Assembly: GCF_003546865.1 (NCBI RefSeq)
Contig: NZ_CP023434.1
Span: forward strand, 682,001 to 746,000
Length of the DNA: 64,000 nt
Source: Suicoccus acidiformans
GTDB lineage: Bacteria; Bacillota; Bacilli; Lactobacillales; Aerococcaceae
Direction: 5' to 3'
The notes under the pieces are model-generated. The model was not told the DNA's origin. It made no database searches and was given only the letters and a program-made list of their open reading frames with translations. This document shows, piece by piece, positions 1-64,000 of this stretch. A program made the translations under genes and the position numbers. Every line of letters starts with the position of its first letter. Positions within the stretch are counted from its first letter, which is position 1.

Positions 1-34
1 GGGAAATTTTGTCAAAAATTAAGGAGGTTTGATG

Positions 35-1780
35 ATGGATGGGTACAAGAGACTTTTATCTTATGCACCGGAGAAAAAAAGGGAACTTGTTTTAGCCATT
101 TTCTTTACGGGACTCTCAGCAATTGCTCAGGTTTTTTCTTATTTTTATATTTGGAAGTTTTTAGAAGCACTATTAGCCTCAAATAATTTGCAAGAAGCAA
201 TGCAGTATGCTGTAGTAGTGATTGTCTTACTAATAACATACATCTTTTTATATTTTATAGGCGTCGCTCTGTCTCATATATTAGGATTTAGGGTAGAGAC
301 AAATTTAAGAAAGAAATCAGCATTGAATGTAGTTGACGGTTCATTTCATTTTTTTGATAATCATTCATCTGGAGAGGTGAATAAAATTATCAATGAAAAT
401 GCGAGTAATACGCATTCGATCATTGCACATATGATTCCTGATATTACTTCCGCAATTATTGCACCCATACTCTTAATTATTGTTGCTACCAACATTGACA
501 TTACTTTTGGGGTTCTTCTATTTTTAGCATTGATATTTGCATTTATTTGTCTTAAAGGGATGATGAGTGATTCTTCGTTTATGGAAGCATATCTCAAAGT
601 TCTTGAAAGACTCAATGGCGAGACAGTTGAATATGTACGAGGCATGCAAGTGGTTAAAATTTTTGGTGCCAGTGTATATACTTTTAAGAGTTTCTATGAA
701 GCAATCAAGGAATATTCTAATCTGACTTACCAACATGCCATCAATTGTAAACACCCTTATGTTAGTTTTCAAACGATACTCAATCTCTACATCAGTTTTA
801 CAATTCCTTACGGAATTTATACATTAACTCGAGGTTCTGAACCTTTAGAAATCGCAGCAAAGGTCATTTTCTTTGCGATTATTGGAGGTGTTATTTTTAC
901 ATCAATGACAAAAATCATGTATGTCGGATCAGACATGTTTATGGCAAAAGAAGCTGTAGATAAGATGGAAAATCTATTTGAAGAAATGGAAGAAAAAAAG
1001 ATTTCTCACAGCACCTATGAAGATCTGCAAAATACAAATATTGAGTTTAAAGATGTTACATTTTCTTATGAAAATGCACCTGTGATAGAAAATCTATCCT
1101 TTAAACTTGAAGGTGGAAAATCTTATGCTTTAATTGGGGGGTCAGGATCAGGTAAGTCCACGATAGCTAAGTTGATTGGAGGATTCTACAAAGTCGATTC
1201 AGGTCAGGTCCTCATCGGAGATAAGCTATTAGAATCATATAGCGAAGAATTTCTCAATAACAAAATCGCGATGGTTTTTCAGAATGCACAACTTTTCGAT
1301 TTGACAGTATTTGAAAATGTTAAGTTAGCACGGCCAGAAGCAAGTGACCAAGAAGTCATGCAAGCGCTAAAAGATGCGTCTTGCCGAGATATTATTGATA
1401 AACTCCCTCAAGGTGTTCATACGATGTTGGGAACTGAAGGAGTGAGCCTTTCTGGGGGAGAAACACAAAGAATTGCGATCGCTAGAGCGATCCTAAAGGA
1501 TGCGGATATCGTTATTTTAGACGAGGCTTCTGCAGCAGCCGATGCGGATAATGAATATAAGATACAACAAGCTTTTGCTAAATTGATGGAAGGAAAAACC
1601 GTAATTATGATTGCCCATCGATTGACTTCGATCCGAAATGTCGATGAAATTCTCGTGATGAGCCAAGGCCAAATTATCGAAAGAGGAGACCATGAAACGC
1701 TCATGGCTGCAGATAGTAAGTATAAAGAATTTCAAGAAATGTATGCCAAAGCAAATGAATGGAGGGTTAAGAGTGATTAA
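35..1780 (+). CDS. ABC exporter half-transporter, first subunit of a heterodimeric pair
   Basis: Fused membrane and ATPase protein of about 581 aa. The N-terminal ~330 residues hold several hydrophobic segments of an ABC exporter-type membrane domain. The ATPase part shows Walker A GGSGSGKST near residue 370, signature LSGGE near 471, Walker B VILDEA near 493 and the H-loop His near 528. The segment EYVRGMQVVKIFG resembles the YbtP/YbtQ-IrtAB group, so a role with metal chelates or peptides is possible, but the substrate cannot be read from sequence. AAGGAGG at 21-27 gives best spacing to ATG 35; ATG 32 and TTG 29 are in-frame alternatives. It overlaps the next gene by 8 bp, which implies a coupled heterodimer. 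Base composition is more AT-rich than the core genes further right. Confidence 0.85.
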   Translation: MDGYKRLLSYAPEKKRELVLAIFFTGLSAIAQVFSYFYIWKFLEALLASNNLQEAMQYAVVVIVLLITYIFLYFIGVALSHILGFRVETNLRKKSALNVVDGSFHFFDNHSSGEVNKIINENASNTHSIIAHMIPDITSAIIAPILLIIVATNIDITFGVLLFLALIFAFICLKGMMSDSSFMEAYLKVLERLNGETVEYVRGMQVVKIFGASVYTFKSFYEAIKEYSNLTYQHAINCKHPYVSFQTILNLYISFTIPYGIYTLTRGSEPLEIAAKVIFFAIIGGVIFTSMTKIMYVGSDMFMAKEAVDKMENLFEEMEEKKISHSTYEDLQNTNIEFKDVTFSYENAPVIENLSFKLEGGKSYALIGGSGSGKSTIAKLIGGFYKVDSGQVLIGDKLLESYSEEFLNNKIAMVFQNAQLFDLTVFENVKLARPEASDQEVMQALKDASCRDIIDKLPQGVHTMLGTEGVSLSGGETQRIAIARAILKDADIVILDEASAAADADNEYKIQQAFAKLMEGKTVIMIAHRLTSIRNVDEILVMSQGQIIERGDHETLMAADSKYKEFQEMYAKANEWRVKSD

Positions 1781-3497
1781 AAGATTTATGGACCGATACC
1801 AGTTAACGGAAGAGGGCGCTAAAGGACTTAGACGATCCTCTATCGCTTCATTCTTCAAATACTTAGCCTTTATGGCGCCTATTATTATCATTATGTATTT
1901 TGTTCAAGGTCTCTTATATCAAAACTTAAAATCTGTTCATTTTTATATCATTGGAATTCTACTGACAGGGATTATCATGTATATTATTATTGAGCGACAA
2001 TATGAAGCAACTTATAAAGAAACGTATCAAGAGGCAAGTAATTTAAGGATAGAGATTGCCGAAATCTTACGAGAATTACCTCTATCTTATTATAGTCGGC
2101 ACAATTTATCTGATGTAGCGCAAACGATTATGCAAGATGTTTCAGATATTGAACATGCCTTAAGTCACGCACTCCCAGATTTTCATGGATTTATCCCATA
2201 TTTGCTGATTGTATCAGTGCTATTACTATTGGGAGATTTTAAACTGGGTTTATGTGTCGTGATTCCAATGCTTGTTGGTATGATACTTTTTTATCTCTCT
2301 AAGTCCATGCAGGAAAAAGCAACAGGAAAATTCTATTTAGTGAATCGAGAAAATACTGAAAAATTCCAAAAAGCGATTGATCTTAATCAAGAGATTCGAG
2401 CCTACGGACTTAAAAATGATGTCGGACATGACTTAGTTGAGTTTCAAGATGTAAGAGAAAATGAACAAATTAAATCAGAATTATCTCAAGCATTACCTTT
2501 ACAACTTTCTCAAATTATAGTCGTTTTATCACTAGGTATGACCATTTATTTTGGTAGCCAGCTATATATAGATGGAGAGACAAATTTAGTGATGCTGTTA
2601 GGATACATTCTAGCTGCAGTCAAGTTAATCAATGGATTACAAAGTCTTTATATGAATATCTCTGAAGTTATTTATATTGATTCAAGAGTAAAGAGAATAA
2701 AATCCATTAAGCAAGAACCTTTACAAACAGGTAAAGAGGATATTACTTTAGATTCCTTTGATATCGAGTTTAAAAATGTTAGTTTTTCTTATTATGAAGG
2801 ACAGGGCCTCATCAAGGATTTAACATTTACAGCTCAGCAAGATCAAGTAACCTCAATTATTGGGCCTTCGGGATGTGGTAAGACGACAGTATTAAGGTTA
2901 GTATCTCGTCTCTATGACTATGATTCAGGATCAATAACCATAGGAGGCGTTGATATTAAGGCTATAGCAACCGAAACCCTATTTAATTATATATCCATGG
3001 TCTTTCAAGATGTGATTTTATTTAACAAAAGTGTCCTAGAAAATATTAGGGTAGGGAGACCAGATGCGAGTGATGAGGAGGTCATTCAGGCTGCTAAATT
3101 AGCAAATTGTCAAGACTTTGTTGATAGACTGGACGGCGGTTATGATACTTATATTGGTGAAAATGGTGCGAAATTATCCGGAGGAGAAAGACAAAGAATA
3201 TCCATTGCCAGAGCATTTTTAAAAGACGCACCCATTATATTATTGGATGAGATTTCCTCATCTTTAGATGTCATCAATGAAATGAAAGTCCAGGAATCAT
3301 TGAATAAGCTCATAGAAGATAAAACAGTATTGATTGTTTCTCATAGACTGAAATCAATTGAAAAAACAGACAAGATTGTCGTTTTAAATAATGGTAGGGT
3401 AGATTCTATTGGAGATCATGATTCCTTGATGAAAGATTCAGAATTATACCAAGATTTGGTAGAAAAATCTCAGTTAGCTGAAGATTTTGAATATTAA
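1773..3497 (+). CDS. ABC exporter half-transporter, second subunit
   Basis: About 574 aa, again membrane domain plus ATPase. Walker A GPSGCGKTT lies near residue 365, LSGGERQR near 468, Walker B IILLDE near 489 and the H-loop His near 524. I chose GTG 1773, preceded by GGAGGG at 1761-1766; an in-frame ATG at 1692 lies well inside the upstream gene and is unlikely. The 8-bp overlap with the first subunit supports translational coupling and a heterodimer. The degraded ABC fragment at 4850-5772 is closely similar to the C-terminal half of this protein, so the locus once carried at least two related pairs. Substrate unknown. Confidence 0.85.
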   Translation: MIKRFMDRYQLTEEGAKGLRRSSIASFFKYLAFMAPIIIIMYFVQGLLYQNLKSVHFYIIGILLTGIIMYIIIERQYEATYKETYQEASNLRIEIAEILRELPLSYYSRHNLSDVAQTIMQDVSDIEHALSHALPDFHGFIPYLLIVSVLLLLGDFKLGLCVVIPMLVGMILFYLSKSMQEKATGKFYLVNRENTEKFQKAIDLNQEIRAYGLKNDVGHDLVEFQDVRENEQIKSELSQALPLQLSQIIVVLSLGMTIYFGSQLYIDGETNLVMLLGYILAAVKLINGLQSLYMNISEVIYIDSRVKRIKSIKQEPLQTGKEDITLDSFDIEFKNVSFSYYEGQGLIKDLTFTAQQDQVTSIIGPSGCGKTTVLRLVSRLYDYDSGSITIGGVDIKAIATETLFNYISMVFQDVILFNKSVLENIRVGRPDASDEEVIQAAKLANCQDFVDRLDGGYDTYIGENGAKLSGGERQRISIARAFLKDAPIILLDEISSSLDVINEMKVQESLNKLIEDKTVLIVSHRLKSIEKTDKIVVLNNGRVDSIGDHDSLMKDSELYQDLVEKSQLAEDFEY

Positions 3498-3543
3498 TTA
3501 ATAATATTTAAGGAGAAAAATTTTCGTAAATTTCAAGTTTAAG

Positions 3544-4849
3544 TTAGCCACTTTGTTAAAACTAAAGACCTACATGTGAATTATTTGCACTTGGTTGTTC
3601 GGCTTTACAATGAGCGTCGGTCTGGTAGGCTCTTGGCCAAAGCTGGCTAACCTAGCTTTCACCAGCCTTTAAGCCAGCCCGGCGGAGGCTCGTTGTCAAG
3701 GCGAACAGATTTTAAGCTGCAGCACCTTCTTGACGAAAAGCTTTTAAAAAGCAATCGCAAGGGCTTTGATAGTTCAAGATCTTTCGTGGGTAGCGATTCA
3801 TCCATTGTTGAATGCGCAAAATCTGCTGATCACAAATTTCCGATATTTTTTGACCTTTCGGCAGAAATCGCCGGATGAATTTATGCTGATGCTCGCTCGT
3901 CCCTCTTTCATAAGAAGCAAATGGGTGCGTAAAGTAGGCGAATACTGTCTCTTGGAGGGCTTCTTGTAAGGAAGCAAACTCGGTTCCATTATCTGCTGTG
4001 ACTGTTTTAAATAGACGAGTGTAGTCATCGCCACAGCGCTCTCTGAGCTGGGACACTGCTAAACAAACAGTTTTGGAAGTCTTACCCGGCAACTTAAGGA
4101 GAACTTCAAAACGAGTCATTCTCTCGACTAAGGTTAATAAGACTTCGTCCCCTTTAGTTTTTTGTCCGATAACCGTGTCAATTTCCCAGTGACCGAAATG
4201 AGCACGAGATTCAACTTCTTCAGGTCGCTCGTCAATTGAATTTCCTAAAATCCGCTTATTTTCCTTAGCTGACCGTTTCTTTTGACGAGGTTTACGAGAG
4301 AGTTTCTCCAGTAAGTCCATATTTTTAGTGCGCATAATGCCACTATCTATCCAATTATAGAGAGTAGTCGTGCTAGGAATCAGTTTTGGGTCAAATAGCT
4401 CTTGTCGCTTAGCAAAACCAACGACCACATCAGGGGACCAATGATCTTCGAGCATTTTTTCATCTGCCGATTTAGGACGTCTTCCACAATTTAAACGCTG
4501 GTTATCATAAGCCGCCTGAGCCTTATCAGCATCATAAACAGTGTAGTAATAAACATGCTCTTTACCGTTCTGGACTTGTTTTTTCTTTTGTTTAACAGTC
4601 TCTCGCTTGATTTCATTATGAATGGTTTGGGGCGCCCGATTAAGACTAGCTGTGATAGCTCGATTTGAATAGTTTTCTTGTTTAAGAATAGCAATCTGGC
4701 AACGTTCTTGATAAGAAAGATGTGTCCCTTTTTTAGTAGCTGTGTTATCATGAATTTGCGTTACGTGAATTCATCCTTATCTATTGAGAGTTGTGGTAAC
4801 TTCAATATAGCATGAAATTCACTTGATGTTCTTTATTTTGGGTGGCTAA
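3544..4849 (-). mobile_element. IS30-family-like insertion sequence, probably inactive
   Basis: A transposase reading frame lies between imperfect terminal inverted repeats. The left end begins TTAGCCAC at 3544. The right end read inward begins with the same TTAGCCAC at 4849, and both continue with AAAA-TAAAGA-like and GTGAATT blocks. Boundaries are approximate, and no clear target duplication was found. The element lies between an intact ABC pair and the truncated paralogue of its second gene, so insertion with deletion of the intervening genes is likely. The GC-rich stretch 3600-3711 between the left repeat and the transposase end has partial inverted repeats of unknown role. Confidence 0.75.
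3712..4770 (-). pseudogene. IS30-family transposase lacking a normal start codon
   Basis: One uninterrupted minus-strand frame runs from 4770 to the stop at 3712 (352 sense codons). It contains an N-terminal HTH (QERCQIAILKQENYSNRAI region) and an IS30 DDE core: D in HWEIDTVIG, D in VTADNGTEF, E in the YERGTSEHQHKFIRR segment. No ATG, GTG or TTG lies in frame before ATG 4455, which would discard the whole HTH. An ATG at 4774-4772, behind an AAGGA motif, is in another frame and stops after eight codons. The likeliest reading is a 1-nt indel at the 5' end that separated the start codon from the gene. Initiation at ATT 4770 is a weaker alternative. Confidence 0.75.
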
Positions 4850-5772
4850 GTTGATTATAGAATCCACCGATATTTATAGGTTATTTGCTAGTATCGATTA
4901 AACTAAAGGACTTACTGGATATTTCGAATGAAGTTATACTAGAGGCCCTCCACATTGAACCGAAAATTGAGAAAATTCGCTAAATTAACACCACCCCTAT
5001 ACAAGAGGGGAAGGCTGTGGATTTACAGTCTTTTGATATTCAGTTAGAGGGCATTAATTTTGCCTATGATGGCAAGAACAAATATCATTCAGGATGTATC
5101 TTTTACGGCTCAGATGGGTCAGGTTACAGCCATTGTTGGGCCGTCTGGTCGTAGCAAGACAACCTTGTTGAAGCTCATCTCCAGGCTTTATGATTATGAC
5201 TCTGGGAAGATTTTAATTGATGGGTATGATATTAAAGATATCTCTACGGATTCACTTTTCGCCAAGATTTCAATGGTCTTCCAAGACGTGAGCCTATTTA
5301 ATAACTCGGTGCTTGAGAATATCTGTATCGGTAGGCCAGATGCCACAGATGAAGAGGTCAGAGAAGCTGCGAGAATGGCTGGTTGTGAGGAATTTGTCTT
5401 GGAACTTGACCAAGGCTATGACCCGTTTATCGGGGAAGAGGGGGTTGAACTTTCTGGCGGGGAAAGGCAATGGATTTCCATAGCAAGAGCTTTCTTGAAA
5501 GACGCGCCAATTCTTCTTTTGGATGAACTCTCCTCAAACTTAGATGTGATAAATGAGACAAAGATTCAGAATAGTTTGAATCAGCTGGGGCTAATAAGAC
5601 AGTGATTATCATTTCTCACCGATTAAAGTCGATTGAGAATGTCAATAAGATTGTAGTCATGAATGAGGGCCGAATTGATCAGATGGGTAGTCATGCATAC
5701 TTGCTCGAGGAGAGTGAGTTATATAAGGCTTTGCTTGAGAAATCCAGACTGGCGGAAGAGTTTCTTTATTAA
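4850..5772 (+). pseudogene. Decayed C-terminal half of a second ABC exporter subunit
   Basis: Reading across frames gives a protein closely parallel to the C-terminal half of the gene at 1773-3497. The 5' part (GYLLVSIKL, then SNEVI) ends at an in-frame TAA near 4980. A long open stretch from 5060 carries the ATPase domain, and a 1-nt shift near 5590 moves the tail (NKTVIIISHRLKSIENV, ending EEFLY) into another frame ending at 5772. Walker A is GPSGRSKTT, so the glycine before the lysine is replaced by Ser; the signature is intact as LSGGERQ but is followed by W instead of R. No full membrane domain remains. It is almost certainly non-functional, probably truncated together with the adjacent IS. 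Confidence 0.85.
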
Positions 5773-6163
5773 AAATAATGAGTCAATGATTGATATAGTA
5801 TAGATAATTAATCGCCACTAGGATGAGGTTGCTTAATATCTGCTAACTATTCACTAGCGATGTTAAGTTAATTAAGATGCAAAAATAGTATTCTACAAAG
5901 CAGGGTAGCACTTTCAGAATTCTGGTTTACATCGGCTTATTGCTGCTTAATTAATCAAGGACAGGTCTATATTTTTGCTAGTAGAATCTTCACTTCACAA
6001 ATTAGGGAACCTTCATATGAAGTTCGAAATATATCTTGAATTCGCATCCTTTGGTTGACCTAAATATTATTTTAGGGTACACTAACTTTGGTATTATAAA
6101 CTTTATAAAGTTGCTTCATGTTAGATATATGTGGCCGATTAAGAAAGGATACGTGAGGAGAAG
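5773..6163. other. Intergenic region before the metal importer operon
   Basis: 391 bp without a supported gene. The 3' part carries the promoter/operator at 6049-6083. A perfect 12-bp palindrome CTTCATATGAAG lies at 6011-6022 inside a longer imperfect dyad (GAAC...GTTC); its role is unknown. The rest is AT-rich and shows nothing recognisable. Confidence 0.6.
6049..6083 (+). promoter_or_regulatory. Metal-responsive promoter: sigma-A sites with two DtxR/MntR-like operators
   Basis: TTGACC at 6055-6060, a 17-nt spacer and TACACT at 6078-6083 form a good sigma-A promoter. A near-palindrome (TTTGGTTGACCTAAA) covers the -35, and a second TTAG-N6-CTAA dyad covers the -10. The same arrangement recurs at 8848-8884 before the binding-protein gene. 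The dyads resemble targets of DtxR-type Mn regulators (MntR, ScaR, EfaR); assignment to that family is inference. Confidence 0.7.
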
Positions 6164-6973
6164 ATGACAGAAAGTATTCAAGTTAAGCATCTGACCGTTG
6201 CTTACGAAGGGAATCCCGTTTTATGGGATGTGAATGTGCATTTTAATTCTGGGAGAATAACAGCCATTGTTGGTCCGAATGGGGCAGGAAAATCAACATT
6301 ATTAAATGCTATGCTCGGCTTTTTGAAACCGATTAGTGGCGAAGTGGATTTTAATGTTAAAGGGCAGCAGAATGTCTCCTATGATAAAGTCAAGCAAGAA
6401 GTTGCTTACGTCCCCCAAAAATCAAGTGTCGACTGGAATTTCCCGACGACGGCTTTTGATGTCGTGTTAATGGGACGCTACGGTCATTTACGGTTCGCTC
6501 AAAGACCACGCAAAGAGGATAAGAAAATTGCCCGTTTGAATTTAGAGAAAGTCGGCATGTCAAGTTTCGCTAATCGACAAATTTCTCAGCTTTCGGGCGG
6601 CCAACGCCAACGCGTCTTCCTCGCTCGAGCGCTTTGTGAAGAAGCAGAAATTATCATTCTTGACGAACCTTTGGCTGGAGTAGACATTAAAACTGAGAAG
6701 GTTCTGATGGACCTCCTTCGCCAAGAAGCAAACCGAGGTAAGACTGTTATTGCCGTGCACCATGACTTAAATACGGTAGAAGAGTATTTCGATGATGTTA
6801 TATTCCTTAATCGTGAGATAGTCACGTTCGGTTCAGTCGATACGACCTTTACCCAAGAAAACATTGACGAGACTTATAAGCAAGACCGAAATCTCGGCGA
6901 TTCAATTGTTGCTAAGACAGAGGCCAGTGATGCGTATGATCAAACTAAAGCCAGAAAGGTTGCGGGTCGCTAA
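6164..6973 (+). CDS. Manganese/zinc ABC importer, ATP-binding subunit (TroB/MntB-like)
   Basis: 269 aa cytoplasmic ATPase of the cluster 9 metal-importer family. Walker A is GPNGAGKST near residue 40, signature LSGGQRQR near 144, Walker B EIIILDEP near 163 and the H-loop is AVHHDLN. The C-terminal ~35 residues form a charged extension past the core domain. GAGGAG precedes ATG 6164. Two permease genes follow with 1-bp TAATG overlaps, so the three are one operon. The operator-bearing promoter upstream is shared with the solute-binding gene at 8947. Mn2+ or Zn2+ is expected; the exact metal is not determined. Confidence 0.92.
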   Translation: MTESIQVKHLTVAYEGNPVLWDVNVHFNSGRITAIVGPNGAGKSTLLNAMLGFLKPISGEVDFNVKGQQNVSYDKVKQEVAYVPQKSSVDWNFPTTAFDVVLMGRYGHLRFAQRPRKEDKKIARLNLEKVGMSSFANRQISQLSGGQRQRVFLARALCEEAEIIILDEPLAGVDIKTEKVLMDLLRQEANRGKTVIAVHHDLNTVEEYFDDVIFLNREIVTFGSVDTTFTQENIDETYKQDRNLGDSIVAKTEASDAYDQTKARKVAGR

Positions 6974-7893
6974 TGGATACAGTTATTAGAGTACTTCAAG
7001 ACCATACCTTTCAAACAGTAGCCTTAGGTACTGGAGCCTTAGGTCTTCTTAGTGGAGTTTTAGGGGTCTTTTTAACACTTAGACGGCAAAGTTTGTTGGG
7101 GGATGCCTTGGGGCATGCGGCCTTACCGGGAATAGTTCTGGTTTTCATATTCATTCTCGAGCGAAATATGGGGTTTTTACTTTTGGGAGCTACGATTTCA
7201 GGTTTAATTGCTACTTGGTTGATAAATTGGATGAGTGATCATGAATCAGTTGTCAAACAAGATTCGGCCCTAGCTATTGTTCTATCAACTTTCTTCGGGC
7301 TAGGAACAGCGCTTTTGACCTATGTGCAGAAGATTCCAACAGCAGCCCAAGCTGGTTTAGATAAATTTATCTTTGGACAGGCCAGTGGCATGTTACGAAG
7401 TGATGTGCAGACGATTGTCATCACAGGCATTATCATTATTGCTCTGATTGTGGTTTTCTGGAAAGAATTTAAGTTAATTACCTTCGACCAGGCTTTTGCT
7501 CAGACTTTACCAGGTAAATATCACCGATTTGCTTATTTATTGTCGTTGTTAACGGTTATTACAATTGTGCTCGGCTTAGAAGCAGTAGGCGTGGTGTTAA
7601 TTAGTGCCCTGCTTGTTAATCCAGCAATCGCTGCCCGTCAATGGTCTAACCAAATGTCAGTTGTGGTTGTTTTATCTGGGATTTTCGGTTTAATTTCTGG
7701 CGTGGTAGGTGCCTTTATTTCCTCTTTAGGAACAGAAATACCAACTGGTGCAACAATTGTGGTTGTTGCTACAATCATTACTGTAATCAGTCTATTCTTT
7801 GCGCCGCGTCGGGGTGTAATTGCCACCCAAATTAATCGCTCGCGCAAGCAACAAGCCTTAAAAGAACAAATGAGACGGGAGGTTGCTGACTAA
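6973..7893 (+). CDS. Manganese/zinc ABC importer, permease subunit 1 (TroC-like)
   Basis: 306 aa, strongly hydrophobic, of the ABC-3 permease family. Typical segments are the GVLGVFLTLRRQSLLGDALGH region near the N terminus and the glycine-rich LEAVGVVLISALLVNPAIAA segment before the last helices. It starts at an ATG overlapping the ATPase stop by 1 bp, and its own TAA overlaps the next ATG the same way. The C terminus is basic and cytoplasmic. Two permease genes in tandem, as in TroCD/MntCD, imply a heterodimeric membrane pore. Confidence 0.92.
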   Translation: MDTVIRVLQDHTFQTVALGTGALGLLSGVLGVFLTLRRQSLLGDALGHAALPGIVLVFIFILERNMGFLLLGATISGLIATWLINWMSDHESVVKQDSALAIVLSTFFGLGTALLTYVQKIPTAAQAGLDKFIFGQASGMLRSDVQTIVITGIIIIALIVVFWKEFKLITFDQAFAQTLPGKYHRFAYLLSLLTVITIVLGLEAVGVVLISALLVNPAIAARQWSNQMSVVVVLSGIFGLISGVVGAFISSLGTEIPTGATIVVVATIITVISLFFAPRRGVIATQINRSRKQQALKEQMRREVAD

Positions 7894-8798
7894 TGAACCT
7901 ATTATTTGATATTACCTTGGTTGGGATAGCAGTATCGCTATCTTGTGCCATTGTTGGTGTGTTCTTAGTGCTTAGGGGGTCCACCATGGTTTCGGATGCG
8001 ATTACGCATACGGTGCTTTTGGGGATTGTGCTAGGATTCTTCGTAACACATGACTTGGACTCGCCGCTTCTGATGGTCGGGGCAACCTTAATTGGAGTCT
8101 TCACCGTCTGGCTCATCGAAGCCTTGCGCAGTACCGGTTTAGTCGATCAGGATGCGGCGATTGGAATCGTCTTTCCTTTATTATTCTCGATTGCGATTAT
8201 TCTAATTACCCGTTATGCAGGCGATGTTCACTTGGATGTGGATGCGGTCTTTACTGGCGAGTTAGGTTTTACGGTTTTTGAACGAGTGCGGTGGAATGGA
8301 ATGGACTTGGGGCCAACGGCCTTCTGGCGTTCAATGATTATCTTCGTTATTAATTCACTTTTCATTGCAATCTTCTATAAGGAATTGAAGGTATCAACCT
8401 TTGACCCAAATTATGCCAAATCACTCGGTTTTTCTACGATTGCGATTCATTACGGCTTGATGACCCTAGTGTCGCTTACGTCAGTGGGTGCCTTTGAATC
8501 AGTTGGTTCGATTTTAGTCGTTGGCTTTATGGTAGGGCCAGCTTTAATTGGATATCTACTGGCGGATAAATTAGGGCACGTTATTACGATTAGCCTGATT
8601 GCGGCCGTCTTCAATAGTATTGTTGGTGTACGGATTGCTTATTCGATGGACTTGTCCTATGCTGGTGTGATCGCAGTAGTGACAGGGATTGTCGTCTTTA
8701 TCGCTTTCTTGTTCTCACCGAAAAAGGGTGCATTAAGAAATTTAGTCAATCGTAAACGTCGACAGAATGCTTTGGAAGAAGAGGCACATCAATTATAA
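7893..8798 (+). CDS. Manganese/zinc ABC importer, permease subunit 2 (TroD-like)
   Basis: 301 aa ABC-3 family membrane protein, homologous in layout to the preceding permease (CAIVGVFLVLRGSTMVSDAI near the N terminus, then FESVGSILVVGFMVGPALIGY). It starts at the ATG that overlaps the upstream stop by 1 bp. A strong terminator follows at 8807-8834, so the binding protein is not simply cotranscribed but has its own promoter with the same operators. The basic C-terminal tail is probably cytoplasmic. Confidence 0.92.
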   Translation: MNLLFDITLVGIAVSLSCAIVGVFLVLRGSTMVSDAITHTVLLGIVLGFFVTHDLDSPLLMVGATLIGVFTVWLIEALRSTGLVDQDAAIGIVFPLLFSIAIILITRYAGDVHLDVDAVFTGELGFTVFERVRWNGMDLGPTAFWRSMIIFVINSLFIAIFYKELKVSTFDPNYAKSLGFSTIAIHYGLMTLVSLTSVGAFESVGSILVVGFMVGPALIGYLLADKLGHVITISLIAAVFNSIVGVRIAYSMDLSYAGVIAVVTGIVVFIAFLFSPKKGALRNLVNRKRRQNALEEEAHQL

Positions 8799-8806
8799 AA
8801 GTTACT

Positions 8807-8834
8807 TGAGCAGAAATATCTGCTCATTTTTTTG
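8807..8834 (+). terminator. Terminator after the metal permease operon
   Basis: An 8-bp stem TGAGCAGA/TCTGCTCA with a 3-nt loop is followed by seven T's. It separates the ATPase/permease transcript from the binding-protein gene. Confidence 0.85.
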
Positions 8835-8847
8835 ATTTTTTTGTCTA

Positions 8848-8884
8848 ATTAGGTTGACCTAAACAAAGTTTTAGGGTAGACTAA
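8848..8884 (+). promoter_or_regulatory. Metal-responsive promoter of the solute-binding protein gene
   Basis: TTGACC at 8854-8859, 17-nt spacer, TAGACT at 8877-8882. TTAGGTTGACCTAA over the -35 is a 14-bp palindrome apart from its central TG. A second dyad TTAG-N6-CTAA covers the -10. Layout and much of the sequence match 6049-6083, implying one shared metal repressor. Confidence 0.75.
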
Positions 8885-8946
8885 TATCATAGCTGAGTGA
8901 GCGCGAGTTCATCAGAAATAAATTACAGAAAGTAGGAATCTTTACG

Positions 8947-9882
8947 ATGAAGAAATTTTTCGTGAAACTTTTCCTTGTCTTGGCAACCGTTGTTAATGTA
9001 TTTGGCGGTTTAACTGTTCAAGCGCAAGAAGACGGTAAGTTAAATGTGGTAATTACAACAACACACTTAGCTGATATGGCTCAAGATATTGGTGGAGAAC
9101 ATGTAAATGTTACAGGCTTAATGGGACCAGGGGTAGACCCGCATGGATATGAGCCAACCCCATCTGACATTGATGCATTAAACAATGCAGATTTAATTGG
9201 ATACAATGGACTTCACTTAGAAGCGATGTTCACGGATGTATTCGAATCAATGGAAAAATCAGGCGCAAACATCTTCTCATTAGATGAAGCTATTACAGAA
9301 GATCAAATCCTTGATTATAAATATGAAGGAAAAGACCTTGAAGACGATCCACATATTTGGTTCGACATCCAAATTTGGGATCAAGCAGCGAAATTAGTAG
9401 CTGACGAATTTGCGGCTTTAGACCCAGATAACGCAGACTACTACCAAGCAAATTATGAAGACTATTCTAAACGTTTGGAAGAATTAGACCAATACGTGAA
9501 AGATAAAGTTGCAGAATTACCAGAAGAAGATCGTATCTTAATTACAGCCCATGACGCATTCTCTTACTTCGGTGAGAAGTATGATTTCCGTGTTGAAGGT
9601 ATTCAAGGAATCAATACTCAAACAGAAGCAGGTACTGGAGACATCTCCATTACTGCTGACTTAGTTATCGAGGAAGAGGTGCCAGCTGTATTTATCGAAT
9701 CTTCCGTATCTGACCGTAACGTTCAAGCACTTATTGAAGCCGTTGAGGCACGCGGTGGAAGCTTAGGAATTGGTGGCGAGTTATTCTCAGACGCCATGGG
9801 TACAGATGAAGAGAACGCTGGTAACTACTTCGATTGCTACAAGACAAACGTCGATACAATTGTAGAAGGCCTCAAAAAATAA
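8947..9882 (+). CDS. Manganese/zinc solute-binding protein, TroA-like
   Basis: 311 aa extracytoplasmic metal receptor of cluster 9. Ligand residues match the TroA pattern: H66 in DPHGYE, H136 in DPHIWFD, H202 in TAHDAFSYF and D282 in LFSDAMG. The N terminus has a basic, hydrophobic signal segment (residues 1-24) followed by QAQ. There is no cysteine and so no lipobox, unlike PsaA, ScaA or MtsA. It may be released by type I signal peptidase or stay anchored through an uncleaved signal. It is transcribed separately from its ATPase/permease operon, which permits higher expression of the receptor. Confidence 0.92.
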   Translation: MKKFFVKLFLVLATVVNVFGGLTVQAQEDGKLNVVITTTHLADMAQDIGGEHVNVTGLMGPGVDPHGYEPTPSDIDALNNADLIGYNGLHLEAMFTDVFESMEKSGANIFSLDEAITEDQILDYKYEGKDLEDDPHIWFDIQIWDQAAKLVADEFAALDPDNADYYQANYEDYSKRLEELDQYVKDKVAELPEEDRILITAHDAFSYFGEKYDFRVEGIQGINTQTEAGTGDISITADLVIEEEVPAVFIESSVSDRNVQALIEAVEARGGSLGIGGELFSDAMGTDEENAGNYFDCYKTNVDTIVEGLKK

Positions 9883-9945
9883 TTTGTCAGTCATAATTCC
9901 TATTCTTTAACTGAATAGACTCCTCTTATAATACGACTGAGGAAG

Positions 9946-9979
9946 AACGCCAAGTTTATTTGAACTTGGCGTTTTTTTC
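9946..9979 (+). terminator. Terminator after the metal-binding protein gene
   Basis: Ten-base stem ACGCCAAGTT/AACTTGGCGT with a 6-nt loop, followed by a T run. Confidence 0.9.
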
Positions 9980-10024
9980 TGGGTTTGCTTATGTATGGTC
10001 AGGATATTTGCCTCTATAGTTGAC

Positions 10025-10053
10025 ATATTTTTCCAAAAATGTAAAAATCTTCT
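10025..10053. repeat. Left target-site duplication of IS1202-like copy 1 (29 bp)
   Basis: All 29 bases are repeated exactly at 11694-11722 on the other side of the element. The sequence is very AT-rich. Such length is unusual for most IS families but is described for the IS1202 group. Confidence 0.9.
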
Positions 10054-10149
10054 GTCAAGCACAAATGAAAATGTCCCGATTTTTTGTTTTTTAACGTGCA
10101 AAGAAAGGGAGTAAAAAACTACCGCGCTTCGCTTGGTTGCTTCGCAATA

Positions 10150-10178
10150 AAGGGCGATACAAAGAGCGCATCGCCCTT
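10150..10178 (-). terminator. Putative terminator inside IS1202-like copy 1
   Basis: AAGGGCGAT/ATCGCCCTT stem just past the transposase stop, read on the minus strand. The T run after it is short, so strength is uncertain. The same structure occurs in copy 2. Confidence 0.5.
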
Positions 10179-10190
10179 CATCACGAAGGA

Positions 10191-11609
10191 TCAAGATGTC
10201 ACTTCAACTAGCTCTTTTTTCTTTATGTATTCTTGTTTCTTTAGATATTGTTGATAAGATTGAGCTTTCCACGGATGCGACATGGGTGGAATGTGTGGCT
10301 TCGGTTTAGGTTGAGCTTCCTGAATATCCAGTGTTTTAGACACAGCTTGGTGTGACGGCATTTCAATCAGCTCAAAGAGTTGATTTTTATGAGAGACAAA
10401 GAGTTGTTGATTACGAGTGCTAATAACCATGACTTTCGTTTTTCTTGGCAAATAGACTTGCTGCCCATGCTGGTCGTAAAGATGATAGACTTGGTTGTTG
10501 TATCGAACGGTATGACCAGAGTGAATGACACGTAGGGCAAATTTAGCGAGGATCTGATTGAGATTTGTGTCTGCTGATAGTTTTTCAAAGGCATTTATGC
10601 TATCTTTAATGGGGTGAGCGAATTTTTGATTAAACTGCGGGAGGTAGTCCCTTAGAAACTGATTCGCTTCATCCATATTGCGGATACCACTTAACCGCAT
10701 TTCTTGAAGTAAGCGGTTTTGAAATGTACCGAAAAGACGTTCAATACGTCCTTTAGCTTGGGGGACTGAGGTCGCTTCCAGTTCAATTCCGAGTGTCTGG
10801 CAAGCATATCCGTATTGAGTGAGGGCCTGCTCTTCAAGAGCAGCGCCCTTTTTTGGTGCGTGGGCCCCTGAGAAGATACTGCGATAATCCGTCAAAATGC
10901 GATGAGGAATACCGTAGTGGGTCAGGAATTGATGTGAGACTTGGTAATAGCCTTCAAGCGTCTCCTGTGCCGCGAAATAAGCGCCTACGACCGTGCCAGT
11001 GGCATCATCAATGGCGGCATGGAGGTAGTAATCGTTCTCATCCGCCTCAAACCATGGATGCTGTGAGGCATCCATTTGAAGCAGTTCCCCAGCATATTTG
11101 CATCGAGGACGACTCGGGTGTGCTTTTGAGTTTTCAACGATTTGAACCCCCTGTAAGGTATCTTTTTCGTGATGGGTTAAGCCTTTCTTGTCCGCTTTGT
11201 CTTCGAGCTCTTTAGCGACACGCCGTTTAGTTCGACGGGTAGCCAGAGGCGAGACAATGTGCACTTCCTTCAAGATATTTCTCAGCGAGCTTTCAGAGAG
11301 GTGTTCCCCCTCAACTTCTTGAAGTTTTTCATGGAAGTGCGTGAAGTTAAAGTCATAGTATTTCGAGCGATAGAGCTGAACAATTCGTTTTCGAGTATGA
11401 CGGTCAATGGTTGTAGAAGGTTTGCGGTTGGCATTCTTGTGTCTGAAGCCTTTTCGCCCCTCTTGTTTGTATTTAAGAATCAATCGATTGATCTGTCGTC
11501 TGGATAAGTTTAATTCCACTTCAGCACGAGCTTTGGATTTCCGTCCATTGACGACGGCCTTGATGATATTATATTTATGTTTCTCATTCATGTTAAGATA
11601 ATCCTCCAT
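10191..11609 (-). CDS. IS1202-like (ISNCY family) DDE transposase, copy 1
   Basis: 472 aa. The N terminus has an HTH of the form KARAEVELNLSRRQINRLI (residues ~25-45). An RNase H-type catalytic core follows, with D in LLQMDASQHPWF, D in ILTDYRSIF and E in KGRIERLFGTF. The AAIDDATG and TSVPQAKGR segments are typical of this transposase type. The C terminus is basic and proline-rich. AAGGAGG precedes ATG 11609. The protein is identical to that of copy 2. It is transcribed away from infC, and it looks intact and potentially active. Confidence 0.9.
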   Translation of the reverse strand: MEDYLNMNEKHKYNIIKAVVNGRKSKARAEVELNLSRRQINRLILKYKQEGRKGFRHKNANRKPSTTIDRHTRKRIVQLYRSKYYDFNFTHFHEKLQEVEGEHLSESSLRNILKEVHIVSPLATRRTKRRVAKELEDKADKKGLTHHEKDTLQGVQIVENSKAHPSRPRCKYAGELLQMDASQHPWFEADENDYYLHAAIDDATGTVVGAYFAAQETLEGYYQVSHQFLTHYGIPHRILTDYRSIFSGAHAPKKGAALEEQALTQYGYACQTLGIELEATSVPQAKGRIERLFGTFQNRLLQEMRLSGIRNMDEANQFLRDYLPQFNQKFAHPIKDSINAFEKLSADTNLNQILAKFALRVIHSGHTVRYNNQVYHLYDQHGQQVYLPRKTKVMVISTRNQQLFVSHKNQLFELIEMPSHQAVSKTLDIQEAQPKPKPHIPPMSHPWKAQSYQQYLKKQEYIKKKELVEVTS

Positions 11610-11693
11610 TGAGATCCCTCCTTAGCTTTACTATACACTAAAGTGGGACATTTTCATTTACGTTCACTTGAGACATTATCATTTGTGGATGAA

Positions 11694-11722
11694 ATATTTT
11701 TCCAAAAATGTAAAAATCTTCT
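11694..11722. repeat. Right target-site duplication of IS1202-like copy 1
   Basis: Exact copy of 10025-10053. Its last base (T, 11722) is also the first base of the -35 hexamer of the infC promoter. Confidence 0.9.
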
Positions 11723-11750
11723 TGCATCGAACGTAAAGCTGTGATATAGT
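11722..11750 (+). promoter_or_regulatory. Promoter of the infC-rpmI-rplT operon
   Basis: TTGCAT at 11722-11727, a 17-nt spacer, TATAGT at 11745-11750. It is kept intact beside the IS because the duplicated target restores the 29 bp upstream of the -35. Confidence 0.75.
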
Positions 11751-11940
11751 TATGTCCGTTGAGAAAACAAGTAGAAACACGCCGTTTCTCGCCATGTGGC
11801 TCGTGTTACCTGGCAAATATTAGTAAGATACGATTCTTGAACAAGGTAGAGTACGTATGTAAACTGATGGAAGTGGCGAGTTTATGGGATATAAACTGGC
11901 TTTTTTATTTGTGCTCAAACTACTTTGGAGGTGGAGAGTT
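11751..11940 (+). promoter_or_regulatory. infC leader with intrinsic terminator (L20-type attenuation candidate)
   Basis: 190-nt untranslated leader between promoter and infC. Near its end, 11875-11907 forms GCGAGTTTAT/ATAAACTGGC (one mismatch) followed by six T's, a complete intrinsic terminator ahead of the gene. In Bacillus, L20 binds such a leader and causes premature termination; the same mechanism here is inference from position and layout. The first part has further base-pairing potential that I could not fold reliably. Confidence 0.65.
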
Positions 11941-12456
11941 ATCGTTAAAGAATTACCGATCAATGAACAAATCCGTGCACGGGAAGTCCGTGTGATTGGA
12001 GATGACGGTGAACAACTTGGTGTCAAGTCAATCGATGATGCACTTACACTAGCGGGGTCTTTTGACTTAGATTTAGTCTTGGTTTCACCCAATGCCAAAC
12101 CGCCCGTTGCAAGAGTTATGGATTATGGTAAATATCGCTATGAAATGCAAAAGAAAGAAAAGGAACAACGTCGTAATCAGAAAACGATTAACGTCAAAGA
12201 GGTTCGTCTAAGTCCGTCGATTGAAGATCATGATTACCAAACGAAACTACGCCAAGCCATTAAATTCTTGGAAAAAGGCGATAAAGTGAAAGCGAGCATT
12301 CGTTTCCGTGGTCGTGCGATTACGCATAAGGATCTTGGCCGAGATGTACTCGAAGACTTTATTGATGATACGAGTGATGTTGCAACGGTTGAGACGAAGC
12401 CTAAGATGGAAGGACGTAGCATGTTCACCATCCTAGCACCAAAGTCTGACGACTAA
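11941..12456 (+). CDS. infC: Translation initiation factor IF-3, with non-standard ATC start
   Basis: About 171 aa. IF-3 binds the 30S subunit and checks start-codon/fMet-tRNA pairing. The mature-like N terminus [19 protein letters not shown] matches the family start, and the C-terminal domain contains [17 protein letters not shown] at 11927-11932 is spaced correctly for ATC at 11941. The ATG at 11884 would add 19 hydrophobic residues that overlap the leader terminator, so I reject it. AUU/AUC/AUA starts are well known for infC and let IF-3 repress its own translation. First gene of the classical infC-rpmI-rplT operon. Confidence 0.93.
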
Positions 12457-12489
12457 TAACACATATTATTACTTAGGAGGATTACTACA

Positions 12490-12684
12490 ATGCCAAAACA
12501 AAAATCTCATCGTGGTTTATCAAAACGCGTTAAAAGAACGGGATCTGGAAAGTTAAAACGCTCTAGAGCTTTTACAAGTCACCGTATGCACGGTAAGACT
12601 AAGAAACAGCGTCGTCAATTGCGAAAAGCTGCCTTAGTTCACAAGACAGACCAACAACGCATTGACCAATTAGTTTCAAAATAA
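12490..12684 (+). CDS. rpmI: Ribosomal protein bL35
   Basis: 64 aa, extremely basic, with the bL35 signature (N-terminal [12 protein letters not shown], then [11 protein letters not shown]). AGGAGG lies 10 nt before ATG 12490. Located 33 bp after infC and 26 bp before rplT. Component of the 50S subunit. Confidence 0.97.
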
Positions 12685-12710
12685 GCAATTAACTAGAGGA
12701 GGAATCATAC

Positions 12711-13070
12711 ATGGCACGTGTTAAAGGTGGATATGTCACACGTCAACGTCGTAAACGTACAATTAAATTAGCAAAAGGTTATTACGGAGCGAAAAGTATT
12801 TCATACAAGATGGCTAAACAACAAGTCATGAAATCTTACACATATGCTTTCCGTGACCGCAAACAAACGAAACGTAACTTCCGGCGTTTATGGATTACGC
12901 GTATCAATGCAGCTGCTCGCCAAAACGGCATCAGCTACAGCCAATTAATGAACGGCTTGAAGAAAGCAAACATCGACATCAACCGTAAGATGTTAGCGGA
13001 TATCGCTTTAAACGATAGCAATGCCTTTACAGCTTTAGTTGACCAAGCAAAAGAAGCTTTGGCTAACTAA
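12711..13070 (+). CDS. rplT: Ribosomal protein bL20
   Basis: 119 aa, basic, with typical bL20 sequence ([16 protein letters not shown] at the start, [15 protein letters not shown] in the middle). It binds 23S rRNA early in 50S assembly. In Bacillus it also represses its operon through the leader RNA, which fits the terminator at 11875-11907. AGAGGAGG precedes the ATG. A terminator follows at 13091-13130. Confidence 0.97.
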
Positions 13071-13090
13071 TTGAAGATATTGATATAATA

Positions 13091-13130
13091 GAAAGCTCAG
13101 CAAACCTATTGAGGATTTGCTGAGCTTTTC
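13091..13130. terminator. Bidirectional terminator between rplT and the glycosyltransferase gene
   Basis: AAAGCTCAGCAAA/TTTGCTGAGCTTT, a 13-bp stem with A and T runs on both sides, serving both convergent genes. Confidence 0.9.
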
Positions 13131-13135
13131 TGCGG

Positions 13136-14278
13136 TTAAGCATAAAAGGATTTACGGTGATTCGCTTCTGTTTGTTCAATCGTCTCAAGATAGAAGGTTT
13201 CTAGTTGCTTAGCAGCAGCTTGCCAAGTCATTCCTTGTACGCGTTTCAAGGCATTGGCTTGGATGCTTTGCATGGCATCAGGCTGATCTAAGTATCTTAA
13301 AGACTGGAGGAGACTGTCTAAATTACGGTTCTGGAATGTTAGTCCAGATTCAAGCGGGGTCAATTGCTCTAAGGTTGGGCCACTTTCTGCGGCAATGACC
13401 GGAGTACCTGAGGCCATCGCTTCTGAGATGACGAGACCGAAGGTTTCCGAGACAGATGGGAAGATAAATGCGTCGCCTACCGCAAAGGCTTGCCCAAGCG
13501 CCTCACCTTCAAGAAAGCCAAGAAACTGTGTCGGCGTTCCGGCAAAGTACTGCTCCAATTCAGCTCGGGCCGGTCCATCGCCAACAATTGCTAGGGCAAT
13601 ATCGTTGCGGTGTTCGAAGATTCCCCTCAGCTGATCAATTCCTTTCTCGTAAGCCAATCTCCCGACATAGACTAGCAAATGCTTGTATTGCCCCTTGTGA
13701 GTTAGCTTTTGATACAGGGCTTCATCATAATATTCCGGGGATCGGTGTGAGAAGTCAATCCCTGCTTGCCAGACTTCGGCTTCAGGAATCCCTTGGCTAT
13801 TTAGAATGTCAGCGAGATCTTGAGAGACAGTGATGACTTTGTCAGCTTTTTGGTAGCAGTAGCGCGTATAGTCCCAAAGTAAATTCTCCAGGAAAGGGAG
13901 CTTGTAATACGTCAAGTAGTCGGTTAGATGGGTATGGTAAGAAGCAAGAATCGGAATCCCCAATTGCTTGCCGTAATGCAAGCCAGACACGCCAAGCAGT
14001 GTTGGATGTACCGCATGAATGATGTCCGGCTGAAAACTGAGCAACTCTTTCTTTACCCGTGGGCTAGGCAAGCCCCAAGGCCTTGAAGCATACAGGGGTG
14101 TATAAATCGTCGGCATCCCGATAACTCGGACTCCTTTGTAAATATCTAGCCCCATATCCGGAGTAATCACGCATAGTTCATGGCCAAGCATCTGCAATTG
14201 TTCAACCATATGGCTTAATCGGGTGCATATCCCGTCAGTAGCTGGGTAGAATGTTTCAGTAATCAGTGCAATCCGCAT
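13136..14278 (-). CDS. Glycosyltransferase family 4 (GT-B fold)
   Basis: 380 aa. The N-terminal domain opens with MRIALITETFYPATDGICTR and has the HTHLTDY region that lines the acceptor cleft in GT4 enzymes. The C-terminal nucleotide-sugar domain shows VYVGRLAYEKGI near 230 and the E-x7-E motif in SETFGLVISEAMASGTP near 285. It resembles monoglucosyl-diacylglycerol synthases and PimB/Ugd-type transferases, so a membrane glycolipid product (lipoteichoic acid anchor) is possible but not shown. AGGAGGT lies before ATG 14278. Monocistronic, convergent with rplT. Confidence 0.85.
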   Translation of the reverse strand: MRIALITETFYPATDGICTRLSHMVEQLQMLGHELCVITPDMGLDIYKGVRVIGMPTIYTPLYASRPWGLPSPRVKKELLSFQPDIIHAVHPTLLGVSGLHYGKQLGIPILASYHTHLTDYLTYYKLPFLENLLWDYTRYCYQKADKVITVSQDLADILNSQGIPEAEVWQAGIDFSHRSPEYYDEALYQKLTHKGQYKHLLVYVGRLAYEKGIDQLRGIFEHRNDIALAIVGDGPARAELEQYFAGTPTQFLGFLEGEALGQAFAVGDAFIFPSVSETFGLVISEAMASGTPVIAAESGPTLEQLTPLESGLTFQNRNLDSLLQSLRYLDQPDAMQSIQANALKRVQGMTWQAAAKQLETFYLETIEQTEANHRKSFYA

Positions 14279-14362
14279 AATTTACCTCCTAAATCTATTT
14301 CCATAGCTTAAGCCTAACAAACGAGTGTAAGTTTAGTGTAAATAAATTGTAAATTTAATGCA

Positions 14363-14412
14363 AAAAAAGTCCAGTCAGTGAGCATCTTAGCTCAAACTAA
14401 CTGGACTTTTCT
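14363..14412. terminator. Bidirectional terminator-like hairpin
   Basis: AAAAGTCCAGT/ACTGGACTTTT with a 24-nt loop that itself pairs partly (GAGC/GCTC). It ends the SpxH-like gene transcribed toward it. Confidence 0.8.
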
Positions 14413-14448
14413 AAATCAAGCAGAATTTCATCGGTCAATAATCCCATG

Positions 14449-15153
14449 TTATCCATGATCCCGCATTAAGCTGATAACTTTCGCGCATTGGTGCCGGACA
14501 TTTCTACGCATAGACCGCTCACTAATCTTCTGATATTGCTTCATAATGAGCTGGTCGATTTCCTTCATGATGTTCTCGGTTGTGATTGCATTATGAAGAA
14601 CAATCCCATCTTCACCCGATTGGTGTTCAAAGATGACCAGTGCAGGAGTTTTAAGGACATTCATCTCTTGCGCGATGCGTTGATCCTTCATATATAAATC
14701 GCGTGTAAAGTCAGAGGATAGGTCCTCTGCAAACATCGCTTTGTCTATACCAATCGCTTCAGCCAGCTGCATGACAGCATCCCTGGTGAAGTGGTCGATT
14801 TTATTTGCATAGGTTTCTTGCATTAATGATAGAAACTCTCTGCCTTTACGCTTTCCCTGGAGACTTGCTGCCTTATAGGCAAGCGAAGCCAAATAAACTC
14901 TCTCATAAAGTTCATTGCGTGTGTCTAAATCATTCTTCGGAACATTTAGTTGTTCAATAAAATCATCTACCAAAGCTTGGTGATAGAAGGGGAGGATGTG
15001 GACATCGACTTTCGATGAAATCAAATCTACCGTTTCAAATAATTCACGCTCACACTGGTAGCATTTATTGCCCAGTGGATTTACAAACAAATAAAATTCA
15101 AAAAAATTTGGAATCCCATTACATTTGTATTCGACTTGATACTGTGACACCAT
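14449..15153 (-). CDS. spxH: DsbA-family thioredoxin-fold protein, SpxH/YjbH-like
   Basis: 234 aa. FEFYLFVNPLGNKCYQCE near residue 20 gives a CxxC in a thioredoxin-like fold with a helical insertion, as in the SpxH (YjbH) family. A cis-Pro position is visible in LKTPALVIF near 168. Known SpxH proteins are cytoplasmic adaptors that deliver the stress regulator Spx to ClpXP; here ClpP is encoded at 33.8 kb. No signal peptide is present, supporting a cytoplasmic role. The start has GGAGGTTG upstream. Generic DsbA/FrnE-type oxidoreductase is the alternative. Confidence 0.75.
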   Translation of the reverse strand: MVSQYQVEYKCNGIPNFFEFYLFVNPLGNKCYQCERELFETVDLISSKVDVHILPFYHQALVDDFIEQLNVPKNDLDTRNELYERVYLASLAYKAASLQGKRKGREFLSLMQETYANKIDHFTRDAVMQLAEAIGIDKAMFAEDLSSDFTRDLYMKDQRIAQEMNVLKTPALVIFEHQSGEDGIVLHNAITTENIMKEIDQLIMKQYQKISERSMRRNVRHQCAKVISLMRDHG

Positions 15154-15345
15154 CGAATTTCAACCTCCTAACTTGTATATATCCTACCACTCATGGAAAG
15201 GAAATGCCAATAGATTGCTCTATATTTGCATTTTTTTGGTGGAATTAATTTCTAATAAATTAATGAATCGCACAAGAACGATGTGAAAATATTAAATTTA
15301 CTGTATAATAAGGAACGAGAAAATGAAGTGAGAAGGAGCCTTAAG

Positions 15346-16173
15346 ATGACGAAACGTGTATTGATTTATGCCAATGAGCTCGAACGTTCTAAGCAAATTA
15401 AAGAAGATCTACTTGCTAAATTAGCTGATACAGCTATTGAAGTAGTGGATGAACATACGGTCCCCGATTACATTGTATCCATCGGCGGAGACGGGACTTT
15501 ACTTTCGGCTTTTCATACCTTTAAACATTACCTTAATGCGGCCAGCTTTATTGGGATTCATACCGGACATTTAGGCTTTTATACGGACTGGCTTGATACG
15601 GAATTGGATGAGGTTGTTGCAGGGATTGAGCGTGCGGATGGCGAGTCGACGAGTTATCCACTTCTTGAAGTGGTCGTTCATTACGAAGATGGGAAGAGTC
15701 AACGGAAGTTGGCCTTAAATGAATTGGCTTTGCGCACGCCTTCAGGCACGGTTGTGTGTGATGTGTATATTAAAGATTACTTCTTTGAAACGACTCGGGG
15801 GGACGGTATTTGTGTGGCCACGCCGACAGGATCCACAGGTTTGAATAAATCACATGGTGGGGGGATTATTCATCCGCGCTTGGATGCGATTCAATTAACC
15901 GAGATGGGCTCGATTAATAACCGTGTATACCGCTCAATTGGTTCCCCCGTGATTATTCCTCGAGATGAATGGATTGTGCTCTGCCCGAAAGATACAGATA
16001 GTGTGGTGTATAGTATTGATAATATGAGTTTCCATGAAGATAATATTAAGGAAATGCGGGTGCAAGTTGCCTCTGAGCGGATTCGCTTTGCTAGCTTTCG
16101 CCATATGCATTTCTGGGATCGGGTGGAGAATGCCTTTATCGGGGCAAAGCGACAAGACAAAAAGAGAGATTGA
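15346..16173 (+). CDS. nadK: NAD kinase
   Basis: 275 aa. Phosphorylates NAD to NADP. The nucleotide-binding GGDGT motif is in VSIGGDGTLLSAF near residue 46, NELAL follows near 124, and the second motif TPTGSTGLNKSHGG lies near 157. GAAGGAG at 15332-15338 selects ATG 15346; an in-frame ATG at 15283 would add 21 poorly matching residues. TATAAT at 15304-15309 is a likely -10. Followed 9 bp later by the pseudouridine synthase gene, the usual neighbour in Firmicutes. Confidence 0.95.
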   Translation: MTKRVLIYANELERSKQIKEDLLAKLADTAIEVVDEHTVPDYIVSIGGDGTLLSAFHTFKHYLNAASFIGIHTGHLGFYTDWLDTELDEVVAGIERADGESTSYPLLEVVVHYEDGKSQRKLALNELALRTPSGTVVCDVYIKDYFFETTRGDGICVATPTGSTGLNKSHGGGIIHPRLDAIQLTEMGSINNRVYRSIGSPVIIPRDEWIVLCPKDTDSVVYSIDNMSFHEDNIKEMRVQVASERIRFASFRHMHFWDRVENAFIGAKRQDKKRD

Positions 16174-16182
16174 TAAAGAAGT

Positions 16183-17103
16183 ATGAAATTTGATTGGATT
16201 TATCAAGGGGCAGGGCAAAAGACCGTAAAGGAGTTTTTGCGGCAAGAACACCTGCCTCGTCGTTTTATTGCGAGATTAAAGTATCATGGTGGAGATATTC
16301 AGCGTAATGGAGAATCGGTTACGGTCCGGGCCCTTCTCAAGCCTGGAGACCAGGTGAGCATTATTGCCCCCGATGAAGTAGGGCATGATACGGTTATCCC
16401 TTCCTATGAACCGATTGAGATTGTCTATGAAGACCGGGACATATTGGTGATCAATAAGCCGGATGGCTTATTATCAATTCCCTCCCGGGCCAACCCGAAT
16501 CAGACGGTGGCTAATCGGGTGAAAGGATATTATGTTCGCAAAGGATACGCCGACCAGGTTATCCACATTGTTACGAGGCTTGACCGTAATACAACGGGCT
16601 TGATGCTCATTGCGAAGCATCGCTTAGCTCACGCTCTACTAGACCAGCAACTTCAAGCCAAGGCTGTTCAACGGTATTATCAGGCGCTATCAAGTCAAGC
16701 AGGTTATTGGCCAGACCAAGGTTTAATCGAAGCTCCGATCGCCCGTGATGAAGATTCGATTATTACTCGGCGAGTTCACGTATCTGGGCAATATGCTGCC
16801 ACAGAATGGTGGATTCAAGCGCGTTACGGCCAAGCCGCATTGGTGAAGCTGCAATTACATACCGGACGCACCCATCAGATTCGCGTTCATATGGCCCATC
16901 AAGGTAGTCCGCTTATTGGCGATGATTTATATGGTGGTCCGCTCAGTCCTTGGATTCACCGCCAGGCCTTGCACTGCAATGAATTGAAATTCCAGCAACC
17001 ATTTACCCAGGCGGAGATTCATTTACTTCAACCTTTGCCAGAAGATATGCTAAACTGGATAAAAGCCAACCAAAAGGAGGATATGCGATATGGAAATCTT
17101 TGA
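16183..17103 (+). CDS. RluA-family pseudouridine synthase (RluD-like)
   Basis: 306 aa. Converts specific uridines in rRNA or tRNA to pseudouridine. An S4-like region lies at the N terminus (LPRRFIARLKYHGGDIQRNG). The catalytic Asp sits in VTRLDRNTTGLMLIAK near residue 133, and the TGRTHQIRVH motif is near 227. Operon partner of nadK; its 3' end overlaps mgtE by 14 bp. The exact RNA site modified cannot be assigned. Confidence 0.9.
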   Translation: MKFDWIYQGAGQKTVKEFLRQEHLPRRFIARLKYHGGDIQRNGESVTVRALLKPGDQVSIIAPDEVGHDTVIPSYEPIEIVYEDRDILVINKPDGLLSIPSRANPNQTVANRVKGYYVRKGYADQVIHIVTRLDRNTTGLMLIAKHRLAHALLDQQLQAKAVQRYYQALSSQAGYWPDQGLIEAPIARDEDSIITRRVHVSGQYAATEWWIQARYGQAALVKLQLHTGRTHQIRVHMAHQGSPLIGDDLYGGPLSPWIHRQALHCNELKFQQPFTQAEIHLLQPLPEDMLNWIKANQKEDMRYGNL

Positions 17104-18454
17104 AAGAAACTTTGAAGAGAATTTAGCCCACTTTACCCACCAATTACGCCATGATCAAATGACTCGTTTTAGAACAGAGTTTCTAGCGCTCCATTATTAC
17201 GATCAAGCCAAATTGTTCAAGAGCCTTGAAGACGAAGATCGTTTAAAGATTTACCAATATTTGTCCCCTTCTGAGTTAGCGGAAATCTTCGATATGTTAG
17301 AGAATGAGCACGAGGAGATTGAGGGCTATTTCGAAGAGATGGCCAACCCCTATGCGGCCAGTGTCTTGAGCGAGATGTATCCGGACAATGCGGTGGATGT
17401 ATTAAATAATATTTCCAACCGAGAGAGAGTCAATCTGTACTTACACCTGATGCCAACAGATAGTGCCCGCGAAATTAGCCGTTTGATGAATTACTTGGAC
17501 GATACCGCCGGTTCGATTATGACAACGGAATACATTGCCGTTGATATGGATTTAACTTTGCAAGAAGCTTATTACTACTTACGTCAACAAGCCATCGATG
17601 CCGAGACAATTTACTATGTCTATGTTATTGATGAAGAGAAGCACTTACGCGGGGTTCTATCTTTGCGGGAATTAATTATTAATGAAGAAAGCAAGAAAGT
17701 AAAAGACATGATGAATACCCGCGTCATCTCTGTTCAGGTGAATGATGACGTTGAAGAAGTCGCCCAGTTAGTGCAAGACTATGACTTGCTTGCGATGCCG
17801 GTCGTAGGGTTTGATTCGGAGCTTTTAGGAATTATTACCGTCGACGACATTCTCGACGTAGTGAAAGAAGAAGCGGAAAGTGACTACTCCGGTTTGGCTG
17901 CCGTTGACGTCAGTGAGGTGCACGAAACACCTGGTTCTGCTGCCAGAAGCCGCTTGCCTTGGTTAATAACCCTCTTGTTCCTCGGGATGGGTACGTCGAC
18001 ATTAATTAGTCGTTATGACGCACTTATTTCACAAGCGAGTGTCCTATCAGCCTTTGTGACCCTGATTACCGGGACGGCCGGTAATGCGGGTACCCAATCT
18101 CTAGCTGTTGCTGTCCGTAAAATTACGAATAAGACTGAAGACACCCATGTTGTGAAAGCATTCTTCTTTGAATTATTAACCGGGGTTGCAACGGGTTTAA
18201 TTGTCGGTATCGCGGTCTTTCTCATCGTTGTCGCTTGGCAACGTAACATTGCCTTAGGGGGTGTGACCGCTGTATCAATGGCGGCAGCCATCATTGTGGC
18301 TAATTTAGCTGGTGCTTTAATCCCGAAATTAATGGATAAAATCGGCTTTGATCCAGCTGTTGCCAGTGGCCCGTTTATTACCACCTTGAGTGACTTGACC
18401 TCGGTCTTTATTTATTTCACGGTGGCCCAGATGTTTATGGATTACTTACTGTAG
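17090..18454 (+). CDS. mgtE: Magnesium transporter MgtE
   Basis: 454 aa. A Mg2+ channel gated by cytoplasmic Mg2+. Domains in order: N-terminal helical superhelix (residues 1-130), two CBS domains (~135-255, with GSIMTTEYIAV and VSVQVNDDVEEVAQLV), a plug helix, then five transmembrane helices from about 290. The pore-helix signature LITGTAGNAGTQSLAVAVR is near 325. ATG 17090 follows AAAGGAGG at 17073-17080, inside the end of the preceding gene, indicating translational coupling. No M-box-like leader is present. Confidence 0.95.
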   Translation: MEIFERNFEENLAHFTHQLRHDQMTRFRTEFLALHYYDQAKLFKSLEDEDRLKIYQYLSPSELAEIFDMLENEHEEIEGYFEEMANPYAASVLSEMYPDNAVDVLNNISNRERVNLYLHLMPTDSAREISRLMNYLDDTAGSIMTTEYIAVDMDLTLQEAYYYLRQQAIDAETIYYVYVIDEEKHLRGVLSLRELIINEESKKVKDMMNTRVISVQVNDDVEEVAQLVQDYDLLAMPVVGFDSELLGIITVDDILDVVKEEAESDYSGLAAVDVSEVHETPGSAARSRLPWLITLLFLGMGTSTLISRYDALISQASVLSAFVTLITGTAGNAGTQSLAVAVRKITNKTEDTHVVKAFFFELLTGVATGLIVGIAVFLIVVAWQRNIALGGVTAVSMAAAIIVANLAGALIPKLMDKIGFDPAVASGPFITTLSDLTSVFIYFTVAQMFMDYLL

Positions 18455-18547
18455 ACTGCTTTGCTAAGTATATTTATAAGGGCACAGGAGATTTACTATA
18501 TGGGGAATTTATTTTCTACTGTAAAGCTAATCTATATCCCACAAGCC

Positions 18548-18586
18548 AAAAAACTTCCCAAACATCGATGTTTCTGGGAAGTTTTT
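18548..18586. terminator. Bidirectional terminator between mgtE and the GNAT gene
   Basis: AAAAACTTCCCA stem pairing with TGGGAAGTTTTT, with a partly self-paired loop (AACATCGATGTT). Confidence 0.9.
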
Positions 18587-18644
18587 GATGAATAAGGCAT
18601 TAAAAAAAGCGATGAAACCATGTGCATCGCGGAGATAAAATAAA

Positions 18645-19082
18645 TTAGTGCAATAATTTAAGCATATCATGATGCGGAATGTTCGCATCGAGATAGCCAT
18701 CCGGGGAGCTAACGTGGTAGCCGTTCTTCTCATAGAAAGGGATTGCTGTATCTTGTGCAGATAAGACGAGGCCTTTGAGTGCTTTGTCCTGGGCCCAAGC
18801 TTCAATCGTATCGAGAAGTTGACTGCCATACTGCTTACCCCGGTAAGCTTTAGCCGTTGCAACTCGCTGCACTTTAGCTTGATTTGCATCATTAATGTAA
18901 AGTCTAGCGGTAACAACCGCTTCATCTTCAATATAACCTACTACATGAAATCTTTCAGAATCTAAACCATCTAGTTCAAGATTCAAAGCTACACCTTGTT
19001 CTTGAATAAAGACTTCTTTGCGAATCTTTAAGGCGTCTGAATAGATAGTGTTATCGGTTCCGTAAGTCCATTTAAACTTCAT
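18645..19082 (-). CDS. GNAT-family N-acetyltransferase
   Basis: 145 aa. Acetyl-CoA binding motif A is visible as VQRVATAKAYRGKQYGSQLL (R-x-x-G-x-x like) near residue 75, preceded by beta strands VVTARLYIND. The end PFYEKNGYHVSSPDGYLDANIPHHDMLK is typical of the YjcF/ElaA-like subgroup. Substrate unknown. It overlaps the upstream HTH gene by 11 bp, so the two form an operon and the HTH protein may regulate it. Confidence 0.85.
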   Translation of the reverse strand: MKFKWTYGTDNTIYSDALKIRKEVFIQEQGVALNLELDGLDSERFHVVGYIEDEAVVTARLYINDANQAKVQRVATAKAYRGKQYGSQLLDTIEAWAQDKALKGLVLSAQDTAIPFYEKNGYHVSSPDGYLDANIPHHDMLKLLH

Positions 19083-19275
19083 GACGGTACTCCAAGAAAA
19101 AGATATTGTTTGCTTCTTCGTTTAAAGTTTCCGCAATACGTTCACATGTCGAAGGAGCAGGTTGGAATTTCTGGTTCTCAATCAAATGGATTAAGTGACG
19201 GTTTAAACCAACCTGCCTAGCTAAATCCGTTTGGGATAATTGAGCGGATTTCCGTTTCTCTTTAAGACAATTCAC
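19072..19275 (-). CDS. Small XRE/Cro-type helix-turn-helix regulator
   Basis: 67 aa, essentially one HTH domain: the LSQTDLARQVGLNRHLIHLIE segment, followed by an acidic tail. GTG 19275 follows AAAGGAG at a good distance; an ATG at 19305 would overlap that site. This size is like the YozG/Xre-like short regulators often paired with a membrane or enzyme gene. Coupled with the downstream GNAT gene by overlap. Confidence 0.85.
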   Translation of the reverse strand: MNCLKEKRKSAQLSQTDLARQVGLNRHLIHLIENQKFQPAPSTCERIAETLNEEANNIFFLEYRHEV

Positions 19276-19317
19276 GATTGCAACTCCTTTCTGTTCATTA
19301 AGCAATTCTTCGTCTTC

Positions 19318-19346
19318 ATTATACTCTCTCTTTTAATGATTGTAAA
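19318..19346 (-). promoter_or_regulatory. Promoter of the HTH-GNAT operon
   Basis: On the minus strand, TTTACA (19346-19341), 17-nt spacer, TATAAT (19323-19318). Confidence 0.75.
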
Positions 19347-19518
19347 GACAGGAAGCCGATGAACACGGTATCATGGGGATGTTACAGTAAATATTTTGAG
19401 AAAAATTTGAGTGGAAATGATTGGTTCGAGCAGGAGAAAGCCCGTCAATTTCAGAACAAATGTTTTATATTTTTGAGATGTTTTCTCCTGGGGAAAATAG
19501 GAAAGGCCTCGATTCATA

Positions 19519-19547
19519 TTTACTTTGAAAGTTTTTTTGAGTATAAT
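19519..19547 (+). promoter_or_regulatory. Promoter of the DivIVA-domain gene
   Basis: TTTACT at 19519-19524, 17-nt spacer, perfect TATAAT at 19542-19547. Confidence 0.65.
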
Positions 19548-19594
19548 GGTAGAGTATATAAACAACAGGGAATGTTAGAGAAAAGGAGAAAGCT

Positions 19595-20266
19595 ATGAGT
19601 TCAGGGAATCATTTTTCCTTAGGCTTGTTCGGCTATAACCGTAAGCAAGTGGATGACTTGCTTGGTAAACATCGTGAAGAGATGCGCCAACTTGAAGACC
19701 GGATTCAAAAGTTGGAAGCAAGTAACCAAGAACTAGCTGAGCAAGTTGAATACTATGTCGATATCGAATCCGCCCTCAAAGAGGGAATAGTCGATGCGCA
19801 CATGACGGGTAATAAGATTATTGAGAAATCCAACCAGAAAGCCGATGCTTTAATTGCGCAAACCAATGAGCAAGTCATTCAGTATAAAGAAGATTTCGCC
19901 CATCAAAGTCGGGAATTGGTGACAAATGGGCAGCATTTGCACCAGCAATTGAATACCATGAAGGGTGAGATGCAAGAGATTATCGATCAGTATCAGAAAT
20001 TGCTGGATGATACTGATTTCGATAAGATTTATCCGAAGAAGCAAATTGATCGCTTAGTCCAACAAGTCGATACTTATGAACACGATGGTTGGTTTGAAGA
20101 AGCAGTTGAAGAAGAAGTTGGCTTGCGGGCAAGTAGTTTGAGTGAGGATGAAAAGACTGAGTTAGAGCGTTTAATTCATGAGGTCATTGGCATTGAAGAA
20201 GTAGCAGATGTCAAGGAAGAAGGTTTGAAGCTCGTCGACTTTCAGAAAGCGAAAGAATTAAATTAA
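19595..20266 (+). CDS. DivIVA-domain coiled-coil protein
   Basis: 223 aa. The N-terminal lipid/curvature-sensing type domain starts with FSLGLFGYNRKQVDDLL; a long coiled coil follows (residues ~20-140, heptad-rich, Gln/Glu/Lys). The C-terminal third is acidic (EEAVEEEVGLRASS). Proteins of this type organise division site or wall synthesis partners at the membrane. It is shorter than classical DivIVA and lacks its genomic context (no ylm/sep genes here), so the exact role is open. AGGAGAAAG precedes ATG 19595. Confidence 0.8.
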   Translation: MSSGNHFSLGLFGYNRKQVDDLLGKHREEMRQLEDRIQKLEASNQELAEQVEYYVDIESALKEGIVDAHMTGNKIIEKSNQKADALIAQTNEQVIQYKEDFAHQSRELVTNGQHLHQQLNTMKGEMQEIIDQYQKLLDDTDFDKIYPKKQIDRLVQQVDTYEHDGWFEEAVEEEVGLRASSLSEDEKTELERLIHEVIGIEEVADVKEEGLKLVDFQKAKELN

Positions 20267-20281
20267 GTTAAGGCGTTAAAG

Positions 20282-20317
20282 TTCGAACAGTCCGTCGGGA
20301 TTGTTCGACTTTTTTTG
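20282..20317 (+). terminator. Terminator after the DivIVA-domain gene
   Basis: CGAACAGTC paired with GATTGTTCG around a GC-rich loop, then seven T's. Confidence 0.85.
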
Positions 20318-20337
20318 CCAGAGAAAAGGATGATGAA

Positions 20338-21918
20338 ATGAAAGATTTAGCACAAGAAGTAAATAGACGGCGGACGTTTGCGATTATTTCGCATCCGGAT
20401 GCGGGGAAGACTACTATTACGGAGCAATTGTTGCTCTTTAGTGGGGCGATTCGTGAAGCAGGGACAGTTAAGGCCAAAGGTAAGAAGTCGAATAAGTTTG
20501 CCAAGTCGGACTGGATGGAAATTGAGCAACAAAGAGGAATCTCCGTTACCAGTTCCGTGATGCAGGTGGATTATGATGGCTACCAGGTTAATATTCTGGA
20601 TACGCCGGGGCATGAGGACTTCTCGGAAGATACTTATCGAACCTTGATGGCGGTTGATGCTGCGGTGATGGTGGTTGATAGCGGGAAGGGGATTGAGCCA
20701 CAGACGAAACGTCTCTTCGAAGTGGTCTCCCACCGTGGTATTCCAGTCTTTACGTTTATGAATAAGCTAGACCGGGATGGATTAGAACCTTTAGATTTGG
20801 TGGCAGAGTTGGAAGAAGTGTTAGGCATTGATGCTTATCCGATGAACTGGCCGATGGGGATGGGACGTGAGCTCCTGGGCTTATATGATTTGTATAATCA
20901 GCGGGTAGAACTGCGTGGCAAGACTAGCGAAGATCCTGAGACGTATATCGACCTAGATGAATCTGGAGATGTACCTGGCGATTATGACTTTAAGCAGTCA
21001 TCCGTTTACACGCAAGCAATGGAAGATGCCCAGCTACTCCATGAAGCAGGCAATGACTTTGACCTTGAGCGGATTCAACAAGGAAAGTTAACCCCTGTAT
21101 TCTTTGGTTCCGCTTTAACAGGTTTTGGGGTTCAGACCTTTTTCGATGCCTTTGTCGACTTGGCTCCGGCACCAAGTACTGTTGAATTAGAAGACGGCCG
21201 TATGCTTGAGCCGACTGCTGAGGAATTCTCTGGCTTTGTCTTCAAGATTCAAGCGAATATGAATCCGGCGCACAGAGATCGTATTGCCTTTATTCGCATA
21301 AGTTCAGGTGAATTTGAGAAGGGAATGAATGTAAGCCTTGAACGCACTGGCAAAACAATGCGACTAGCTCATACGACGCAATTTATGGCCGATGCCCGCG
21401 AAGAAGTGGAAACCGCGATTGCAGGCGATATTATCGGCTTATATGATACAGGTAACTTGCAAATTGGCGACTCGATTTATGAAGGGCGTGAAGCAATTAA
21501 GTTTAAGCCCTTACCGCAATTTACACCAGAGTTGTTTATGAAGGTCACCCCGAAGAACGTTATGAAACAGAAATCCTTCCATAAAGGTATTGAACAGCTT
21601 GTTCAAGAGGGTGCCATCCAGCTGTATAAAACCTACCATACAGAAGAGTATATTCTGGGGGCGGTAGGGCAATTGCAATTTGAAGTGTTCCAACATCGCT
21701 TGCTTCATGAATATAAAGCTGAAGTTGAAATGATACCGATGGGTAATAAGATTGCTCGCTGGGTCGATCCTGAAGCAATGGAGCCGAATATGTCTTCGTC
21801 GCGTAACTTGTTGGTGAAGGATATTGAAGGGCAGCCGGTCTTTCTTTTCGAGAATAGCTTCGCTGAGAATTGGTTTAAAGACAAACATCCGGATGTTGAG
21901 TTATATCAACTTCTTTAA
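20338..21918 (+). CDS. prfC: Peptide chain release factor 3
   Basis: 526 aa GTPase that recycles RF1/RF2 after termination. G1 is SHPDAGKTT (near residue 18), G3 DTPGHEDF (near 85), G4 MNKLDRDG (near 140), followed by EF-G-like domains II and [20 protein letters not shown] is the RF3 switch I region. ATG 20338 is preceded by AAAGGA. Monocistronic between two terminators or promoters. Full length for the family. Confidence 0.96.
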
Positions 21919-21953
21919 ATGAGAAGAGCCCTCATAATTTTGCTGTGAAAAGG

Positions 21954-22015
21954 TTGTCAAATACAGTAAAAAATGGTATCTTATTCTTGATAAGGTTTTC
22001 AAAACCTAATCTAAG
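21954..22015 (+). promoter_or_regulatory. ptsHI promoter and leader palindrome
   Basis: TTGTCA at 21954-21959, 17-nt spacer, TATCTT at 21977-21982. Just downstream, 21993-22007 is a perfect dyad AGGTTTT-C-AAAACCT in the 5' leader. It could be an operator or a small RNA hairpin; no cre-like motif is evident. Confidence 0.6.
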
Positions 22016-22040
22016 TATATAAGACAAAGGAGAATGTCAA

Positions 22041-22307
22041 ATGGAGAAAAAAGAATTTAATATTATTGCAGAAACAGGAATTCACGCACGTCCAGCTACG
22101 TTATTAGTACAAACAGCTAGTAAATTTAACTCAGATTTAAACCTTGAATACAATGGTAAGTCTGTAAACTTGAAATCAATCATGGGTGTTATGTCTTTAG
22201 GTGTTGGTCAAGGTGCAGACGTGACAATTACTGCTGAAGGTGAAGATGAGAAAGAAGCCATCGAAGCAGTAAGTGAAACAATGCAAAAAGAAGGTTTGTC
22301 TAACTAA
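22041..22307 (+). CDS. ptsH: Phosphocarrier protein HPr
   Basis: 88 aa. Accepts phosphate from enzyme I on His15 ([10 protein letters not shown]) and is also phosphorylated on Ser46 ([12 protein letters not shown]) by HPr kinase for CcpA-dependent catabolite control; both sites are present. AAAGGAGA precedes ATG 22041. It shares a 1-bp TAATG overlap with ptsI. Confidence 0.97.
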
Positions 22308-24037
22308 TGGCTAAAGAAATGTTAACAGGGATTGCAGCCAGCGATGGTGTTGCGATTGCTCCAGTATATTTATTAATGGAGCCCGATTTGTCTTTTGAAA
22401 CCAAGCAAATCGAAGACGTTCAAGCAGAAGTTGAGCGTTTGGACGCAGCTGTTGCGATAGCAACCGAAGAAATCACAAAGATTCGTGCAATTGCTGAAGA
22501 ATCTTTAGGTGCTGAAGAAGCCCAAGTTTTTGATGCCCATTTGATGTTCTTGGCTGATCCTGAATTCGTAGGTCAAGTTCGTTCGAAAATTGAAACAGAT
22601 AAAGTTAACGCTGAAGCAGCGATGAGTGACGTAAGTCAAATGTTTATTGCAATGTTCAGTGCAATGGAAGATAATCCTTATATGCAAGAGCGTGCAGCAG
22701 ACGTTAAAGACGTGACTGAGCGGATTATGGCTACGTTACTTGGTGTAAAATTACCAAGTCCGGCAACCATTGATGAAGAAGTAATTGTTGTAGCACACGA
22801 CTTAACTCCTTCAGATACAGCGCAATTAAACAAGAAATACGTTAAAGCCTTTGTAACAAACATTGGTGGACGTACATCTCACTCAGCGATTATGGCTCGT
22901 TCATTAGAAATCCCTGCGATTGTTGGAACCCAAGAAGTGACCACTCGTGTCCAAGATGGACAGATGATTATTGTGGATGCTTTAGAAGGTGAAGTTATCT
23001 TAAATCCAACAGCAGAACAGATTGCTGAGTACGAGCAGAAAGCACAAGCTTTTGAAGAGTTGAAAGCTGAGTGGGCAACACTTGTGGATGCACCTACTGA
23101 AACTAAAGATGGCCAAACATTTGAACTTGCAGCTAATATCGGTACACCGAAAGACGTGGAAGGCGTTATTGCAAACGGTGCAGAAGGTGTCGGCTTGTAT
23201 CGTACAGAATTCTTATACATGGATTCAACCGACTTCCCAACCGAAGATGAGCAATTTGAGTCTTATAAAGCAGTCTTGGAAGCAATGGAAGGTAAACCAG
23301 TTGTCGTTCGTACGATGGACATTGGCGGGGATAAGGAATTACCTTACCTTGCCTTACCAGAAGAGATGAACCCATTCTTAGGTTACCGAGCTATCCGTAT
23401 TTCCTTAGAACAAACAGACATGTTCAAGACCCAATTACGTGCCTTGTTACGTGCTTCTGTTCACGGTTTATTACGCATCATGTTCCCAATGATTGCGACT
23501 ATTCAAGAATTCCGTGATGCTAAGGCAATTTATGAAGAAGTTAAAGCAGAACTCATCGCTGAAGGCGTTGAAGTAGCTGATAACATTGAAGTTGGAATCA
23601 TGGTTGAAATTCCAGCGGCAGCTGTTCTCGCTGATCAATTTGCTAAAGAGGTTGACTTCTTCAGTATTGGAACCAATGACTTAATTCAATACTCAATGGC
23701 AGCAGACCGTATGAACGAACGCGTGTCTTACTTATACCAACCTTATAACCCTTCAATTTTACGCTTAATCAAACACGTTATTGATGCTGCGCATAAAGAA
23801 GGTAAATGGGCAGGTATGTGTGGTGAGATGGCAGGCGATCAAACAGCTGTACCACTATTAGTGGGTATGGGCTTAGATGAGTTCTCCATGAGCGCATCAA
23901 GTGTCTTGAAGACACGTAGCTTGATGAGGCGTTTGGATACTGCGGACATGCAAACCTTAGCTGATAAAGCTTTAAATGAAGCAACGACTGCCGAAGAAGT
24001 TGTTGCGCTGGTCGATGAAGCTTTAAGTAAGATTTAA
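22307..24037 (+). CDS. ptsI: PTS enzyme I (phosphoenolpyruvate-protein phosphotransferase)
   Basis: 576 aa cytosolic enzyme moving phosphate from PEP to HPr. Phospho-histidine motif [21 protein letters not shown] lies near residue 185. The C-terminal PEP-binding TIM barrel shows [14 protein letters not shown] near 330, the [11 protein letters not shown] segment, and the active-site Cys in [12 protein letters not shown] near 505. It follows ptsH with a 1-bp overlap. The terminator at 24044-24074 ends the operon. Confidence 0.97.
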
Positions 24038-24043
24038 ACCTTT

Positions 24044-24074
24044 AAACCTTAGGGATTTTCCCTGAGGTTTTTTA
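24044..24074 (+). terminator. Terminator after ptsI
   Basis: AAACCTTAGGGA/TCCCTGAGGTTT stem with a short T loop, then T run. Confidence 0.9.
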
Positions 24075-24184
24075 TGGAAATGAAGACCTCCCTCTTGCTT
24101 TTTGAGTGTGTTTTGTTAACATAGTATAGGTACAAAATGAGTCAATGGCAAAAGGATTTGTCAGGGCAGGAAAGAAGGATTATA

Positions 24185-24412
24185 ATGAAAGCTTCAGTAT
24201 TAACTGGAATTATCCAACGTTTAGAAGTAATGACCCATGCCACCGATGAGCCAGAAGTTCGTCGTTTTGAATTAGACGGTGTTGAGAAGTGTCAAGTGAC
24301 CTATTATCCGGAAGAAGATTCTTTCGAATTGAAAGAAAGTGAAACGGGAACGATTTTCCGCTTTGATGATATTGATTTGGTGGCTATCGAAGTATTTGAA
24401 ATGCTTGGATAA
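24185..24412 (+). CDS. ykuJ: YkuJ-family protein (DUF1797)
   Basis: 75 aa small cytoplasmic protein. The layout IIQRLEVM...VRRFELDGVEKCQVTYYPEEDSFEL...FRFDDIDLVAIEVFEML matches the YkuJ family; no biochemical function is established. ATG 24185 follows AGAAGGA; an in-frame ATG at 24137 gives a longer but poorly conserved N terminus. Single gene. Confidence 0.85.
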   Translation: MKASVLTGIIQRLEVMTHATDEPEVRRFELDGVEKCQVTYYPEEDSFELKESETGTIFRFDDIDLVAIEVFEMLG

Positions 24413-24461
24413 TTTACCAGATACATCTTCCTCATATTTCGCAGTGAACCACGGTTGATGC

Positions 24462-24522
24462 GAATAGGTACATTTCTACTTAGCGTAGGCTTAGCCCCGC
24501 AAGCAGGAATGTGCTTTTTTAA
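24462..24522 (+). terminator. Weak terminator-like hairpin after ykuJ
   Basis: TACATTTC pairs imperfectly with GGAATGTG across a GC-rich inner part, followed by six T's. Low confidence in folding. Confidence 0.45.
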
Positions 24523-24592
24523 TATTTCTGATAGCTTTTCTTGGGGTTAACTTATGCTATAATGGGGATGATAATTTTACAAGGGAGAAGTC

Positions 24593-25117
24593 ATGAGAAA
24601 ATATATCGAGCCAACATGGCGCATTAATTCTGTCTATGCAATTCAGCCAGAGGAATTGGTGCGTGAAGAAATCCGCGGGGTGATTGTCGATTTGGATAAT
24701 ACCCTTATTGCGTGGAATCAATATGAGTATACAAATGAGATGCGAGATTGGATTGACGAGGTCCGAGCTGAGGGGATTCAAGTTTATATTCTGTCGAATA
24801 ATACCCAAGATCGGGTATCGAAAGTTGCTGACCCCTTAGGTGTTCCTTTTACGTCTGGAGCGATGAAGCCGACCGGGAATGGCTTCCAGCGAGCCATTGA
24901 TGTGTTGAATTTACCGCTGGAGGAGATTGCTGTTATTGGAGACCAAGTCATGACGGACGTTATCGGTGCGAATTTGAAAGGCTTGCAGAGCATTTTGGTG
25001 AAGCCGATTGCTAGAAATGATAATATTTATACACAGATTAATCGCTTGTTAGAACGTTTGGCATTTAAGTATTTAGGGATTAATCGACATGGAGACTGGG
25101 GGGATACGCTTGAGTGA
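24593..25117 (+). CDS. yqeG: YqeG-family HAD IIIA-type phosphatase
   Basis: 174 aa. HAD motif I is VDLDNTLI near residue 33, motif II YILSNN near 65 and motif IV IGDQVMTDVIGAN near 115. Natural substrate unknown, although relatives include phosphatidylglycerophosphate phosphatase GEP4. First gene of the conserved Firmicutes cluster yqeG-yqeH-yhbY-nadD-yqeK-rsfS-methyltransferase. It overlaps yqeH by a few bases, indicating coupling. TATAAT at 24558-24563 is a likely -10. Confidence 0.93.
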   Translation: MRKYIEPTWRINSVYAIQPEELVREEIRGVIVDLDNTLIAWNQYEYTNEMRDWIDEVRAEGIQVYILSNNTQDRVSKVADPLGVPFTSGAMKPTGNGFQRAIDVLNLPLEEIAVIGDQVMTDVIGANLKGLQSILVKPIARNDNIYTQINRLLERLAFKYLGINRHGDWGDTLE

Positions 25118-26216
25118 TACAAATTATCAATGTATTGGGTGTGGCGTAATGATTCAAACGCAAACACCAGAGGCGAAGGGTTACTTACCACAATCTGCTT
25201 TAAATAAAGGTATTGAGCGGGGGGAATTCTACTGCCAACGTTGCTTCCGTTTGCGCCACTATAATGAATTACAGGACGTGGAACTAGACGAAGATGATTT
25301 TCTGGCACAATTGGATCAGATTTCTGAAGATGATGCATACGTCATTCATGTGCTAGATGTCTTTGACATTGAAGGCAGTATTATTTCTGGTTTGCCACGT
25401 TTCATCGGCCAGCAACCTTTCGCGGTGGCGGTTAATAAGGTAGATTTGCTACCGAAATCAGTGAAGTTGCCTCGCTTACGCCATTGGGTGGAGCAAGTTC
25501 TACACCGTAATGGGCTGAAACCGGAGGAAGTTATTCTTGTCTCAGCGAGTAAAGGGCACCATTTGGAGAATCTAACGAAAGTTATTGAGCGGGAAGTGCA
25601 TAAGCGGAATGTCTATATGGTAGGCGTAACCAATGTAGGCAAATCGACATTAATTAACCGGCTTATTCAGCACTACGGTGGGGATAAAGAAGTGATTACC
25701 ACGTCTGACACGCCGGGGACGACCTTGGATCAAATTCAAATCCCCCTGACTGATAACTATAGCCTCATTGATACACCAGGCCTTATTCGCTCGAATCAAA
25801 TGAGTTACTACTTATCGCGCGAAGAGATGGCACAAGTCTTACCACGCAAGCAATTAAAACCACGGACTTTCCAGTTAAATCCTGAGCAGACTTTATTTCT
25901 AGCCGGCTTGGCCAGGATAGACTTTCTGGAAGGAGCTAAGACAGCGTTCACCTTCTATGTCTCGAATGATTTATATCTTCATCGCACGAAACTGGAGCAA
26001 GCAGATACGATATACACCAAGCATGTAGGAGATATGTTAAGGCCGCCAGGGAAGCCTGAGGCCTTGCCGGAGCTGATAAGTCGCCGGATACGTCTAGAAG
26101 CTGATCAAGATATTGCTATTTCCGGCTTAGGGTGGTTCACGGTGAACCAGGCTGTTGAATTAGATGTTTGGCTACCAAAAGGTGTGGGCATGAGTATTCG
26201 CCCAGCCATGTTATAA
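25110..26216 (+). CDS. yqeH: Circularly permuted ribosome-biogenesis GTPase YqeH
   Basis: About 368 aa. N-terminal zinc finger with CIGCG and CQRC. The GTPase motifs are permuted: NKVD (G4) comes before GVTNVGKST (G1) and DTPG (G3). The C-terminal domain is the RNA/protein-binding region. Homologues assist 30S subunit assembly. TTG 25110 lies after GGGGGGAT and gives the usual N terminus SDTNYQCIGCG; ATG 25089 is an in-frame alternative. In the yqeG-to-tmcAL operon. Confidence 0.93.
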   Translation: MSDTNYQCIGCGVMIQTQTPEAKGYLPQSALNKGIERGEFYCQRCFRLRHYNELQDVELDEDDFLAQLDQISEDDAYVIHVLDVFDIEGSIISGLPRFIGQQPFAVAVNKVDLLPKSVKLPRLRHWVEQVLHRNGLKPEEVILVSASKGHHLENLTKVIEREVHKRNVYMVGVTNVGKSTLINRLIQHYGGDKEVITTSDTPGTTLDQIQIPLTDNYSLIDTPGLIRSNQMSYYLSREEMAQVLPRKQLKPRTFQLNPEQTLFLAGLARIDFLEGAKTAFTFYVSNDLYLHRTKLEQADTIYTKHVGDMLRPPGKPEALPELISRRIRLEADQDIAISGLGWFTVNQAVELDVWLPKGVGMSIRPAML

Positions 26217-26231
26217 ATGGGAGGAAAACGA

Positions 26232-26549
26232 TTGAAAGAATTGTCAAAAGCGCAACAGAAGTATTTACGTAAAGAATCACATCAACATAAGCCAATTTTC
26301 CAAATGGGTAAGATGGGCTTAACAGAGGCTTTTTTGGAGCAAGTGGATGAGGCTTTGGAGAAACGTGAGTTGATCAAGTTTAATATCTTGCCGAACTCTG
26401 ATGAAGATTTACGAGAAGTAAGTCAAATCATCGAGGAGCAGCTAGGGGCTTACGTTGTTCAAACGATTGGTCATACCGTAATTTTATATCGACCATCATC
26501 GAAAGCCAAACACCAAGTGATTAGTCAAGCTCTTAAGCAAGTGAAGTAA
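26232..26549 (+). CDS. yhbY: YhbY-family CRM-domain RNA-binding protein
   Basis: About 105 aa, a single CRM domain (KYLRKESHQHKPIFQMGKMGLTEAFLEQVDEAL). It associates with pre-50S particles in known relatives. GGGAGG at 26218-26223 suits TTG 26232; ATG 26217 would sit on the Shine-Dalgarno itself. The gene begins immediately after yqeH. Confidence 0.9.
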   Translation: MKELSKAQQKYLRKESHQHKPIFQMGKMGLTEAFLEQVDEALEKRELIKFNILPNSDEDLREVSQIIEEQLGAYVVQTIGHTVILYRPSSKAKHQVISQALKQVK

Positions 26550-26564
26550 AGGAGTCGTTCTAAG

Positions 26565-27242
26565 ATGCAGGGAAATGTGACTGCTACACCTCTTCGGCAA
26601 GAGAGTGTTTTCTACGAGAAGATTACGTTGACACAAGAGGCGCAGCCACCGACAGATAGTGGCCGGCATCGCATTGGGATTTTAGGTGGGACCTTTAATC
26701 CGCCACATCTTGGCCATTTGCTGATGGCAGAACAAGTGGGTAATCAGTTGGAGTTAGATGAAGTTTGGTTTATGCCCACCGCTAAACCGCCTCATGCACC
26801 CGGGAAGAAGACGATTGCCTCCCAGCACCGTTTGGAAATGGTCAAGCTTGCAATTGAAGACAATCCGCTTTTCCGTCTGCAAGACTACGAAGTCAACCAA
26901 GGCGGGAAGAATTACACAGTGGATACGATGAGGCACTTTGTAGAGCAGTATCCGCAATCGGATTTCTATTTCATTATCGGCGCGGACAGTGCGAATGACT
27001 TGCATACTTGGAAAGATATTCACCAATTATCAGAGTTAGTGCAATTTGTCGGCGTGCGCCGTCCGGGAATGCTACCTTATAAAGGAGATATACCGGTATT
27101 ATGGGTAGAGTCCCCTTTAGTGGACATCAGTTCCTCAGAGATTCGTCTGCGGGTTTATTTAGAGCAATCGATTAAATACCAAGTTCCAGCGAAGGTTGAA
27201 GCCTACATTAAAGAACACGAATTGTATGACTTCTCTATGTAA
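26565..27242 (+). CDS. nadD: Nicotinate-nucleotide adenylyltransferase
   Basis: 225 aa. Forms deamido-NAD from nicotinate mononucleotide and ATP. ILGGTFNPPHLGHL gives the nucleotidyltransferase H-x-G-H site near residue 42, and the ISSSEIR motif follows near 188. About 30 residues precede the core domain, more than in most NadD; ATG 26565 has AAAGGAG at suitable distance, and no better start is seen. Feeds NAD pools also used by nadK. Confidence 0.95.
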   Translation: MQGNVTATPLRQESVFYEKITLTQEAQPPTDSGRHRIGILGGTFNPPHLGHLLMAEQVGNQLELDEVWFMPTAKPPHAPGKKTIASQHRLEMVKLAIEDNPLFRLQDYEVNQGGKNYTVDTMRHFVEQYPQSDFYFIIGADSANDLHTWKDIHQLSELVQFVGVRRPGMLPYKGDIPVLWVESPLVDISSSEIRLRVYLEQSIKYQVPAKVEAYIKEHELYDFSM

Positions 27243-27253
27243 GGGAGATAAAG

Positions 27254-27853
27254 ATGACAGATTACCATATTCTATCCATTGATCGAGATACGCTTCTGGC
27301 GGATTTAAGCGAACGCTTAAGCGTTAAACGCTTTGAGCATGTCTTGCGGGTGGAGGCAACGGCTTTGGAATTAGCAGAAGTTTACCAGGTAGACTTCGAA
27401 CGAACAAGTGTCGCTGCTTTGATGCATGATTATGCCAAAGAGATGCCTGACGCGGCCATGCGCGAACTAGCCTTAGCTTATACTGGTGACCCTTTGTTAG
27501 GGGAATTTAATGGAAACTTGTGGCATGGCCCTGCGGCAGCAGAGATTGCGCGCAGCCAATTTGGCTGCCAAGATGTGGAAGTGTTAAAGGCTATTGCAGA
27601 GCATACAATTGGAGCTTTAGGGATGAGTGTACTATCGAAAGTGATCTTTGTGGCGGATTATATTGAACCCAAGCGTAAATTTAAAGCTGTGGATAAGGCG
27701 CGTAAAGTTGCTTTTGAAGACTTGGACCAAGCGGTCTTATTGAAGATGGCAGGTTCGATTCGTAAATTAATCAAAGACAGTGAGTTAATCTACTTACCAA
27801 GTATTGAAAATTATAATGCTTTTGTTAAGAAGACAAGCAGCAAAACCATTTAG
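27254..27853 (+). CDS. yqeK: HD-domain hydrolase YqeK (diadenosine tetraphosphatase)
   Basis: 199 aa. HD superfamily metal sites: His in FEHVLRVE, HD in LMHDYAKEM, then WHGPAAAEIA and EHTIG, ending with VADYIEPKRKF. Family members cleave Ap4A symmetrically to ADP. GGGAGAT precedes ATG 27254, 11 bp after nadD; the nadD-yqeK pair is highly conserved. Confidence 0.94.
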   Translation: MTDYHILSIDRDTLLADLSERLSVKRFEHVLRVEATALELAEVYQVDFERTSVAALMHDYAKEMPDAAMRELALAYTGDPLLGEFNGNLWHGPAAAEIARSQFGCQDVEVLKAIAEHTIGALGMSVLSKVIFVADYIEPKRKFKAVDKARKVAFEDLDQAVLLKMAGSIRKLIKDSELIYLPSIENYNAFVKKTSSKTI

Positions 27854-27861
27854 GAGGTATT

Positions 27862-28221
27862 ATGGTTCAAACAACAGAACAACATTTAGAAACAGTGATT
27901 CGCGCAGCTGATGACCGTTTAGGGCAGAATATTATGGCTCTGGATGTGCAGGGAATAACCCCGATTGCTGATTATTTCGTCATTATGGATGCGAAGAATG
28001 AGCGACAATTAGATGCCGTGGTGCAAGCGATTCTTGATGCTTGTGCCGAAGCAGATATTCCGGTTAAGAGCATTGAAGGTCAACAGGGAGGTCGCTGGGT
28101 ATTGATTGACTTGTATGATATTGTCGTACATGTCTTCCACTTTACGGAGCGGGCTCATTATAATATAGAGAAGAATTGGCAGGATGCTCCACTTGTTGAT
28201 ATTCACGAATGGTTGACATAA
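27862..28221 (+). CDS. rsfS: Ribosome silencing factor RsfS
   Basis: 119 aa. Binds bL14/uL14 and blocks subunit joining in starvation. Family motifs ADYFVIMDAKNERQLDAVV and EGQQGGRWVLIDLYDIVVHVF are clear. AGGAGG precedes ATG 27862. Follows yqeK by 8 bp. Confidence 0.96.
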   Translation: MVQTTEQHLETVIRAADDRLGQNIMALDVQGITPIADYFVIMDAKNERQLDAVVQAILDACAEADIPVKSIEGQQGGRWVLIDLYDIVVHVFHFTERAHYNIEKNWQDAPLVDIHEWLT

Positions 28222-28223
28222 AC

Positions 28224-28964
28224 ATGGCTTTTCGGGATATATCAGACGTCTATGATCGCTTTAATAATGCGGAAGCATACATGGACTGGTTTGGTCTTAT
28301 GTTTCAATTACTGCCCCAAGGAACTCAACGCTTTTTAGATTTAGGCTGTGGAACAGGTTTATTAACGCAAATGCTAGCTGCTCTAGCTGATGAAGCGGTG
28401 GGTATCGACGTAGATTCTGGGATGATTGATAAGGCACTAAAAGCTGAGACGGTAGAAAATCTACATTTCGAGCAGATGGATATGACCACATTAACCTTTG
28501 CCGATGAGAGCTTTACACTTCTGACCGCTTTTCTTGATACCCTATGTTTCCTACCTAATCTAGCTAGTATTAAGCAGACTTTAGCTGAGGCTTACCGCGT
28601 CTTAAAGCCTGGGGGCCTATTCGTATTTGACGTATGGCAACCAGAACAGATGACTGATGTTTTCGATGGCTTTAACTACAGTGATGTGGATGAAAAAGGT
28701 GCCCTATTGTGGCACAGTTTCTGCACATCAGAAGAGGAGCCTTACCAAGTGGAGCACTATTTGACCGTTTTCGATGAGAGAGAGTCTGGATTTTATGAAC
28801 GGCTGGAGACTACTTTGACTGAGCGGACCTATGAACTGGAGACTTATCGACAAGCTTTGATGCAAGTAGGTTTTGCCGAAGCGAATATTCAGCTTTTAGA
28901 TGAAGCAGCTTGGGAGCAATATCCTGAATTTGCGGGACGTTTCGTCTTTATCGTTGAGAAATAG
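28224..28964 (+). CDS. Class I SAM-dependent methyltransferase (YqeM-like)
   Basis: 246 aa. SAM-binding motif I is FLDLGCGTGLLT near residue 41, and motif II-like VGIDVDSGMID follows. N-terminal FRDISDVYDRFNN matches the YqeM group. The function of these proteins is not known. ATG 28224 gives the usual N terminus, with ATG 28209 possible; both have weak ribosome sites, suggesting coupling to rsfS. Confidence 0.85.
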   Translation: MAFRDISDVYDRFNNAEAYMDWFGLMFQLLPQGTQRFLDLGCGTGLLTQMLAALADEAVGIDVDSGMIDKALKAETVENLHFEQMDMTTLTFADESFTLLTAFLDTLCFLPNLASIKQTLAEAYRVLKPGGLFVFDVWQPEQMTDVFDGFNYSDVDEKGALLWHSFCTSEEEPYQVEHYLTVFDERESGFYERLETTLTERTYELETYRQALMQVGFAEANIQLLDEAAWEQYPEFAGRFVFIVEK

Positions 28965-28972
28965 GTGAACTG

Positions 28973-30136
28973 GTGAAAGCACTTGGAATTATTGCTGAAT
29001 ACAACCCCTTTCATTGGGGTCATGCTTATCAGTTGGCTAAAGCGCGCCAATTAGCAGGCGACTGTCCCATCATCGTCTTAATGAGTGGTAACGTCGTGCA
29101 ACGCGGTGAATTTGCAGTATTAGACAAATGGACAAGGGCGAGACTGGCTTTAAGCTATGGGGCTGATGTAGTGATTGAAGCACCCATCACTGCGACCCTT
29201 CAAGGGGCAGACTATTTCGCCAGCAAACATATACAATTGTTGGCTAAATTGGGTATTGATGCCTTCCTTTTCGGGACTGAGCAGGCGCAAGTGTCAGACT
29301 TGGAAGCTTTGCTGGATTTTCAAGAAAGGCATGCTGATGCGCTGGATGACGGCATTCAGAAATATTTGCAGAAGGGCCACTCTTATGCGGCCAGTGTGGA
29401 ATTAGCAATGCAAGCAATCTACGACGCGCCGGCAAATTTCCAGCGGGATGCACCCAATCACCTGCTCTCTCTGCAATATTTAAGGGCTAATCGTCAGTTA
29501 GCGAAGCCTTTGACACCTTTATCTCTCCAGCGGGTGCAGGCTTTCCAAGGCCATAAAGTTCTTAGTGGCAGTCAAATCCGTCAGGCTTTAAGTGCAGGTA
29601 AGTTACTTGAAGATAGTGTTCCTCCGGAAACCTATCAAGTTCTACTGGATGCTGCCTTACCCCAGATGGAAGCGTACTATCCAATGCTACGTTACCGCGT
29701 GTTGACCTTATCTAAAACAGATTTGGCCAATATGTACGGAATACGTGAAGGAATTGAAGCACGCTTTATGGCAGCTTGCCAAGAGCATACTAGTTTTGAA
29801 GCCTTTACCCAGTATATGATATCTAAACGCTGGACACGGGCCAGTATTCAACGTTTAAGTATGCATGTTCTTTTAAATCATCAGCTGGATACTTGGCAAC
29901 AAGCCGATATTGACACGAAAGCCAAACCAGCTTTACGTATATTGGGGATGAGCCAGCGAGGCCAAGCTTGGTTGAAGCACGTCGATACAGAACAAGTGGA
30001 CTTATTCAGTAATTTAAAGCAGAAGCATTTTCCTAGATATGAGTTAAATTATCAGGCTGATCAAGTAATGCAATTAGGTGACTGGCAAAGTGTCCCAGAG
30101 CAGAATCGGTCGCGTTTCCCTATGATAATTCGCTAA
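28973..30136 (+). CDS. tmcAL: tRNA(Met) cytidine acetate ligase TmcAL
   Basis: 387 aa. Makes N4-acetylcytidine at the wobble base of elongator tRNA(Met) from acetate and ATP. LGIIAEYNPFHWGHAYQL is the nucleotidyltransferase-like ATP site at the N terminus, followed by LMSGNVVQRGEFAVLDKW. Start is GTG 28973. The stop codon and the last three sense codons fall within the 30-bp target duplication of the IS1202-like element, but the gene is intact. In Bacillus the next genes are yceD (ylbN) and rpmF, which here lie past the insertion. Confidence 0.94.
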   Translation: MKALGIIAEYNPFHWGHAYQLAKARQLAGDCPIIVLMSGNVVQRGEFAVLDKWTRARLALSYGADVVIEAPITATLQGADYFASKHIQLLAKLGIDAFLFGTEQAQVSDLEALLDFQERHADALDDGIQKYLQKGHSYAASVELAMQAIYDAPANFQRDAPNHLLSLQYLRANRQLAKPLTPLSLQRVQAFQGHKVLSGSQIRQALSAGKLLEDSVPPETYQVLLDAALPQMEAYYPMLRYRVLTLSKTDLANMYGIREGIEARFMAACQEHTSFEAFTQYMISKRWTRASIQRLSMHVLLNHQLDTWQQADIDTKAKPALRILGMSQRGQAWLKHVDTEQVDLFSNLKQKHFPRYELNYQADQVMQLGDWQSVPEQNRSRFPMIIR

Positions 30137-30154
30137 AAAAATACAAAGAAGGAT
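30125..30154. repeat. Left target-site duplication of IS1202-like copy 2 (30 bp)
   Basis: Identical to 31795-31824. It contains the last codons and stop of tmcAL. Confidence 0.92.
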
Positions 30155-31794
30155 GTCAAGCACAAATGAAAATGTCCCGATTTTTTGTTTTTTAACGTGC
30201 AAAGAAAGGGAGTAAAAAACTACCGCGCTTCGCTTGGTTGCTTCGCAATAAAGGGCGATACAAAGAGCGCATCGCCCTTCATCACGAAGGATCAAGATGT
30301 CACTTCAACTAGCTCTTTTTTCTTTATGTATTCTTGTTTCTTTAGATATTGTTGATAAGATTGAGCTTTCCACGGATGCGACATGGGTGGAATGTGTGGC
30401 TTCGGTTTAGGTTGAGCTTCCTGAATATCCAGTGTTTTAGACACAGCTTGGTGTGACGGCATTTCAATCAGCTCAAAGAGTTGATTTTTATGAGAGACAA
30501 AGAGTTGTTGATTACGAGTGCTAATAACCATGACTTTCGTTTTTCTTGGCAAATAGACTTGCTGCCCATGCTGGTCGTAAAGATGATAGACTTGGTTGTT
30601 GTATCGAACGGTATGACCAGAGTGAATGACACGTAGGGCAAATTTAGCGAGGATCTGATTGAGATTTGTGTCTGCTGATAGTTTTTCAAAGGCATTTATG
30701 CTATCTTTAATGGGGTGAGCGAATTTTTGATTAAACTGCGGGAGGTAGTCCCTTAGAAACTGATTCGCTTCATCCATATTGCGGATACCACTTAACCGCA
30801 TTTCTTGAAGTAAGCGGTTTTGAAATGTACCGAAAAGACGTTCAATACGTCCTTTAGCTTGGGGGACTGAGGTCGCTTCCAGTTCAATTCCGAGTGTCTG
30901 GCAAGCATATCCGTATTGAGTGAGGGCCTGCTCTTCAAGAGCAGCGCCCTTTTTTGGTGCGTGGGCCCCTGAGAAGATACTGCGATAATCCGTCAAAATG
31001 CGATGAGGAATACCGTAGTGGGTCAGGAATTGATGTGAGACTTGGTAATAGCCTTCAAGCGTCTCCTGTGCCGCGAAATAAGCGCCTACGACCGTGCCAG
31101 TGGCATCATCAATGGCGGCATGGAGGTAGTAATCGTTCTCATCCGCCTCAAACCATGGATGCTGTGAGGCATCCATTTGAAGCAGTTCCCCAGCATATTT
31201 GCATCGAGGACGACTCGGGTGTGCTTTTGAGTTTTCAACGATTTGAACCCCCTGTAAGGTATCTTTTTCGTGATGGGTTAAGCCTTTCTTGTCCGCTTTG
31301 TCTTCGAGCTCTTTAGCGACACGCCGTTTAGTTCGACGGGTAGCCAGAGGCGAGACAATGTGCACTTCCTTCAAGATATTTCTCAGCGAGCTTTCAGAGA
31401 GGTGTTCCCCCTCAACTTCTTGAAGTTTTTCATGGAAGTGCGTGAAGTTAAAGTCATAGTATTTCGAGCGATAGAGCTGAACAATTCGTTTTCGAGTATG
31501 ACGGTCAATGGTTGTAGAAGGTTTGCGGTTGGCATTCTTGTGTCTGAAGCCTTTTCGCCCCTCTTGTTTGTATTTAAGAATCAATCGATTGATCTGTCGT
31601 CTGGATAAGTTTAATTCCACTTCAGCACGAGCTTTGGATTTCCGTCCATTGACGACGGCCTTGATGATATTATATTTATGTTTCTCATTCATGTTAAGAT
31701 AATCCTCCATTGAGATCCCTCCTTAGCTTTACTATACACTAAAGTGGGACATTTTCATTTACGTTCACTTGAGACATTATCATTTGTGGATGAA
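30155..31794 (-). mobile_element. IS1202-like (ISNCY) insertion sequence, copy 2
   Basis: 1,640 bp, same orientation and apparently identical sequence to 10054-11693, flanked by an exact 30-bp duplication. It separates tmcAL from yceD-rpmF. The right junction abuts a consensus promoter for yceD. Two identical copies 18.4 kb apart in direct orientation make recombination and deletion of the intervening DNA possible. Confidence 0.92.
30292..31710 (-). CDS. IS1202-like (ISNCY family) DDE transposase, copy 2
   Basis: 472 aa, residue-for-residue the same as the protein of copy 1, with the same HTH, the catalytic Asp in QMDASQHPW, Asp in LTDYRSIF and Glu in GRIERLFG, and AAGGAGG before its ATG. 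Appears intact. A terminator-like hairpin follows its stop, as in copy 1. Confidence 0.9.
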   Translation of the reverse strand: MEDYLNMNEKHKYNIIKAVVNGRKSKARAEVELNLSRRQINRLILKYKQEGRKGFRHKNANRKPSTTIDRHTRKRIVQLYRSKYYDFNFTHFHEKLQEVEGEHLSESSLRNILKEVHIVSPLATRRTKRRVAKELEDKADKKGLTHHEKDTLQGVQIVENSKAHPSRPRCKYAGELLQMDASQHPWFEADENDYYLHAAIDDATGTVVGAYFAAQETLEGYYQVSHQFLTHYGIPHRILTDYRSIFSGAHAPKKGAALEEQALTQYGYACQTLGIELEATSVPQAKGRIERLFGTFQNRLLQEMRLSGIRNMDEANQFLRDYLPQFNQKFAHPIKDSINAFEKLSADTNLNQILAKFALRVIHSGHTVRYNNQVYHLYDQHGQQVYLPRKTKVMVISTRNQQLFVSHKNQLFELIEMPSHQAVSKTLDIQEAQPKPKPHIPPMSHPWKAQSYQQYLKKQEYIKKKELVEVTS

Positions 31795-31824
31795 ATAATT
31801 CGCTAAAAAAATACAAAGAAGGAT
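31795..31824. repeat. Right target-site duplication of IS1202-like copy 2
   Basis: Exact copy of 30125-30154. Its final T is the first base of the yceD promoter -35, the same geometry as in copy 1. Confidence 0.92.
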
Positions 31825-31852
31825 TGACAAGGATTCTATTCTTCAATATAAT
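31824..31852 (+). promoter_or_regulatory. Consensus promoter of yceD-rpmF
   Basis: Perfect TTGACA (31824-31829), 17-nt spacer, perfect TATAAT (31847-31852). Confidence 0.9.
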
Positions 31853-31880
31853 GAATCTTGTCGTTTTAGAGGTGAGAAAG

Positions 31881-32441
31881 ATGAAATGGACGATTCGAGA
31901 AATTCGTGAGCATCCTGAAGAGATTGTTCCTTTTGATGAAACATCTGATATCAAAGCGGAATTAATCAAACGCGATGATTCGATTATCGATGTTGAACCT
32001 GTTCGGATTTCTGGGTATTTCGTTGAAGTTGATGAGAGTTTCCTCCTTCATGCTGAAGTGGAAGCAACTTTAACTGTACCTTCAAGTCGTAGTCTAAAAC
32101 CCGTAACAATCGAACTCAATGTCCCTATTCGAGAGCGTTATGTCTACCCGAATAGTCAGGTGGCAATGGATACAACCGAAGAGGTTGTGCTGGAATTAGA
32201 AGAGGAAGCCATTGACTTAGCTGTTGCAGCTATCGATGCGATTCTCTTGAATATTCCTATGCAAGTATTGGCACCGGAAGAAGAGCAAAGCGATTTACCT
32301 TCGGGTTCAGATTGGACTGTTTTGACTGAGGAAGCGTTTATTCAACAGAAAGAACAAGAAAAAGCTGAATCCATTGATCCACGCTTTGCATCCCTCAAGA
32401 CGCTACTCGAACAATCGGATACGAGTGAAGGAAAAGACTGA
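31881..32441 (+). CDS. YceD-family protein (DUF177)
   Basis: 186 aa acidic cytoplasmic protein encoded before rpmF across bacteria; plant and bacterial relatives affect 23S rRNA accumulation. The usual opening is [20 protein letters not shown]. The C-terminal part is Glu/Asp-rich ([27 protein letters not shown]). GAGGTGAG before ATG 31881 selects this start; TTG 31824 would lie in the promoter. Now driven only by the promoter next to the IS. Confidence 0.9.
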
Positions 32442-32457
32442 TAATGGAGGTGTAATC

Positions 32458-32634
32458 ATGGCAGTACCAAAACGTAAAACATCTAAAGCTAGCAAAAGAA
32501 AACGTCGTACGCATAAAAAATTAAGCTTGCCAGGCATCAATAGCTGCCCGAACTGTGGTGAATTTAAATTAAGCCACCGTGTATGTAACTCATGCGGTCA
32601 CTATGATGGAAAGCAAGTTGCATCAGCTGAATAA
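32458..32634 (+). CDS. rpmF: Ribosomal protein bL32 (zinc-binding form)
   Basis: 58 aa. The opening [17 protein letters not shown] and two CxxC pairs (SCPNCG, VCNSCG) give the zinc-containing C+ paralogue. GGAGGTG precedes ATG 32458. Short 16-bp gap from yceD. Confidence 0.96.
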
Positions 32635-32643
32635 TTGTATTTG

Positions 32644-32672
32644 AGACCTGTGGATTCCGCAGGTTTTTTTGT
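32644..32672 (+). terminator. Terminator after rpmF
   Basis: ACCTGTGG/CCGCAGGT stem followed by seven T's. Confidence 0.85.
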
Positions 32673-32820
32673 TATGTTTAGTATAGTGTATTAATACTAC
32701 TCCACAATCTGGAAGCGATCTATTCTAAGGCAGTAGCTTCTTATATGTTTAAAGGATAGGCAGTTGAGCAGATGGGAAGGATAAACTTTGCGATGGTATT
32801 AATATATCGGAGGTGGAAAG

Positions 32821-33696
32821 ATGCTTTTAAGCAAGAAAGAGCGTACAAAGGCTTGGCTAATGGATGATGCACATCCGACTTTGCGCTGTATACACTGTCA
32901 GGGCCCTTTAGCCTTGGATGAGAGTAGCTTGGTATGTCCGCAGCAACATCGCTTTGATATTAGTCGGCAGGGTTATGTGAATTTATTGAAGGGTTCACTT
33001 CGCGATCAATATTCTAAAGAGCTTTTCCAAGCAAGGCGGCAAGTTATTGAAGACAGTGAGTTTTACCAAGCTTTACATGAGGCTTTGGCACAAATACTAA
33101 TGGACTTCAAATTAGAGAGCAGGCCAGGTCTGGATGCTGGGAGTGGGGAAGCCAGCCACCTTTACCAGGTATGCCAAAGACTTATGACGTGTCCACCGGT
33201 CATCGCCATGGATATTACGAAAGATGCTGTGCAAATGGCTACGACTTATGCTGGAGATATGTTGCCTGTGGTGGGTGATTTAGGGAATATACCGGTGATG
33301 GACGCAAGCTTAGGTTGGGTGTTGTCGATTTTCTCACCGGCGAATTATCAAGAATTTAAGCGCATTCTTGATTCAGATGGTTTACTGATTAAAGTGCTTC
33401 CTAATGCCGGTTACTTAAGAGAAATTCGCCAGGCCATTCATAAGCTTTCGGGCAAGCCATTAGAAACATATAGTAATCAAGAGGTCTATGAGCATTTCGC
33501 CAAGCAGGTTAAAGTGCTTCACCAAGAACGTGTTGTTCAAGTGTGTCCCCTGAGTGATAGTGATTTAGGGGCGTTAGTTGAGATGACGCCGCTCACTTGG
33601 CAATTATCCAGTGAAGAGCGTCAAGGTCTTATAAGTAAATTAAAGGGCCGAGCGACTTTGGATGTTAGTATTCTTGTGGGACGCTTTGAAAAATAA
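32821..33696 (+). CDS. rlmA: 23S rRNA guanine-N1 methyltransferase, RlmA family
   Basis: 291 aa. The N-terminal zinc knuckle is LRCIHCQGPL with VCPQQHRFD. The SAM site is GLDAGSGEASHL near residue 103, followed by VIAMDITKDAVQMA. Members methylate G745 or G748 in helix 35 of 23S rRNA; in Gram-positives the target is G748 (RlmA-II/TlrB type), which can change tylosin sensitivity. The YVNLLKG segment is a family hallmark. GGAGGTG precedes ATG 32821. Confidence 0.9.
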   Translation: MLLSKKERTKAWLMDDAHPTLRCIHCQGPLALDESSLVCPQQHRFDISRQGYVNLLKGSLRDQYSKELFQARRQVIEDSEFYQALHEALAQILMDFKLESRPGLDAGSGEASHLYQVCQRLMTCPPVIAMDITKDAVQMATTYAGDMLPVVGDLGNIPVMDASLGWVLSIFSPANYQEFKRILDSDGLLIKVLPNAGYLREIRQAIHKLSGKPLETYSNQEVYEHFAKQVKVLHQERVVQVCPLSDSDLGALVEMTPLTWQLSSEERQGLISKLKGRATLDVSILVGRFEK

Positions 33697-33704
33697 GCAT
33701 AGTC

Positions 33705-33734
33705 ATTGACCTTTATTGACCAATCAGCTATACT
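33705..33734 (+). promoter_or_regulatory. CtsR-type operator over the clpP promoter
   Basis: Two tandem heptads ATTGACC at 33705-33711 and 33715-33721, separated by 3 nt, match the CtsR arrangement (reverse GGTCAAx-N3-GGTCAAx). The first overlaps TTGACC (-35, 33706-33711), with a 17-nt spacer to TATACT (33729-33734). Confidence 0.75.
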
Positions 33735-33763
33735 ACTTATAGTGAAAAAAAGGAGGATACCGA

Positions 33764-34357
33764 ATGAATCTAGTACCTACAGTAATTGAACAAACATCGC
33801 GTGGTGAACGCGCTTATGATATTTACTCTCGGTTATTAAAAGACCGCATTATTATGTTAAGTGGGCAAATTGATGATAATGTTGCCAACAGTGTCATTGC
33901 TCAACTACTATTCTTGGAAGCACAAGACCCTGAAAAGGATATTTACCTTTATATTAACTCTCCAGGTGGGAGTGTGACTGCCGGGATGGCAATGTACGAT
34001 ACGATGAACTTTATCAATGCTGATGTGCAAACAATCGTTATTGGTATGGCTGCTTCGATGGCCTCTGTTTTACTTGCAGCAGGAACTAAAGGGAAACGCT
34101 TTGCCTTGCCGAATGCTGAAGTAATGATTCACCAACCCCTTGGTGGTGCGCAAGGTCAGGCGACTGAAATCGAAATTGCTGCGCGTCATATCTTACAAAC
34201 GCGGGAGCGCTTAAATAAAATCTTGAGTGAAAAAACCGGCCAACCTATAGAAGTTATTGAGAAAGATACAGATCGGGATAACTTTATGACTGCTGAAGCA
34301 GCCTTAGAATATGGCTTGATTGATGCAATTATGGAGAATAATAAGAATATGAAGTAA
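33764..34357 (+). CDS. clpP: ATP-dependent Clp protease proteolytic subunit
   Basis: 197 aa serine protease forming the tetradecameric barrel with ClpX/ClpC/ClpE. Catalytic Ser in [15 protein letters not shown] near residue 98, His in [14 protein letters not shown] near 123, and Asp in the [10 protein letters not shown] segment near 172. AAAGGAGG precedes ATG 33764. The CtsR-type operator predicts heat and protein-stress induction. Confidence 0.97.
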
Positions 34358-34377
34358 GCGGACACTAACGGCTATAT

Positions 34378-34412
34378 GGGCGCATCCATTTTTATGGGTG
34401 TGTCTTTTTTTG
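34378..34412 (+). terminator. Terminator after clpP
   Basis: GGCGCATCCAT pairs imperfectly with ATGGGTGTGTC, followed by a T run. Confidence 0.75.
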
Positions 34413-34577
34413 CTTTGTTAAGGAACTTACAAGCTACTAGAATATGGCTTATTATTTGGCTAATGATGGTCTTATCCTAAATATAGGCTGATTTGGGCAG
34501 GTACCGAAAGAAAGGGAGTCGAATAATTATGGACATAAAATGACCAGTAATAAATCTGAGTATTTCGTGTGAAGACC

Positions 34578-34606
34578 TTGCGATTTACTGATAGAAATGG
34601 TAGTAT
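34578..34606 (+). promoter_or_regulatory. Putative promoter of the cggR-gap operon
   Basis: TTGCGA at 34578-34583, 17-nt spacer, TAGTAT at 34601-34606. Moderate match to consensus. Confidence 0.5.
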
Positions 34607-34645
34607 AGTGTTGTGACGAATATGAAGTTTTATGAGAACATTAGC

Positions 34646-34676
34646 TGACCAATAAAGTTTCACTTGGTCATTTTTT
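34646..34676 (+). terminator. Intrinsic terminator in the cggR leader
   Basis: TGACCAA/TTGGTCA stem with an 11-nt loop and six T's, placed between the predicted promoter and the cggR ribosome binding site. It may attenuate the glycolytic operon. Confidence 0.7.
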
Positions 34677-34693
34677 GTCCATAGGAGGGGCGC

Positions 34694-35746
34694 ATGCAAG
34701 ACATTCTGACAGTGCTCTCTGCACTTATGCCCGAATATGAGGAAGAACTGATACAAAGATTAGACCTGCTACGTCTTCTATCCCAGCAAAATAAGCGTTT
34801 GGGACGTCGGCACTTAGCCGAATTACTGCATACGACGGAGCGGCCTTTGCGAACCATTCTGCAAGCCTTGAAAGCAACAGGTATCGTGGATATTAATTCA
34901 CGAGGGGTTATGTTGACAGAACGAGGTTTGGAAGTGTTAAACCATGCAGAATACTTAACGTATGAGGCTCAGCGTCGACCATTCTACCAAGCTGAACAAG
35001 GCTTAAGAGATAGACTAGGCATTCCCAATTGCGTGATTGTTCCTAGTAAAGGGCTTGATGAGGCTCGGGTATTTGAAGCGATGGGGCAGGCAACTGAAGA
35101 AGTATTGTTGAATCACTTACATGCCGCTAAGGCGGTCATCGCCGTAACAGGTGGAGCAACCTTATCGCATATCAGTCATGGTTTTTCCAAACGGTTGAGT
35201 GAGGGAAGGCAAGTGACTTTCGTTCCTACACGAGGTGGCTTGAGTGCGAGCGTTGAAATTCAGTCCACAAGTGTTGGTAGTATGATGGCTCAGGCAACTG
35301 GGGGCGACTATGTTCCTTTGTATATGCCGGAGAACATTGATTTAGCCACTTCTGAGAAGTTGTTAGAAGAACCTTCGATTGCTCAGGTTTTAGATCAGGG
35401 CAAGCACGCTGATTGCTTGCTGTTGAGTGTTGGTACGGCTGAGGTTATGGCAGAGCGCCGGAACTTAAATCCAAGCCAACAAGCTGAAATTTGTGAGCAA
35501 GGAGCGGTCGGGGAGGCTTTCGGTACTTTCTTTGATAAGCAGGGTCAAGTTGTGTTAAAATATCCTCGTGTGGGAATGCAACTGGAAGATTTAGCGAATA
35601 TCCCACTAGTCACAACGATTGTCGCAGGCAGCGATAAAGCTGAAGCGATTAAAGCTTTCGCGCAATTAAGTCCACGTTTAGATTGGCTTATATGCGATGA
35701 GAGTTTAGCAGAAACGGTTTTAAATGGGGTAACCCTTTTGAAATAA
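34694..35746 (+). CDS. cggR: Central glycolytic genes regulator CggR (SorC family)
   Basis: 350 aa. N-terminal winged HTH (RRHLAELLHTTERPLRTILQAL, residues ~35-56). The C-terminal sugar-phosphate-binding domain of the SorC/DeoR-like fold has AVTGGATLSHISHGFSK near 155 and FVPTRGGLSAS near 177. In Bacillus it represses the gap operon until fructose-1,6-bisphosphate binds. Directly upstream of gap, as expected. GGAGGGG precedes ATG 34694. Confidence 0.93.
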   Translation: MQDILTVLSALMPEYEEELIQRLDLLRLLSQQNKRLGRRHLAELLHTTERPLRTILQALKATGIVDINSRGVMLTERGLEVLNHAEYLTYEAQRRPFYQAEQGLRDRLGIPNCVIVPSKGLDEARVFEAMGQATEEVLLNHLHAAKAVIAVTGGATLSHISHGFSKRLSEGRQVTFVPTRGGLSASVEIQSTSVGSMMAQATGGDYVPLYMPENIDLATSEKLLEEPSIAQVLDQGKHADCLLLSVGTAEVMAERRNLNPSQQAEICEQGAVGEAFGTFFDKQGQVVLKYPRVGMQLEDLANIPLVTTIVAGSDKAEAIKAFAQLSPRLDWLICDESLAETVLNGVTLLK

Positions 35747-35770
35747 AAATCCTTAAGGAGGAATTTGTGT

Positions 35771-36775
35771 ATGGCAATTAGAGTAGCAATTAATGGTTTT
35801 GGACGTATCGGTCGTTTGGTGTTCCGTCGTATTGTTGAAACTGACTCAAACTTAGAGGTTGTGGCAATCAACGACTTAACTGACAATGATAACTTAGCTT
35901 ACTTATTGAAATATGACACAGCTCATGGTCGTTTCGATGCAGATGTTGAATTACAAGGTGACAACTTAGTTGTTAACGGTAAAGAAATCAAAGTATTCGA
36001 AGAGCGTGATGCAAGAGATTTACCATGGGGCGACTTAGACATCGATATCGTTCTTGAGTGTACTGGTTTCTACACTTCTGACGAAGCTTCTCAAGCTCAC
36101 ATCGATGCAGGTGCTAAACGCGTATTAATCTCTGCACCAGCTAAAGGTGACGTGAAGACTGTTGTTCACGGAGTTAACCATGATGTATTGACAGCTGATG
36201 ACAAGATTGTTTCTGCTGCTTCATGTACAACAAACTCTTTAGCACCAGTTGTTAAAGTATTACATGATAACTTCGGTATCAAGACAGGTACAATGATGAC
36301 AGTTCATGCTTACACTGCAACACAAGTGTTACAAGATGGACCTAGCCGTAAAGCTTACCGTGATGGACGTGCAGCTGCACAAAACATCATCCCATCTTCA
36401 ACAGGTGCTGCTAAAGCAATCGGTTTAGTTATCCCTGAATTGAATGGTCTATTAGACGGTGGATCATTACGTGTTCCTACAGTTACAGGTTCACACACTA
36501 TCTTCTATTCATTATTAGAGAAGAAAGTATCTGTAGATGAAATCAACGCAGCGATGAAGGAAGCAGCGAACGAATCATTCGCATACAATGAAGATGACAT
36601 TGTATCTTCTGATATCATCGGCTTCCCTGCAGGATCAATCTTCGATGCAACCTTAACTGAAATCCAAGAAGCTAACGATGGTTCACAAATCGTTAAGACT
36701 GTAGCATGGTATGATAACGAAGCTGGTTTCGTTGCAAACATGGTACGTACGTTAGAACACTTCGCTTCACTATAA
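35771..36775 (+). CDS. gap: Glyceraldehyde-3-phosphate dehydrogenase
   Basis: 334 aa. NAD-binding Rossmann motif [14 protein letters not shown] at the N terminus and active-site Cys in [13 protein letters not shown] near residue 152. Catalytic GapA type. AAGGAGGA selects ATG 35771. Strong codon bias towards few codons indicates high expression. The 5' end of the classical gap-pgk-tpi-gpm-eno order. Confidence 0.97.
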
Positions 36776-36800
36776 TTCGACGAATTGCATAAGTGTAGTT

Positions 36801-36852
36801 AAGCGTCTATCCAGACGAAAGGCGGGGAGGCAAGACGCTTCCTCGTTTTTTT
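36801..36852 (+). terminator. Terminator-like structure between gap and pgk
   Basis: GAGG...CCTC hairpin (36827-36844) followed by seven T's. AAGCGTC (36801-36807) can instead pair with GACGCTT (36834-36840), and CGTCT/AGACG forms a small hairpin at 36803-36817. These mutually exclusive folds could set how much pgk-eno mRNA is read through. Confidence 0.65.
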
Positions 36853-36881
36853 ATATATCGAATACCTTAAAGGAGAATATT

Positions 36882-38072
36882 ATGGCTAAAAAGACAGTTA
36901 GAGATTTAGACGTAGCAAATAAAACCGTCCTTGTACGTGTAGACTATAACGTTCCTATGGAAGATGGCAAGATTACCGACGATAACCGTATGGTTCAATC
37001 CTTAGAGACTTTGAATTACTTAATGGACCAAGATGCTAAGCTTGTTCTTTTCGCACACATGGGTAAAGTTAAAACTGAAGAAGATAAGGCTAAGAATGAT
37101 TTGCGTCCAGTTGCAGAGCATTTGAGTGAATTGATTGGTAAAGAAGTGAAATTCTCGCCAGAAACATCTGGTCCAGACTTAGAGGCAATGGTTAAAGGTC
37201 TTGAGCCAGGTGACGTGTTACTTGTACAGAATACGCGTTATGAAGATATTGATGGTAAGAAAGAATCTGGTAATGACCCTGAGTTAGGGAAATACTGGGC
37301 TTCTTTAGGTGATGTCTTTGTTAACGATGCTTTCGGTACAACACACCGTTCTCATGCTTCTAACGTAGGTATCGCATCACACTTAGAATCAGCGATTGGC
37401 TTCTTAGTTGAACGCGAATTGAAATTCTTCGGTGAAGCGGTTGACAATCCAGAGCGTCCATTTGTAGCGATTGTTGGTGGAGCAAAAGTTTCTGACAAAA
37501 TTAACGTTATCGAGAAATTACTTGAGAAAGCGGATAAAGTACTTATCGGTGGTGGTATGGCTTATACCTTCTTGAAAGCTCAAGGTAAAGAAATCGGTAA
37601 CTCCCTTGTAGAAGATGACCGTCTTGAAGTGGCCAAGAAAGTTATGGAAGAAGCCGGGAATAAATTAGAATTACCAGTAGATATCACTGTCGCTGATGAT
37701 TTCTCAAACGATGCCAATACACAAATTGTTTCTGTGGATGAAATCCCAGCAGATTGGGAAGGCTTAGACTGCGGACCAAAAACAACAGAGAAGTATGCAG
37801 AAATCATTAAGACAGCTAAAACCATTGTATGGAATGGGCCAATGGGTGTTTCTGAAATGCCGACCTTTGCTAAAGGAACGATTGGTGTCTGTGAAGCGAT
37901 TGCAGCGAATGAAGACGCAACGTCAATTGTAGGTGGGGGAGACTCTGCAGCGGCAGTTGCCAAACTTGGCTACGAAGATAAATTCACGCACATCTCAACA
38001 GGTGGCGGTGCTTCACTCCAATACTTAGAAGGCGCACCTTTACCAGGTGTTGAAGCAATCGACGATAAGTAA
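36882..38072 (+). CDS. pgk: Phosphoglycerate kinase
   Basis: 396 aa. Transfers phosphate from 1,3-bisphosphoglycerate to ADP. The N-terminal substrate site begins [21 protein letters not shown]; the ATP site has [14 protein letters not shown] near residue 203 and [13 protein letters not shown] near 353. AAAGGAGA precedes ATG 36882. Part of the glycolytic operon after a partial terminator. Confidence 0.97.
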
Positions 38073-38099
38073 GACTTAATCAAGAAGAGGAGAGATTAA

Positions 38100-38857
<758 letters not shown>

Positions 38858-38859
<2 letters not shown>

Positions 38860-40390
38860 GAGCAAATCACCTGTCGCATTAATTATTCTGGATGGGTTTG
38901 CTATTCGTGACGAAGTTAAAGGGAATGCGGTAAAAGCTGCAAAGAAACCGAACTTCGATCGTTACTGGAATACATTCCCGCACAATCAACTACGCGCTGA
39001 CGGTGAACATGTTGGTTTACCTGAAGGGCAAATGGGGAACTCAGAAGTTGGACATATGAATATCGGTGCTGGTCGCATCGTCTACCAATCACTTTCTCGT
39101 ATCAATAACTCCATCAAAGATGGTAGCATGTTTGAAAGCGAAGAGTTAATTCAAGCCATTGACCATGCAAAAGAGAATGGTAAAGCCCTTCATTTAATGG
39201 GACTTGTCTCAGATGGTGGGGTACACTCTCATTATGAGCATTTATTTGCCTTAGTTAGAATGGCTAAAGAACGTGGACTTGATAAGGTGTATATCCACGC
39301 TTTCTTAGACGGTCGTGACGTGGGTCCTTCGACAGCAGCAGGCTTCTTAGAAGATACTGAGAAAGTTTTAGCAGAAGTTGGCGTAGGTCAAATCGCAACG
39401 GTCTCAGGACGTTACTATGCAATGGACCGCGATAACCGTTGGGAACGTGTACAGAAAGCCTATGACGCGATTGTCCATGGTGTAGGTCCGAAAGAAACTT
39501 CAGCAGTTGAAGGGGTTCGCAAGTCATATGATTCTGAAGTTTATGATGAGTTCGTTGTACCATTCGTGGTAACGGACGAAAACGGTGAACCAATTGCTAA
39601 ACTTGGCAATGGTGACTCTGCTGTCTTCTTTAACTTCCGTCCAGACCGGGCGATTCAACTTTCAACCGCTTTAAGCAACCCAGGCTTTAACGGCTTTGAC
39701 CGAGGAGAAGCTTTACAGGACTTAACTTTTGTGACCTTTACGCCGTATTCTGATACCGTATTAAGTCAAATTGTTTATAAGAAAGAAGATTTGAAGAATA
39801 CGATTGGTGAAGTTCTCCAAGATAACGGCAAGGCACAATTGCGTATTGCTGAAACTGAGAAATATCCACATGTAACCTTCTTTATGAATGGTGGTAGCCA
39901 CGAAGAATTTAAAGGGGAAGAGCGCATTCTTATTCCTTCACCGAAAGTGGCAACTTACGACTTAAAACCAGAAATGTCAGCTTATGAAGTGAAAGATGCC
40001 CTAGTGGATAAAATCAATGAAGATACGATTGATGCTATCATCTTAAACTTTGCTAACCCTGACATGGTCGGACACAGTGGGATGTTAGAGCCGACTGTCA
40101 AAGCAATTGAAGCAGTCGACGAATGCTTGGGCGAAGTGGTAGACCTTATCCTTGCAAAAGGTGGTTATGCTATCATTACTGCCGACCACGGTAACTCAGA
40201 TGAAGTTATTGATATAGAGGGTAACCCAATGACGGCGCATACAACAAATCCAGTACCAGTTATTATTACCAAAGAAGGAATCACCATCCGTGATGGCGGT
40301 ATCTTAGCCGACTTGGCTCCAACAATGCTGGATTTATTAAATATTGAGCAACCAGAAGAAATGACAGGTCAAAGCCTTATTGAACATTAA
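38858..40390 (+). CDS. gpmI: 2,3-bisphosphoglycerate-independent phosphoglycerate mutase
   Basis: 510 aa, alkaline-phosphatase superfamily. The metal and phospho-Ser site is in [18 protein letters not shown] near residue 62, and the second metal cluster in [10 protein letters not shown] and [10 protein letters not shown]. Homologues need Mn2+, so activity depends on supply by an importer such as the one at 6-10 kb. The first metal Asp motif reads LDGFAIRDE, where most homologues have GFG. TAATG overlap with tpiA. Confidence 0.96.
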
Positions 40391-40443
40391 TTTTCATTGC
40401 TTTTCGATAAGAAAATGTCTACAATATGAATAGTAGATTGTGA

Positions 40444-41760
<1,317 letters not shown>

Positions 41761-41777
41761 TTGAATGATATAGCGTT

Positions 41778-41810
41778 TAAGCACCTTGCTCAGGCAGGGT
41801 GCTTTTTTGT
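41778..41810 (+). terminator. Terminator after eno
   Basis: AAGCACC/GGGTGCTT with an 11-nt loop and six T's. Confidence 0.9.
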
Positions 41811-41883
41811 GAGCATTATTCTTAGATTTATAGCAACAAAATGATAAGATGATATTGATAAATCTTAAAGGAGGATGCCTCAT

Positions 41884-43662
41884 ATGACAGAAAAGATGGT
41901 AAAAGCCGGTGTTGCAGCTTTACAGGTATTAGAAGGCTGGGGTGTAGATACGATATATGGTATTCCATCAGGAACTCTTAATTCCTTGATGGATGCACTC
42001 GCAGATGATTCACATCAGATTGACTTTATTCAAGTCAAGCACGAAGAAGTAGGCGCAATGGCTGCTGTGATGCAGCAGAAGTTTGGTGGTAAACTTGGGG
42101 TCGCTGTGGGGTCGGGTGGACCTGGGGCGTCTCATTTAATTAATGGCTTATATGATGCGTACATGGACGGGATTCCTGTTGTAGCTATCTTAGGCTCACG
42201 TCCGCAAAAGGAACTCAATATGGATGCTTTCCAAGAATTAAACCAAATGCCGATGTACGATCATATTGCAGTATATAATCGCCGGGTGGCTTATGCCGAG
42301 CAGTTGCCGAAGTTGGTTGATGAAGCTGCCAGACACGCCCTGGCTTATAATGGCGTAGCAGTCTTAGAAGTGCCTGGTGACTTTGGCTTCGTTGAAATCC
42401 CGGAAGACAGTTATTACTCATCTGGACCAAGCTATCAAGAACCTGCCCCAATTCCAGCAGATGAAGAGCGCATTCAAGCAGCTGCTGACATTCTTGCTCA
42501 AGCCGAACGTCCGGTAATTTATGCAGGAATAGGGACAATGGGCGTAGGCGATAAAGTAATGGAACTTTCCCGGAAATTGAAGGCTCCGTTGATTACTACC
42601 GGGAAGAACTTTGAAACCTTCCAATGGAATTATGAAGGGCTTCTTGGCTCGATTTACCGGGTAGGGTGGAAGCCAGCCAATGAAGCTATTTTAGAAGCCG
42701 ATACAGTACTCTTTGTAGGCTCAAACTTCCCTTTTGCCGAAATTGGAGGAACTTTCCGGAATATTGAACGATTTATTCAAATTGATAATAATCCGGCCAT
42801 GCTGGGTAAACGTCACGCAGCGGATGTTGCGATTCTGGCGGACGCTGGCCTTGCCTTGGATGCCCTTCTAGCAGTAATTGATGAAGTAGAAGAGACGCCT
42901 TGGTGGCGAGCAAATATTGCGAGTGCTAAGAATTGGCGCGACTACTTAACGAAATTAGAGACGAAGGAAGCCGGCAATTTGCAATTCTACCAAGTATACC
43001 ATGCAATCAATAAATATGCTGATACAGATGCGATTTACTCCATTGATGTTGGGAACGTAACGCAGACATCAATTCGTCATTTGAAAATGACGCCAGCAAA
43101 TATGTGGCGGACATCACCACTTTTTGCAACGATGGGTATTGCTTTACCAGGGGGTATTGCAGCGAAGCGGACTTATCCTGAGCGCCAAGTATGGAATCTA
43201 ATGGGTGATGGGGCATTCTCCATGACTTATCCTGATGTGGTGACGAATGTGCGCTATGATTTACCGGTGATTCATGTGGTCTTTGCTAATAATGAATATG
43301 CCTTCATTAAGAACAAGTATGAGGATACGAATGAGACCACGTTTGGGACGGACTTTACGGATGTTGATTACGCTAAGGTTGGTGAGGCCCAAGGAGCTGT
43401 CGGTCTGACAGTCAATCGTATTGAGGAGATTGATCGTATCGTGGAAGAGGCAGTTGCTTTAAATAAGGCAGGCCGAACCGTTGTCATTGATGCTAAAATT
43501 ACGCAAGATCGACCTATTCCTGTTGAGGAATTACAACTAGATCCTAAGCTATACACGGAAGAAGAAATTACGGCTTATAAAGCGAAATATGAAGCCGAAG
43601 CATTGAAGCCTTTCCGAGAGTACCTTGAGGCAGAAGGTTTAGCAAGTCGTTATATTTCATAA
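41884..43662 (+). CDS. spxB: Pyruvate oxidase (H2O2-forming)
   Basis: 592 aa ThDP- and FAD-dependent enzyme: pyruvate + phosphate + O2 to acetyl-phosphate, CO2 and H2O2. N-terminal Pyr domain ([20 protein letters not shown], catalytic Glu in [13 protein letters not shown]), FAD domain in the middle ([19 protein letters not shown]), and the C-terminal PP domain with the ThDP motif [16 protein letters not shown]. The overall sequence is very close to streptococcal SpxB. AGGAGG at 41868-41873 selects ATG 41884 over ATG 41875. Located next to the glycolytic operon but with its own transcription. No catalase gene is in the window. Confidence 0.95.
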
Positions 43663-43848
43663 GGGACACCATTAAAGACTGCCCAGTGCAATCTAAACTC
43701 CCCCAAGATTATACATCTCAATGAACATAATTATGACTGAACCTTGATGGAACTGCATTTTTCAGCAGACGTTGAATAATTATACAATGCGGTTCAGTGT
43801 TATGATTTTTTGAAAGGTAAATTTCGCCTTATACTCACAAAATTACAC

Positions 43849-44207
43849 AAATAAATAATTTACGAAATCATTCGAAAGCTTTTCCCGCAAGAACAGGATG
43901 ATCTGGCGTATATAAGAGCCTTGGAGCGTAGCTGATGAGACGGTTGTTGCTTTCATGCGTAAGTAAGTGAAGCGACTTAAGCTCTGAGCTTCGGCTTCGC
44001 CTACGCCTACGCACTTGAGTCTCTAGGCATTCGTTTCACGAATACTAAGCCACTCATCTTAGCATGCCAAGACGCAAGCCTCTTGCCAAACAAGGGCTGG
44101 AGTCTGCTATGGGCTTCTTCGAATCGGTCTTTGCTGAGTTAGACTCCTAAGTGTGTTAGAGGTCCTTGCAGGAAAATCTTTTGAATTATGGAGTAAATTA
44201 TTTATTT
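43849..44207. repeat. Element bounded by 46-bp imperfect inverted repeats
   Basis: 43849-43894 and the reverse complement of 44162-44207 match at 38 of 46 positions by hand alignment, beginning with 15 identical bases. Looser similarity extends outward (TTATAC at 43829-43834, GTATAA at 44222-44227, and CACAA blocks). The 267-bp centre is richer in G+C than its flanks and can form several hairpins. No ORF. It may be a MITE-like remnant or a structured RNA with a long terminal stem. Confidence 0.6.
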
Positions 44208-44293
44208 TTATTTCTTGTGTTGTATAAACTAGGGAGAATTTACGGTGCAAATGCATTTGGGTGTTTTTTCTGCCTTCTAAGTTGTTAACTAGT

Positions 44294-44321
44294 TGTCACT
44301 CATTTGTAACTCATTTGTAGT
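44294..44321 (+). promoter_or_regulatory. WalR/YycF-like operator before the LysM gene
   Basis: Three TGT hexamers at exact 11-bp spacing: TGTCAC (44294), TGTAAC (44305), TGTAGT (44316). The WalR consensus is TGTWAH-N5-TGTWAH; only the middle copy is perfect. An AT-rich -10 candidate lies downstream near 44327-44337. Confidence 0.6.
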
Positions 44322-44375
44322 ATTAAATATATATAATTTTTTTGATATAAACCATACTCAAAAGGAGAACTAAGT

Positions 44376-46895
44376 GTGGAAAATACATATAATTTGTTAT
44401 CAAAGAAAAATTTAACATACTCAGCCTCTATCCTCGTTGCAGCTTTAGCCTTTGCTGGCCAAGCCTCAGATGTTCAAGCACAAGAAGCAGCCCAAGTGGA
44501 TGCAACTGTTCAAAGTTCCTTAGAAGTGACTACCAGTGAAACTCAAACAGAGACGCCCCAAGCTTCTCAAGTCGGTACTTCAGTAGATAGTGTCTCCCTT
44601 GTGACAGCTGAAGTACCAACGAGTTCAGACGTTGTTGAAACAGGATCCTTAGATATTGAGGAATCATTAGGCCAAGACGTTCAACCAGCCGAAGCCCAAG
44701 CCCAATCGACAGGGATACAAGAGCGTCAAGTTGCCTCCTATGCAGCCACCATTGTCGAACCAGAAGCGACATATACACCGAAACGTCATCAAGTTAAACA
44801 CGGTGAATATTTATATTCCATTGGTCAGCGTTACGGCGTAAGCGTTCAGAATTTAAAGGACTGGAATAATTTAAATTCTAACGTCATCTATAGCAATATG
44901 AGTTTAATTGTGGAGAAACCTGTTGCGAATTCTGTGGCATCAACGCCAGTAAGTCAGACGCAAACTGCACCGGTTAGTACTTCACAAGTAGCACCGCAGA
45001 CCTATACGATTCAACGTGGCGATTACTTAAACAAGATTGCCCGCCAACACGGCGTGAGTGTCGCTGACTTGAAAGCATGGAATAATTTAAGCTCGAACTT
45101 AATTCATCCAAACCAGAAGCTATATGTATCGAATCCAAATGTGAAGCCCGCAGTAAGTAACCAACCAGTAGCGAAGCCACAAGCTCAAGCACCAACCCCA
45201 AGTGCAACGCAAGCTGCCCAAACATACACAATCCAACGTGGCGATTACTTAAACAAAATTGCTCGTCAACACGGCGTGAGTGTCGCCGACTTGAAAGCAT
45301 GGAATAATTTAAGCTCGAACTTAATTCATCCAAACCAGAAGCTATATGTATCGAATCCAAATGTGAAGCCCGCAGTAAGTAACCAATCAGTAGCGAAGCC
45401 ACAAGCTCAAGCACCAACCCCAAGTGCAACGCAAGCTGCCCAAACATACACAATCCAACGCGGTGATTACTTAAACAAGATTGCCCGTCAACACGGCGTG
45501 AGTGTCGCCGACTTGAAAGCATGGAATAATTTAAGCTCGAACTTAATTCATCCAAACCAGAAATTATACGTGTCAAATCCACGGGTACAAGCTAAACCAG
45601 TTAGCCAACCAGAGCCGACAGCACCCAAACCGGTAGCTACTCAAACCCAAGCTGCCCAAACATACACAATCCAACGCGGTGATTACTTAAACAAGATTGC
45701 CCGTCAACACGGCGTGAGTGTCGCCGACTTGAAAGCATGGAATAATTTAAGCTCGAACTTAATTCATCCAAACCAGAAGCTATATGTATCGAATCCAAAT
45801 GTGAAGCCCGCAGTAAGTAACCAACCAGTAGCGAAGCCACAAGTTCAAGCACAAACTCCAAGTGCAACGCAAGCGGTTCAAACATATACAATCCAACGCG
45901 GTGATTATTTAAACAAAATTGCCCGTCAACACGGCGTGAGTGTTGCTGATTTAAAGACTTGGAATAATTTAAGCTCGAACTTAATTCATCCAAACCAGAA
46001 GCTATATGTATCGAATCCAAATGTGAAGTCGTCTCCTGCAGGGTCCGCCCAAGAAACCAAGGGAAGTAATAATGAATCAACTCAAGCACTTACGACACCG
46101 CAAGCGCCAACGCGTGTGGCTCAACCAGCTGCTGTCCCAACTGCACCGAAAACCCATACGGTTCAAAAGGGTGAATACTTATACTTAATCGCGAAACGCC
46201 ACGGCGTATCGGTTGATCAATTGAAACAGTGGAATAATTTGTCATCGAATACACTTTACACAGGTACAAACCTTATTGTGAGTGATCCAACGAATGTTCG
46301 TGGCAATGTTGTGGCTCAAGAGAGTGCGATTGCAGATAAGTCTATGACATATCCTGCTCTTGAAGAGAATGTACGCTTAGCCCGCCAATTAAATGTTCCT
46401 TTCTTATCTCAACATGACCCACGTTGGAAAGACGCACCTTATGGTAATGACGTTAGTCGTACCATTTGGGAGAATGGTTGCGGGATTGTTTCCTTAGCTA
46501 TGGTTGATAGTTACTTCAAAGGCGAGTTATCGAATCCAGCAGATATTACCAAATGGGCTGGTTTACGCCACTATCAAGCGGGTGCAGGAACCAAGTGGAG
46601 TATTTTCCAAGACTTTGCTAATCAATATGGCTACAAGATGGTAAACCACGGGAACAACTTTGACTCAGCAGCAGCTGCTATCCGTAACGGAAGCGTCGGA
46701 ATTACTTCGGTTCAACCTGGTTACTTTATTAACGGTGGTCACTTAATGGTTCTGCGTGGGGTGGATAATGGGCTGGTTTATGTAAACGACCCATATGACA
46801 GTCCTAAGCGGAAGAAGCAAAACTCGTTTAAAGGACATAATGAAAGCTATATGCGCCGTGATGGACGTAACTATTGGACATTTAGTAAAAGTTAA
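44376..46895 (+). CDS. Secreted protein with seven LysM repeats and a C39-like peptidase domain
   Basis: 839 aa. Signal peptide residues 1-35 (cleavage after VQA). A Thr/Gln/Glu-rich region to ~130 precedes LysM domains near 135, 209, 282, 355, 428, 501 and 590, joined by Pro/Ala/Gln linkers. Five central LysM copies are almost identical (core GDYLNKIARQHGVSVADLK). The C-terminal domain from about 672 fits the C39_2 family: Cys702 in WENGCGIVSL and His789 in NGGHLMVLRG, then VNDPYDS. LysM binds peptidoglycan, so the protein should sit on the wall; cleavage of peptide cross-links is plausible but unproven. Start GTG 44376 follows AAAGGAG. Confidence 0.85.
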   Translation: MENTYNLLSKKNLTYSASILVAALAFAGQASDVQAQEAAQVDATVQSSLEVTTSETQTETPQASQVGTSVDSVSLVTAEVPTSSDVVETGSLDIEESLGQDVQPAEAQAQSTGIQERQVASYAATIVEPEATYTPKRHQVKHGEYLYSIGQRYGVSVQNLKDWNNLNSNVIYSNMSLIVEKPVANSVASTPVSQTQTAPVSTSQVAPQTYTIQRGDYLNKIARQHGVSVADLKAWNNLSSNLIHPNQKLYVSNPNVKPAVSNQPVAKPQAQAPTPSATQAAQTYTIQRGDYLNKIARQHGVSVADLKAWNNLSSNLIHPNQKLYVSNPNVKPAVSNQSVAKPQAQAPTPSATQAAQTYTIQRGDYLNKIARQHGVSVADLKAWNNLSSNLIHPNQKLYVSNPRVQAKPVSQPEPTAPKPVATQTQAAQTYTIQRGDYLNKIARQHGVSVADLKAWNNLSSNLIHPNQKLYVSNPNVKPAVSNQPVAKPQVQAQTPSATQAVQTYTIQRGDYLNKIARQHGVSVADLKTWNNLSSNLIHPNQKLYVSNPNVKSSPAGSAQETKGSNNESTQALTTPQAPTRVAQPAAVPTAPKTHTVQKGEYLYLIAKRHGVSVDQLKQWNNLSSNTLYTGTNLIVSDPTNVRGNVVAQESAIADKSMTYPALEENVRLARQLNVPFLSQHDPRWKDAPYGNDVSRTIWENGCGIVSLAMVDSYFKGELSNPADITKWAGLRHYQAGAGTKWSIFQDFANQYGYKMVNHGNNFDSAAAAIRNGSVGITSVQPGYFINGGHLMVLRGVDNGLVYVNDPYDSPKRKKQNSFKGHNESYMRRDGRNYWTFSKS

Positions 46896-46905
46896 TAAAT
46901 TTTAG

Positions 46906-46940
46906 GCGCTAGGATAAGGATCTTATCCTAGTGTTTTTTT
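46906..46940 (+). terminator. Terminator after the LysM-C39 gene
   Basis: CGCTAGGATAAG/CTTATCCTAGTG stem with a short loop and seven T's. Confidence 0.92.
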
Positions 46941-46962
46941 CAAGTTTGAAGGGAGGGTATAG

Positions 46963-47478
46963 ATGCAGTCACATTATTTAGAATTATCGCCACATGAAGA
47001 TGGGAAACGATGGATCGCTGAGATTACCGGACCCGATGAGGCCTTTGGACTAAAGCGTGAATTTCAGCCGGAGATAACACCAGGTGTTTATCAAATATTT
47101 GATGGGTATTATCAAATTCATGGAATATTTCCCGGTATTACGCCTTTTCAGAAGGAATATGTTATTGTACAAGATGGTCAGATGACTCGCCGGGTATCTT
47201 ATCAAGTGATTCGTCAGAATATTCCGGCAATTGTAGCCTATACACCTCAACGTAAAGAGCGCCTTATCTATCAAATTAAAGAGCAATTTAAAGAGATTTA
47301 TGAAGCGGCGCCTTATTATTTCGTTCAAGAAGAATTGCTGCAACAAGAAGAGAGTCTAGGAATGGTAGATACATCAGAAGCATTACTTCATGGACTCACA
47401 ACAATCCTTAAGCAGAAGGATCAAATGATAGCCTACTACCAGAAGGCGCATGAGGCCGGCTATGACGCGTGGGGGTAA
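46963..47478 (+). CDS. Hypothetical protein
   Basis: 171 aa, soluble, no signal peptide, membrane segment or motif I recognise. The first half is rich in aromatic residues and probably beta-strand (YQIFDGYYQIHGIFPG), the second half helical and Glu/Gln-rich (QEELLQQEESLG). GGGAGGG precedes ATG 46963. It lies 22 bp past the LysM-gene terminator and upstream of secG; own transcription is likely. Composition resembles neighbouring core genes, so it is probably a real, lineage-restricted gene. Confidence 0.7.
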   Translation: MQSHYLELSPHEDGKRWIAEITGPDEAFGLKREFQPEITPGVYQIFDGYYQIHGIFPGITPFQKEYVIVQDGQMTRRVSYQVIRQNIPAIVAYTPQRKERLIYQIKEQFKEIYEAAPYYFVQEELLQQEESLGMVDTSEALLHGLTTILKQKDQMIAYYQKAHEAGYDAWG

Positions 47479-47556
47479 ATAATTTGGAATTATCATAGAG
47501 ATTATACTAACTTTATGCTACAATAGAGCGGTAGACTATAAAAGGAGGCAAGCCCT

Positions 47557-47781
47557 TTGTACACAGCATTACAAACAGCTCTACTTATTGTATCTGTATT
47601 AATCATCATATTAGTTATTATGCAACCATCGAAAAGCAATGCCGCAAGTATGCTCTCAGGCGATGATGGTCAACCGAAGACAAAAGCTCGTGGCTTTGAA
47701 TCATTCCTTATTCGAGCAACCACAGTGCTAGCAGTACTATTCTTTGTCCTTGCAATTGCCATGGCAATGATTGCCAAGTAA
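47557..47781 (+). CDS. secG: Preprotein translocase subunit SecG
   Basis: 74 aa with two transmembrane helices (residues ~5-22 and ~53-72) separated by a Ser/Gly-rich loop (PSKSNAASMLSGDDG). Stimulates the SecYEG channel. TTG 47557 lies 9 nt after AAAGGAGG. The order secG-esterase-rnr-smpB is conserved in Firmicutes. Confidence 0.94.
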   Translation: MYTALQTALLIVSVLIIILVIMQPSKSNAASMLSGDDGQPKTKARGFESFLIRATTVLAVLFFVLAIAMAMIAK

Positions 47782-47979
47782 TGAATCATGAATGACAGAA
47801 TTTCTTCTAATTCTTCTTGCGTTATGAACCGGAAGGATTGGAAGATTTTTTATGTTTGGTTACTTTAGCTACCGAAACAAGAAGGTGGGCAGCTAGTCGG
47901 ATATTTATTTGCATAAGCTTGTGCTTTGACTTTGTAGGATACTTTAGTAAGATTAAGAGGAGAGACTGGAGGAAGTAAG

Positions 47980-48732
47980 ATGAACCAAACACCGTTTAAG
48001 GGAGCGAAATTCTATGAAAATAATAGTAGTCCATTAGGCCTTGTGTTCTTACATGCTTATACGGGGACCCCGAATGATTTTAACTTAATTGCACGGCAAT
48101 TAAATCGTGAAGAAGGCTATGAAATTTTAAGTCCGCTCTTCAAGGGCCATGGCACAGCCAATGTGTCAGATTTATTTGAAGCTAGTCCGGAAGATTGGGT
48201 CCAGGAAGCTGCCGAAGCGATTTATTGGATGCGGCAGAGACATGAGGATGTTCTAGTCTTTGGTTTATCCATGGGAGGAATTATCACCACCCAGATGCTA
48301 GCGGAAAACCAAGGCGATGTTCGAGGTGGCGGTGTCTTTAATTCTCCGGTTCTGACGAAGAAGCCAGTTGACGTGACGCGCTTTTTTAAGCAGTATGCCC
48401 AGGCCATCTATAAGCGCAATCAAGGTCTAGAAGCCTACCAGGCAGATGAAGCAGAGCTGGTTGCCAAGCATCAGGCGCAAATGGCCGATTTGGAAGACTT
48501 TAAAGCGCATCTGCAACCAAAGCTTAAGCAAATTACACAGCCCTTCTTCTTAGCACAATCAGGTCAAGACGAGATGATCGATGCCTCAGATGCAAGTTTA
48601 TTAAAGCAAGCTTTAGAGAATGCAGATGTTCAGTCACACTGGTATCCAGACAATACGCATGTTATTACTGTTAATCGCAACCGAGATGCATTTGTCGAAG
48701 ATTTAACAGCCTTTATTCAGTCATTTATCTAG
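47980..48732 (+). CDS. Carboxylesterase of the alpha/beta hydrolase fold (Est30-like)
   Basis: 250 aa. Nucleophile elbow GLSMGG near residue 95. Oxyanion segment HAYTGTPNDF near 26 corresponds to the HGFTG region of Est30-type carboxylesterases. Asp in the SGQDEMIDASD segment near 203 and His in PDNTHVIT near 227 complete the triad. GAGGAAG precedes ATG 47980. Cytoplasmic; the natural ester is unknown. In the secG-rnr cluster. Confidence 0.88.
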   Translation: MNQTPFKGAKFYENNSSPLGLVFLHAYTGTPNDFNLIARQLNREEGYEILSPLFKGHGTANVSDLFEASPEDWVQEAAEAIYWMRQRHEDVLVFGLSMGGIITTQMLAENQGDVRGGGVFNSPVLTKKPVDVTRFFKQYAQAIYKRNQGLEAYQADEAELVAKHQAQMADLEDFKAHLQPKLKQITQPFFLAQSGQDEMIDASDASLLKQALENADVQSHWYPDNTHVITVNRNRDAFVEDLTAFIQSFI

Positions 48733-48745
48733 AAAGGTGGTCCAT

Positions 48746-51076
48746 ATGGCCCTATCAAAATTAGAAAGAAGCATCCTCGAGGTATTGCAGGATAATCCAG
48801 ACCATGCTTACACAACTCAAGAATTATCGAGTATATTCAATTACCGTGGCAGCAAAAACTACAAGAAACTGGTCAAAGCCTTAGCCTTTCTTGAACGGAT
48901 TGAAGAAGTATATGTTACCCCCCAAGGGAAATTTAAAACTAAGCAAAATCAAAGTCGTATTGAAGGTGTCTACCGGGCAAATGAACGAGGTTTCGGCTTT
49001 ATTGAATATGCACCAGACGAGCCCGATTTCTTTGTCCCCCGCGGCCGCTCAGGCGGAGCCATGAATGGTGATCGGGTGGAAGCACGTGTTATTAAGCATG
49101 TCGACCCAGCAACAGGCAAAGGGTCCGAAGCAGAAATTATTCGCGTCATCGAGCGCCAACAAAGTCAATTAGTAGGTGAATTCATCCAATACGACCAAAG
49201 TCAGCGGGAAGAATCGGGTTATATTGGTTTTGTGGAGCCCCAAGGTACCTTTCCAAGTGAAACCCGGGTTTATATTCTGCCAGAAGGCGTACATCCGGCA
49301 GCGCATAGTATAGTTACGCTGGAGATTAAGACCTACCCAACACCTGATAAGCCCCATCAAATGGTCGGCTATGCTACCCGCGAAATTGGCCATAAAGATG
49401 CCCCTGGTGTAGATATTCTGACGATTCTGTATCAATTTAATATCCCGACTGAATTTCCTGAAGAAGTCTTAGAGGAAGCGAGCCAAGTACCACAGACAAT
49501 TCAAGCAGAAGATTTAGATGGCCGAGTCGATGTGCGCGATCAGCTTGTCTTTACCATAGATGGGGCGGATGCTAAGGACTTGGATGATGCGATAGGCTTA
49601 GAGGTACTCGAAGGAGGACGCTACCGTTTAAGTGTACATATTGCAGATGTATCGCATTATGTACAAGAAGGTAGTCCGATGGACTTAGAAGCATATGAGC
49701 GGGGGACATCAGTTTACTTAACGGACCGCGTTGTTCCTATGCTTCCTCAGCGACTATCCAATGGGATTTGTTCATTAAATCCACGTGAAGACCGCTTGAC
49801 TTTAACGTGTGAGATGGTCATTAATTCCCAAGGTCACGTTGAATCGCATAAAATTTACGAGAGTGTGATTCATTCAGATTATCGGATGACTTATGATGAT
49901 GTCAACGAAATTATTGCCGGTAACGAAGCTTTACGCGAGACTTATGCGGAAATTACGCCAACGATTGATGCCATGGTAGACTTGCATCATATTCTAGAAG
50001 ACATGCGGATTAGCCGTGGGGCTTTAAATTTCGATACGGAAGAAGCATATATTAAAGTCGATGAAGATGGTCATCCTCTAGATATTCAACTTCGGGAGCG
50101 TCAAACAGGCGAACGTTTAATTGAATCCTTTATGCTTGTAGCTAACGAAACCGTCGCCAAAGATTTCAAAGACCGGCAGTATCCTTTTATTTACCGGATT
50201 CATGAACAGCCGGATACCGAGAAATTAGACCGTTTTGCGGAATTTATTACGTCTTTCGGTATGATTCTGCGAGGGAATACGGAGAATATGCGTCCGAAAC
50301 AACTGCAAGAAGTGATGGCCAAAGTAGCAGACGAGGCGTATGAGCCGGTCGTATCGATGATGCTCTTGCGCAGTATGCAACAAGCCAAGTACAGTGAGGA
50401 ACCTCATGGGCACTATGGTCTAGCGGCTCAAGACTACACCCACTTCACCTCACCGATTCGCCGCTATCCTGATTTAATTGTTCACCGACTTATTCATAAA
50501 TATCTAAAGGGCCAACCAAGTGGTAAAGAGCGTACTCGCTTAGAGAAGCGCCTGCCAGTTATCGCAGACCACTCTTCCAAAATGGAACGCCGGGCAGTTG
50601 AAGCCGAGCGTGAAACAGATGCCTTGAAGAAAGCCGAATTTATGGCGGATAAAGTGGGCGAGCAGTACGAAGGTATGATTACCTCAGTTACAAATTTCGG
50701 TATGTTCGTGCAAATGCCTAATACCGTTGAAGGATTGATTCGTCTCGATGGTCTAGATGATTACTATAATTTCCATCCTGATCACTTAATACTTGTTGGC
50801 GAGCGTAAGGGCGGCATTTTCCGCATTGGCCAAAAGGTAACCATTGAGGTGGAACAAGTCAATATTGATGAGCGTCAAATTGACTTCAAACTTATCGATG
50901 CAGAAGCTGTTGATCCAGCCGATGTAAATATCCAACCCCAGAAAGCTAAACGCTCAGATCGCCAAAAACAACATGGCAAATCTCGCCGCAAGAAGTCCCA
51001 AGACCATAAAAGTAAACAAAGAAGCCGCAAAGGTAAAGCAAAGAAACAGAATTTCAAATTAAGAAAACGTAAATAG
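48746..51076 (+). CDS. rnr: Ribonuclease R
   Basis: 776 aa 3'-5' exoribonuclease that degrades structured RNA. Order: N-terminal HTH-like domain (1-70), two cold-shock domains (~70-230), RNB catalytic domain with Asp residues in [15 protein letters not shown] near 275, an S1 domain (~640-720), and a Lys/Arg-rich tail of about 50 residues. ATG 48746 follows AAAGGTGG; GTG 48737 would lie in that site. smpB follows after 14 bp, fitting their joint role in trans-translation mRNA decay. Confidence 0.96.
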
Positions 51077-51090
51077 AAAGGAGCGAGCTG

Positions 51091-51555
51091 ATGGCTAAAC
51101 AACAAACAAAAGACAAGCCCCTTGCACAAAATCGTAAGGCGCGACATGATTACGAAATCTTGGAAACTTTTGAAGCGGGCTTAGCCCTCAAAGGCACGGA
51201 AATCAAATCCGTCCGCAAAGGCAAGATGAATATTCAAGATGGATATGTCTCCTTTAGAAACGGTGAAGCTTGGCTCAAACAAGTTCATATTAGCCCCTAT
51301 GAACAGGGAAATATCTTCAACCATGATCCCCTGCGTGACCGTAAATTACTCTTACATAAACGCCAAATCATTCAACTGCACAACGAAGTCAAGCAAAACC
51401 GCTATACTGTCGTGCCATTGAAGGTATATCTCGTTCGCGGACGGGCCAAAGTTCTAATCGGCTTAGCTCGCGGTAAGAATCGCTATGACAAACGCCATGC
51501 TCTTAAAGAGCAACAAGCTAAAAGGGATATTGACCGTGCATTAAAGGCGCGATAA
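51091..51555 (+). CDS. smpB: SsrA-binding protein SmpB
   Basis: 154 aa OB-fold protein that brings tmRNA to stalled ribosomes. Motifs [21 protein letters not shown] and [13 protein letters not shown] are typical, and the basic tail ([28 protein letters not shown]) enters the mRNA channel. AAAGGAG precedes ATG 51091. The ssrA gene itself is not in this window. Confidence 0.97.
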
Positions 51556-51573
51556 GAATTGAAACGTCCCCAA

Positions 51574-51677
51574 AGCAAAAAAGCAGCCACATTGTACTGC
51601 CCCCCCAAATGTTAGACAACAAATCTAACATTTAGGGGGCAGTACACATGCCATAAGGCAGTGACTGCTTTTTTGCT
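51574..51677. terminator. Bidirectional terminator of smpB and kdgT, interrupted by an IS remnant
   Basis: AGCAAAAAAGCAG (51574-51586) pairs perfectly with CTGCTTTTTTGCT (51665-51677). The loop has been expanded by a 54-bp inserted hairpin (51593-51646). The stem may still terminate in both directions. Confidence 0.75.
51593..51646. mobile_element. Minimal IS3-like remnant: two termini joined head to head
   Basis: The left half starts TGTACTGCCCCC and continues AAATGTTAGA. The right half is nearly its exact reverse complement, ending GGGGGCAGTACA. These ends resemble IS3/IS150-group terminal repeats. CAT at 51590-51592 and 51647-51649 is a 3-bp direct repeat, the usual IS3 duplication size. 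No transposase sequence remains. Confidence 0.7.
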
Positions 51678-52611
51678 ATGCTTCGGGATGGTTGGTCTTA
51701 TCTAAACGTTTGGCTAAGATAGGTGTAATTAAGCTGGTTAAGACAACCCCTAAGGCGATTTGTGCGGTGGCACTTTCGGCAAAAGGAGCAAGTGCCGGGT
51801 TCGATGCAGCCATCAGTGTTGGAACTGATACGGACATACCAGCAATGGAACTCATGGCAATTGCCGAAATACCGTCTTCATGGATGAATTTGCGCTCAAC
51901 GAAAAGAATCGGGATCATTATTAAGTAATAAAGCGCTGTGATAAGTACCCCTTGAAGCCCAGCTTGGGCAGCACTTAAGAGGTTAATGCCTGCTCCGAAA
52001 ACCCAGCCCATAAAAGGTGTTAGAACAACTACACCTGGACGGAAGAAGTCAGCCATATCTTTATCTAAGTTACCCACAATCATTCCGAAGATGATTGGGA
52101 CTAGGGTAGAGATAATTGGTGTCCAATCAATCGCAGATGTTTGGGCAACACTGAAGACGAGCATCGGATAGGCTGGCACACAGAAAAGTCCGACTAAACC
52201 AAAGGCCCCCTGGTCATCTTCTGTCCCAAAGTCTTGCTCTAAGGCGAGGTAAAGCGAAGGGTTTGTACTACAAATCGCAGCGACTAAAGCAACAGCAGTA
52301 ATGCCAAAGATTCCTTCAAGCCCGAAGAAACGGATATAGAGGAAGGCAACCGCCACACAAAGCACGGTTTTAATTAGAAGTAAGGTACCTTGCTTTTTCA
52401 ACACTTTCATCAAGCGCTGAACGTCAAGCGTCGCTCCCGAGCAGAAGCACGTTGCAGCAACGACATAGTTAATACCATTCGTTGTAAAAAGTGCTTCACT
52501 CATACCGCCGAGATTATGGAAGAAGTCTGATGCAATCGTATTCACGAGGGCAGCAGCCAACATTGGGATTAAAAGTAATCCACCAGGAATCTTCTTCATG
52601 AATTTGTACAT
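51676..52611 (-). CDS. kdgT: 2-keto-3-deoxygluconate permease
   Basis: 311 aa, about ten hydrophobic segments. The KdgT family carries 2-keto-3-deoxygluconate with protons. Recognisable segments: the MKKIPGGLLLIPMLAAALVNT start and DFFRPGVVVLTPFMGWVFGAGINL near 190. No kdgK or kdgA aldolase gene is nearby, so its use in pectin or hyaluronate-derived sugar catabolism cannot be confirmed here. An AAGAAGG site precedes ATG 52611. Between two bidirectional hairpins, hence monocistronic. Confidence 0.88.
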   Translation of the reverse strand: MYKFMKKIPGGLLLIPMLAAALVNTIASDFFHNLGGMSEALFTTNGINYVVAATCFCSGATLDVQRLMKVLKKQGTLLLIKTVLCVAVAFLYIRFFGLEGIFGITAVALVAAICSTNPSLYLALEQDFGTEDDQGAFGLVGLFCVPAYPMLVFSVAQTSAIDWTPIISTLVPIIFGMIVGNLDKDMADFFRPGVVVLTPFMGWVFGAGINLLSAAQAGLQGVLITALYYLIMIPILFVERKFIHEDGISAIAMSSIAGMSVSVPTLMAASNPALAPFAESATAQIALGVVLTSLITPILAKRLDKTNHPEA

Positions 52612-52658
52612 TTCAACATTCCTTCTTTCGAATTATTTATATTAATCCGTATTATATG

Positions 52659-52689
52659 CAAAAAAGAGTCCAAAAGGAACTCTTTTTTG
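52659..52689. terminator. Terminator between rnjA and kdgT
   Basis: AAAAAAGAGT/ACTCTTTTTT with a 9-nt loop; it ends the rpoY-rnjA transcript on the minus strand. Confidence 0.85.
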
Positions 52690-52696
52690 GTTAAAA

Positions 52697-54487
52697 TTAT
52701 GCTTTTTTGCGATGATTACGTTTTCCATTTCGATTTGCTTGTTTCGGCTTTTCATGGCCGTCACTTTGGGCTTCGTCTTGCTTGTTGCTGCGACGACGAA
52801 CGCCTTTGTTAATATCTAAGAGTACTGGCAGTATCATCGGTTTACGTTCAGTTTCATCATACAGCAGTGGATGAACAGTATCGAAGATGATGTCACGAAT
52901 CAGCTTCTCATTTACATCATTGCCGCTTTCATTTAAGCCACGGTTGATGGCTGCTTTAACGGAGTTTTGGATGGTTTGGATGAGTTCTTCGGACTCACGC
53001 ATATAGATAAAGCCTCGTGACATAATATCTGGTCCACTGATAAGCTGCTTGTTCTCATAATCAATGGTAGCAGTAATGATAACTAACCCATTCTCCGATA
53101 GAATCTTACGGTCACGTAAGACGACGTTGCCAACGTCACCGATACCACTTCCGTCAACATAGACGTCCCCAGCTGGGATTTGGCCTGAAATACGCGCACT
53201 ATCTTCGGTAAGGGCAAGCATATCACCGCTTTTCATCACAAAGGTATGTTCAGCAGGAATGCCTACTTCTTGGGCAAGCTTGGCTTGAATATTTAGCATG
53301 CGATACTCACCGTGAACTGGGAGGAAGTATTTCGGTTTCAACAGACGCATCATTAATAATTGCTCTTGTTGACTTCCGTGTCCAGATGTATGGATATTAT
53401 TCAATTTACCATGAATAACGTCCGCTCCAGCATCCGTTAGCTGATTAATGACTCGGTTTACACTGGTTGTATTACCAGGAATCGGTGAACTGGAGAAGAT
53501 AACTGTATCTTCAGGCTGCAAGGAAATTTGCCGGTGGGTACCATTAGCAATCCGGCTCAAGGCTGCCATCGGTTCCCCTTGCGAACCGGTACAGAGAATA
53601 ATCATCTCGTGTCCTGGATATTGATTTAATTCGCGGTTATTGATGAATACATCATAACCGTGATCATTAATGTAACCCAATTCTTGGCCAGTTTTTATGG
53701 CATTCTCCATACTGCGACCAAAGACAGCGATTTTGCGGTCTGTTTCAATGGCTGTCTCTACTACTTGTTGCAAGCGGGACACATTTGAAGCAAAAGTCGC
53801 AAAAATTACACGGCCTTCAACACCTTGAATAATACTGTGAATCGATTCGCCGACAATACGCTCTGACATGGTGAAAGTTGAAACTTCCGAATTGGTCGAA
53901 TCCCCCATCATCAACAACACACCTTCTTCTCCTAATTGAGCCATGCGGTGAAGGTTTGCTGGTTTGCCAACAGGCGTAAAGTCGAACTTATAGTCTCCTG
54001 TAAAGACGATGTTACCCGGTGGTGTGTTAACAACAATACCAAAGGCTTCTGGAATACTGTGGCTAACACGGAAGAAGCGGACGCTCGTCTTACGGAATTT
54101 AATCACACTGTCTTCATGAATCTCGTGAATTTGTGCGTCACGAAGTAATCCACGCTCTTGCAGCTTGTTGCGAATCAAGGCACTGGCCAAGGGATCGGCA
54201 TAAATCGGCACATTCAATTGCTGTAAGAGGAAGGGAATACCGCCAATATGATCTTCGTGCCCATGAGAAATAATCAAGGCTTTGACTTTATCGCGGTTTT
54301 CCAATAGGTATTGGAAGTCATTAATGACGTAATCGATGCCCAAAAGGTCATCGTCTGGAAAGAGGACGCCGCAGTCTAGGATAAGGATTTCATCTTGAAA
54401 TTGGACCCCATACATATTTTTCCCAATTTCTTCAAGTCCACCTAGGGCAAAGACGCCTACTTCATTATTCTTCAGGTTTGCTGCCAT
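52697..54487 (-). CDS. rnjA: Ribonuclease J (RNase J1)
   Basis: 596 aa metallo-beta-lactamase/beta-CASP nuclease with 5'-3' exo- and endonuclease activity on mRNA. Zinc motif [10 protein letters not shown] near residue 75, [11 protein letters not shown] near 165, and beta-CASP motif PVHGEYRML near 390. The C-terminal domain ends in a Lys/Asn/Arg-rich tail. The start overlaps the rpoY stop, as in B. subtilis ykzG-rnjA, so the two are coupled. Confidence 0.96.
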
Positions 54488-54702
54488 TAAAAGGTCACAA
54501 CCTCAAAATCCGGGTTATTCTCCCGTTCATAATCGAGGAATTCGCCTTCAAGGGCTTGGATGAATTCAACGTTGTATGGTGTGTTCGCATCTAATAATTT
54601 GCGTACTTCTTTAATAGACTCTGCTTCCATAAACAAAGCTTGCGTCGTTTCACGGCGCGGTGCTTGTGTTTTGCTTGGTTGATAAAGTACTTTATAAATC
54701 AT
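54487..54702 (-). CDS. rpoY: RNA polymerase epsilon subunit RpoY
   Basis: 71 aa. Small Firmicutes-specific polymerase subunit (YkzG). [27 protein letters not shown] and the ending [15 protein letters not shown] match the family. GGAGTTG precedes ATG 54702. First gene of the rpoY-rnjA operon. Confidence 0.95.
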
Positions 54703-54857
54703 TTCTTCAACTCCTTTTGTTGTAATTTAGCATGGCTTTGACTTGCGTCAGTTATAAATATTCTAACATACCAGGCCTTGAAAGTATAGTTACCAAAAAA
54801 GTTTATAATTTAAAAATTGACCAGATGGAAATAGACCCTAACTTGAGTATATATATA

Positions 54858-54876
54858 TTGAGAGGATAACTCTCAA
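54858..54876 (+). promoter_or_regulatory. Leader hairpin before comGA
   Basis: TTGAGAG-GATAA-CTCTCAA, a perfect 7-bp stem lying between an AT-rich promoter-like stretch and the comGA ribosome binding site. No T run. No ComX-type TACGAATA box was found upstream. Confidence 0.45.
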
Positions 54877-54899
54877 AACTTAGGAAAGGTGGTGTTAGT

Positions 54900-55943
54900 T
54901 TGGTTGAACGATTGGCGCATACAATGATTGAAAAGGGGGTTTTGCTGGGTGTGTCAGATGTTCATATCTTGCCCTTAGAGACGGGGTATGGGGTTTATTT
55001 CCGTGCTCAGGGCTATTTAGAGCCGTGTGATTCCTTATCAGATGAGCAGGGTAAGCGTTTGATTAGCTATTTCAAATTTGCCGCGAATATGGATGTGGGG
55101 GAGAAACGACACCCTCAGTCGGGTGCGAGTGAGATGCAGTTAGCCGAGGAAGTTGTTGAGCTACGTTTCTCAACGATGACAAATGTTCGCTTAAAGGAAT
55201 CGCTGGTTATTCGGATTCTCCGGCAGCAACAGTCGAATTTAGCAGAATTGGGCAGCTATTATCCTAGTGATATTCCGGTATTAGAGCGCTTGATTCAGCG
55301 TAAAAGTGGCTTAGTTTTATTCAGTGGTCCGGTCGGCTCCGGCAAAACCACGACCATTTATCAACTGCTCCGTACCCGTAGTCACAAGGAGACTTTGCAA
55401 GTGATAACCATGGAGGATCCAGTTGAACTGTATGATGAGCGTTTCTTGCAGACAGAGGTAAATGAGGCATCGGGAATTACGTACGATGTCTTAATTAAAG
55501 CGTCCTTACGCCATCATCCCGACATTCTTCTTATCGGAGAAATTCGCGATGAAGAAACGGCGCGGATGGCTATCCGTGGTGCCTTAACCGGGCATTTGAT
55601 GATTGCTACGATTCATGCTAAAGATGCCCTAGGTGTCATGGCGCGCTTGGAAGAATTGCAAATTAGTCCAGAACAGATGAAGCAATCACTCATTGGTGTT
55701 ATTTCCCAGCGACTTTTACCGCGTTACTGCAATCTATGCCAAGGGCGTTGTCATAGATATTGCCAGCATATTCCATCAGAGCGTAAGCGGTCGGCCTTGT
55801 TGGAGATTTTATCAGGGCCGGCTTTGCAGAAGTATTTCGATACGGGAGAAGCAGATTACTTAAGACTGAATCAACGTTTAAAGAAAGTGTGGGCTTATGG
55901 CTATATCGACACGGAAACCTATCTTCACTTCGAGCTTGTTTGA
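54900..55943 (+). CDS. comGA: Competence pseudopilus assembly ATPase ComGA
   Basis: 347 aa, PulE/GspE-type secretion ATPase. Walker A GPVGSGKTTT near residue 143, Asp box EDPVELYDE near 170, Walker B-like ILLIGEIRDEETARMA near 205. Powers assembly of the type IV-like pseudopilus for DNA uptake. Start TTG 54900 after AAAGGTGG. A cysteine-rich segment (YCNLCQGRCHRYC) near 276 may bind zinc. It overlaps comGB by 47 bp. Confidence 0.94.
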   Translation: MVERLAHTMIEKGVLLGVSDVHILPLETGYGVYFRAQGYLEPCDSLSDEQGKRLISYFKFAANMDVGEKRHPQSGASEMQLAEEVVELRFSTMTNVRLKESLVIRILRQQQSNLAELGSYYPSDIPVLERLIQRKSGLVLFSGPVGSGKTTTIYQLLRTRSHKETLQVITMEDPVELYDERFLQTEVNEASGITYDVLIKASLRHHPDILLIGEIRDEETARMAIRGALTGHLMIATIHAKDALGVMARLEELQISPEQMKQSLIGVISQRLLPRYCNLCQGRCHRYCQHIPSERKRSALLEILSGPALQKYFDTGEADYLRLNQRLKKVWAYGYIDTETYLHFELV

Positions 55944-56970
55944 ACGTCAAGCAAAGGTGCTACGCCCCAAAGACCGATCACTTTTCTTAAAGTACTTGGC
56001 GGAATTGTTAACACAAGGCTTTTCCGTCCAACAAGCTTTGCATTTCATGGCCTTGTTGCTGCCCCAGTATGCCCACCTCATTGACCAGATGCAGGCAGCT
56101 TTAGAAAAGGGCGAAAGCTTTGAGCGGGCCTTGGAACCCTTAGGTTACTCCATACACATCGTGGCTAACTTATTCTATGCCCAAAGGCAAGGGCGCTTCT
56201 TGGAAGCCTTGCACCAAGCAGCTGACTTTCTGCGCAAACTGCAGGAATATCAACAGAAATTTATCAAAGTCCTCGTTTATCCAGCGATGATGCTTGTATT
56301 TCTCGTGGCTTTATTATTTGGGATGCGTAGCTTTCTCTTGCCACATATTGCCAGCTTTATTCAGCAGGATGTGTATGATAGTCATCTTATGGTCCGGATG
56401 CTGGTGGATTTCTTCAGTTACCTCCCCCAAATAACGCTCTTATTGGTCGGACTTAGCTTAGTCGTTCTTGGCTTAGGAAATTTGTATCTCTTTCGCTTGC
56501 GTCCTTTAAAACGCTATCAGCTCTTAGTTCAAATACCGTTTATCCAAGGTTGGGTACGCAGCTATTGCAGTTATCAGCTAGCGGAGGCCTTTGGTAATTT
56601 CTTCCTGGGGGGGTATTCCATGCAGCAGACCTTAGATACCTTAGTGCGCTTTCCAATTGAACCATTACTGGCGGATGTGGGGGAAATTCTAGAAACGGGA
56701 TTTAAGGAGGGACGTCCCTTAGTCGACTTATTGGCAGAATTGGATATCTTTACCCAAGTTTTTCCTTTAGTTATTCAACAAGGAGAACTTATCAGTCAAA
56801 CAGCCGCCAAATGTCAAATGTATGCCCAAACCGTCTTTCGGCAACTGATGGAAGATATTGAACGAAAGATCCAGTGGGTTCAACCGATTTTGTTTATCTT
56901 TATTGCAATGCTCGTTTTAGCAATGTATTTACTAATTATGTTACCCATGTTTACAATGGAAGGATTATAG
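55897..56970 (+). CDS. comGB: Competence pseudopilus membrane protein ComGB
   Basis: 357 aa, GspF/PilC family with two tandem domains and three transmembrane segments (about 125-150, 180-205, 330-352). LAELLTQGFSVQQALHFMALLLPQY is the usual first-domain motif. The gene begins well inside comGA, giving tight coupling. Confidence 0.92.
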   Translation: MAISTRKPIFTSSLFERQAKVLRPKDRSLFLKYLAELLTQGFSVQQALHFMALLLPQYAHLIDQMQAALEKGESFERALEPLGYSIHIVANLFYAQRQGRFLEALHQAADFLRKLQEYQQKFIKVLVYPAMMLVFLVALLFGMRSFLLPHIASFIQQDVYDSHLMVRMLVDFFSYLPQITLLLVGLSLVVLGLGNLYLFRLRPLKRYQLLVQIPFIQGWVRSYCSYQLAEAFGNFFLGGYSMQQTLDTLVRFPIEPLLADVGEILETGFKEGRPLVDLLAELDIFTQVFPLVIQQGELISQTAAKCQMYAQTVFRQLMEDIERKIQWVQPILFIFIAMLVLAMYLLIMLPMFTMEGL

Positions 56971-56978
56971 GTGATACA

Positions 56979-57314
56979 ATGGAAAAAATATTAAAGAGAT
57001 TACAGACACTGCGAAAGAATAAGGAGCAAGGCTTTTCACTTCTAGAAATGCTCATTGTGCTGATTGTCGTTGCCTTACTTATGGTGATCTTGATCCCAAA
57101 TATTTCGAGTCAACGGGACCGGATTGATGAGCAAGGGAAGGCCAATATTACCGAAATTGTCCACAGTCAAGCCCAAGCCTATCAAATGGTTGAAGGAGCA
57201 GGTCCAGTTAGTTTAGATACCCTTGTCTCATCGGGTTATCTCACCGACAAGCAAGCGGATGAGGCCGTTAAACGCATGGACGGGATTAACTCTCGTGCGG
57301 ATACGGTTCAGTGA
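56979..57314 (+). CDS. comGC: Major pseudopilin ComGC
   Basis: 111 aa. Prepilin motif EQGFSLLEMLIVLIVVALL near residue 17: cleavage after Gly, Phe+1 and Glu+5, followed by a hydrophobic helix. It needs the prepilin peptidase ComC, not in this window. ATG 56979 follows TATAGGTGATA; a longer frame from 56874 overlaps comGB and is rejected. Confidence 0.94.
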   Translation: MEKILKRLQTLRKNKEQGFSLLEMLIVLIVVALLMVILIPNISSQRDRIDEQGKANITEIVHSQAQAYQMVEGAGPVSLDTLVSSGYLTDKQADEAVKRMDGINSRADTVQ

Positions 57315-57751
57315 GGCGCAGTGAATTAGGCTTTTCTTTGCTTGAAAGTCTACTTGTCTTGGCCATTCTCAGCATCTGCTTAGTGTGCTTGCGTTTTACA
57401 CAACCGATTGATTTCAAGCAGAGTATTGAAGGTCGGCTCTTATTCGAAACGATTGCTCAAGAATTGCAGACAGCTCAACAGACAGCTATTTTGCAGAAGG
57501 TAGATATTCGTGTAGATTTTGATGCGTATCGCCAAGAGGTTCGCTTTACCGAAATGCGCACGCCAAGGGAAAGCTATCAATTGCGCGTGCCGGAACCTTG
57601 GCAGATTGAGCATTCTTATGCCTTTACTTTTCGCCGTGATGCACGGACAACTAACTTTAAATCGATTCATTTCATCAATATGCAGGACAATACAAGGGTC
57701 TCCTTTGTCTTTCAAATAGCAAATGGTCGCTTTTGTATAGAGAGGGGTTGA
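57311..57751 (+). CDS. comGD: Minor pseudopilin ComGD
   Basis: 146 aa. Prepilin signal RRSELGFSLLESLLVLAILSI at the N terminus, then a beta-rich soluble domain ending in Cys. The start GTG 57311 overlaps the comGC stop by 4 bp. Confidence 0.9.
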   Translation: MRRSELGFSLLESLLVLAILSICLVCLRFTQPIDFKQSIEGRLLFETIAQELQTAQQTAILQKVDIRVDFDAYRQEVRFTEMRTPRESYQLRVPEPWQIEHSYAFTFRRDARTTNFKSIHFINMQDNTRVSFVFQIANGRFCIERG

Positions 57752-57755
57752 AGTT

Positions 57756-58091
57756 ATGAGGCGTAGTGAAGGTGCCTTTACCTTATTGGAAGCATTAACG
57801 GCATTGAGTCTGCTCGGCTTTGTGTTAGCCCTCTTCTTGCCCAGCTACTTATCTTTGATTGAAAGCCAACAGAGGGAAGCGGAGGCGACTCAGGAATGGC
57901 GAATATTTTATGAGTTGGCCCGGGTGAGTTTTGCAGAAGATGATAGTAGTCTACGTGAAGAAGCCTTAATTAGGAACTATAATGCCAGTGGCCAAGGGCG
58001 GAGAGTGGAAGCTTTTGCTTGTGAGGCTGAACTTTGCCAAATATGGCTTGAAGGAGGTGAGGCGTATACGGTGGCTAGAGAAGATTCATAG
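57756..58091 (+). CDS. comGE: Minor pseudopilin ComGE-like
   Basis: 111 aa. MRRSEGAFTLLEALTALSLLGF is a prepilin signal with Ala in place of Gly before Phe. Two Cys near the C terminus (CEAELCQ) could form a disulphide. The next gene begins within its 3' end. Confidence 0.85.
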   Translation: MRRSEGAFTLLEALTALSLLGFVLALFLPSYLSLIESQQREAEATQEWRIFYELARVSFAEDDSSLREEALIRNYNASGQGRRVEAFACEAELCQIWLEGGEAYTVAREDS

Positions 58092-58509
58092 TAGTCATGA
58101 TGCGGCTTTCACATTAGTAGAATTATTACTAGGTTTGCTGATTTTCTCCATGATTATGCAGACGATAAGTATGAGCTTACGGACTTATCAGAGTATCGAA
58201 GGGCGAATCCTGGAAGATCGTAGCCAAGATTGGCATCTCTTTCTCAATTTACTAGAGGCGGAGCTAGAACATTATACGGTGGAAGGCATTGAAGGTGGGC
58301 GGGTTTACCTAAAGGAACCTCAAAGCGGGAAAGTATCCTGGATTGAGCTAAATCGTGGGCGGCTTGTTAAGCGTCCGGGTTGGCAAACTTATTTAATGGA
58401 AGTGGACACCTGGTCCGCCCAATGGCAGGGTGAATTTATCTATTTGGAAGTAAGTCTAGCAAACGGCCAAACTTATCAAGGTCATATTCGGGTAGGTGGG
58501 AATCCTTGA
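58057..58509 (+). CDS. comGF: Minor pseudopilin ComGF-like
   Basis: About 150 aa. Prepilin-like motif AAFTLVELLLGLLIFSMIMQ near residue 17, again with Ala before Phe, and a C-terminal beta domain (GRVYLKEPQSGKVSWIEL) typical of ComGF. The start is uncertain: AAGGAGG at 58051-58057 overlaps GTG 58057, and no ATG, GTG or TTG lies at normal distance; coupling to comGE or a rare ATA start (58066) is possible. Confidence 0.8.
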   Translation: MRRIRWLEKIHSSHDAAFTLVELLLGLLIFSMIMQTISMSLRTYQSIEGRILEDRSQDWHLFLNLLEAELEHYTVEGIEGGRVYLKEPQSGKVSWIELNRGRLVKRPGWQTYLMEVDTWSAQWQGEFIYLEVSLANGQTYQGHIRVGGNP

Positions 58510-59279
58510 AGCAGAAAGCATTTGCCTTACCGACAACTATCGTATTTATGCTTTTGACATCTATGCTCTACTTAAGTTTACTGCGCCTGGTGACGGGTGA
58601 CCGGGTGAATCATGCACGCTTACAAGAAGCTTACCGAATAGGGATTCAAGCAGAAATGGCCGCAAGTCACTTGCAAGCAGCCTACCAAGATAGCTTTGTT
58701 GAATTAGAAGAAGCTGTTCGAAACCGAAGCGAACTTTTAAAGGAACGTCGCCTGCAACCCTATCTTCATTGGGAAAGCTGGTTGGATGACTTTGAAGCAG
58801 GTGTGTTCTTTGAAGAAAATCAGGAGCAGGAACAGGTTTTACTATATACGCAAGAACTCTTCCTTGCGGACGAAGAGCGTTGGCAAGAGGTTGCTTCTTG
58901 GATAAATTTACCAGTGCATGGTTATATGAAGGCGGCTTACCAAATCGAGCTAGTAAGTCCGAATGCATATCTTGACTCATTGAAGCAATTGAGGCAAGAT
59001 CTAGAAAATTCGGATTTTCAACTAATCAAGGAAGATCTATTCTGGGAAAAGCAATATTGGCAAGCGCCGATTAATGAGCTAAGCTTAACGTATAACTCAG
59101 GACTTACTTATCAATATAACCGCAGAGGGCAAGGATCAATCGTGCATCAAAACCATAGTGGGACCTTTAAACAAGAAGTCAGTCAGACTTTACCAGGGGT
59201 TGACTACTATGTACAACTGACCGTTTATTTGTATCAGCGGCCAAAGGCGGAGGAGTCCAATTTAAGTGAGATTTACTAG
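58506..59279 (+). CDS. comGG: ComGG-like protein, unusually long
   Basis: 257 aa. Short basic N terminus and hydrophobic helix (KQKAFALPTTIVFMLLTSMLYLSLL), like the tip pseudopilins of the GspK/ComGG position, then a long soluble domain. Bacillus ComGG is about half this length. Start TTG 58506 overlaps the comGF stop by 4 bp. Assignment rests mainly on location as last gene of the comG operon. Confidence 0.75.
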   Translation: MKQKAFALPTTIVFMLLTSMLYLSLLRLVTGDRVNHARLQEAYRIGIQAEMAASHLQAAYQDSFVELEEAVRNRSELLKERRLQPYLHWESWLDDFEAGVFFEENQEQEQVLLYTQELFLADEERWQEVASWINLPVHGYMKAAYQIELVSPNAYLDSLKQLRQDLENSDFQLIKEDLFWEKQYWQAPINELSLTYNSGLTYQYNRRGQGSIVHQNHSGTFKQEVSQTLPGVDYYVQLTVYLYQRPKAEESNLSEIY

Positions 59280-59333
59280 GTGGCAACAGAATTCTTTGCT
59301 ATAATAAGAGTAATTAGAAAGAAGGTTGTCACT

Positions 59334-60395
59334 GTGAGAAGAATTGAAGCAATCAGAGACTATTTAAAAGAAGAGCAAATGGACGCAATGCTGGTGACAA
59401 ATTTGAAGAATGTCTTCTATTTGGCTAACTTTACGGGAACGGCCGGCCTTATTCTCTTAACTCAAGAGAAAGCATTCTTTATGACCGATTTTCGTTACCG
59501 CCAACAAGCGACTGAGCAGGCAAAAGGCTTTGAGGTCATTATTCGTGAGGGGACTCAGACAGAGGCATTACAAGGTTTAATCGACCAAGAAGGAATTGAG
59601 CGTTTAATGCTGGAAGCTGATGATATGAAGCTTTCAACTTACGAAGATTTAGAAGATGCCTTAGATGTTGACTTCTATTCCAGTCGTGGGGTGATTGAAG
59701 CTATTCGAGCTGTTAAGGACCCTGAAGAGGTTGAACGGATTAGGAAAGCGTGCCAAATTACTGACGAAGCATATACACACATTCTTGACTTCATTCAAGT
59801 CGGGATGACTGAACTTGAAGTCGCCAATGAATTAGAACGCTTTATGAAGGCTAAAGGTGCGTCGGCTATGTCTTTTGACACCATCGTAGCCAGTGGTTAC
59901 CGCTCAGCCATGCCTCATGGTGTAGCTAGCGATAAGGTAATTGAAGCAGGCGATATGGTGACTATCGACTTTGGCTGCTACTATCAAGGCTATAGTTCAG
60001 ATATGACTCGAACTTTTGCCATCGGCGACGTTGATCCGGAACTGGAGAAGATTTATGCGATTGTTCTTGAAGCACATGAACGGGTCATTGCTCAAGCGAA
60101 GGCTGGGATGACGGGTGCTGAAGTAGATGCGATTGCCCGAGACTATATTAGCGAGCAAGGTTACGGGGAATATTTCGGCCACTCAACTGGGCATGGCTTA
60201 GGTATCGATGTGCATGAAGAGCCAGCCATTGCCAGTCGCAATGAGGAGCCTTTGGAAGAGTATATGGTCATCACCGATGAGCCGGGAATTTATATAGAAG
60301 GTCTGGGCGGTGTAAGGATTGAAGATGACTTATTAGTATTAGCCGATGGGGTAGAAAGTCTCAACACAAGTCCAAAACATTTCATAAAACTCTAG
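59334..60395 (+). CDS. M24-family Xaa-Pro peptidase
   Basis: 353 aa. N-terminal creatinase-like domain (1-125), then the pita-bread metalloprotease fold. The Asp-Asp-His-Glu-Glu metal ligands are visible in TIDFGCYYQGYSSDMTRTFA near 215, GHSTGHGLGIDVHEEP near 285, DEPGIYIEG near 320 and GGVRIEDDLLV near 330. Cleaves X-Pro bonds in peptides. GTG 59334 lies after AAGAAGG; an earlier GTG at 59280 would include a promoter-like TATAAT at 59300-59305. Same place as yqhT relative to comG in Bacillus. Confidence 0.92.
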   Translation: MRRIEAIRDYLKEEQMDAMLVTNLKNVFYLANFTGTAGLILLTQEKAFFMTDFRYRQQATEQAKGFEVIIREGTQTEALQGLIDQEGIERLMLEADDMKLSTYEDLEDALDVDFYSSRGVIEAIRAVKDPEEVERIRKACQITDEAYTHILDFIQVGMTELEVANELERFMKAKGASAMSFDTIVASGYRSAMPHGVASDKVIEAGDMVTIDFGCYYQGYSSDMTRTFAIGDVDPELEKIYAIVLEAHERVIAQAKAGMTGAEVDAIARDYISEQGYGEYFGHSTGHGLGIDVHEEPAIASRNEEPLEEYMVITDEPGIYIEGLGGVRIEDDLLVLADGVESLNTSPKHFIKL

Positions 60396-60454
60396 CTAAA
60401 TGAGATATAGTTCGGTACAATGGAAGGGATAAAGTTGACTTAGGAGGTTCTAAT

Positions 60455-60856
60455 ATGACAAATAAACGCGAAGTAGCCTTCAATCCATCAGAACACGGAA
60501 ATTTAGGTGAAATCAATATAACGCCAGGCGTACTCGAGTCAATTGCTGCCAAGGCGAGTAGTGAAGTGAAAGGGGTCGTCACCCAACACACTGGCTTCCA
60601 GAAAGAAGTCGAAAACTTTCTTGGCATGGACAATGAGCGTATTTCAGCCCATGTTGGCCGAGACGGTGAGGATTTAACGATTGATCTACATGTGCATATC
60701 ATGTTTGGTTATTCTGTACCTGAAGTGGCTATTGAAATTCAAGAACGTGTCCGCGAGCAGATTCTATATATGACCGATTTATTAGTCAGCCAAGTAAATG
60801 TTCACGTGCAATCGATTGAAACAGAAGCAGTCGCAGGTGAAACGCGTGAGTCGTAA
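60455..60856 (+). CDS. Asp23/Gls24-family envelope stress protein (YqhY-like)
   Basis: 133 aa. GEINITPGVLESIAAKASSEVKGV and the DLHVHIMFGYSVPEVAIEIQERVREQI segment match Asp23/DUF322 proteins. Bacillus yqhY lies beside accBC and nusB and is linked to lipid synthesis control. AGGAGG precedes ATG 60455. It overlaps nusB by 11 bp. Confidence 0.92.
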   Translation: MTNKREVAFNPSEHGNLGEINITPGVLESIAAKASSEVKGVVTQHTGFQKEVENFLGMDNERISAHVGRDGEDLTIDLHVHIMFGYSVPEVAIEIQERVREQILYMTDLLVSQVNVHVQSIETEAVAGETRES

Positions 60857-61310
60857 ACTAAGTTCAAGGCGCGAGGCGCGCATCATTGCCTTGCAGACCT
60901 TATTTCAGTTAACGGTTAATGCTCAAGAAACGTCTCGTGATGAAGCCTTAGCTTTTGCCTTAGAAGAAGGCGATTATCCAGAAGCAGGCTTTGATTCTAT
61001 TAGTGATCCTTATGTATATACACTTATTGAAGGGGTCCAAAGCCATCAAGCAAGTTTGGACGAGATAATTCAAGCGAATTTATCCAATTGGACATTGTCG
61101 CGCTTATTGCCGATTGATTTAACCATTCTGCGTATCGCAATCTATGAAATGGACTATGTGGATGATGAAGACGTCCCACCAGCAGTTGCTGTCAATGAAG
61201 CGATTGAGATTAGCCGTGGCTTCAGTGATGATAAATCTCGTAAATTTATTAGTGGTGTCCTCTTAAATCGACTCCATAAGAATGATGCAGTTCTTGAAGA
61301 AGACGCTTAA
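60846..61310 (+). CDS. nusB: Transcription antitermination factor NusB
   Basis: 154 aa all-helical RNA-binding protein used in rRNA antitermination. SRREARIIALQTLFQL at the start, AVNEAIEISRGFSDDKSRKFISGVLLNRL near the end. GTG 60846 is inside the 3' end of the preceding gene with AGGTGA upstream. A terminator follows. Confidence 0.95.
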   Translation: MSRKLSSRREARIIALQTLFQLTVNAQETSRDEALAFALEEGDYPEAGFDSISDPYVYTLIEGVQSHQASLDEIIQANLSNWTLSRLLPIDLTILRIAIYEMDYVDDEDVPPAVAVNEAIEISRGFSDDKSRKFISGVLLNRLHKNDAVLEEDA

Positions 61311-61316
61311 AAGTTC

Positions 61317-61358
61317 TAAGCAGACCTGACCCTTGATTGGGCTTGGGTCTGCTTTTCT
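61317..61358 (+). terminator. Terminator after nusB
   Basis: AAGCAGACC/GGTCTGCTT stem with a partly paired loop (GACCC/GGGC) and a short T run. Confidence 0.85.
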
Positions 61359-61467
61359 TATTTTTAGGCGGGGGTGAGAATATGCCCTTTCAATGAATTA
61401 AGTTTGTAAAAAGGCCGTCTAAATATTAATCCTTATGAATGTGTGATACAATAAAGATGTTAAGAAA

Positions 61468-61552
61468 TCCCGACGTGACATATCGCTTTTCTTATAGCGT
61501 GTGTGTAAAGTGCGCGGTTATAAGTTAAGTAACTTGGGTTGGGACGCCGGGA
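61468..61552 (+). ncRNA. Candidate structured 5' leader of the DUF1002-like gene
   Basis: TCCCGACGT (61468-61476) pairs with ACGCCGGGA (61544-61552) with one mismatch. It encloses two hairpins: CGCT/AGCG (61484-61499) and AAGTTA-AG-TAACTT (61522-61535). It lies between a TACAAT -10 candidate (61447-61452) and the ribosome binding site. The three-way-junction layout is riboswitch-like, but it matches no class I recognise. Confidence 0.45.
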
Positions 61553-61572
61553 GAGAAAAGGAGAGTATTTCT

Positions 61573-63264
61573 ATGACGTTGAAACGTAAAATTCTTATGG
61601 GACTTACTGCGACAGCCTTACTGGCACCTGCCGTTAGTCCAGTGGTATATATGACATCAGCAGCGGCAGTTGTGAGTCAACAAACTCAAGGGGCAGGCAT
61701 GGTAGCCTTAGGTGGATCGCTGTCTGGTCAAGATGCGACTCAAACCTTGCAACTTTTAGGTGCGGGCAATGTCGATCAAAGTAAAATTATCTATGTGGAT
61801 GGCCCAATGGTGAATCAGTATTTACAAGATGGCTCTAATGCAGGTACAACCGTTCTATCGAGTGCCTTTATTCAACCTATGCAAGAAGGTTATGGTGTCC
61901 AAGTGCAAATTGTCACCCCGCAGAATATTACTCAAGTCTCTCAACTTACTTACCAGAATGCGGCCATTACAGCAGGTGCACGCAATGCTCAGATTCGCAT
62001 TGCAACCGTATCACCGGTAACCGGTGAAGGGGCCTTGGCTGGGGTCTATGCCTTGTTAGAGTCTACGGGAACCCAAGTGAACCCACAAGACGCCCAAGTG
62101 GCCCAACAAGAAATTAGCGTAGTGAATAATGTAAGCCAGTACACCCCACTGAATAATATCCAGGTTAATCAAATCATAGCGCAAGTTAAAGCAGAAGTTA
62201 CGACCAATATTGTTAACAATGTCCAAGTGGATGAAGCAACTATCACGAATATTGTTAACCAAGTATTAGAAGCCAATGGCGTAAACCCTGACGAGAATCC
62301 TGAAGTAACCCAAGAAGTTGTCGGTTATGCTGAAGAGTATGCCAATACCGACGCTGCGCAGAACGAAGAGACGATTCAACAGTTAGAAACAAGTATTCAA
62401 GGTAGCTGGTCTGACATCTTGCCGACTCTACAACCAACACAGACGGCAGAAGATATTCTAGCTGGCGAACGGTTAGGCTTTAGTGAACAAAGTGAATTCC
62501 ATCCAATACTTCAAGCTTTTGCTGACCGCTTCTATCAAGTCGTCGAAAGTGGTGAATTGGTAGAGAACACTTATGCACAGACCTTTACCTTTGAAGCGAT
62601 GACGCCAGGTCTTTCCACAGAAGAAAAGAATGCCTTAAATGAGTTGCGGGCTCAGATGTATCAATATGCATCCAGCCAAGTAGGGGATGTGAAGGATACG
62701 TGGTTGAATCAATTAAATGGAGCCCAACAAATGCGCTCAAGTGATCCTGTGTTAGCAGAAATTGTTCAGCAAGTTGCCAACGCCACCGGTCTTGCCCCAG
62801 AAGTCTTTGCTTACCGCGACTTTGAACAAGATGGTACTGTCATTCAAATGGCTGCCTACTACGATGGACCCGACCATCAATCGGTAGCAGGGCGTTTCGC
62901 TTATGATACCGCAACGCAAGAAATCTTTGCAGTAGATGAAATGATGAACGTAACACCTCTGACACCATTCGATTTCCAAACTGCCTATGGGGTAAGTGTC
63001 GAAAATGCTTATATCCCAAGCGTAGAGATTCCAGCGGACTATACGATTCCTGGCTATACACCAGAAGAAAGTACAGAGTCTTCTGAAGAAGAAGCAGAAG
63101 AGACAGGCGAAGAGACACCAGCGGATGCTCCTACAGAAGAAGCTCCCGTTGAAGAACCGATTGAGGAGCCGGCTCCAGCAGAAGAAGTTATTGAAGAGCC
63201 AGTAACAGTGCCTCAAGACCCTGCATCGATGGGTGAAGAAGGTACACAAGAAGTTGCGCAGTAA
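61573..63264 (+). CDS. Secreted DUF1002-type protein with acidic C-terminal tail
   Basis: 563 aa. Signal peptide residues 1-30 (cleavage near TSAAA). Central region: GGSLSGQDATQTLQLLGAGNVDQSKI, then YVDGPMVNQYLQ and IRIATVSPVTGEGALAGVYALLE, the DUF1002 (YpuA-like) pattern of unknown function. Last ~65 residues are Glu/Pro-rich low complexity (APVEEPIEEPAPAEEV). No LPXTG motif or terminal membrane helix, so it is probably released or loosely wall-associated. AAAAGGAG precedes ATG 61573. It stands between nusB and xseA, positions that are adjacent or nearly so in many Firmicutes. Confidence 0.8.
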   Translation: MTLKRKILMGLTATALLAPAVSPVVYMTSAAAVVSQQTQGAGMVALGGSLSGQDATQTLQLLGAGNVDQSKIIYVDGPMVNQYLQDGSNAGTTVLSSAFIQPMQEGYGVQVQIVTPQNITQVSQLTYQNAAITAGARNAQIRIATVSPVTGEGALAGVYALLESTGTQVNPQDAQVAQQEISVVNNVSQYTPLNNIQVNQIIAQVKAEVTTNIVNNVQVDEATITNIVNQVLEANGVNPDENPEVTQEVVGYAEEYANTDAAQNEETIQQLETSIQGSWSDILPTLQPTQTAEDILAGERLGFSEQSEFHPILQAFADRFYQVVESGELVENTYAQTFTFEAMTPGLSTEEKNALNELRAQMYQYASSQVGDVKDTWLNQLNGAQQMRSSDPVLAEIVQQVANATGLAPEVFAYRDFEQDGTVIQMAAYYDGPDHQSVAGRFAYDTATQEIFAVDEMMNVTPLTPFDFQTAYGVSVENAYIPSVEIPADYTIPGYTPEESTESSEEEAEETGEETPADAPTEEAPVEEPIEEPAPAEEVIEEPVTVPQDPASMGEEGTQEVAQ

Positions 63265-63576
63265 CGTTACTGTCGCTATTTAAGTAAATACATCGGATTA
63301 ACATTTAAACATGTTGGTCCGGTGTATTTTTAAATTAGAAATTTCCAATAGATGCTCCTCACTTCTCCAAAGAAAAGCAACAATATCAATGCGATAATCC
63401 ATGCTAGTGCTTTAGTCGTCCCAAGCCATGAAGTAATTGGAAGTAACTCATCTTACTTAAGTAAAGCCTTCTCCTTCGGTGAAATGTTGAAGATTCGATA
63501 TAATCCTCGGAGTATTTTTGCTATAATAGGTAGTACCGAGCAAATGAATGATTGCTCTGCAGCGGAAGGAGGAGCC
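63265..63576. other. Region between the DUF1002-like gene and xseA
   Basis: 312 bp with a terminator at 63285-63332 and a TATAAT at 63521-63526, a likely -10 for xseA. The minus strand 63330-63452 is open for 40 sense codons encoding a hydrophobic stretch (ALAWIIALILLLFF) but has no start codon; it may be a gene remnant. Confidence 0.55.
63285..63332 (+). terminator. Terminator after the DUF1002-like gene
   Basis: AAATACATCGGA pairs with TCCGGTGTATTT; the inner loop also pairs (AACAT/ATGTT). Short T run. Confidence 0.8.
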
Positions 63577-64000
63577 ATGTCTCAAGTAGCCAAGCAAGAG
63601 AAATATTTAACAGTCCAAGCGCTCACGCAATATATTAAGCGCAAGTTTGACGCCGATCCTTATATGCAGAAGGTTTTCGTTATTGGTGAGATTTCAAACT
63701 TTCGCTTGCGACCGAATGGTCATCAGTATTTCAGTTTGAAGGATGATAAAGCGCGAATTGGCGCGGTCATGTATCGGGGTGCTTTCAGTAAGTTGCCATT
63801 TAAATTGGAAGAGGGAATGAAAGTCCTCGCTCAGGGGCGCATCGCTGTCTACGAGCCGAATGGGAATTACCAGCTAATTATTGAGCAGATGGAGCCGGAT
63901 GGGATTGGGGCCTACTACCTTGCCTTAGAACAGCTCAAGGAGAAATTGCGCCTTGAAGGGGCGTTGGACCGGCCAAAGCGTCCAATTGTCCGTTTCCCTC
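63577..64000 (+). CDS. xseA: Exodeoxyribonuclease VII large subunit, 5' part only
   Basis: The first 141 codons are present and the gene runs off the window. The opening KYLTVQALTQYIKRKFDADPYMQKVFVIGEISNFR and FSLKDDKARIGAVMYRG form the N-terminal OB-fold of XseA, followed by VLAQGRIAVYEPNGNYQL. With XseB it degrades single-stranded DNA. GAAGGAGG precedes ATG 63577. Consistent with the nusB-(folD)-xseA-xseB region of Firmicutes. Confidence 0.95.
   Translation, partial: MSQVAKQEKYLTVQALTQYIKRKFDADPYMQKVFVIGEISNFRLRPNGHQYFSLKDDKARIGAVMYRGAFSKLPFKLEEGMKVLAQGRIAVYEPNGNYQLIIEQMEPDGIGAYYLALEQLKEKLRLEGALDRPKRPIVRFP

Follow-up and report, generated by a model that had tools for sequence, protein, structure and literature searches.

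A 553-bp inverted-repeat sequence downstream of a pyruvate oxidase gene in Suicoccus acidiformans, very probably a full-size copy of a dispersed MITE family

In the Suicoccus acidiformans genome, the intergenic region that follows a pyruvate oxidase gene displays a long imperfect inverted repeat that encloses a GC-richer centre. The region lies in a 64,000-nucleotide stretch of contig NZ_CP023434.1, referred to here as the window, and all coordinates are window positions unless described as own-genome positions. A preliminary description left two readings of the repeat, a MITE-like non-autonomous element or a large structured RNA of a new kind, with a long terminal stem closing it. Protein-less mobile repeats of the former kind are common in bacteria. 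The question is thus whether the locus is a mobile repeat, an RNA, or a palindrome without any family.

The two arms first noticed, 46 nt each at positions 43849–43894 and 44162–44207, are complementary at 38 of 46 positions (83%) and are 267 nt apart. In 200 dinucleotide-preserving shuffles of 43500–44600 the best 46-bp arm pair shows a mean of 26.1 matches and a maximum of 31, and none of the 200 reaches 38. The GC content of the centre is 49.1%, compared with 30.4% and 26.1% in the arms, 39.8% in the whole element and 42.5% in the window. There is no open reading frame of 50 aa or more with a start codon inside the element, and the stop-to-stop frames visible on the minus strand of the region reach about 55 aa at most. 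An Rfam search gives no family at the gathering score over the window, nor at E ≤ 1 over 43600–44400. The arms, the GC-richer centre, the lack of an open reading frame in that centre (for start-codon frames of at least 50 aa) and the absence of known-RNA hallmarks, all put forward in the preliminary description, are therefore borne out.

The genome consists of one contig of 2,572,159 bases, and about 40 related loci (an approximate count) are found in it. Positions 43829–44227 (399 bp) used as a query give 26 matches, of which many are fragments that belong together in one copy, and matches longer than 100 bp show 72–87% identity to the window copy. A 221-bp query from another copy gives at least 40 matches (the best 40 of 48 candidates scored), and the locus list was completed with queries from the left stretch of the window copy, a right end and a short copy. 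A left-end model based on sequence alone and derived from an alignment of 23 copies matches the genome 33 times at E ≤ 1 and 28 times at E ≤ 1.2e-5; five of these 28 are absent from the copies on which the model was trained. Both ends are kept in 14 of the copies read, with sizes of 73–553 bp, and 10 of these 14 are 250 bp or shorter and are without most of the core. A one-off chance or decayed palindrome, which would have no family, is refuted by the dispersed copies, and together with the shuffle tests the approximately 40 loci leave it a negligible probability.

Alignment of the copies also shows that the window copy is larger than first described. It extends from 43692 to 44244 (553 bp), beginning with TCTAAACTCCCCC and ending with GGGAGAATTTACG, and the end sequences of the family are TCTAAACTCCCCC and CGTAAATTCCCCC; the tips of the element are TCTAAAC and CGTAAAT. 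The window copy matches the end consensus at 67 of 74 positions on the left and 36 of 39 on the right. The boundaries given initially, 43829–44227, were too narrow and take in the inner part only. An outer TTATAC/GTATAA match that had been reported beyond the arms is part of a wider inverted repeat. The parts of the window copy are as follows.

43686–43691, no strand: left target-site duplication, GTGCAA, identical to 44245–44250.
43692–44244, plus strand: complete 553-bp copy, very probably of a MITE, with both family ends and with related copies dispersed in the genome.
43692–43730, plus strand: left terminal inverted repeat, aligned over 43694–43730 and assessed by shuffled local alignment.
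43731–43816, plus strand: left subterminal module, defined by copy alignments and left-end model matches.
43817–43894, plus strand: inner left arm, the last 46 nt of which (43849–43894) are the arm first noticed.
43895–44161, plus strand: GC-richer centre, 49% GC, with no open reading frame of 50 aa or more and a length that varies among copies.
44162–44207, plus strand: inner right arm, also as first noticed.
44208–44244, plus strand: right terminal inverted repeat, which runs on directly from the inner right arm and is supported by an alignment of 19 right ends.
44245–44250, no strand: right target-site duplication, GTGCAA, from a flank comparison over 14 complete copies.

The terminal inverted repeats are imperfect and approximately 37 bp long. 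Positions 43694–43730 align with the reverse complement of 44208–44244 with a local alignment score of 19, which shuffling the left stretch 2000 times never reaches. The right end is also complementary to 43817–43845, a match equalled by 13 of 2000 such shuffles; the right end thus has two pairing partners on the left, namely the actual terminus and the inner arm, which lies some 120 bp inward of it. The part of the left subterminal module up to about 43767 is the best conserved segment of the left end and is present in short copies of 100–200 bp as well. Positions 43772–43788 in this module, and the equivalent place in several other copies, carry an imperfect CCTTGTATAATTATACAAGG-type palindrome.

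The window copy is bordered on both sides by a perfect 6-bp direct repeat, GTGCAA. For each complete copy (14 in all), the k bases immediately preceding the left end were compared with the k bases immediately following the right end, with 20,000 permutations. At k = 6, with the element ends set by eye from the consensus ahead of the duplication test, 60 of 84 positions match as compared with a permuted mean of 47.2 (p = 5e-5); the same 14 copies give no significant matching at k = 3, 4, 5, 7, 8, 9 or 10 (lowest p 0.069). Four of the 14 display a perfect 6-bp duplication, GTGCAA in the window copy, CTATAA in two copies and CTTTAA in one, and in five copies only 2 or 3 of the 6 flank positions match. 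Among left flanks with an L score above 60, 19 of 25 end in AA, several of them as TATAA. AT-rich and mostly intergenic sites, direct repeats that fade with age, and transcripts with stable stem-loops are described as usual for MITEs (PMC10969869).

The locus therefore shows terminal inverted repeats, dispersed copies, a target-site duplication of fixed length and an intergenic location, which are characteristic of MITEs. MITEs are bounded in size at a few hundred bp; the copy here is 553 bp, the 14 complete copies span 73–553 bp, and the window copy, which lacks an open reading frame of 50 aa or more, carries no transposase gene. Dispersed copies with target duplications had been proposed as the finding that would favour a MITE, and both were found, in about 40 loci and with a 6-bp duplication. 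Thus the feature is, with high probability, a full-size copy of a MITE family, the relic of a non-autonomous DNA transposon, and the first of the two original readings is the one supported.

The other reading is that of a new large structured RNA, either a free-standing gene or an element of the pyruvate oxidase 3′ untranslated region, with a long closing stem and with the copies representing RNA genes. RNA folding of 43780–44280 gives a z-score of −5.05 relative to 100 shuffles, and the GC-richer centre contains several predicted short hairpins; but such strong folding would be anticipated for long inverted repeats in general. Over nine copies, the arms pair in 75.8% of 314 cells, compared with 38–47% when the partners are slid by 1–3 columns. 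Such an excess is to be expected for any inverted repeat picked from the window copy, and it is no evidence for a MITE either. With random partners the pairing is 76.4%. Among the 46 arm pairs in nine copies, pairs changed on both sides number 3, as against 3.4 in shuffled data, and 29 depart solely through non-pairing cells. The arm covariation score is 0.045, with 0.053 for shuffled partners and 0.022–0.042 for the slid controls.

In a consensus fold of five copies the covariation term is unfavourable (+3.92), and 4 of the 60 pairs show both-sided changes. The absence of most of the core from 10 of the 14 complete copies and the lack of an Rfam match also argue against an RNA, and a simple scan gives no terminator-like site. 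Covarying stems, the finding that was to favour an RNA, give no compensatory signal: no compensatory base changes in the closing stem are seen beyond shuffling over the nine copies, which are paralogues, so that selection at one single locus may remain. The arms have decayed independently, with no compensation detected, which is the behaviour of old terminal repeats. After folding, the Rfam search, the pair counts over aligned copies and the five-copy consensus fold, the structured RNA was rejected, and we consider it very unlikely.

The placement of the copies was examined for 39 intervals, two of which are halves of one interrupted copy; left-end matches at own-genome positions 1796280 and 1021781 and a weak fragment near 2350621 were left out. 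Open reading frames were called with a simple caller at 90 aa or more. No overlap with such a frame is found in 35 of the 39 intervals, two overlap by 5–15 bp, and two hit frames of 90–100 aa that are possibly spurious. The flanking genes are convergent in 15 intervals, co-directional in 21, divergent in 2 and undetermined in 1, whereas 87 element-free gaps from the stretches around the copies comprise 15 convergent, 52 co-directional and 20 divergent. Fisher tests give p = 0.012 for the enrichment between convergent genes and p = 0.020 for the depletion between divergent genes, both uncorrected and based on the crude caller. For BOX, RUP, SPRITE and IS elements an excess between convergent genes has also been described, and is ascribed there to weaker selection downstream of genes (PMC3049150).

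The window copy begins 29 bp past the stop codon of the pyruvate oxidase gene, for whose product the nearest solved structure is 1v5e (E = 2.8e-298), and ends 131 bp ahead of another gene. The predicted protein of the latter (44376–46895) has seven LysM stretches, several of them nearly identical and in tandem, and a C-terminal C39-like peptidase domain. Since the copy starts so close to the stop codon, it is probably carried in the 3′ untranslated RNA of pyruvate oxidase, without a required function.

Copies at gene 3′ ends might also have been co-opted as transcript-end or RNA-stability elements, a role suggested for SPRITE at gene 3′ ends in pneumococcus (PMC3049150). The enrichment between convergent genes, the depletion between divergent ones and the position of the window copy, whose long hairpin would be transcribed, are in keeping with such a role; but the same placement is expected if selection simply eliminates upstream insertions, the decay of the arms is uncompensated, and the window copy shows no terminator-like hairpin followed by a T-run. 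Co-option of this kind is therefore regarded as unlikely.

Copies of the MITE family were also sought in other genomes. A DNA search of 40 other genomes at E ≤ 0.001, with at most the 15 best candidates scored in each, gives no match. The genomes of the taxonomic family that were searched number 76, S. acidiformans being the sole member of its genus among them, and the left-end model applied with stricter filters gives no convincing match in the other 75. Six of these show a single weak left-end match each (E 0.002–0.006). Three of the six, situated inside long open reading frames of 224–462 aa, were discounted as chance; the remaining three are no more convincing and were likewise discounted, although chance is unproved for them. 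A blastn search of plasmids and phages with a second copy and a search of viral contigs with two exact patterns give no match. An exact 20-base pattern run over genome contigs, a scan insensitive to diverged copies and possibly lacking the record of the host itself, hits two records, by title a Hyphomicrobiales MAG and a candidate-division MAG. No description was found in literature on Aerococcaceae or Aerococcus with MITE or repeat. The family is so far seen in this one genome and appears undescribed, though its kind is well known.

A coding remnant was a further candidate, since the centre of several copies yields, in single frames, the readings ...QDDLAYIRALERS and ...QELESAMGLFEAVFAELES. 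These frames are short, and are altered or interrupted in other copies, so the readings were treated as chance.

The genome was further searched for transposases with PF00872, PF01609, PF01610 and PF00665, and no autonomous partner sharing the ends was found at the own-genome loci whose ends were compared, chiefly the 15 PF01609 loci by alignment and three PF00872 copies by eye. Three IS256-type genes (PF00872) are interrupted by in-frame stops or split frames, at own-genome positions 501249–502384, 898185–899326 and 2291306–2294927. By eye, the ends of these broken copies are vaguely similar to those of the MITE family over the first 25 bp or so, a loose likeness with no clear match. The usual duplication of IS256-type elements is 8–9 bp, unlike the 6 bp seen here. 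For the 15 DDE_Tnp_1 (PF01609) loci, 60 end comparisons were made, each against 10 shuffles. None exceeds the best shuffle by more than 4, and four exceed it by 2–4; some of the stretches used may stop short of the ends.

Matches to ISL3-type (PF01610) and rve (PF00665) transposases number 15 and 40, respectively. An ISL3-family IS with a 440-aa transposase splits one right-half copy at about own-genome 1126874–1128346. This locus was considered as a long copy with its own transposase, a reading that was rejected, the IS having inserted into a copy; the copy is therefore older than that insertion. Identical scores are seen for 13 of the 15 PF01610 matches, which suggests a recent spread of the ISL3-family element. 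An rve-type IS beside one copy was rejected as a partner when its ends did not match. The rve IS around own-genome 246050–247290 has a frame of approximately 320 aa and an apparent direct repeat of about 26 bp, GGTTTATTTGCTAAATAGTGCACAAT, on both sides, and by eye it lies just upstream of a putative FMN riboswitch. Its long duplication resembles that of IS1202-like elements.

It is conceivable that the family is a genome-specific MITE mobilised by a transposase type new to these ends, the 3′-end hairpin copies being kept as transcript-end or mRNA-stability elements, but this combination is given a low probability.

RUP of Streptococcus pneumoniae is about 107 bp long and makes a TA duplication. 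The MITE family here, compared with it by description only, reaches 553 bp, with a 6-bp duplication and different ends. The likeness to RUP lies in a short, non-coding sequence with terminal inverted repeats, a tight fold when transcribed and an excess between convergent genes (PMC3049150). Like BOX of the same species, the family is modular, length-variable and dispersed, with extensive secondary structure and some long copies (PMC3049150). BOX is described as built of boxA, boxB and boxC modules, of which boxB may be missing or multiple (PMC3049150), whereas the core here is shortened and not multiplied; this comparison again is by description only.

A history of the MITE family may be proposed. 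A transposase acting in trans would have recognised the ends and cut out or copied the element, which would then have entered intergenic, AT-rich target sites, often resembling TATAA, through staggered cuts with a 6-bp offset. Insertions at promoters would have been removed by selection, and the shorter copies may have formed by internal deletions with the ends kept. The imperfect terminal repeats together with the long inner inverted arms could form a large imperfect hairpin. The identity of only 72–87% in matches longer than 100 bp suggests that the family is old and probably inactive.

For S. acidiformans, the feature is thus in all likelihood an ordinary mobile repeat and not a new RNA class. 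The delimited family, with its end and duplication consensus, is usable for annotation masking and for transposase hunting. It would have greater importance only if the copies at gene 3′ ends affect gene expression.
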